Below are positions 1 through 28,949 of a stretch of 28,949 bases of DNA, piece by piece (within the stretch, counting starts at the first letter, position 1; each line of letters starts with the position of its first letter). The position numbers were made by a program, and so were the translations under genes. Where the stretch lies: IMG/VR virus record IMGVR_UViG_3300022198_003044, positions 1 through 28,949 of that record. One strand, 5' to 3'. This DNA comes from a virus. Below the pieces are notes generated by a model. It searched no databases. It had not been told where the DNA came from and saw nothing but the letters and a program-made list of their open reading frames with translations.

Positions 1-1
1 G

Positions 2-544
2 CCCTCACGTTCCGGGGGTGCTGGAGTCGGAATGTTTTGGCTGGCTCAGTGCGACTGCGGAGTCATTAAGGAAATTCGAGGTTCTGACGTGGCAGCAGGC
101 CGCATCAAGACCTGTGGAAAGTGCGAGTATCACTCGGCAATTCTAGAAACTAGACCCGTCAAAGAGACCAAAAAAGACGTAGGAGCACGACTTCAGCTCC
201 GCCGCTACATTAGTTCAGCCCTAAAGCGCAAGATATCATGGCTCCTAACCCCAGAACAATTCAACGAAATCATCGCCCAAGACTGTACCTACTGCGGGGC
301 ATCTCCGAGGGGTTACAGGTCCCAGGCCAAGAACCGGCGCAGAGGTAATATAACGACTCTCATGAACGGCATCGACCGAGTCTCCAGTACCGAAGGCTAC
401 ACACTCGCCAACACCGTCCCCTGTTGCAGCACTTGCAACCGCATGAAGATGGCCATGGACGCTGATGTCTTCATTAACCAATGCCGCAAGATTACTGAAA
501 GAATGAACGAGGCTCAAAAACTTCTTGACGAAACTAAGAAATAA
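2..544 (+). CDS. HNH homing-type endonuclease, 5' end probably outside window
   Basis: Likely a DNA-cutting HNH (His-Me finger) nuclease of the kind common in phages. Counting from the first in-window ATG at 32, a zinc-ribbon-like start (CDCG at 7-10, TCGKC at 27-31) is followed by the nuclease core: CTYCG at 85-89, NGIDRV at 112-117, GYTLANTVPCC at 122-132 and CNRMK at 135-139. C85/C88 and C132/C135 would hold a structural zinc. NGIDR replaces the classical His-containing motif, as in many phage members. The frame is open upstream to base 2. Family members usually carry a further N-terminal segment before CDCG, so the true start is probably outside the window. ATG 32 has a GGAG five bases upstream and is the alternative. 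HNH genes beside terminases can assist packaging; others are mobile homing enzymes. Which applies here is not shown. Confidence 0.85.
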   Translation, partial: PSRSGGAGVGMFWLAQCDCGVIKEIRGSDVAAGRIKTCGKCEYHSAILETRPVKETKKDVGARLQLRRYISSALKRKISWLLTPEQFNEIIAQDCTYCGASPRGYRSQAKNRRRGNITTLMNGIDRVSSTEGYTLANTVPCCSTCNRMKMAMDADVFINQCRKITERMNEAQKLLDETKK

Positions 545-553
545 TGGCATCAT
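525..553 (+). promoter_or_regulatory. Weak candidate sigma70 promoter reading into the noncoding block
   Basis: TTGACG (525-530) and CATCAT (548-553) are separated by 17 bases, matching the consensus at 5/6 and 4/6 positions. It sits at the end of the HNH gene and would transcribe the noncoding region 560-1119. This is a sequence match only and could be chance. Confidence 0.25.
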
Positions 554-1119
554 CAAAGGTGACTTGGATATACTGAGTCATCGGGTTGTGGAATCCCGAC
601 TACCGGGCGAAGAAGTCGCTGTTGAGCCAGTAATAAACTGGTAGCCCCTAGCCTGCAGGTCACAAGGCCCCACAATTCGAGACAGTTTCTTAGAGCGATT
701 GCATGGAACCGGAAGGTGTTGTTAGTGACTTCGTTCACCGCTTCGCCCTCCTCACGCAGAGCCACCAGCGGTAAACTGGTGGAGAGTACGGCAAGCAACC
801 CGGCCATCCTAGCGACAAGAAACAATAGCCTTACCCCCTCAACCCCTAGCCCAAGCTAGCCACGGTTCGTCGGTGCTAACCCAGCTACCGAAACCAAGAG
901 CAAGAAAGGTCAGGGCGAGAGACCCCCCAGAGAGCAGGTCATACCAGCAAGGATATGATAGCGGGGGAGTAAAAAGGGGCACTATCTAGTACCAAGATAG
1001 TTGCAGAGCTAGTCGCAGCTAACAAGTCCGGTACGGGACTAGTTAGTTTCTATCAAGTACCAGTCCGGACTTGACAAGTCTGGTACTTACTAGTAAGTTT
1101 CTAGTAAGGAGCTATCATC
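545..1119 (+). other. Structured noncoding region upstream of small terminase
   Basis: No convincing gene lies in these 575 bases, but the stretch is dense in stem-loops. Seen directly: TCGGG/CCCGA (581-585/595-599); CCAGT/ACTGG (627-631/637-641); CCACCAG/CTGGTGG (762-768/776-782); CTAGC/GCTAG (846-850/855-859); a long arm GGTT-TCGGT-GCT/AGC-ACCGA-AACC (864-895); a nested arm CCCCC (923-927)/GGGGG (963-967) enclosing TCATACC/GG(a)TATGA (939-945/951-958); ACTATCT/AGATAGT (981-987/995-1001); CTAAC-a-AGTCC/GGACT-a-GTTAG (1019-1046); and AAGTACCAG/CTGGTACTT (1055-1063/1080-1088). CTTACTAGTAAG at 1086-1097 is a perfect palindrome. Candidate roles are a large structured phage RNA, a packaging or terminus site, or a regulatory leader of the terminase operon. 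I could not match it to a named RNA family. Confidence 0.6.
1071..1099 (+). promoter_or_regulatory. Candidate promoter before small terminase
   Basis: A perfect TTGACA (1071-1076) is followed after 17 bases by TAAGTT (1094-1099), a poor -10 with 3/6 matches. A transcript would start close to the AAGGAG ribosome site at 1106-1111, leaving almost no leader, so the assignment is doubtful. The TTGACA overlaps the AAGTACCAG/CTGGTACTT hairpin. Confidence 0.25.
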
Positions 1120-1701
1120 ATGTCGTCTCACTTGAAGAACATCAGCAAGGTTCTTGCCGTCGCCAGTCAAGACATAGTGTTCGCGCCGACGCCCGAAATG
1201 CGCCGGGCCAAGGCCGCTTTCTGGTCCAGCCTCGAAGGCACGCCCGATGGTGACCTGGCCGAGAACTTGACCCTGGCCGCCGCCACGCAAATGGGGGCCG
1301 ATAAGAAGCTCAGTCGCTGGTGGAGCATCCCCGGGTTCTCGGACTGGTGGCAGAACAAAGAAGAGTTCAAGCAACGGATGGAGTACCTCGCTCAGTTGGC
1401 ACTTGACACATTAGAGGGTGTCTTGTCAGACCCAGATGCCAACACGACTGCCAAAGTAAACTCTGCCAAACTCGTTCTCGAAGCCGCCAATAAGATGCCA
1501 AAAAGACAGGCCGAAGAGAGTGTGGACCACAAGCTTGCCGGTATGTCTCGGAATGAATTGGAAGAATACGTCCGGACCCGGATGAAATACTTGACACCCT
1601 CCGTTTCCTTTGATAAAGTCGAGGGTACTGTAGGAGTGTCTGAGAGCGATGCTGAAACAAGGTCTACAAGAAGTACTTCTGAAGGAAGCGCCGACAAGTA
1701 G
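1120..1701 (+). CDS. terS: Terminase small subunit
   Basis: This is likely the DNA-recognition subunit of the packaging motor. The 193-aa protein shows the pattern of phage small terminases: an N-terminal helical segment, the tryptophan-rich core RWWSIPGFSDWWQNKEEF (about residues 66-83), a helical EYLAQLALDTLEGVLSDP stretch, then KVNSAKLVLEAANKMPKR, the helix typical before the C-terminal tail. The last 35 residues are Ser/Thr/Asp-rich and probably disordered; family tails of this kind contact the large subunit. AAGGAG (1106-1111) lies 8 bases upstream of ATG 1120, fixing the start. The gene overlaps the next one by 53 bases. The large subunit is not adjacent but about 3.9 kb downstream. The identification rests on motif pattern and position. 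Confidence 0.8.
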   Translation: MSSHLKNISKVLAVASQDIVFAPTPEMRRAKAAFWSSLEGTPDGDLAENLTLAAATQMGADKKLSRWWSIPGFSDWWQNKEEFKQRMEYLAQLALDTLEGVLSDPDANTTAKVNSAKLVLEAANKMPKRQAEESVDHKLAGMSRNELEEYVRTRMKYLTPSVSFDKVEGTVGVSESDAETRSTRSTSEGSADK

Positions 1702-2275
1702 CGGCACGACCGTCAAAGACTTCAGCATACAATCTGATGCAGCGCTGTTCATGCTGTGGGTAAATTCCACAGCTGGGGACATCACTGTTGACGTGTATGG
1801 TATCTTGGACAATGGCAACAAAGAAGTCCTACTTACCACTCTTCCTACAGTCAATGCTCCTACTCCCCAGATTGTTCAAAAAAGAACTGGTACAGTACCG
1901 ACCCGTCTTCGAGTCAAGGTAACATATACAGGTACTTGTGACTATGAACTATCGGTACGAGCGGTTGCTACCGGCACCGCCGATGTTCGTGTCTTGGGCG
2001 GGGCTACTCTTCGAATCAGCAAAAAAACTGTCAATAGCCAACCCACACTTTTAGTGCCTGCTTCGCTTACTGACAGAACCGCGATTGCCGTCAAAAATTG
2101 GTCTACCTCTGGTACTATATACGTGGGCGAAACTGTTGATAAGGCAAATCAAAACAATGGCTGGCCCATCGGACCCAAGGATGCTCTGGGCCTCGACATA
2201 CAATCCGGGGTTGCGCTTTACGCCACTGCTGTAGACGGCCCCTGTGATATCCGCATCATTGAAAGCGGAGGCTAA
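1649..2275 (+). CDS. Small beta-rich virion protein (decoration or structural)
   Basis: A 208-aa protein of unknown function, rich in Val, Thr, Gly and Ala in alternating patterns that suggest beta sandwiches. The C-terminal half contains DRTAIAVKNWSTSGTIYVGE followed by GWPIGPKDALGLDIQSGVAL and ends in ATAVDGPCDIRIIE. That layout (R-ALxIxN, IYVG, GxPLxPG, LDIxxGxxxYA) recurs in small phage virion proteins, where it is usually annotated as structural. It has no signal peptide or membrane segment. ATG 1649 lies inside the TerS gene in another frame with a GGAG about 12 bases upstream; the 53-base overlap suggests translational coupling. It is followed after 2 bases by the next gene. A head decoration or fibre-associated role is an inference from position and composition. 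Confidence 0.65.
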   Translation: MLKQGLQEVLLKEAPTSSGTTVKDFSIQSDAALFMLWVNSTAGDITVDVYGILDNGNKEVLLTTLPTVNAPTPQIVQKRTGTVPTRLRVKVTYTGTCDYELSVRAVATGTADVRVLGGATLRISKKTVNSQPTLLVPASLTDRTAIAVKNWSTSGTIYVGETVDKANQNNGWPIGPKDALGLDIQSGVALYATAVDGPCDIRIIESGG

Positions 2276-2277
2276 CC

Positions 2278-2865
2278 ATGGCCGCAGTAACACCGTCTGG
2301 CTCGGCTGGTGCAATAGTAGAAATTACAAATACGGCGGTAGCTCCGGCAAATCAATTTGCTGTTTCAGCTTTACACGTAATACCTGAAAATCGTGTAGCT
2401 TTTTATTTTCCCGACGGTTGTACTAATATCACGTGGAGAGTACGGCAGGCAAATACTGAAGTACGATTCTTTTCTGATATTAATTCTTCAGGATACTACA
2501 CCACCTCGGGATACTCCTCGGGTCAAGTCAATACCAAAGGCGTGACCTTTTGCTGGGAAAGTGACGTAGAGTGTGACATCGAAGTTGCTTACTGGGGACC
2601 GGCGGGTACTGTTGAATTTGAGGCCATAAAAAAGTCTATATCCGAAAGAATTACCATAACTGCCAATCATCTTTTAACTAAAAGTTTACAGTTGACTTTA
2701 GCCCCCGCTCTGGGTTATAATGTGTCCATAACACCACGTGAAGGATGTACTCAATTCTTGGGCCTGGATTTTACTATCTCGGAAAAACAAGTATTGTGGA
2801 ACGAACTCGGACTTGATGGTCTCTTGGAAGTAGGTGATATACTCCAAGTAGACTATTTTTACTAA
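2278..2865 (+). CDS. Beta-rich virion protein with fibre-type C-terminal module
   Basis: A 195-aa protein of unknown function. The N-terminal two thirds look like a beta sandwich. The last ~75 residues (ISERITITANHLLTKSLQLT to the GDILQVDYFY terminus) match a module common in phage fibre and virion proteins, with the pattern G-DFTI...W..LGLDG.L..GD.L.V.Y. A divergent copy ends the next protein (FTITQTDLDNQYLDLSHE ... GDVIYVRYKY). The module fits a trimerisation or attachment domain, but that is inference. The gene is visibly AT-richer than its neighbours, consistent with recent exchange. ATG 2278 follows the previous stop by two bases, so it may be translated by reinitiation. Confidence 0.65.
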   Translation: MAAVTPSGSAGAIVEITNTAVAPANQFAVSALHVIPENRVAFYFPDGCTNITWRVRQANTEVRFFSDINSSGYYTTSGYSSGQVNTKGVTFCWESDVECDIEVAYWGPAGTVEFEAIKKSISERITITANHLLTKSLQLTLAPALGYNVSITPREGCTQFLGLDFTISEKQVLWNELGLDGLLEVGDILQVDYFY

Positions 2866-2887
2866 TCATTTTTGAAGGGTATGACAC

Positions 2888-5155
2888 ATGGCACAGATTA
2901 AAAAGGGCTTTATCGCCCCGAACGCCATCGACGGGAGCAAACTGCGGCTCCTGAACAACGAGGCGATTCGGGCACTAGCAGCGGACGGTAGTGATGTCGA
3001 GTTGATGAAAATCGACCTCGACAGTGTTCTCCAATTCTTGAGAGTACCTCAAGTTTCTTCAGACCCCACGTCAGGAAATGACTTAGCGCGTAAGAGCTAC
3101 ACCGATAACTACACTGATACAGCAGTGGCAGCTGAGCAATCAGCTCGCGAATCAGCAATCAACTCACTGCAATCAGCAGTAAACAGCCTGTCATTAGACA
3201 GTCTTACAGACGTTACAATGTCAAGTCCTGGTAGCGGCGATGTTCTCCGTTACGACGGATTGTATTGGATTAAAGAAACTCCATCGGAAGAGCGTCAAGT
3301 TAGTTCTGGCGGAGGCGGAAGCACTCAGACAATTAGTTTTTTAGATGAAACACCTGGCACGCTAGAAACTCAGGCCCCGATTGATAACTGGTCGCCAACT
3401 ACAGAAAAAAATGGACAAACTTTTGGTGGTGTTAGTGGTCAACTAACTTCTTTTACTTGGGTACTTAGACGACCTTCATCAACAGTTTCTGGTAGTTTAA
3501 AAGTTCTTATTTACGAATATAATAGCACTACAAGACAGCCAACAGGGGATGTTCTTGCTACATCTGACTTGATAGCTAAACAAACATTACCAATATCTAG
3601 CACTGTAGATACAAATGTTCAATTTGTGTTTTCTTCACCACCAACACTAGACAGTGCTAAAAAATACGTAGCATTTATTGCCGCAGAAAATGCTTCCAGT
3701 AGTGGTATGTATGACGTAGTTGCTTATCGTTCTTGGTACGACTATAACGGATATGATAGGATTAACTTTAACGGTGCTGAATGGTCTTACGGAAACCAGT
3801 CGTTCCGCCACATATACACAGTACAAACTGGTGGAGGACAATCAAGTCCTGTCGGTAATTTGATTATTCAATCTAATGTCGATGGATTCCTTGACGAATC
3901 TTTCCTTCAATACAACGTCAACTTTGGTGACAATAAGCTGAGTGGAGTTTCCGCTCCTGAAGCTGGAACTGATGCAGCCAACAAAACCTGGGTGGAAGGT
4001 CAAGTTGCAGCAGAACAATCTGCTCGTGAAACTGCTGATTCTAACCTACAAGGTGCCATTGACGTTGAAAAGGGTCGTATTGATGCGATTCTTCTCGCTG
4101 CTGACGCTGACAAAGACTCGTTCGCTGAGATTGTCCAGCTCATCAACAGCGTAGATACCGACAATGACAGTGCTTTTGCTAGCTATGTTTTAAGCAACGA
4201 CGCTGCCTTGGCGCAAGAAGTGTCAAACCGCCAAGCCGGTGACAGCGCTCTTCAGTCAAACCTTGATGCCGAAGAATCTGCCCGCGAAGCAGCTGACTCT
4301 ACTCTACAAAGCAACATCGATGCCGAAGCCGCCGCTCGTTTGGCTGCTGACAACGACCTGCAAGACGCCATTGACCAAGAAGTCAGTGCCCGCCAAGCGG
4401 CTGTTTCTGCTGAAGAATCAGCTCGTCAAAGCGCAATTAGTGCAGAACAAGCTGCACGTCAAGCAGAAGATGCTGCCCTTGATGCCCGTCTCGATGTTCT
4501 CGAAGCTGACCCAACAACCAAAACGTACGTTGATGAAGCAGACCAAGACCTCCAAGACCAAATCGACGCTTTGGTTATTTCTACTGGAGGCGATACTGCT
4601 GCTGAAGCCGCGCTTCGGCTTGCTGGTGATGCCAATCTTCAGTCTCAAGTTGATACAGAAAAAGCTCGTATTGACGCGATTTTGAACGCAGCCACTGCCG
4701 ATGCAGATTCGTTCAAAGAAATTGTTGACCTCATCAACAGCGTTGACACTGAAAATGACTCTGCCTTTGCCAGCTATGTCCTGAGCAATAACGCTGCCCT
4801 GGCCGCGGAACAAGCTGCACGTGAAGCAGCCGATGCTGCTGAGCAAGCTGCTCGTGAAGCCGCTGACAGTGCCTTGGACGTTCGCGTTGGTGCCTTGGAA
4901 GCAGTTGTTGATGGCCGCGCCAAGTTCACGATTACACAAACTGACTTGGACAATCAGTACCTTGACCTGTCACACGAAGCCAAACCAGACAGCACATTCA
5001 TGTTCTACGGTCCTCTGTACTTGCATGAAGGTGACGATTACACCGTGTCCACAGTCGGTGGCGTCAGCCGCTTGGCCTTCTCCGGTCGTATCGCTTCTGG
5101 TCAGCCTAGCCAACCCATCGTTGGTGATGTCATTTACGTTCGTTACAAGTACTAA
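2888..5155 (+). CDS. Long coiled-coil tail fibre protein
   Basis: A 755-aa tail fibre. Residues 1-75 form a virion-attachment-type start (MAQIKKGFIAPNAIDGSKLR, then SSDPTSGNDLARKSYTDN, a common fibre linker). Residues ~145-320 are a Gly/Ser-flanked beta sandwich resembling a carbohydrate-binding or lectin domain; the DNA here (about 3320-3840) is AT-richer than the rest. Residues ~370-675 are a long Ala/Glu/Gln/Asp coiled coil with repeated AEQ(S/A)AREAADS units and a duplicated 49-residue segment (394-442 and 591-639, EK.RIDAIL to SYVLSN.AALA). The end (FTITQTDLDNQYLDLSHE ... GDVIYVRYKY) is the module shared with the preceding gene. GAAGGG eight bases upstream supports ATG 2888. The gene ends at a strong terminator. 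Fibre identity is secure; receptor and exact place on the tail are unknown. Confidence 0.88.
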   Translation: MAQIKKGFIAPNAIDGSKLRLLNNEAIRALAADGSDVELMKIDLDSVLQFLRVPQVSSDPTSGNDLARKSYTDNYTDTAVAAEQSARESAINSLQSAVNSLSLDSLTDVTMSSPGSGDVLRYDGLYWIKETPSEERQVSSGGGGSTQTISFLDETPGTLETQAPIDNWSPTTEKNGQTFGGVSGQLTSFTWVLRRPSSTVSGSLKVLIYEYNSTTRQPTGDVLATSDLIAKQTLPISSTVDTNVQFVFSSPPTLDSAKKYVAFIAAENASSSGMYDVVAYRSWYDYNGYDRINFNGAEWSYGNQSFRHIYTVQTGGGQSSPVGNLIIQSNVDGFLDESFLQYNVNFGDNKLSGVSAPEAGTDAANKTWVEGQVAAEQSARETADSNLQGAIDVEKGRIDAILLAADADKDSFAEIVQLINSVDTDNDSAFASYVLSNDAALAQEVSNRQAGDSALQSNLDAEESAREAADSTLQSNIDAEAAARLAADNDLQDAIDQEVSARQAAVSAEESARQSAISAEQAARQAEDAALDARLDVLEADPTTKTYVDEADQDLQDQIDALVISTGGDTAAEAALRLAGDANLQSQVDTEKARIDAILNAATADADSFKEIVDLINSVDTENDSAFASYVLSNNAALAAEQAAREAADAAEQAAREAADSALDVRVGALEAVVDGRAKFTITQTDLDNQYLDLSHEAKPDSTFMFYGPLYLHEGDDYTVSTVGGVSRLAFSGRIASGQPSQPIVGDVIYVRYKY
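4067..4804 (+). repeat. Duplicated 147-nt fibre segment (copies at 4067-4213 and 4658-4804)
   Basis: Two 49-codon stretches of the coiled-coil fibre encode nearly the same peptide, beginning EKxRIDAIL and ending SYVLSNxAALA. They are separated by 444 bases of degenerate heptad repeats. Equal length and in-frame placement indicate an internal duplication. Many synonymous differences imply it is old or maintained by selection on the protein. Confidence 0.85.
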
Positions 5156-5183
5156 CACTTAAGAAATTAGGCAGTTAGCACGG

Positions 5184-5208
5184 GGGAGCCAAGTAGGCTC
5201 CCTTTTTT
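5184..5208 (+). terminator. Rho-independent terminator after fibre gene
   Basis: A perfect 7-bp stem GGGAGCC/GGCTCCC (5184-5190/5196-5202) with loop AAGTA is followed directly by TTTTTT. It ends the TerS-fibre transcript 28 bases after the fibre stop codon. Confidence 0.92.
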
Positions 5209-5228
5209 CTTGCCTACTGTTTGAGACT

Positions 5229-5271
5229 ATGATAGTGTCTTCATTGAAGTTCTTTCTAGGAGCACTATCAT
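5229..5271 (+). promoter_or_regulatory. Hairpin covering the start codon of the 124-aa gene
   Basis: ATGATAGTG (5229-5237) is exactly complementary to CACTATCAT (5263-5271), with a flanking U-G pair on each side possible. The downstream arm includes the first two bases of the ATG at 5270, and the ribosome site AGGAG (5258-5262) lies in the 25-base loop. In an mRNA containing both arms the start codon would be paired, so this is a candidate translational switch. No clear promoter lies between the terminator and this hairpin. Confidence 0.55.
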
Positions 5272-5644
5272 GAACGCTTGGGTGCCAAATACAGTTACCC
5301 TACCAAACCTGGGACCTATCGGTGCCAGCCAAACCAATGCCGCAATCAGCAAAAAGTTTCCAATTACCGCCGGTGGCAGCAAGAACATTGTCTTGGCCAT
5401 AGCCGTAAGCGCCGCTGCTGGTACTGTCACAGCCAAACTAAGAACTAGTCTAGGTACAGCAACACCTGTAGACGCCAAGACGGTAAGTATCACAGGTGCC
5501 GGAAACTATTACATCAAGCTAAACAGCGATGTACTAGCAGACCAAACTCACCTGCCGCTACTTTCTCTGGGCGAAGTCGTAATAAGCACCGAGGCCGCTA
5601 GCTCCGTTACTGTGACTTCAGTGCAGGTACTGCAAGAGGACTGA
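5270..5644 (+). CDS. Small beta-rich virion protein
   Basis: A 124-aa protein of unknown function, low in charge and rich in Val, Thr, Ala, Gly and Ser. It reads as a single beta sandwich, with segments such as NIVLAIAVSAAAGTVTAKL and AASSVTVTSVQVLQED. Similar short proteins occur in phage structural clusters as decoration or head-associated proteins, an inference from composition and position. The start is ATG 5270 with AGGAG at 5258-5262, inside a hairpin that would mask the start codon. It follows the strong terminator and precedes the large terminase, whose ATG begins one base after this stop, so the two are probably co-translated. Confidence 0.65.
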   Translation: MNAWVPNTVTLPNLGPIGASQTNAAISKKFPITAGGSKNIVLAIAVSAAAGTVTAKLRTSLGTATPVDAKTVSITGAGNYYIKLNSDVLADQTHLPLLSLGEVVISTEAASSVTVTSVQVLQED

Positions 5645-5645
5645 G

Positions 5646-7100
5646 ATGTCCGCTGTGTCTGACAAATTATTCCTTGCCGCTCTGGAGAAGCTCGAAAAGC
5701 TCCGGAAGCAGGAGTGTTTTGACCCGGCAAACCCAGACAGTAAGCCTACTCCAGCTCAGCAACAAGTCATTGACGATATTAGTAAGCACAAGTTTCAGAT
5801 TATACGAGCGGGAAATCAATCAGGAAAATCACAGACTTGCGCCAGAATCCTTACCTGGGTACTGACAGAAACTCACCCGACATGGAAAAGACCCGCGAAC
5901 TGGGGCAATGAGCCACTCTTGGCTGTGGTCTGCGGCAGGTCCGGCAAGCAAATCGAAGAATCACTACTGCCCAAGATACGGTCCTACCTAGAACCCGGCA
6001 CCTACAAAGAAGTCCGCATCGGTAACATCATCCAACGTCTTGAGCTGGACAGCGGCAATAAGATAGTTTTTCAGTCCCTCGAAAACCCGAACATGGCCCG
6101 AGAACGACTCCAGTCTTACGTGGCTCATATTGTGTGGGTGGACGAGTTGCCTCCGACTGTAGAAGTCTTGAGCGAAGCTATGATACGCCGCCAAGCCCGG
6201 GACGGGTTCTTTCTTGCGTCCTTTACTCCCCTTGTTCGCAACATCAAAGTGCAAAAATTTGTCGATGCCCTAGAAGAACCGCTGGCCAAGACCTACCGCT
6301 TCAAGATGCTTGACAATCCTCTCTATTCTGACCCCCAGCGTAGAGATGACGTATTGACTTCATTGGCACATTTGCCAGAACATGTCAGAAATAGTCGTCT
6401 CTATGGCGACTGGATGAGTGACGACAACGCGGTATACCAACTCAATACCGACACCATGGTAGAAATGCCGCAGAATTATAGCCCGCTCTGGCGACATGTT
6501 GAGTCAGTGGACCCCGCGTCCAGCTCCGCGTTAGGATACACGCTCTGGGCCGAAGACCCGAACACGGGAATATGGTACTGCATCAAGGCCGAGTACGTCA
6601 AAGGTGTCTTTGTCCCCACTGAAATCGTGAACACGGTGCAAAAACTCTCCTACGGTCACAATATAGTCAAGCGCGTGTCTGATACTGAGCCTTGGTTTGT
6701 ACACCAAGCAGCACAAATGGGCATCAAGTACACAGCCGTCTACGACAAAGCAGGCCGCAAGATTGAAATGATAAAAAATCTACAGCAGGCTCTGGGGTCC
6801 AAAGTGCGAATAGCCCCACATTGTGAGGCGCTGATAGAGGAACTCTCGGGCATGCGCTGGTCTGAGAGCAAAGAAAACAAAATAGTGTCCAGTAATGACT
6901 ATCACTTACACGATACCGCTGCTTACTTCATTGACAACCTCCCGAAAAGAGAAGTTCCAATACCCGCCAACATGACATGGCAAAGTGCTCTTTGGCAACA
7001 GCACACCCAGCGCAAAGTAGCCGAAGAAACTCAACGCCTTAAAGTCGCAAGACAAGCCTTAGCTCGAAGGGGAAGAAATTATGCGCGACGCTCCAGGTAA
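5646..7100 (+). CDS. terL: Terminase large subunit (ATPase and nuclease)
   Basis: Packaging motor that hydrolyses ATP to pump DNA into the prohead and cuts concatemers. The 484-aa protein has Walker A GNQSGKS (56-62), Walker B HIVWVDE (161-167), the coupling-type motif ASFTP (191-195) and, after EHVRNSRLYGDW, a C-terminal RNase H-like nuclease domain. VESVDPA supplies a probable catalytic Asp (289), and YHLHDTAAYFID (419-430) supplies the late acidic residue D423. The extreme C-terminus is Arg/Lys-rich and probably binds DNA or TerS. AGAGGA lies just upstream of ATG 5646. The end overlaps the next gene by 20 bases. It is unusually distant from TerS, with three virion genes and a terminator in between. 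Confidence 0.95.
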   Translation: MSAVSDKLFLAALEKLEKLRKQECFDPANPDSKPTPAQQQVIDDISKHKFQIIRAGNQSGKSQTCARILTWVLTETHPTWKRPANWGNEPLLAVVCGRSGKQIEESLLPKIRSYLEPGTYKEVRIGNIIQRLELDSGNKIVFQSLENPNMARERLQSYVAHIVWVDELPPTVEVLSEAMIRRQARDGFFLASFTPLVRNIKVQKFVDALEEPLAKTYRFKMLDNPLYSDPQRRDDVLTSLAHLPEHVRNSRLYGDWMSDDNAVYQLNTDTMVEMPQNYSPLWRHVESVDPASSSALGYTLWAEDPNTGIWYCIKAEYVKGVFVPTEIVNTVQKLSYGHNIVKRVSDTEPWFVHQAAQMGIKYTAVYDKAGRKIEMIKNLQQALGSKVRIAPHCEALIEELSGMRWSESKENKIVSSNDYHLHDTAAYFIDNLPKREVPIPANMTWQSALWQQHTQRKVAEETQRLKVARQALARRGRNYARRSR

Positions 7101-7356
7101 GACCATAGGAATCTCCATCAGCATTAAAGACGTGCCGATGCCCCGCAAGGAAGAATGTCACAAGGGCCCGAGTATCGAGGACCGAGTACGTGAACGCATC
7201 GAGAGTATTGACAGTGGTGCCGGGTGCTTACAGGATTTTCTTGTTCTCAAGAAGCTGCAAGAATCCTTGCGACAAAAAAAGCCCTGCACTCCCCGTATAC
7301 AAAATCTCATGGATATGATAGAACCAGTAATGCGGAAGTTTGGTTATTATTTTTAG
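7081..7356 (+). CDS. Small uncharacterised protein between terminase and portal
   Basis: I do not recognise this 91-aa protein. It is charged and mostly helical in appearance, with DRVRERIESIDSGAGCLQDF then LKKLQESLRQKKPCTPRIQN and a C-terminal helix ending RKFGYYF. There is no signal peptide, membrane segment or enzymatic motif. It overlaps the large terminase by 20 bases, has a purine-rich AGGGGAAG ribosome site a few bases before ATG 7081, and ends 12 bases before the portal start. That tight spacing supports it being a real gene. A packaging-accessory or head-assembly role is only suggested by position. Confidence 0.6.
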   Translation: MRDAPGKTIGISISIKDVPMPRKEECHKGPSIEDRVRERIESIDSGAGCLQDFLVLKKLQESLRQKKPCTPRIQNLMDMIEPVMRKFGYYF

Positions 7357-7368
7357 GACACTACGACC

Positions 7369-9399
7369 ATGGCCATAAAGATTACAGCTTGGGACGATGC
7401 TCTCGCTTCAAAGAATATCATGAAGCGCTTTGAGGACGCCTCACAACACCGCAAAGATATGGAAATCCGCTGGGCCGCCAATGAACGGTCGGTGTATCGT
7501 ACCAGTAACTTTGACTTCAACAACTACGCATCAGCAATGATAGATGGCGTAGACCAGTCCCCGGCTGACAGCAATAATGTTTATGTGTTCAAGAACTTGC
7601 GCTTTCTTCATGCGCAAATGTCCGCCAATCCGCCAAGTGTCGTTTTCAAACCTTCGACCTCAGACCAAGAAGACCACAGGCGTGCTGATGCTGCTGACCG
7701 CGTTGCTCGCTGGGCCATACGCCAATATCAGATGCAAGAAAACTTTGACCAGTTGACACTCAGTACTTTGGTCTACGGCACCGGAATTGCCAAGACTATA
7801 TGGGACAGTAACAAGGGTGACATCATTGAGTTCAATGAGGAAAGTGGAGAAGTCAAGCTAGAGGGTGACATTTCCATTACTGTGCCCTTTATATGGAATA
7901 TCTTTCTGGACCCAGATGCTCGGTCGTGGAAGGACGTGAAGTGGATTATCGAGCGCGTGTACATGGACTACGACGAAGCTTGTACCATGTGGCCCGACAA
8001 GAAAGAAGAGTTGACTGCTGCTAAAATGTCAGAAAAGGAAGAGGCCACCAGCAAGTGGGGTACAAATAAGTCTGCCCTAGCCGATACCAAATACAACAGC
8101 GTAGAACTCTTACAGTATTGGGAAACTGGACTACCCAGTAACGGGTACATGGGCCGATTCTGTCTCATGACCAGCGCTGGAAAGGTGATTGAGCCCTGCC
8201 GTCCTTCGCCCTTTCGCTTCAAGAAAGCTGGAGCTGCTCGTCGCATTGTCGAGTCTGACTTGCCCGAGGACGTTATCGAAGAGCGTCTCAAGAAAATACC
8301 CGAGCAAGCTGGACTACCCTATCACATCCTGACAGACATTGACGTGTCCAACACGCCCTATGGTCGTTCTGCTGTCGAGTACGTGTCAATACTTCAAGAC
8401 AATGTGCTCAAGATTGACACCGCTACTATGGACAACATTTACGCTCACGGCGCTGCTCGGCTTGTTGTCAACGACGCCGCCGAAGTAGACACGTCCTTGT
8501 CTAATAGTCCCTGGGATGTCATCAAAGTGTCAGGCAATCAAACTCCATACTTCATGGAAGTGCCGCAGCTCATGCCCGAGATGGTCACGACCAGGATGAG
8601 CCAAATCCAAGGCATCAATGACGGAATGGGTGTAAATGATGCTATGTTTGGTATTCAAAAAAGAGAGACCTCTGGCACGTCAATGAACTACGCGACAAAT
8701 CAAGGCAACATGATAAGGCGTAGAATCTTCAATAAATACGTGCTTGTTGTCGAGTCTGTGTACAAAGCACTCTTAAACTTGATAGTAAAGCACTGGTCTA
8801 TAGAGCGTAGCATTAGTGTTCTTGGTCGAGAAAATGCCTTAGAGTCCGTAGACTTGAAGGGTACTGACGTAGACGGTGGCTATGACGTTATTGGTGAGTA
8901 CGGCGTGTCCTTGTCTCTTGACCCCATGAGTCGTCGTGAAGAAATCCTCATGATGCAGCCTCTCTTTGAGAAGGCCGGAGTACCAGCCCGCACCAGCCTC
9001 AAGCTCATGAAGCTCAATGAACTCGAAGGCATGTACGACAGACTGGCCCTGGCAGAGAATCGCCAGAAAGAAATCTTTGACGAAATGATTGCTACAGGTC
9101 GCTACCTTCCACCCGAAGACCTCATGGACCACGAGAACATGATATCGTGGGCACTAGAATATTTCATGACTCAGGAGTTTCAATCATTAGAGCCAGACAT
9201 GCGCGAGATGTGCAAGCAGCACATCCGAGACCGAGTACTAGTCGCTGCTCAAGAAAAGGCGGCACTCACCGGCGGAGGCGGTCAAGCCGCAGCAATGCCA
9301 GGACAAACTCTTCCTCCGGGTCCCACACCGGGACTAGAGGGAGCCCCCGCTCCAGAACCCGGACAACCCGCCGGCGTACCCCCCATGGTAAATCTATGA
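7369..9399 (+). CDS. Portal protein
   Basis: Probable dodecameric channel at the unique capsid vertex. The 676-aa length and features fit the larger podovirus portals: an N-terminal helical region with HRKDMEIRWAANERSVYR, then NVYVFKNLRFLHAQMSANPP, the common portal feature VPFIWNIFLDPDARSWKDVK, a long central helix region around ISILQDNVLKIDTATMDNIYAHGAAR-type sequence, and a Met-rich C-terminal helix. The last ~45 residues are Gly/Pro/Ala-rich and probably disordered (starting GGGGQAAAMPGQTLPPGPTP). Its stop overlaps the peptidase start (ATGA). Location between large terminase and scaffold/capsid agrees. Assignment is by overall pattern and gene order. Confidence 0.85.
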   Translation: MAIKITAWDDALASKNIMKRFEDASQHRKDMEIRWAANERSVYRTSNFDFNNYASAMIDGVDQSPADSNNVYVFKNLRFLHAQMSANPPSVVFKPSTSDQEDHRRADAADRVARWAIRQYQMQENFDQLTLSTLVYGTGIAKTIWDSNKGDIIEFNEESGEVKLEGDISITVPFIWNIFLDPDARSWKDVKWIIERVYMDYDEACTMWPDKKEELTAAKMSEKEEATSKWGTNKSALADTKYNSVELLQYWETGLPSNGYMGRFCLMTSAGKVIEPCRPSPFRFKKAGAARRIVESDLPEDVIEERLKKIPEQAGLPYHILTDIDVSNTPYGRSAVEYVSILQDNVLKIDTATMDNIYAHGAARLVVNDAAEVDTSLSNSPWDVIKVSGNQTPYFMEVPQLMPEMVTTRMSQIQGINDGMGVNDAMFGIQKRETSGTSMNYATNQGNMIRRRIFNKYVLVVESVYKALLNLIVKHWSIERSISVLGRENALESVDLKGTDVDGGYDVIGEYGVSLSLDPMSRREEILMMQPLFEKAGVPARTSLKLMKLNELEGMYDRLALAENRQKEIFDEMIATGRYLPPEDLMDHENMISWALEYFMTQEFQSLEPDMREMCKQHIRDRVLVAAQEKAALTGGGGQAAAMPGQTLPPGPTPGLEGAPAPEPGQPAGVPPMVNL

Positions 9400-9767
9400 T
9401 AACCCGCGCTGAAGTACTCATGGGCCGAGACAAGGCCCACCCCCTCACTGAGATTCAAGAGAGTAACCTAGCTCGACTGCTCACTGCTCTGAACATTGTC
9501 CGCCGCTCCTACGGTAAACCCCTAGTAGTATCTTCGGGTTATCGTCCCGCCGCCGTCAACGCAGCTGTTGGTGGTGCCAGGCGCTCGGCTCACATGACGT
9601 GCGAAGCCTGTGACTTTCGAGACCCCGACAAGAAGTTTGCAGAGTGGTGCCAAGCCAATCTCGACGTTCTCATTCGTGCTGGACTTTACCTGGAAGACCC
9701 TAACTTTACGCCTACTTGGGTCCATTTACAAATCCGCCCTACAAAAAATCGAATCTTCAAGCCATAA
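9396..9767 (+). CDS. M15-family peptidoglycan peptidase
   Basis: A 123-aa zinc peptidase of the VanY/DacD-like M15 group, which cleaves peptide bonds in the cell-wall stem peptide. Visible motifs are VVSSGYRPAAVNAAVGGARR (44-63), SAHMTCEACDF (64-74) and WVHLQ (108-112), so H66, D73 and H110 are the expected zinc ligands. There is no signal peptide or binding domain, so it is the minimal catalytic fold. ATG 9396 overlaps the portal stop as ATGA, indicating translational coupling. The frame is open upstream inside the portal gene, but that part reads as Arg/Ser-rich nonsense. It may be the endolysin, or a virion-carried wall-piercing enzyme given its place among head genes. A promoter follows at once. 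Confidence 0.85.
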   Translation: MITRAEVLMGRDKAHPLTEIQESNLARLLTALNIVRRSYGKPLVVSSGYRPAAVNAAVGGARRSAHMTCEACDFRDPDKKFAEWCQANLDVLIRAGLYLEDPNFTPTWVHLQIRPTKNRIFKP

Positions 9768-9771
9768 GTAC

Positions 9772-9801
9772 TTGACAGCTGGTGTAACTCTCTGGTATGT
9801 T
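9772..9801 (+). promoter_or_regulatory. Promoter for scaffold and capsid genes
   Basis: TTGACA (9772-9777) and TATGTT (9796-9801) are separated by 18 bases, and TG at 9793-9794 makes an extended -10. It lies just after the peptidase stop, ahead of the highly expressed scaffold and capsid genes. Confidence 0.65.
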
Positions 9802-9864
9802 TCATAGCATATACCAACGTAGTCCCATCTAGGCTCAATGCCGGACGGACCAAAGGAGTTACCA

Positions 9865-10992
9865 GTGTCTAATATTCTTTCTAGCTCGTCCAATATTGCA
9901 GAACTTGCTTCGGCTTTGAGGACAGGCAACGCTTCGGTCGCAGGCGACGACTCTTCTTCCACCAGTGACGTGACGTATGGCGGAGTAGAGGGAGACGAGT
10001 CCTATGTGACCACTAGTGAGTCAACTGTAGACGGCATCGAACCTGAAGCATCAGCCAGTGATGATACCGCCGAAGACTCTCAGTCTGGCCCCGCAGAGGC
10101 CACTGCAAAAACTGAGACACCTTCCGGGTCTGAATCGATTACTGTGACCGACGACAAGGGTAAGCGCAAGATACAGATTGATTGGAACGATAAGGAAAAG
10201 CTCAAGAAATATGTGCAGATGGCACATGGGGCGAGAAAGTGGCAAGCAGAGCGTGACCAAGCCCTGTCAGCCAAGACCGAACTCGAAGGCAAAGTCAAAG
10301 ACTTGTCCAGTAGCTGGGAAACCCTAGAGAACGCTTACCAAAATGGTGGCGTAGCTGCTTTGGTGGACCTACTCGAAGGACGCAAAGGAGCCTTTGATGA
10401 TTGGGAGAAATCCCGCATCGACCGGTACAACTTTCTACAAAAAGCAACACCTGCTCAAAAAGAACTCTTTGAAGCCAAGGAACGCGAAGCTACTCGTGAG
10501 GCCGAACTGGCCCGACTCCGCAAGGAACAAGAAGACTTCCGCAATTCGATACTGGCTGAAAAAGAAGCTGCGAGTCTCAAGTCACTGGAAGGTACAGTAC
10601 ACCCTGCGTTTGACCGCTACCGGTTTGCGGACAAGCTAGGCGATGCTGACACCGAGTCCATGTTTGACGAGATGCTTTGGAATAATGCCCTGAAACGTCT
10701 TGAGCCTTATGAAGAAAAAGGTGTACCCCTTACTGCAGACTTAGTGGACCGTGAGTTCAAAGCTGTGTCGGCGGCTCTTCGCAAGAGAATCAACGTACAG
10801 GCTGAGAAAAAGGCGGCTAAGGCTGTGGAACAAAAGAAAAGAGAAGCAACTGAGAGTGCTCAAGCTGCCATTAGTGCAGGCTACAAGTCCAGCAATGTTG
10901 GGCAAGAGGCCATGAACTTGGCAAAGGAAGGCAACCTCGGAGCTCTTTTCAAGAACTGGTCAAAGTACGGTAAAGCATTCGGAACAAAGTAA
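9865..10992 (+). CDS. Capsid scaffold protein
   Basis: Probable internal scaffold that guides prohead assembly. The protein (375 aa from this start) is acidic, low in Cys and mostly helical: a Ser/Thr/Asp/Glu-rich disordered N-terminal third, then ITVTDDKGKRKIQIDWNDKE, a coiled-coil centre (ARLRKEQEDFRNSILAEKEA) and a Lys/Ala-rich C-terminal helix ending FKNWSKYGKAFGTK. That composition and position directly before the major capsid gene are typical of scaffolds. The start is chosen as GTG 9865 because AAAGGAG (9852-9858) lies 6 bases upstream. An in-frame ATG at 9838 would add 9 residues but has only a weak ribosome site. No protease motif was seen. Confidence 0.8.
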   Translation: MSNILSSSSNIAELASALRTGNASVAGDDSSSTSDVTYGGVEGDESYVTTSESTVDGIEPEASASDDTAEDSQSGPAEATAKTETPSGSESITVTDDKGKRKIQIDWNDKEKLKKYVQMAHGARKWQAERDQALSAKTELEGKVKDLSSSWETLENAYQNGGVAALVDLLEGRKGAFDDWEKSRIDRYNFLQKATPAQKELFEAKEREATREAELARLRKEQEDFRNSILAEKEAASLKSLEGTVHPAFDRYRFADKLGDADTESMFDEMLWNNALKRLEPYEEKGVPLTADLVDREFKAVSAALRKRINVQAEKKAAKAVEQKKREATESAQAAISAGYKSSNVGQEAMNLAKEGNLGALFKNWSKYGKAFGTK

Positions 10993-11029
10993 AATCATTC
11001 ACACAAAATAACAAGAAAGAAAAAACATC

Positions 11030-12403
11030 ATGGCATACAGTAACATTACATCGGCGTCCAACGCCCAAAATGCAAACATTCCTTTAGGTTTGTTGATTCA
11101 AATCGCGTTCAGCAACGGTATCCGCAACCAAATCTCGACAGACTACCGTGACTACGAAATGGTCAAGAGAGCCAAAGTTGCAAACTCACTGGCACGTGAA
11201 CTCCGCTTCATGTTCCAAACAAGCCTTGGGCCGGCAGCCATCCAATACGCCAACCCAGGAACACCAAGCCGGGCATTCCCAGGCAGCCAAAACGTCAGCC
11301 TCCAAGAATATGCAGCCGTCTTGAAAGAGATGGACTCAACCATTGAAGTTGACTATGCAGTTTTTGACCGCGCTCGTAAGAACCCAGAGAAGTACGGTGA
11401 CCCCATCCAAATCGAAGTCGAAAGCAAACTGTCGGCAGCTAAGCGCCGCTTGGCAGCAGACCTTTACGGCGACGGCACCGGCGTCCTCGGTACCATCAGC
11501 TCGGCTACTACATCGGGCAGCTCGGCTGTTATAACGCTCAGCACCTCCGGTCGTGGTCACGTTGGTCTCTTCGAGTTTGACGACCTCTTAGTCAGCTACA
11601 CAGCTGGTGGTTCGGCAGCTAGCCCCACAGTTAGCGGCGGCACATTTTCAGCTTGGAAAGTCTTGTCGAAAAATCGCGACACAAACCAAGTCACCCTACA
11701 AGCAGTCAGCTCGTCTGGTGCAGCCCTAACGATTACTGGATACACACCAACAGCTGGTGACGTTCTTTATCGTTTTGGCCAACCAACCAAGAACATTAAC
11801 TTGTCCAGCATTTCTGACTACGGCACCGTATCAGAAGTTATGGCAGGACTTGAGTCACTAGCAGCATGGGACGGTCGAGTCATTCACGGCATCACCATGA
11901 GTGGCGCAACAGCAGCTACTCGCTATGACGCAGGCGGCAACCCCCTTGATGTCAAGCACATTCAAAAGCTGATGAGCGCAGTGAAATTGGCAGTCGGTCA
12001 AGACCGTTACCGCTGGAAGATGCTCACCATGGCACCAGAGTCGCACAACACTCTTATCGAGTCACGTGAGACAGACCGCCGCTTCCAAACTATCGACGAT
12101 AACAAGCGCGGTGTCAAGTTCTTTGCTTACGTTCACGGCAACGATGTTCTTGAGTGCAATGAGTCTGAGTTCTGCCCACAGAACAAAATTTACTGCTTGC
12201 CAGAAACCAAAGGCGGCGAGAAAGTCCTTGAGTTCCACGGCTCTGACTTTGAAACCGTCAAAGGTCAAGACATGACTGACTTCCACCTGAAAGTGGACGG
12301 CGGATACAGAAACTCGATGGTCAGCTACCTCAATGCCAAAGGTGTTCTCATCTGTAAACATCCCGCGAGCATTGGTGTAATTGACGGATTTACCAATTCT
12401 TAA
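11030..12403 (+). CDS. Major capsid protein
   Basis: The 457-aa shell protein, with HK97-type fold inferred. The order of features fits podovirus capsid proteins: an N-terminal segment (IPLGLLIQIAFSNGIRNQIS), a long region with STIEVDYAVFDRARKNPEKY and SKLSAAKRRLAADLYGDGTG, an inserted beta-rich Ser/Thr/Gly domain (about 157-245), then YRWKMLTMAPESHNTLIESR and a C-terminal DFHLKVDGGYRNSMVSYLNA. Codon choice is strongly biased compared with flanking genes, as expected for high expression. The ribosome site is only a purine run (AAGAAAG). It follows the scaffold by 37 bases and is followed by a long hairpin, then the decoration-type gene. Confidence 0.87.
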   Translation: MAYSNITSASNAQNANIPLGLLIQIAFSNGIRNQISTDYRDYEMVKRAKVANSLARELRFMFQTSLGPAAIQYANPGTPSRAFPGSQNVSLQEYAAVLKEMDSTIEVDYAVFDRARKNPEKYGDPIQIEVESKLSAAKRRLAADLYGDGTGVLGTISSATTSGSSAVITLSTSGRGHVGLFEFDDLLVSYTAGGSAASPTVSGGTFSAWKVLSKNRDTNQVTLQAVSSSGAALTITGYTPTAGDVLYRFGQPTKNINLSSISDYGTVSEVMAGLESLAAWDGRVIHGITMSGATAATRYDAGGNPLDVKHIQKLMSAVKLAVGQDRYRWKMLTMAPESHNTLIESRETDRRFQTIDDNKRGVKFFAYVHGNDVLECNESEFCPQNKIYCLPETKGGEKVLEFHGSDFETVKGQDMTDFHLKVDGGYRNSMVSYLNAKGVLICKHPASIGVIDGFTNS

Positions 12404-12415
12404 GCATACTTAGCT

Positions 12416-12451
12416 AGGGAGCAGGGGGCATGTCGCCCCTTGCTTGTCCCT
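12416..12451 (+). promoter_or_regulatory. Long hairpin after the capsid gene
   Basis: GCAGGGGGC (12421-12429) pairs with GCCCCTTGC (12435-12443) around loop ATGTC, with one G-U. Outside it AGGGA (12416-12420) pairs with TCCCT (12447-12451). There is no U-tract, so this is more likely an mRNA-stability or partial-attenuation structure than a true terminator. It sits 20 bases before the next ribosome site. Confidence 0.6.
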
Positions 12452-12470
12452 CACTTGAAAGGAACATACC

Positions 12471-12905
12471 ATGAAATCTCCTCTTCGCACAGAAGCTGGT
12501 CTCTTGTCCTACGGTCGCATCAATAAGCGCGAAGCCGCAGTACTGCAATTTGCTAAACAAGTCCAAGCAGTTACTTGGGACTTTAGCAAAGATGGCGGCG
12601 CTGTAGGTAATTACGGGTTTGGCGTCAAATTGCCAGCCAATGCAGTAGTTACTGGTGTTTGGGCAACGCGTGAAGCCGCTGTTACAGGTGCCACGGCCCT
12701 TCAACTATGGGCCGGCGGAGTGCAATTGAGTGCTTCAACCGACTTTACAGGTGGAGCATCCAATCGTTCAGTCGCACTGGCATCATCAACACCGGCGCTC
12801 CCAAACAGCGACCCAAGTGCTCAAGAGTTACTTTTGAAAATTGTTACTAACGCAGCTACTGCAGGCAAAGTGACTTTCTTTGTTGAATTTGTCGAGAAGC
12901 CGTAA
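12471..12905 (+). CDS. Decoration-type small structural protein
   Basis: A 144-aa protein, Ala/Val/Thr/Gly-rich and beta-like, with few charges. Recognisable segments are VQAVTWDFSKDGGAVGNYGF, VTGVWATREAAVTGATALQL and the end GKVTFFVEFVEKP. Proteins of this type directly after the major capsid gene are commonly head decoration or head fibre-base proteins; that function is inferred from position and composition. AAAGGA at 12458-12463 is 7 bases upstream of ATG 12471, a strong ribosome site matching high expression. It lies downstream of the capsid gene across a long hairpin and before a terminator at 13034-13067. Confidence 0.7.
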   Translation: MKSPLRTEAGLLSYGRINKREAAVLQFAKQVQAVTWDFSKDGGAVGNYGFGVKLPANAVVTGVWATREAAVTGATALQLWAGGVQLSASTDFTGGASNRSVALASSTPALPNSDPSAQELLLKIVTNAATAGKVTFFVEFVEKP

Positions 12906-13033
12906 GGCTTTGGCTGGCGTCACCTGCCAGGGGCCAGTGGCCCGGGTGCAGAGTGGTGAGCGAACTGGGCGGCTACCCAGACCATACGAGTCCGCTTTCT
13001 GAAGTACCTTCTGGTGCTTTGGTGGACTCTTCG
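12906..13033 (+). other. Structured noncoding stretch before terminator
   Basis: This stretch has no gene and several stems: GGGCCA-G-TGGCCC near 12930-12943; TGGT/ACCA (12954-12957/12981-12984) enclosing CTGGG/CCCAG (12966-12970/12976-12980); and GAGTCC/GGACTC (about 12989-12994/13025-13030). It would be the folded 3' end of the capsid/decoration mRNA, ending at the terminator. It may protect that message from decay or could be a separate small RNA; nothing decides between these. Confidence 0.45.
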
Positions 13034-13067
13034 GGGCTCGCTGGCTGAGGCTGGCGGGCCCTTTCTT
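13034..13067 (+). terminator. Rho-independent terminator after decoration gene
   Basis: An 8-bp GC-rich stem GGGCTCGC/GCGGGCCC (13034-13041/13054-13061, one U-G pair) has a 12-base loop and is followed by TTTCTT. The T-tract runs straight into the -35 box of the next promoter. Confidence 0.7.
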
Positions 13068-13094
13068 GACTCCTGGCATGACTTGTGCTACACT
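13066..13094 (+). promoter_or_regulatory. Sigma70-type promoter for fibre genes
   Basis: TTGACT (13066-13071) and TACACT (13089-13094) are separated by exactly 17 bases, with TG one base before the -10 (extended -10). It starts transcription of the second fibre gene, about 32 bases before its GTG start. Confidence 0.8.
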
Positions 13095-13125
13095 AACCCC
13101 ATATAAACATTGAGGGGAAAACACC

Positions 13126-14571
13126 GTGGCTTTTACCACACTTACCCGTTATTTGAAACTCAAAGTAGACTCCGACCTCAGCGCCGATGCAGTCTATAAT
13201 TTGCAAAGAATTGACGCACTTGCCAGTACTTTCGTCGTCGATGCCAGTGAAACACTGAACATACAGTCAAAGGGCAGTATTGAAGTCGAGCCCAATGACA
13301 CGGCTTTGGGTGGCAGCGGCATTGGTGGTACTATCAACCTTGGTACCGATGACCACGAGATTAATCAAGTAAACTTCTATTCCGATACGGCACAATTCTT
13401 TAAGACAGTCTCTGGCACTCCTACGGTAAAAGTTACCATCTCCAATGGCGTAGTACAAGCAGATACTTTTGACGGCGACCTTACTGGTAATGTGACAGGC
13501 AATGTCACTGGTAACCTTACAGGAAATGTCACAGGTAACGTGACTGGAAACGTCACAGGCGATTTGACCGGAAACGTCACAGGAGATGTTACTGGCAATG
13601 TTACCGGCAACTTGACAGGCAATGTCACTGGCAATGCCGACACTGCCACAGACCTTGCTACAGGCAGCATTTTGGACATAGGCAAAGGTGGTACCGGAGC
13701 AGCTACAGCAGCAGAAGCAATGGAAAATTTGCTTCCCTCGTACACCAGCAATGCCACTAAAGTACTGGCCTTGAACTCTGCCGGTACAGCGCTGGAGTGG
13801 AAAGCAGCTGGTAGCGGCGTAGTAGAAACTATTTCTGTCAGTGGTCCTTTGTCAATTGACAACAGTGTCGCTGCGTTACCTAGCATTAGCATCTCACAAG
13901 CAGATACCAATACTGACGGGTATTTGTCCAGCACAGACTGGGACACGTTCAATAACAAAGAACCTGCGATTACCGGCAGTGGCAATGCCTCGCAATTCTG
14001 GAATGGTAACAAGAGCTTTGCTGCCGTCACCAAAAGTGATGTAGGTCTTGGAAATGTAGACAATACATCTGATGCTGATAAGCCAATTTCTACAGCAACA
14101 CAGACAGCCCTCAATGCCAAGTACGACGCCAGTAACCCGGCGGGTTATATCGATGCTGCTGGCGCTCCGGTACAGTCTGTCAACGGACAAACTGCAGCTG
14201 TCACCCTAGACACTGATGACATTGCAGAGGGCACAGCCAAGTATTTTACAGACACCAGGGCCCGAGATGCAGCTGTAGTAAACTCGACAGCAGGCAGCGA
14301 GACCGACCAAGCTCCTAGCGTCAGCGCGATGAAGTCTTACGTAGCAGCTGCTTCTGGTCCTCGGTTTTCAACAACTTGGACAGTAGCGGAAGGCAATAGC
14401 AAGACCGTTACGCATAGTCTCAATAGCCGCGAAGTCTCAATTACCATTTACGACGAAAACTACGAGACGGTGTACGTTGACAGCGAGACTCGTACTACAG
14501 TTGATGCTGTAGACTTGGTGAGAGTCGGCACAGCCACAGGCACTTGGACAGTTATCGTCAAGAAATTGTAA
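13126..14571 (+). CDS. Tail fibre protein with TGN[V/L] repeats
   Basis: A 481-aa fibre. Residues 1-118 form the virion-proximal part. Residues 120-170 are thirteen tandem four-residue TGN[V/L] units, a beta-helical shaft pattern. Next come known fibre building blocks: GKGGTGAATAAEAMENLLPS, DGYLSSTDWDTFNNKEPAI, KSDVGLGNVDNTSDADKPIS and SVNGQTAAVTLDTDDIAEGT with KYFTDTRARDA. The C-terminal ~75 residues (WTVAEGNSKTVTHSLNSREV to WTVIVKKL) form a small beta domain. These segments are widespread, swappable modules of phage fibres. The start is GTG 13126 with GAGGGG 8 bases upstream, after a dedicated promoter. It is followed by two adjacent hairpins and a second fibre gene. Confidence 0.85.
   Translation: MAFTTLTRYLKLKVDSDLSADAVYNLQRIDALASTFVVDASETLNIQSKGSIEVEPNDTALGGSGIGGTINLGTDDHEINQVNFYSDTAQFFKTVSGTPTVKVTISNGVVQADTFDGDLTGNVTGNVTGNLTGNVTGNVTGNVTGDLTGNVTGDVTGNVTGNLTGNVTGNADTATDLATGSILDIGKGGTGAATAAEAMENLLPSYTSNATKVLALNSAGTALEWKAAGSGVVETISVSGPLSIDNSVAALPSISISQADTNTDGYLSSTDWDTFNNKEPAITGSGNASQFWNGNKSFAAVTKSDVGLGNVDNTSDADKPISTATQTALNAKYDASNPAGYIDAAGAPVQSVNGQTAAVTLDTDDIAEGTAKYFTDTRARDAAVVNSTAGSETDQAPSVSAMKSYVAAASGPRFSTTWTVAEGNSKTVTHSLNSREVSITIYDENYETVYVDSETRTTVDAVDLVRVGTATGTWTVIVKKL
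13483..13635 (+). repeat. Tandem 12-nt coding repeats (TGNV/TGNL)
   Basis: About 12.75 imperfect copies of a 12-base unit (ACAGGCAATGTC-like) encode TGN[V/L], with two TGD variants. Frequent synonymous changes at third positions break up exact DNA repetition while keeping the peptide, arguing for selection on the protein. Repeat number could change by slippage or recombination. Confidence 0.9.
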
Positions 14572-14578
14572 GATGTAG

Positions 14579-14637
14579 ACTCTGTCGTAGCGGCAGAGTA
14601 TACTAGTCACGAGTCGGGCACAGGCCCGGCTAGTATA
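14579..14637 (+). promoter_or_regulatory. Two adjacent hairpins between fibre genes
   Basis: ACTCTG/CAGAGT (14579-14584/14594-14599) is followed by a bipartite stem TATACT/AGTATA (14599-14604/14632-14637) enclosing AGTCGGGC/GCCCGGCT (14612-14619/14624-14631, one U-G) with loop ACAG. There is no U-tract after it, so it is probably an mRNA processing or stability element, or a leaky attenuator. The next ribosome site follows 20 bases later. Confidence 0.5.
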
Positions 14638-14673
14638 ACAAGGGCAGCAACCCTAAAGGAAAGGTAGCAAAAC

Positions 14674-17499
14674 ATGAAGATTTTCGGTACGTTACGTGAG
14701 ATTGTTGCGGCGGTATTCCGCAAAGACAGCCAAGAAATTACACTCAAACCCAATGACGGCACATACACTGGCGCGGTCGAAGTTAAGCTGCCTCCGAAGC
14801 TTAGTACCGGGGCTGCTGTTCTTGTCGCCGAAGACGTACAACAAACGCTGACAAATAAAGTACTTAGTGGTGGCGTTATTCGGGACAACTCCAGATTAGT
14901 AGATGCCGAAGTCAGGCAAGAAGGAACGGCGGGCGGTACTCCCAAGTTGAAATTCTATAAGGATGGTGCTGCTTTTAAAATTTCGATGTCAGCTCCAGTG
15001 GGACTTGGTAGTGACTATGATTTTATTCTACCAAATACTGCAGGTACTCCAGGAACTAAGTACGCCCTGGCCAATGCCAATGGTGATGGTACGACTAGCT
15101 GGGTTCGTTATGATGCCACTAACACAGGCAGCGCCCTTGTTCAACGTGATGCTTTGGGCGACTTTTCTGCCAACGTCATTACTGCTTCTTTGACAGGTAA
15201 CGTGACAGGTAACGTGTCGGGAACTGCCGCCAATGTGACGGGAACTGTAGCAATCGCTAATGGTGGTACCGGACAAACCACACAGCAAGCGGCCCTGACA
15301 GCGCTGGCCGGAACGCAAGTCTCAGGTCAATATCTCCGTTCCAACGGAACAAACACACTATTGTCGGCGATTCAAGCAGCTGATGTCCCCACACTAAACC
15401 AGAATACTACTGGTACTGCGGCCAATATCACGGCGACCAGCAATAACACACTGACAACGTTATCGTCTTTGTCACTTCCCGGCAGCCAAGTCAGTGGCAA
15501 TATCAGTGGCAATGCTGCCAACGTGACCGGCACAGTTGCTATTGGCAATGGCGGTACCGGACAAACGACAGCCAACGCAGCACTGAACGCTCTGTTGCCT
15601 AGCCAAGGAAGTAGTGCCAACAAGTACTTGAAAACGGACGGTACCAACACCAGCTGGGCAAGTGCTTCTGGCGGTGCTGGTGAAATCAACGCGGTACTCA
15701 ATTCCAGCGGTGCTGACGGTACTACGGGGTGGACAGGCACTTCTGTCGTTACTGGTAGCAACTCTCCACTCAACCCGATTGTCACTACTGCCTTTAGTAT
15801 CAGCAATGCTGCTACTACTGAAAGTAGCACATCCGGTGGCTACTACCCTTTTACTTTACCGACCGGACTTCAAAACCGGAAACTAAAAGTAGAGTTCTCT
15901 TACACCACTCCTGCTACTGACGTTTATAAAGTGTCGGTGTACAAAGGCTCGACTCGGGTAGCATTGACTACTGATACCGGCTCACCAGCTAGTACCAGCC
16001 TACCTGCTTCCGTTACTGGCGGCAAGTTTACTGCTTACTTTGATACTGACAATTCCTCCTCGTGGACAGTATCAATTACTCGCACTAGCGGGAGCACTGG
16101 CCCGATTTACGTGACCAACGTCATAGTCGGACCGGGCATCCAACCCCAAGGTGCTGTGGTAGGGGAATGGCAGAGTTATACGGGTACAATATCAGGAGGC
16201 GGAACAGCCACATTTACATACGTCAACCGTCAATGGCGACGTGTGGGAAGTAATATTGAAATATACTATGTTTTTAGCGTAACCGCAGCAGGCAGTGGGA
16301 CAAGTCGTATTAGACTGCCACTACCGCCTGGACTTAACATAAACTTAACAGCAGCAACAAATGAAACTATTGTCGGAGAATTTGCGCGATATACTGGAAC
16401 TGTCTACGAAGCCACATCAGAATTACGAATCGACTCAACTAATACATCAAGTTTAATTTTTAATAAAGTTGGAACCAATACTCAATTTGTTGGAACAGAT
16501 TTAAACAACGGCTCTACTTTTTACGCCAAAGCTACAGTACCAATCGCCGAGTGGGCCGGGTCTGGCACAGTGCAGTTGGCTCAGAATGATGTGGAGTACG
16601 CTGCGTCTACAAATGGGACTTGGGATGCCGACTCGACAGCTGCACAAACAATCTACGGCCCCGCAGGAGCACCAATTACGGGAGCTTTATCGATAGAGCG
16701 CGGTAAGGTTGTTAGGTTTCAAACTCCGATTCAACCGGGAGATAGGATAACTTTAGAAATGTCACGAGACCAAATTCGCTGGTCTGATGTTTCTTTATTT
16801 TCAGCACCAGGCGGTTACCGTGTTATCAATCAAATGAGTAACACAGCTGGTAATCTTTCCGGTGCATATATCACAATTGATAACGCTACAGATGTTTCAG
16901 TAAAATTTGTTAGGTATATGTGTGCCGCAAGCGACGACGCTCCAACGGTGGATTGGATAAACGGAACTTATTGGCGCGTCCGCAAGTCCTCCGCAGGGGC
17001 TGCTGTAGGCTTTGGACTCTACCAACCGGGCGTCTCCGCCGGATTGGTCTCGTCCAGTGGCCTCGCCGGCCGGGCCGATGGTCAGGCAGTGCCGAGTGGG
17101 TATGTGGGGGAGAATACCCCAACAGTTACATCATCTGGAAACGCTACATTTTCTAGCGGCTCTGCTCAAAACTTAGTTCAACTAACTAGTTTGCCTGCGG
17201 GTGTGTGGATGCTTTACGCTAGTGTTGAGTTTTTAAACTCGTCAGCAATAGTGGCCGGAGGCGTAGCATTTAGTATTACTACAACAAGCAGTACTGTTTC
17301 ATCCTTTCCTGATTACAACACCACAAGAATTTGGTCGGCTTTGTCAAATACCCAAAGTTCATTTGCTGCCTCAACTGCCCCACTTTATATAAATTCGTTA
17401 ACAAGTACCGGGCCTTATTATGTTACTGCTCAACTTTTAGGGTACTCTTCAGGTTCATGTGTAGGGCGGGCTAGATTGTTGGCAGTTAGAATCGCCTAA
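14674..17499 (+). CDS. Large modular tail fibre / receptor-binding protein
   Basis: A 941-aa fibre. Residues 1-170 are an N-terminal region with an LTNKVLSGGVIRDN-type linker. Two copies of a shaft module, TGNVSGTAANVTGTVAIANG and NISGNAANVTGTVAIGNGGT (each followed by GQTT-AAL-AL), lie at about 173-210 and 272-312. A beta-sandwich resembling a carbohydrate-binding domain spans ~338-487, then GIQPQGAVVGEWQSYTG (489-505), a linker often preceding fibre tip domains. Two further beta domains follow, and the tip starts near 805 with AVPSGYVGENTP and contains LTSLPAGVWMLYASVEF, a pattern seen in receptor-binding ends. Parts of the distal DNA (about 16180-16560 and 17100-17480) are AT-richer than the shaft, suggesting exchanged tips. 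AAAGGAAAGG (14656-14664) supports ATG 14674. A terminator follows. Confidence 0.87.
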   Translation: MKIFGTLREIVAAVFRKDSQEITLKPNDGTYTGAVEVKLPPKLSTGAAVLVAEDVQQTLTNKVLSGGVIRDNSRLVDAEVRQEGTAGGTPKLKFYKDGAAFKISMSAPVGLGSDYDFILPNTAGTPGTKYALANANGDGTTSWVRYDATNTGSALVQRDALGDFSANVITASLTGNVTGNVSGTAANVTGTVAIANGGTGQTTQQAALTALAGTQVSGQYLRSNGTNTLLSAIQAADVPTLNQNTTGTAANITATSNNTLTTLSSLSLPGSQVSGNISGNAANVTGTVAIGNGGTGQTTANAALNALLPSQGSSANKYLKTDGTNTSWASASGGAGEINAVLNSSGADGTTGWTGTSVVTGSNSPLNPIVTTAFSISNAATTESSTSGGYYPFTLPTGLQNRKLKVEFSYTTPATDVYKVSVYKGSTRVALTTDTGSPASTSLPASVTGGKFTAYFDTDNSSSWTVSITRTSGSTGPIYVTNVIVGPGIQPQGAVVGEWQSYTGTISGGGTATFTYVNRQWRRVGSNIEIYYVFSVTAAGSGTSRIRLPLPPGLNINLTAATNETIVGEFARYTGTVYEATSELRIDSTNTSSLIFNKVGTNTQFVGTDLNNGSTFYAKATVPIAEWAGSGTVQLAQNDVEYAASTNGTWDADSTAAQTIYGPAGAPITGALSIERGKVVRFQTPIQPGDRITLEMSRDQIRWSDVSLFSAPGGYRVINQMSNTAGNLSGAYITIDNATDVSVKFVRYMCAASDDAPTVDWINGTYWRVRKSSAGAAVGFGLYQPGVSAGLVSSSGLAGRADGQAVPSGYVGENTPTVTSSGNATFSSGSAQNLVQLTSLPAGVWMLYASVEFLNSSAIVAGGVAFSITTTSSTVSSFPDYNTTRIWSALSNTQSSFAASTAPLYINSLTSTGPYYVTAQLLGYSSGSCVGRARLLAVRIA

Positions 17500-17522
17500 T
17501 CTCTCTCCCACTAGAAGTAAAG

Positions 17523-17561
17523 ACACCCCAGGAGCACACGCCTCTGGGGTGTTTTCTTTTT
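17523..17561 (+). terminator. Rho-independent terminator after fibre cluster
   Basis: A perfect 9-bp stem ACACCCCAG/CTGGGGTGT (17523-17531/17544-17552) with a 12-base loop is followed by TTTCTTTTT. It lies 23 bases after the stop of the large fibre gene. Confidence 0.92.
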
Positions 17562-17569
17562 CTAGCGCA

Positions 17570-17598
17570 TTGACACCCAGCCTCCACTATGACACAGT
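17570..17598 (+). promoter_or_regulatory. Candidate promoter for lipoprotein/neck gene block
   Basis: A perfect TTGACA (17570-17575) is followed after 17 bases by CACAGT (17593-17598), a poor -10, but TG at 17590-17591 gives an extended -10 element. Its place right after a strong terminator supports it. Confidence 0.5.
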
Positions 17599-17616
17599 AC
17601 TTGTCGGAGGTGTCCT

Positions 17617-18474
17617 ATGCTACGACTAGTAACTCTCCTTTTTTCCCTTCTTTTCCTAGGCTGTGGTGATGCTCTCAATGCCGTATACCGAGAACAGCTA
17701 CAAGAAAAGTACGACTCCAAGCTCGCTGAACTCCACGAGAAAACTAAAGACAACATCGGCGGCTGGCCCAGTGACATTGACTGTGACGCTGCTCTGTGGG
17801 CTGGCGTAGCTCGTGCTGCCGGAGCTGACTGGGTTGTCGTTTCCGCTGCCCTAGCTCCCGACGGTCGGCCCACTCGCCGCCCCTACGCCGACTGTGAGAT
17901 ACCTCACGAGTCTCGTACCACCACCAGTAACGACATGATAACAGGCATCATCCTAGGTCTTGTCGAAGAAAAAAATGTTCCTGCCCTCCACGCCCTGTGG
18001 CAGTACGGCTACGAACGAAGCTGGATAATGGGTTACCCAGAGTGGTTTGCAGCCCGTGTCTACCTCCGCCCCAACGGCGTGGCTCTCATTGCTCGCGGCC
18101 TCTATAGACTCTCTGACGGAAACATCAATTATCTCATGAGGATTTCTCCTGTCCTCTACGGACCCACCGACGCCGACTACGCCACACACCTTACCCTGCT
18201 TTCTCGTCTTATCCAAAAGAAAGTCGGAGGTCCCAGCTACGGTACTGACATTGCTGAACTAATCCTTTCCAAGGTACACTACAGAGATGCTCTGGCTCAG
18301 GCCCTAGCCGGCAACAGTCACATCTCAGCAGCATTGCTCCTAAATGACTACGAGTCCCCGTCCTATGTCCGAGGTCACGAGAACTACCAGCTAGTCCACT
18401 GGCTTCTGGCAGCTCGTATCACCCTGGACAACAAGTCATGGCTTGACAAGTCCCCGATTAGTATGTTACCTTAA
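17617..18474 (+). CDS. Phage lipoprotein of unknown function
   Basis: A 285-aa protein with a classic bacterial export start: short positive end, hydrophobic core and lipobox FLGC at 13-16 (MLRLVTLLFSLLFLGC), so C16 is probably lipidated. The mature part has a coiled helix (YREQLQEKYDSKLAELHEKT), a CDAALWAG segment, then TSNDMITGIILGL and YGYERSWIMGYP. I recall a similar layout (CD..L, a SRDM-type motif with following Gly/Leu residues, YG....W.MG) in other uncharacterised phage proteins, where function is unknown. Possible roles are superinfection exclusion or envelope remodelling at lysis, given the XhlA-like gene next to it; neither is shown. It is the only gene here with a clear export signal. 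It follows a terminator and a candidate promoter. Confidence 0.65.
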   Translation: MLRLVTLLFSLLFLGCGDALNAVYREQLQEKYDSKLAELHEKTKDNIGGWPSDIDCDAALWAGVARAAGADWVVVSAALAPDGRPTRRPYADCEIPHESRTTTSNDMITGIILGLVEEKNVPALHALWQYGYERSWIMGYPEWFAARVYLRPNGVALIARGLYRLSDGNINYLMRISPVLYGPTDADYATHLTLLSRLIQKKVGGPSYGTDIAELILSKVHYRDALAQALAGNSHISAALLLNDYESPSYVRGHENYQLVHWLLAARITLDNKSWLDKSPISMLP

Positions 18475-18506
18475 GCACATACCATTCTCAACGGGGGCCT
18501 CATGCC

Positions 18507-18728
18507 GTGGACGAGAGACAACTCCAAGAACATTTAGACAGTAGATTCGATGGCTTGGACCGCAAACTCGAACGAGTTGAGGCTAAGCTAGACAATCACT
18601 TGGAACGTCTTTCTCGGGCAGAGGCCTCCATCGAGTGGCTCAAGGGCAACGTCAAAATTGTCACCACCATTATTCTGACCGTGGCGGGATTCCTAGCCGC
18701 GTCACTGTTCAACATACTAGGGAAGTAA
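18507..18728 (+). CDS. XhlA-like membrane protein (putative lysis accessory/holin)
   Basis: A 73-aa protein with a coiled-coil N-terminus (FDGLDRKLERVEAKLDNHLE) and a single C-terminal membrane helix around residues 50-69 (IVTTIILTVAGFLAASLFNI). This layout, with the E-x-x-I-x-WLKG sequence before the helix, is that of hemolysin XhlA-type proteins, which act with phage holins and endolysins at the cytoplasmic membrane. It could equally serve as the holin itself. The start is GTG 18507 with GGGGG about 8 bases upstream; an ATG at 18502 is in another frame and stops after 11 codons. It sits between the lipoprotein and a small acidic protein. Identity is by topology and short motif, so moderate. 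Confidence 0.65.
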   Translation: MDERQLQEHLDSRFDGLDRKLERVEAKLDNHLERLSRAEASIEWLKGNVKIVTTIILTVAGFLAASLFNILGK

Positions 18729-18732
18729 CACC

Positions 18733-19002
18733 ATGAAATTAAAGAAACTAAAGATGCCCCCCAAGGCGGAAATCAGCGCCGACGAACTAGACATGGGCCC
18801 GATGGGCGACATGGAAGGTGAGATGGCCGGAGAGACCGAAGGAGAGACAGGCGAAGCACCTGAAGCTCCCGCTCCTGACATGCTGGCCGATGTTTCCGAC
18901 GACGAGCTTCTAGCCGAACTCAAAAAGCGCGGCCTCATGGGCAAGCTCGAAGGTGAAGGCGAAGGCGAAGAAGAGTCCGAAGACGAAGAGTACATGGTCT
19001 AG
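18733..19002 (+). CDS. Small acidic protein
   Basis: An 89-aa protein, unrecognised. After a basic start (MKLKKLKMPPKAE) it is very acidic and low complexity, with Met/Gly/Glu runs (GDMEGEMAGETEGETGEAPE), a short helix VSDDELLAELKKRGLMGKLE, and a tail of Gly-Glu repeats ending in EEYMV. Such proteins are mostly disordered. A DNA-mimic or assembly-partner role can be imagined but is not supported by anything specific. It lies 4 bases after the XhlA-like gene and 10 bases before the adaptor gene, so it is part of the same operon. The repeat-rich DNA makes length variation between relatives likely. Confidence 0.6.
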   Translation: MKLKKLKMPPKAEISADELDMGPMGDMEGEMAGETEGETGEAPEAPAPDMLADVSDDELLAELKKRGLMGKLEGEGEGEEESEDEEYMV

Positions 19003-19012
19003 GACTTGAGCC

Positions 19013-20008
19013 GTGGCGCGTAAACTATACACAGTAAAAGAACTAGCCGACTCGGTAAGGTCACGAATTGACGAACTAAATCGTGACACCATCGACGACG
19101 CCAGAGACATACTTCCCGCCCTGAACCGGGCCTTGGAGTATGCTGTAGACATTTACGCCCGGCAGTATCCAGACCCGTACATTACTTCGACCACGATACC
19201 GCTAGTCCAAGGCACCACAGACTACACCCTTCCCGAAGACGCGTACGAGGACAGAGTCGTCAAAGTAGACCTCCTTTACAGCGGCACCTTTACTTACCAA
19301 GACTTGATTCGCATCTCCTACCGCGACATAGCCAATTACGAGACTGGCACCAACACCACTGAGCCTTATTACTACGCTGTAGTGGGCCGAAGTATCAAAG
19401 TCGTTCCTACTCCCAGCGGCGATTCTTCCATTAGAATCTGGTACGTTAAGAACCCCGACGAATTAGTACTGCCCCAAGGCCGCATCACAGTTGTCAATGA
19501 TAGTAATCAATACTTGATTGTAGACAATGTAGGCGGCGACATCAGCACTGAAAGTGACGAGCTATCAAACTACATTAACGTAGTCAATTCTCGCACTGGT
19601 GAAGTTCGCGGAACCTTTCAAGTCGCGTCTATAGACGATGGGCGCATTTATATTAGAACCACTCCGACCGGTGGACGTACTGAAGTACTGGGCCGGCCAC
19701 TCTTGTCCAGTCTTGTCGGCGTAGGCATCAAGTCCGATGATTACATTTGCCTAGCTACTGGCACTTGTGTCCCGTATCTAGCCTCACCCACATCGAACTT
19801 TCTCATACAGTTTGCTGTAGCAGAATTGTCTCGGCAGTTAGGACTCAACAGCATCGAGGAAGAACAAGTACTTGACAAGTTCGAGAAGCAAGTCAAGACC
19901 ACGTGGTCTGGACGTGAGCCTACAGCTCGCATCAAAAAACGCAGCGTAGCCTTTGGTACGACAGCAAGAGCCTGGCCTCTCAGGCAAAAAGGCGGAGATA
20001 ATCCGTAA
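19013..20008 (+). CDS. Head-tail adaptor (P22 gp4/T7 gp11-like)
   Basis: A 331-aa neck protein. The N-terminal ~60 residues (LYTVKELADSVRSRIDELNR then ILPALNRALEYAVDIYARQY) form the helical bundle typical of phage adaptor/gatekeeper proteins that dock under the portal. Next come beta segments with TTDYTLPEDAYEDRVVKVDL and PYYYAVVGRSIKVVPTPSGD, features shared by adaptor proteins, then a longer insertion with GTFQVASIDDGRIYIRTTPT, and a helical, basic C-terminus (KTTWSGREPTARIKKRSVAF). The protein is longer than P22 gp4 (about 166 aa), nearer T7 gp11 plus an extra domain. The start is GTG 19013 with AGGA upstream. Its stop overlaps the next ATG. Its place before the giant nozzle-type gene supports the call. 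Confidence 0.75.
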   Translation: MARKLYTVKELADSVRSRIDELNRDTIDDARDILPALNRALEYAVDIYARQYPDPYITSTTIPLVQGTTDYTLPEDAYEDRVVKVDLLYSGTFTYQDLIRISYRDIANYETGTNTTEPYYYAVVGRSIKVVPTPSGDSSIRIWYVKNPDELVLPQGRITVVNDSNQYLIVDNVGGDISTESDELSNYINVVNSRTGEVRGTFQVASIDDGRIYIRTTPTGGRTEVLGRPLLSSLVGVGIKSDDYICLATGTCVPYLASPTSNFLIQFAVAELSRQLGLNSIEEEQVLDKFEKQVKTTWSGREPTARIKKRSVAFGTTARAWPLRQKGGDNP

Positions 20009-20262
20009 TGGCTAGCGTCAAAGACTTGAAAGAACGAATGCCTGCCAACAAACCTCGTAGAGCCAACGACGGTGAGCACGACTATATCGTCAAAGCCAAA
20101 GTGGGCGACAAGGAAAAGCTGATTCGCTACGGCGATGCCGACATGCCCAATCACCCAGACGACCCCAAAAGACGCAAAGCTTTTCGTGACAGACACAACT
20201 GCGACGAAAAGAAAGACAAGTTGACAGCGGGATATTGGGCGTGCCGAAGCCCAGCATGGTGA
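20008..20262 (+). CDS. Conserved small phage protein with HNCD...YWAC motif
   Basis: An 84-aa protein that I recognise as a widespread uncharacterised phage family by IRYGDADMPNHPDDPKRRKA, FRDRHNCDEKKDK and LTAGYWACRSPAW. Family relatives share the RHNCD and YWxCR patterns. H185-type metal binding is not provable, but the His-Cys and Cys pair could bind zinc. The function of the family is unknown; members usually sit in structural gene clusters. ATG 20008 overlaps the adaptor stop by one base (TAATG), implying coupled translation. Confidence 0.7.
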   Translation: MASVKDLKERMPANKPRRANDGEHDYIVKAKVGDKEKLIRYGDADMPNHPDDPKRRKAFRDRHNCDEKKDKLTAGYWACRSPAW

Positions 20263-20296
20263 GTAATATCAAGTAGTTATAGGAAAGAACAAGACA

Positions 20297-20443
20297 ATGC
20301 CACTGAAAAAAGGTAAGAGCGATAAAGTAGTCAGTAGCAATATCAAAAAGCTCATGGCCGAGGGGTACCCTAGGGCCCAGAGCATCGCAATCTCCCTGGA
20401 ATCAGCTGGAAAAAGCAAGAAACCCAGCAAGAAAAAAGGGTGA
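20297..20443 (+). CDS. Small basic conserved phage protein (48 aa)
   Basis: This short gene encodes MPLKKGKSDKVVSSNIKKLM, continues with AEGYPRAQSIAISLESAGKS and ends in a Lys-rich tail. I recognise the pattern PLKKGKS-KVxSxNIxxLMxxGxPxxQxIAIxLxxAG as a very common tiny phage protein of unknown function, usually near structural or packaging genes. AGGAAAG lies 9-15 bases upstream of ATG 20297. It ends 24 bases before the giant gene. The sequence match makes it a real gene despite its size. Confidence 0.8.
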   Translation: MPLKKGKSDKVVSSNIKKLMAEGYPRAQSIAISLESAGKSKKPSKKKG

Positions 20444-20467
20444 CTTTGCTCCCTAAGGAACCTCACC

Positions 20468-23400
20468 ATGCCCTTACAATTTACGACCGTAGAGGAACCA
20501 TCCTTTGACCGAGGCATCGATGCCAGGTCTGCTGAGAATCAAATCAAAGCAGGCTTTGCCCGAGACCTTGTCAATGTCGATATCGTCGAGAGTCGCATTA
20601 GAAAGCGCAAGGGCTACAGCTCTCATGCCGGCAACATTCCAGTACGTGTCCTCAAGCTGACGCAAACTAATGGCAGTCCAGACAGCGTTACCTTCACCCT
20701 TGATTCTAGCATCGACCTGACTCGTGTGACCCCCGGCCCCATTATGGTGTACGGGAAAAGCAGTAATATAGCATCAGGCACCGGCCCGTTTACTACTGCC
20801 GGCAACAGCAACAAATATTACTCCTCGTGGACTAGCAACCTCCGCAAAGCCTACAACACCGGCACTGGCACCATCACGGCTCCTTTTACTGAGCACGCGA
20901 TTGACAGTGTTGACATGTTTGTGGGCCAAGCTCTTTCTACTTCAACGGTGAACTTATCTGGCGAGACTATTTTCCCCGACAGCATTACAATCGACAATAC
21001 TACCAAAGACATTACCGCCGATTACGTCAACAATACCGGCAGTATACGGCAGACGTTTTTGTACTACAAAGACCAAACCGCAGTAGGCGGACAATCTTAT
21101 GTATTCCCACAATCGCCCGATACCTTTACTATCGCAGCAAATGACACTGACGTAATAACAGTACCAGCAGCAACCCATAATCTCGACAACTACAACATTG
21201 TCTATCAACTATATCAAAATGTTAGTGGAAACTGGGAACAAGTAAAGCCTGATTTCTTTCGTGTCAATAGCGCCGACGGTGAAGTAACAATAGGAATTAC
21301 AAACGGAACTTCTAGTCCCATTGACTACAAAGTAATTTTGTCCTCAACTCCGTTGTCTCAAACTAGGTCTGTTGCCATCGAGTCCGGTGGTCCGATTGAA
21401 AACACCAATAGCACCAGGTCCGTAGTAATACCAGACATTGAATCACCCTTCCTTTTCTTTAGCGTATACCGGACAAAAGCAGACGGCGACAACGTCAACC
21501 TACTAGAAGAAGTATTAGTCAACAACTCCTTGTACAATGATGTCACCAAGGAATGGACGCTGGGTTGGACTCCGGGCGGTCCTGATGACCAAAACTTTTT
21601 CATATATTACCAGTATGGTTCAGTAAGAACTAACGAAATTACTGTAACAGATTCAGTAACAAATAACGCCACTGACAGTATTCCGCAGCTAGTCATCTAT
21701 GGACTAGACCACAAGACTGCTTACGGCGATGAGAAAAAAGTAGGAACTCGGGGATGGGTCACTCACCTGGACTCATACCGCTCCCCGACTACAGCGCACA
21801 TCGTAGCGGGCTTGGGCGGCAATCTTTTCTCTGCCCTAGTCCCCAGCGAAGCTCCGGCACCAATTATGCTCCCGACGTGGTTTGCATCGCTGAATCAACG
21901 CATTGGGACTTCTCAGACCATCGGCCCGGCTTTCTACGAGGCCAGTTCAATACCGGTAAACAACAAAAGAACTCGGGGCTATTACACCTTTACTGGTGGA
22001 CTCTTTCACTGGGCCAAAGTTTCTGGTGTAGAGTATCAAGTATCCGGTACTTGGGCCGGATATACTAAGTACACACTCAAGACTCCCAATGGTGCTAGAG
22101 ATGGCGCAGCACCTATAGTAGCAGGCGACCAGCTCACCATTGAAAAAATGTCTCATAGTAGACACAACGGCACCTTTGAGGTTGTTCACGTTGACGACAC
22201 TGGTATCGGTGGGCCCGGCGGCGAGTTAGTGCTATACGTCAAAAACTCGAAGTTGGCTACTACCGACTACAATGACACCAATACTTCAGGCCGAGGCGGG
22301 GTGTTCTCAGACCGCATCACGCTGCAACAAGCCAGTCCTTTTCTGGCAGGTGACAAGCTTCTTTCGTCGAGCTGGGGCGAAGAAACAAACATCACAGTAT
22401 ACAAAGACTCTCAGACTGAAGTACTAGTACTGGACCAAAACGGTAACGTACTACCTTCGTACACCGGTAATATCATTCCCGTAATTTCTACGGACGGGTT
22501 TCCTGCTGCCGGCAATATTGTTATCGGCGCGAATACTTATGCCTACACCAGTAAAACAGCTACGAGCTTTACTGTTGCCTCGTCGGTTACTGTCAACAGT
22601 GGCGACAAAGTGTACACCAAAGAAGTGTGGGTAAACCAGTGTTTCAATTACCAGTTCTTGAACTCTGGTCTTTTCTTGGCCGGTCAAAGAACCTCTGCTA
22701 CGGTAAACTTGCGAAGTCTCAACGGTAGTATTGCCAACCTCAATATCGTAGCCGGTGACGTACTTCATTACTCTGAACTAGACCGGGAAGTAGTGGTAAC
22801 AAGTGTCGATGCTGTCAACAACAAAGTGACTCTGGACGAAAGCATTACGTGGTACGACAATCAATCGCTACCCCCTAGCTTTTCTGTATCACGGAGATGG
22901 TTTCCTGTCGAAACTCCAGTTCCCAGCATCTCAGACAATCTGCTCAAGTCCACAGTAGTACGGCACTTTTCTGCATTGCCCTATGACAATCAACCCTTCC
23001 TTCGTTCAGCCATGGTACAAAATAACATGTACCTTACCAACGGCTTTGACGAAGTGTACAAGTACGACGGGGCCAATCTTTACCGCGCCGGCATGATACC
23101 TTGGCAGCCAGGACTCTTTAGCGCCACAGAAAACGTAGCAGGCGGCGGCATACCGCTGGCAGCAGTGTCCTTAGAAAGTCCTGAGATTGTAGACAAGACC
23201 ATTAAAGTAGCTCCAGCACAAGGAGCTAAAGTCAAAGTCGGCGACATTCTCAGAGTTACTTTTTCCAACGGCACAACCCAAGACTTGACGGTATCAGAAA
23301 AGAAAACGGTAGGGGCTACGTCAACCGTAGCTGGCGATGATTACTTGTCTTTTGCCGAAGTCTTTGCTCCGCCGACAGGAGCAACTATCACGTCCTTACT

Positions 23401-26236
23401 CGGCGTGTACTATGCTTACTACTTCTTTAGGCTCAACATCAAAGACCGCAACGGAGTCACCACAGCCAGTGCTGTTACTGGCTATGAGAGTTTCCAAGTC
23501 ACAGTCGTACCAACCTCGGGGGGTTCTCAACGCGTCTTGCTAAGGCTCGTGGGCCTACCAGCCTGGGACCAATATGACTATCGCAACGGTAACATCGAGC
23601 TAGAAATCTACCGCTCAGCATGGAGCATGGCGTCTACCGGCAACATTCCTGTCATGTATCGCCTCAAGACAGAGCCCCTTACTTTCATTAAGAATAGTGG
23701 ATATATAGATTTTATTGATAGTTACGGTAATAACTTTCTCTCAAACAGCGAGACTGACGTAGTAGCACGAGTCTTGTCACCGACTGAGCCTCCTGTAGGA
23801 TGGGACGAACCTGTTCGCAGCAAGCACTTGACCACAGTGGATAACCGTCTCATTTTGGCCAACGTCACAGACTGGCCCACACTGTCAGTAAACTTCATAG
23901 CAAACAAGGACACTAGCTACAGCAGCTTTGCTGGGCAGACTTTCCTTTTCCGACGAGATTCTGCAGACGCCGGCACTACTACTAACATGGTGGACCGAGT
24001 CACGTATGAATTAGTAAATGGTGCTGACTCTGCAAAGTATCGTAGCATCTACCCCATAACTGGTAATGAAAATCTCATTCAGTTTACTTCTATATCATTC
24101 TTGCCTGGTGGTGTTACTGCAGGAAGTTGGGTCTACTTATACCACAGTACAGTAACTAGTGGCAATCAGTCATCTGGTGTTTTCTTTTCTGGAAATACTT
24201 TATATGCCCTTCAATCTTTTTTAGCTCCCCCAGCCGCTAATACGCTTGTTCATTTTTCTTCTACAGGTCAACTTCCGCCGGAAATTACTGCTGACAGGGG
24301 TTACTTTGTTGCTACAAGTAACGCCGGAGGAACTGCACTTACTAGTGGCACTCAAAACTCACCGGGCTCTACAGTCACCGTGTCAGCAGCTACAGCTAAC
24401 TTTCCAACGTCAGGCGCTATTTACTTAGAAGACCAAGCCGGAAATAAAGCTTGGCATACATATACAGGAACAACTACTGCCGGTGGAGTAACTGCTTCAT
24501 TTACTGGAGTCAGCCCGGCTGTCACTTATAACAATAACATCAATGTTGTGGTTGGGGCAAGTATTTCGGTAAAGCCAACATACACTGGCTCAGCAATCAC
24601 CTTTTCAACTGCCGGCACTGGTACGCATGCTTTACTCTGGGACGGGTCGGAGTTGGAGTATTGTGGCTGGTGGCAAGTAGCTTCAGTCAATGGCGACACT
24701 ATTACCATTAATGACGTAGATAGTCACATACAAACTATTCCGAAACAATTCCCGGACCGAGCATTATTTGCTACAAACACTAAAGATGTGCCAGTGCTTC
24801 TAGGTGTTGACGGCAACATGAGTATGACTAGCGGCAACGGCCCCATACCGTACTTGAACGTAGTGCGCCGACTCGGTATGGCCATCAACGCCACTATGCG
24901 CATGACTGATGTGACAATAGAAACCGGCACTGCCCCCAACCTCGTGTATCCCTATGCCAACTTTGTTCCTTGGCTCATGGCTCAGTCTGAGTTGACCACC
25001 GGCGGTACTTTGTACGTCAAGCAACCTCGGGCCGAGGCAGTAGTGCCTAGCCTTCAGGTCAGTAGCATCGGCACTGGATACAAGACCTACGTCAATGATG
25101 AGATAGTTGACCCAGCAGTGGCCGTAACGGCAGCAGTTACTCCCTACCCCAGCCGTGTTCTCATTAGCTATCCCAAGTACCCAGAAATATTTAGCAATCC
25201 TTTCGGTGACCTCCTCGTTAGTTCGGATTCGCTAGTAGACATTAACGCTGCTGACGGTCAAGAGATTACAGGAGTCATCTCCTTCTTCGGTTCATCGGCC
25301 TTCGGCGCCTCACAGCAAGACAGCGTTCTTGTCGTCTTTAAAGAAAACAGTATCCACTTAGTGAACGTCAATACTCGGGAAGTCCAGCGCCTAGAAACCC
25401 AAGGACTAGGCTGTACTGCTCCCTATAGTATCACCAACACCAAGAACGGTATAGCCTTCGCCAATGAATCTGGCATCTACGTGCTCCGCAAAAACTTGAG
25501 CATCGAGTACATAGGCCGGTTCATGGAGCGTAATTGGCAAGAGCGCGTAGACTTGGCGGCACTGTCAGTCATGCAAGGGCACCACTACGGCATCGGCAAG
25601 CAATACAAGCTTTCAGTCCCAATGGTAGAAAACAGTATAAAATCATATGCCGAGAACGAAGAAGTATACGTGTATGCATATACAGCAGAAGCTGAAGGCA
25701 ATTTAGGGGGCTGGACTCGTTACACAAACCACGCTGCTACAGGCTGGTGCAACCTGTCCCAAGATGCTTTCTTTGCTGACGTAAACGGTACGGTGCAACG
25801 CATCCGAAACTCGAGCGAGGCTTCGGATTATCGTGACGGCAGTGAAGCGATTGAGAGTATTGTAGAAACAAGAGCCACTGCTTTTGAAAACACAGCCATC
25901 AGGAAGGCCGTGAGCAACGTCGTGGTCCACTATCGTACCAATGTCAACAGCGAGTCAACAACGCTCGGCATGGCTATCGACATGGCCACTGAGTATCAGC
26001 TTTCGACCGCGTACAAAGTTGTCACGTCTAGTGCTGTCAAGGATGGTATGAGCAGCACCGTGGGTCAATCGGTGACGACCATCATGCACTCGTTCCCCAA
26101 GCGCAAGTGCCTCTACGCTGGTGTTCAAATTATCAACAATGGCAAAGATGAGAACGTGGAGATAGCTGGCATGAGCTATGTGGTGGCAGGGCTGAGTGGA
26201 GCTGGCGTCAAGCAAGCTGCTGAAACCGAAGGCTGA
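20468..26236 (+). CDS. Giant tail hub/nozzle-type structural protein (1922 aa)
   Basis: A very large beta-rich virion protein. The start (EPSFDRGIDARSAENQIKAG, then ARDLVNVDIVESRIRKRKGY) matches the opening of podovirus tail nozzle/stabilisation proteins such as P22 gp10 and T7 gp12-type proteins. The C-terminal ~330 residues return to that theme: YPSRVLISYPKYPEIFSNPF, INAADGQEITGVISFFGSSA, VLVVFKENSIHLVNV, GLGCTAPYSI and GIAFANESGIYVLRK, a beta-propeller-like pattern. The middle (~100-1500) is a series of Thr/Ser/Gly-rich beta segments not in the short homologues, several AT-rich (about 21030-21680 and 24000-24620). The protein is roughly two to four times the length of known nozzle proteins. 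AAGGA 8 bases upstream supports ATG 20468. An extended tail with embedded recognition domains is plausible. Confidence 0.75.
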   Translation: MPLQFTTVEEPSFDRGIDARSAENQIKAGFARDLVNVDIVESRIRKRKGYSSHAGNIPVRVLKLTQTNGSPDSVTFTLDSSIDLTRVTPGPIMVYGKSSNIASGTGPFTTAGNSNKYYSSWTSNLRKAYNTGTGTITAPFTEHAIDSVDMFVGQALSTSTVNLSGETIFPDSITIDNTTKDITADYVNNTGSIRQTFLYYKDQTAVGGQSYVFPQSPDTFTIAANDTDVITVPAATHNLDNYNIVYQLYQNVSGNWEQVKPDFFRVNSADGEVTIGITNGTSSPIDYKVILSSTPLSQTRSVAIESGGPIENTNSTRSVVIPDIESPFLFFSVYRTKADGDNVNLLEEVLVNNSLYNDVTKEWTLGWTPGGPDDQNFFIYYQYGSVRTNEITVTDSVTNNATDSIPQLVIYGLDHKTAYGDEKKVGTRGWVTHLDSYRSPTTAHIVAGLGGNLFSALVPSEAPAPIMLPTWFASLNQRIGTSQTIGPAFYEASSIPVNNKRTRGYYTFTGGLFHWAKVSGVEYQVSGTWAGYTKYTLKTPNGARDGAAPIVAGDQLTIEKMSHSRHNGTFEVVHVDDTGIGGPGGELVLYVKNSKLATTDYNDTNTSGRGGVFSDRITLQQASPFLAGDKLLSSSWGEETNITVYKDSQTEVLVLDQNGNVLPSYTGNIIPVISTDGFPAAGNIVIGANTYAYTSKTATSFTVASSVTVNSGDKVYTKEVWVNQCFNYQFLNSGLFLAGQRTSATVNLRSLNGSIANLNIVAGDVLHYSELDREVVVTSVDAVNNKVTLDESITWYDNQSLPPSFSVSRRWFPVETPVPSISDNLLKSTVVRHFSALPYDNQPFLRSAMVQNNMYLTNGFDEVYKYDGANLYRAGMIPWQPGLFSATENVAGGGIPLAAVSLESPEIVDKTIKVAPAQGAKVKVGDILRVTFSNGTTQDLTVSEKKTVGATSTVAGDDYLSFAEVFAPPTGATITSLLGVYYAYYFFRLNIKDRNGVTTASAVTGYESFQVTVVPTSGGSQRVLLRLVGLPAWDQYDYRNGNIELEIYRSAWSMASTGNIPVMYRLKTEPLTFIKNSGYIDFIDSYGNNFLSNSETDVVARVLSPTEPPVGWDEPVRSKHLTTVDNRLILANVTDWPTLSVNFIANKDTSYSSFAGQTFLFRRDSADAGTTTNMVDRVTYELVNGADSAKYRSIYPITGNENLIQFTSISFLPGGVTAGSWVYLYHSTVTSGNQSSGVFFSGNTLYALQSFLAPPAANTLVHFSSTGQLPPEITADRGYFVATSNAGGTALTSGTQNSPGSTVTVSAATANFPTSGAIYLEDQAGNKAWHTYTGTTTAGGVTASFTGVSPAVTYNNNINVVVGASISVKPTYTGSAITFSTAGTGTHALLWDGSELEYCGWWQVASVNGDTITINDVDSHIQTIPKQFPDRALFATNTKDVPVLLGVDGNMSMTSGNGPIPYLNVVRRLGMAINATMRMTDVTIETGTAPNLVYPYANFVPWLMAQSELTTGGTLYVKQPRAEAVVPSLQVSSIGTGYKTYVNDEIVDPAVAVTAAVTPYPSRVLISYPKYPEIFSNPFGDLLVSSDSLVDINAADGQEITGVISFFGSSAFGASQQDSVLVVFKENSIHLVNVNTREVQRLETQGLGCTAPYSITNTKNGIAFANESGIYVLRKNLSIEYIGRFMERNWQERVDLAALSVMQGHHYGIGKQYKLSVPMVENSIKSYAENEEVYVYAYTAEAEGNLGGWTRYTNHAATGWCNLSQDAFFADVNGTVQRIRNSSEASDYRDGSEAIESIVETRATAFENTAIRKAVSNVVVHYRTNVNSESTTLGMAIDMATEYQLSTAYKVVTSSAVKDGMSSTVGQSVTTIMHSFPKRKCLYAGVQIINNGKDENVEIAGMSYVVAGLSGAGVKQAAETEG

Positions 26237-26248
26237 AAAGGAAAGTAG

Positions 26249-26276
26249 TTGACAGTTTGCCGGAGCGCGGTACAAT
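26249..26276 (+). promoter_or_regulatory. Strong sigma70 promoter with no coding gene close behind
   Basis: TTGACA (26249-26254) and TACAAT (26271-26276) are separated by 16 bases, among the best consensus matches in the window. Transcription would begin near 26283, nearly 280 bases before the next start codon. Confidence 0.75.
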
Positions 26277-26512
26277 GGGTACATACCCGTCGTTGCTCGC
26301 TGGTACCCGGCGAAAGCCAACTACTACTGCTGCGTACCGTCAGCGCCCGGCAAGTCCAGGGCTAGTGCAGCGTACCGATGTAGGCGTGACACTGGAGTCG
26401 CTGCCTAGAGCGGGGACACAACTGTGTACACAGACTGATACTAGTACCCATATAGTACCTATAGTACCCCTTTCGGGTACTACGGCCCGAAGTACCTGCC
26501 CTTACTAGGTTC
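26277..26512 (+). other. Noncoding leader or small RNA region
   Basis: No convincing gene is seen between the giant gene and the last one. Structures include TCGCTGG/CCGGCGA (26297-26303/26307-26313, one U-G), a directly repeated GCGTACCG (near 26332 and 26372), ACAC-AACT-GTGT (near 26416), and TAGTACCC/GGGTACTA (26462-26469/26475-26482). The last competes with TTCGGG/CCCGAA (26472-26477/26486-26491); the two cannot form together. No U-tract follows. The region may be a regulatory 5' leader of the last gene or an independent RNA. Confidence 0.5.
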
Positions 26513-26550
26513 TTGACAAAGTCCAATGACCATAGTACTATACCTAGTAC
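26442..26550 (+). repeat. TAGTAC(C) repeat array around promoter
   Basis: TAGTACC occurs at 26442, 26453 and 26462, its inverse GGTACTA at 26476, AGTACC at 26491, and TAGTAC at 26534 and 26545, the last pair overlapping and following the -10 of the promoter at 26513-26541. Several are 11 bases apart, about one helical turn, as expected for protein-binding sites. An operator or activator array is an inference. Confidence 0.5.
26513..26541 (+). promoter_or_regulatory. Strong sigma70 promoter for the last gene
   Basis: TTGACA (26513-26518) and TACTAT (26536-26541) have an optimal 17-base spacer. It lies 21 bases upstream of the GTG start of the last gene and is embedded in the TAGTAC repeats. 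Confidence 0.8.
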
Positions 26551-26561
26551 GGAGGTGTAGT

Positions 26562-28949
26562 GTGGCACTCAAGCCCTTGACTTTACAGGAAAGAGTCAAA
26601 CAGGCCCAGGCTCTGACTCAGCAGTCAACAGACAAGCTGGCAGCCGAGCAAGGTCTCGTCGCGCCTCCTATTACCGCCGTCGGCACTGGCGCTTTGGGTG
26701 GCACACCTCAGCAACAGGCCATGGCTGGTACCCCGGCCCAAAAGAAAGGTGCCCTCAGCGCTGCCGTCACCGGAACGGTCAAGGCACCACAGGCAGAAAC
26801 CGGACTCGAGCTGGCCCAAAAAGTCGAGGCCCCGACTCCTGTAGACCAAGCCAAGTCTCAGAAACTACAAAGATATTCACAAGCACTAGGCACCTTTGGT
26901 GATAAAGTAAATGAGTGGATTGAGTCTGCCATTCAAACCAGCGTAGCACCAACAGGTGAAGGAGCAGTAGTACCAGTCCTTGAACTCAATGATGCTCAGA
27001 AAAAAGCCATTGATGATGCCAAGAAAAATCTTGCTACGGACGCGGACCGACAAAAGCTACAAGATGCCATCGATATCCTAGCCGGCCTCAAAGAGGGCGA
27101 CAAAAACCAAGCCATTTACGACCTAAACACGCAACTCGGTAACACTACTGCCGATGCTCTCTTGGCCGGCACCGCTTTGGCTGGCTACTGGCAAAACGTA
27201 AAAGAGTCCATTGGGTCGCAGCTGCAGACCGGAGTGCAGGCGGCAATCACTGGTGGCGACAAAAAACTAGAACTCAAAGACATGCAAGATTTGGGGACTA
27301 CCCCCGAAGAACTGGCAGAATTACTGAAACTTTCTAGAGATGAAGTACTAAACTTGACTATAGACGGGCTTCAGTCAAGGTTGGCACAGATTCAACAAGA
27401 GACCTTTGGTGAAACTCAAGCGGTCACTGCCGGTATCGGTTCGGCCCTGATGTCTGAGACCGAGCGCGAAGCTCTGCGTCAAGTCGGGCAGCAGCTAGAA
27501 GAAGCTGGCATAGCCGGGGCCGAATTGCAATACCAGCAGCTACTTGACGATATTGACCAAGGTACGCGGATTGACTTGGCCGGCAAGACCTACACCATTG
27601 ACGAACTCTTGAACACTGACGTTTTTGAAGATATCGCCCGCGCCTTTTACTTAGGCACCGACAAAGCACTAGTCGAAACTCTTCGGAAAGAATCACCAGA
27701 CCTGGTCACGTTTTTGGAAAAACACAGCAATACCCTTACTGCTCTTATCGAAACTGGGGCCAAGGGGGCTGACACGCTCATTGCCAAGAACAAGGAATTT
27801 GACAAGAAGCTTGCCCTTGTACCAGAGTCTACGTTAGACAGACTGAATCTTGGTGCAGAGTACCGGGTTGGTACTGTCAGACCAATTGGCTTTGATGTTG
27901 ACTCTTTGTTTACTCCTGAAAAAGTGGGCGTTGCATTAAGTGATATTATGAAAATGCCGGATGGTGCGGCCAAAACCGAAAAGATGAACATTTATAGTAA
28001 TATGCTGGCTAGTGTACCACCAGATGACCCCAGGTACGCTAGTACTATTCAAAGCATCAGGGATGCCCCACTTACTAGTATCACTCCCGCCGCAGCATCA
28101 CAACTCGTGGCAGCTATGGTCGAGTATACTGCGGCTATAGACCCCAACGCCTCAGACCAAGCCTTGGCTGACCTTGTCTTTGCCGACAATACGCCACTAT
28201 CCGACATCAATGCACAGCTCACTAAGGACAAACAAGCAGCAAGTATTGGCCTTCCTGTCAGTAACTACTGGCAATTTGATGCCAACAAAGATGGCACCCT
28301 TAGTCGCGATGAGCTGCTCAAGATGAATCAAGACCTGGTTGAGGCACCAACATTGAACAACCTTGGCAAAACAGGTGCGAATACTTTGACCAAGTCTGTG
28401 ACTGAGCCTTTTACGCCCGAGCAATCTAAAATGGCAGAGATTGCTGCTGACGGGCAATTTGATGACGCGGAATTTGACAATCTCAGTCTTGACGACATGG
28501 CCAATATTTTCAATGCCTTCAGGCGTCCTGAAGATGCTCAAGCTGCTGGCAGTCCGATGCTTGCTGCCATCCGCCGCAACTATCTCAAGAAACTTGACGG
28601 GGCCAAAGTCGATTCGTACAAGGGACTGGGACTGCAGCCTAACGGCTCTCCCGTCATTGACATGTCACGAGCATTTCCTAGTAGACTCTCGCAGTTGGAA
28701 TATCGCTTGCCGTTCTACGACGACACCATTAACAAACTCAAAAGACTCATGGACGAGGCAGCAAATCCAGACTTGCGGTGGCGTTATGAACAAGACTATA
28801 ATCGTATGGTGTCAGAGAAGGATGCCATGAAAAAAGAAATGGAGTCTTTAGGTTACGGACAAGCAGGGTCCACATTGGAAGGCGGCATTGCTTCATCAGC
28901 CAAACAAGCTGGAACTGCCCTATCCCAGGGACTAAGAACTGTAGAAAAA
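26562..28949 (+). CDS. Large internal/ejection-type virion protein with EF-hand, 3' end outside window
   Basis: Open reading frame of 796 codons from GTG 26562 to the window edge without a stop. GGAGG at 26551-26555 precedes the start by 6 bases, and a strong promoter lies just upstream. The protein is Ala/Gln/Leu/Asp-rich and mostly helical, starting ALKPLTLQERVKQAQALTQQ, then a Pro/Thr/Gly-rich linker (~35-95) and long helical stretches. Residues 573-584, DANKDGTLSRDE, are a canonical EF-hand calcium loop (ligand positions 1 D, 3 N, 5 D, 12 E). A degenerate second loop (AADGQFDDAEF) follows about 60 residues later. Position after the nozzle gene and helical composition fit podovirus internal (ejection) proteins. 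No transglycosylase motif was seen in the visible part. A tail-associated structural role is the alternative. Confidence 0.75.
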   Translation, partial: MALKPLTLQERVKQAQALTQQSTDKLAAEQGLVAPPITAVGTGALGGTPQQQAMAGTPAQKKGALSAAVTGTVKAPQAETGLELAQKVEAPTPVDQAKSQKLQRYSQALGTFGDKVNEWIESAIQTSVAPTGEGAVVPVLELNDAQKKAIDDAKKNLATDADRQKLQDAIDILAGLKEGDKNQAIYDLNTQLGNTTADALLAGTALAGYWQNVKESIGSQLQTGVQAAITGGDKKLELKDMQDLGTTPEELAELLKLSRDEVLNLTIDGLQSRLAQIQQETFGETQAVTAGIGSALMSETEREALRQVGQQLEEAGIAGAELQYQQLLDDIDQGTRIDLAGKTYTIDELLNTDVFEDIARAFYLGTDKALVETLRKESPDLVTFLEKHSNTLTALIETGAKGADTLIAKNKEFDKKLALVPESTLDRLNLGAEYRVGTVRPIGFDVDSLFTPEKVGVALSDIMKMPDGAAKTEKMNIYSNMLASVPPDDPRYASTIQSIRDAPLTSITPAAASQLVAAMVEYTAAIDPNASDQALADLVFADNTPLSDINAQLTKDKQAASIGLPVSNYWQFDANKDGTLSRDELLKMNQDLVEAPTLNNLGKTGANTLTKSVTEPFTPEQSKMAEIAADGQFDDAEFDNLSLDDMANIFNAFRRPEDAQAAGSPMLAAIRRNYLKKLDGAKVDSYKGLGLQPNGSPVIDMSRAFPSRLSQLEYRLPFYDDTINKLKRLMDEAANPDLRWRYEQDYNRMVSEKDAMKKEMESLGYGQAGSTLEGGIASSAKQAGTALSQGLRTVEK

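Follow-up and report, generated by a model that had tools for sequence, protein, structure and literature searches.

What does a stretch of 575 ORF-poor nucleotides in front of a putative packaging gene encode? The window analysed here, a contig of 28.9 kb (28,949 nt) from an uncultured virus, carries such a gap at positions 545-1119, between the stop of an HNH-like gene at 544 and the start of a putative small terminase gene (terS) at 1120. Apart from one ORF that begins at 1071 and overlaps terS, no ORF of at least 50 amino acids was found on the + strand of the gap, in agreement with the original prediction that it is free of genes. The upstream gene (2..544, + strand), the 5' end of which is cut by the window edge, encodes an HNH/endonuclease-VII-like protein (phrog_1035, E 3e-17) with conserved Cys/His residues and an NGIDR..CC..CN motif; domain and family searches detected no RuvC or other Cas9-like domain in it. 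The downstream gene (1120..1701, + strand) is putatively labelled terS by its position, and it sits before the TerL gene in relatives too. Family, structure and fold searches with the putative TerS gave no family match and no convincing fold match, the predicted structure used as fold-search query being of low confidence (pLDDT 64). Rightward of the HNH gene, the gap and the putative terS follow two small genes, the gene of a 755-aa protein (2888-5155), TerL (5646-7100, Terminase_6N) and a portal gene of the P22/SU10 type (7369-9399). Matches to the 755-aa protein among relatives are shuffled and repeated, resembling those of a repeat-bearing virion or appendage protein. Since the genes preceding HNH mostly have the opposite orientation in the two relatives examined further upstream, the HNH gene, the gap and terS head the rightward late operon.

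Relatives were collected by searches of a viral collection with TerL, TerS and orf2. They are without an isolated representative (the best isolate TerL is 23% identical), and a TerL profile had no match in bacterial and archaeal genomes. The order of HNH gene, RNA and terS, with no gene between them, is kept in 13 distinct phages whose putative TerS proteins are 25-79% identical, and the HNH gene adjoins the RNA at all 13 loci. Ten of these phages (the window, L003, L034, L006, L008, L013, L004, L039, L007 and L024) can be aligned over a core of 237-248 nt, the spacing between HNH and TerS being 467-845 nt, while the three more distant members (L079, L082 and L124; TerS identity about 25-44%) share this layout and were aligned by eye. 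The contigs of L006, L039, L082, L003 and the window stop no more than about 2 kb upstream of the RNA core, perhaps because the genome ends there or the assembly broke off. The TerL genes of L024 (7224-9704) and L091 (1711-4182), and also those of L025, L030-L033, L066, L084, L089 and L090, carry an in-frame insertion that follows approximately residue 57; the two insertions tested both match Hint, one also LAGLIDADG, and judging by these matches they are probably inteins. In L017 (298-1272), a pentapeptide-repeat-like ORF (minus strand, 376-1272) with tandem repeats lies near leftward genes.

The conserved core, at 582..823 on the + strand like all elements described below, has the strand order A5 E5 H1a B5 B3 E3 A3 C5 D5 H3a H1b H3b G5 F G3 D3 C3. 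Helix A (582-588 with 673-679) is rich in G-U pairs and paired in 66 of 70 cells, with two-sided change in four pairs, and helix E (604-608 with 651-655; 56/59 cells, two-sided change in five pairs) reaches 7 bp in relatives. Helix H1 (612-619 with 725-732; 69/70 cells, two-sided change in four pairs) crosses A, E, H3, C and D, and the core is therefore pseudoknotted; the loop of H3 (715-718 with 736-739), paired in all 40 cells, contains the 3' strand of H1. The two strands of H1 occur as GAAGTCGC/GTGACTTC, GTATTATC/GATAATAC, GCATTGTC/GACAATGC and GAATCAC/GTGATTC, and in the outlying phages as AAGTTAC/GTAACTT (L079) and AGAAACGTC/GATGTTTCT (L124, 9 bp). The L124 pairing, first assigned by eye, came up again in a descriptor scan in which + strand matches away from the locus did not exceed 7 bp; as a minus-strand control yielded a similar total of matches, weight was placed on the long ones only. 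Hairpin B (627-641, CCAGT/ACTGG) holds the most conserved sequence, CTGTTGNRYCRGTADYRAACYGR. The remaining helices are C (685-689 with 819-823; 49/50 cells, two-sided change in three pairs), D (709-712 with 800-803; 39/40 cells, three pairs) and G (740-747 with 790-796; 59/60 cells, five pairs), the last being capped by hairpin F (762-782, CCACCAG/CTGGTGG, 7 bp).

Over the ten aligned phages the full model comprises 51 pairs, with 478 of 489 cells paired (97.8%) and two-sided compensatory change in 30 pairs, figures that lean towards structure because E, H1, H3, G and the long-range pairing PK2 described below were added by hand alignment. A sequence-only MAFFT alignment, evaluated for helices A, B, C and D without the others, has 98% of cells paired and two-sided changes in 11 of 20 pairs; the covariation score of these helices is 0.439, whereas shuffles scored 0.189 +/- 0.024 and sliding the helices gave no more than 0.097. 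Five 5-bp windows of this alignment, in helices A, B and C, passed a phylogenetic-null filter, and 100 tree-simulated alignments yielded no passing window. This helix-level test was adopted because the per-pair test was underpowered: the ten sequences fall into two main subclades, which limits per-pair power, and the best pair reached E 0.05. RNAalifold alone missed the crossing helices. By folding energy the 3' part stands out (z -3.8) and the core does not (z -0.6). As this measure gave no support for the core, the case for an RNA rests on covariation in relatives. G-U pairs fill 32 of the 489 cells, an A-C mismatch only one; neither a DNA palindrome nor an RNA from the opposite strand would show such a bias, which argues for selection on a + strand RNA, and on these alignments the product is a + strand RNA. 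Both conservation and covariation, whose lack in relatives the original prediction had named as speaking against it, are thus present.

The core is linked to a 3' domain (824..1009), assigned to the same RNA, that contains variable stems, a purine motif, hairpin Y (981-987 with 995-1001) and a second copy of a GCAGAG motif. The link is PK2, in which GCCCC at 644-648, following hairpin B, pairs with GGGGC at 976-980; the pairing covaries and was found in 11 of 11 phages, its partner in the purine motif lying 213-329 nt downstream. The aligned ten show three pair sets, GCCCC/GGGGC, GTACC/GGTAC and CCCCC/GGGGG. Strands taken from different groups match in only 13 of 62 combinations, 8 of these being between groups 1 and 3, and random placements match in 27%. 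PK2 was found post hoc and is therefore weaker than the core helices. Because it joins both parts, core and 3' domain would form a single molecule of at least about 430 nt. The GCAGAG motif is present twice in the window, at 756 and 1003, one copy before hairpin F and one after hairpin Y. It reads GCAGAG in the window and L003 and CAGGAGC, CAGGGGC or CAAGAGC in others, and both copies within a phage usually are the same variant by eye, as would be expected if they were to meet the same partner. All hairpins named in the original prediction were found again (627-641, 762-782 with 7 bp, and arms near 864-895, 923-967, 1019-1046 and 1055-1088). Its proposal that the two CCAG..taaa.CTGG hairpins stem from a duplication did not hold, as the sequence of B is kept in relatives and F is a hairpin with changing sequence.

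In the records searched, a covariance model of the core matched this locus alone, once per genome, and recovered L082, which had been left out of model building, at the right place (E 1e-4); L079 and L124 were recognised by the pseudoknot. A pattern for the conserved hairpin matched 17 viral contigs, and in 14 of these the match lies at this locus. The three extra viral matches, short and local to the pattern, were judged to be chance, as were all 12 short matches of the same kind in a genome pattern scan. Some relatives, L085-L091 among others, lack this RNA. In L085-L091 and in L123, L125, L126, L129, L131, L132, L135 and L138, a small ORF, possibly HTH-like and often preceded by a TTGAC-type promoter, lies directly before terS in the place of the RNA. 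Stretches of about 600 nt poor in ORFs were observed ahead of a small ORF and terS in L026 (180-780, preceded by a TTGACA..TATTAT promoter) and L071 (130-700). Either a different RNA or a diverged one might reside there; covariance-model and comparison searches did not demonstrate a shared fold in these stretches.

A sigma70-type promoter, TTGACA-N16..18-TANNNW, is located 56-71 nt before the core at 8 of 13 loci, against a background of 2% per 110 nt, and a site is present at 12 of 13 loci if TTGACG and looser -10 boxes are allowed; the scan upstream of the core found none in L124. The candidate promoter of the window (525..553, + strand; TTGACG-17-CATCAT) is weak and has the same distance to the core as TTGACA-17-TANNNT in relatives. 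By eye, a hairpin usually follows the expected start of transcription. Between the RNA and terS, no T-run longer than four was found at any locus, so that no intrinsic terminator is evident there. At most loci, palindromes rich in GTAC and CTAG reach up to the ribosome-binding site of terS (1013..1105, + strand, in the window); few are present in L079 and L082.

A search of the window and its relatives against Rfam 15, as proposed at the outset, gave no match at the gathering threshold and nothing credible at E 10, the ROOL and GOLLD models included. Neither did a match emerge from blastn against 50,697 phage records and 72,556 plasmids, and a description of this RNA was not found in the open-licence literature. 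ROOL and GOLLD form homo-oligomeric cages and are often, if not always, encoded near phage tRNA genes. ROOL is a large phage-borne RNA with several pseudoknots and GOLLD a large structured phage-borne RNA expressed around lysis, both of unknown function (PMC12286853). While the new RNA, like ROOL, is large and phage-borne and has several pseudoknots, it matches no Rfam model, precedes terS rather than lying beside tRNAs, and has a shorter conserved core. With GOLLD it has in common that it is large, structured and phage-borne; GOLLD exceeds 800 nt, its model gave no match, and ARAGORN found no tRNA genes in the window. Phage ICP1 produces a noncoding transcript of about 800 nt, its most abundant, at the head of the lysis cluster (PMC7567579), likewise a large ORF-less stretch heading a phage gene cluster, but from another phage with other flanking genes, and the phage records gave no sequence match. 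Judged by model, by sequence and by genomic context, the RNA is none of these three and is previously undescribed. The earlier suggestion of an undescribed large phage RNA is strongly supported by conservation, compensatory changes, the strand-specific G-U pairs, the positioned promoter and the lack of an Rfam match, and judging from the alignments a conserved, pseudoknotted + strand RNA almost certainly exists and folds as described.

With regard to its role, we hypothesize that this large structured RNA of about 430-540 nt, whose multi-pseudoknot core is tied to the 3' domain by the long-range pairing, would be transcribed toward terS from the promoter located where the HNH gene ends. Such an RNA may act in cis on the late transcript, which covers packaging and structural genes. 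It might, for instance, bind RNA polymerase or else a protein of phage or host and thereby let transcription proceed through the long operon, or alternatively control the translation of terS. We infer that a leader acting in cis is the most likely role, a preference that we hold tentatively and at somewhat less than an even chance. It is favoured by the position as immediate 5' leader, the unbroken adjacency to terS and the lack of a terminator before it. The HK022 put RNA is a leader with a cis-acting effect on phage transcription (PMC9378689), which is the role proposed here; put acts on early genes, however, and no match to it was found. Against a cis leader we count that antitermination leaders such as put are far smaller, that the promoter is weak in the window and was not found in L124, that the RNA could regulate in trans, and that L085-L091 and others express terS without it.

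Nearly as likely as the cis leader, at roughly one chance in three, is an ornate RNA acting in trans, ROOL- or GOLLD-like in kind, which would be processed or ended before terS and build up in infected cells to serve as scaffold, cage or RNP. Its size, its own promoter, its pseudoknotted fold and its single copy per genome agree with this, ROOL and GOLLD being such RNAs (PMC12286853) and the ICP1 transcript being so abundant at the head of its cluster (PMC7567579), whereas the missing terminator, the adjacency to terS at 13 loci and the lack of a nearby tRNA cluster speak against it. A role in packaging is unlikely, whether the element is an RNA that binds TerS, HNH or portal or a stretch of DNA recognised by TerS within the palindromes (1013-1105). 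The location between HNH gene and putative terS at all loci and the palindromic stretch before terS would suit such an element, and HNH proteins encoded beside terminases are known to assist packaging in cos phages. The core, however, is no DNA pac or cos site, given its G-U bias (a figure for the core, not for the palindromes), and a packaging start site bound by TerS, as once envisaged, is without support there, where G-U pairs and pseudoknots indicate RNA. Such a site may still lie in the palindrome-rich last 100 nt, although the palindromes are few in L079 and L082. To our knowledge, RNA parts in packaging motors occur in phi29-type motors only. The phi29 pRNA is likewise a phage RNA connected with DNA packaging genes, but it measures 174 nt, belongs to another type of motor than this one with its Terminase_6N TerL and P22/SU10-like portal, and has no Rfam match here. 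Equally improbable would be a new class in which a large pseudoknotted RNA works with HNH and/or TerS as a packaging RNP.

The HNH gene beside the RNA at all loci also brings to mind an intron-like RNA or a guide RNA of the HNH protein, as knotted RNAs are paired with HNH proteins in group I introns and HEARO elements. We regard this as very improbable: no model of such RNAs, HEARO and IsrB-type guides included, matched even at E 10, the helix order is unlike the group I core, the complete terS after the RNA has its own conserved start and N-terminus and thus leaves no exon 1, a promoter lies between the HNH gene and the RNA, and the HNH protein is without a detected Cas9-like domain. The cis-acting leader of the late operon remains the reading that we prefer.

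With this RNA, the short list of large, intricately folded bacterial and phage RNAs, mostly without known function, gains one more member. Its defined fold, likely promoter and invariant place beside packaging genes narrow the candidate roles, and a packaging RNP, if true, would constitute an RNA component of a terminase system for which none is known so far. A clade of uncultured phages of roughly 60 kb thus carries a conserved RNA machinery that was missed by Rfam and by the collection of phage isolates.
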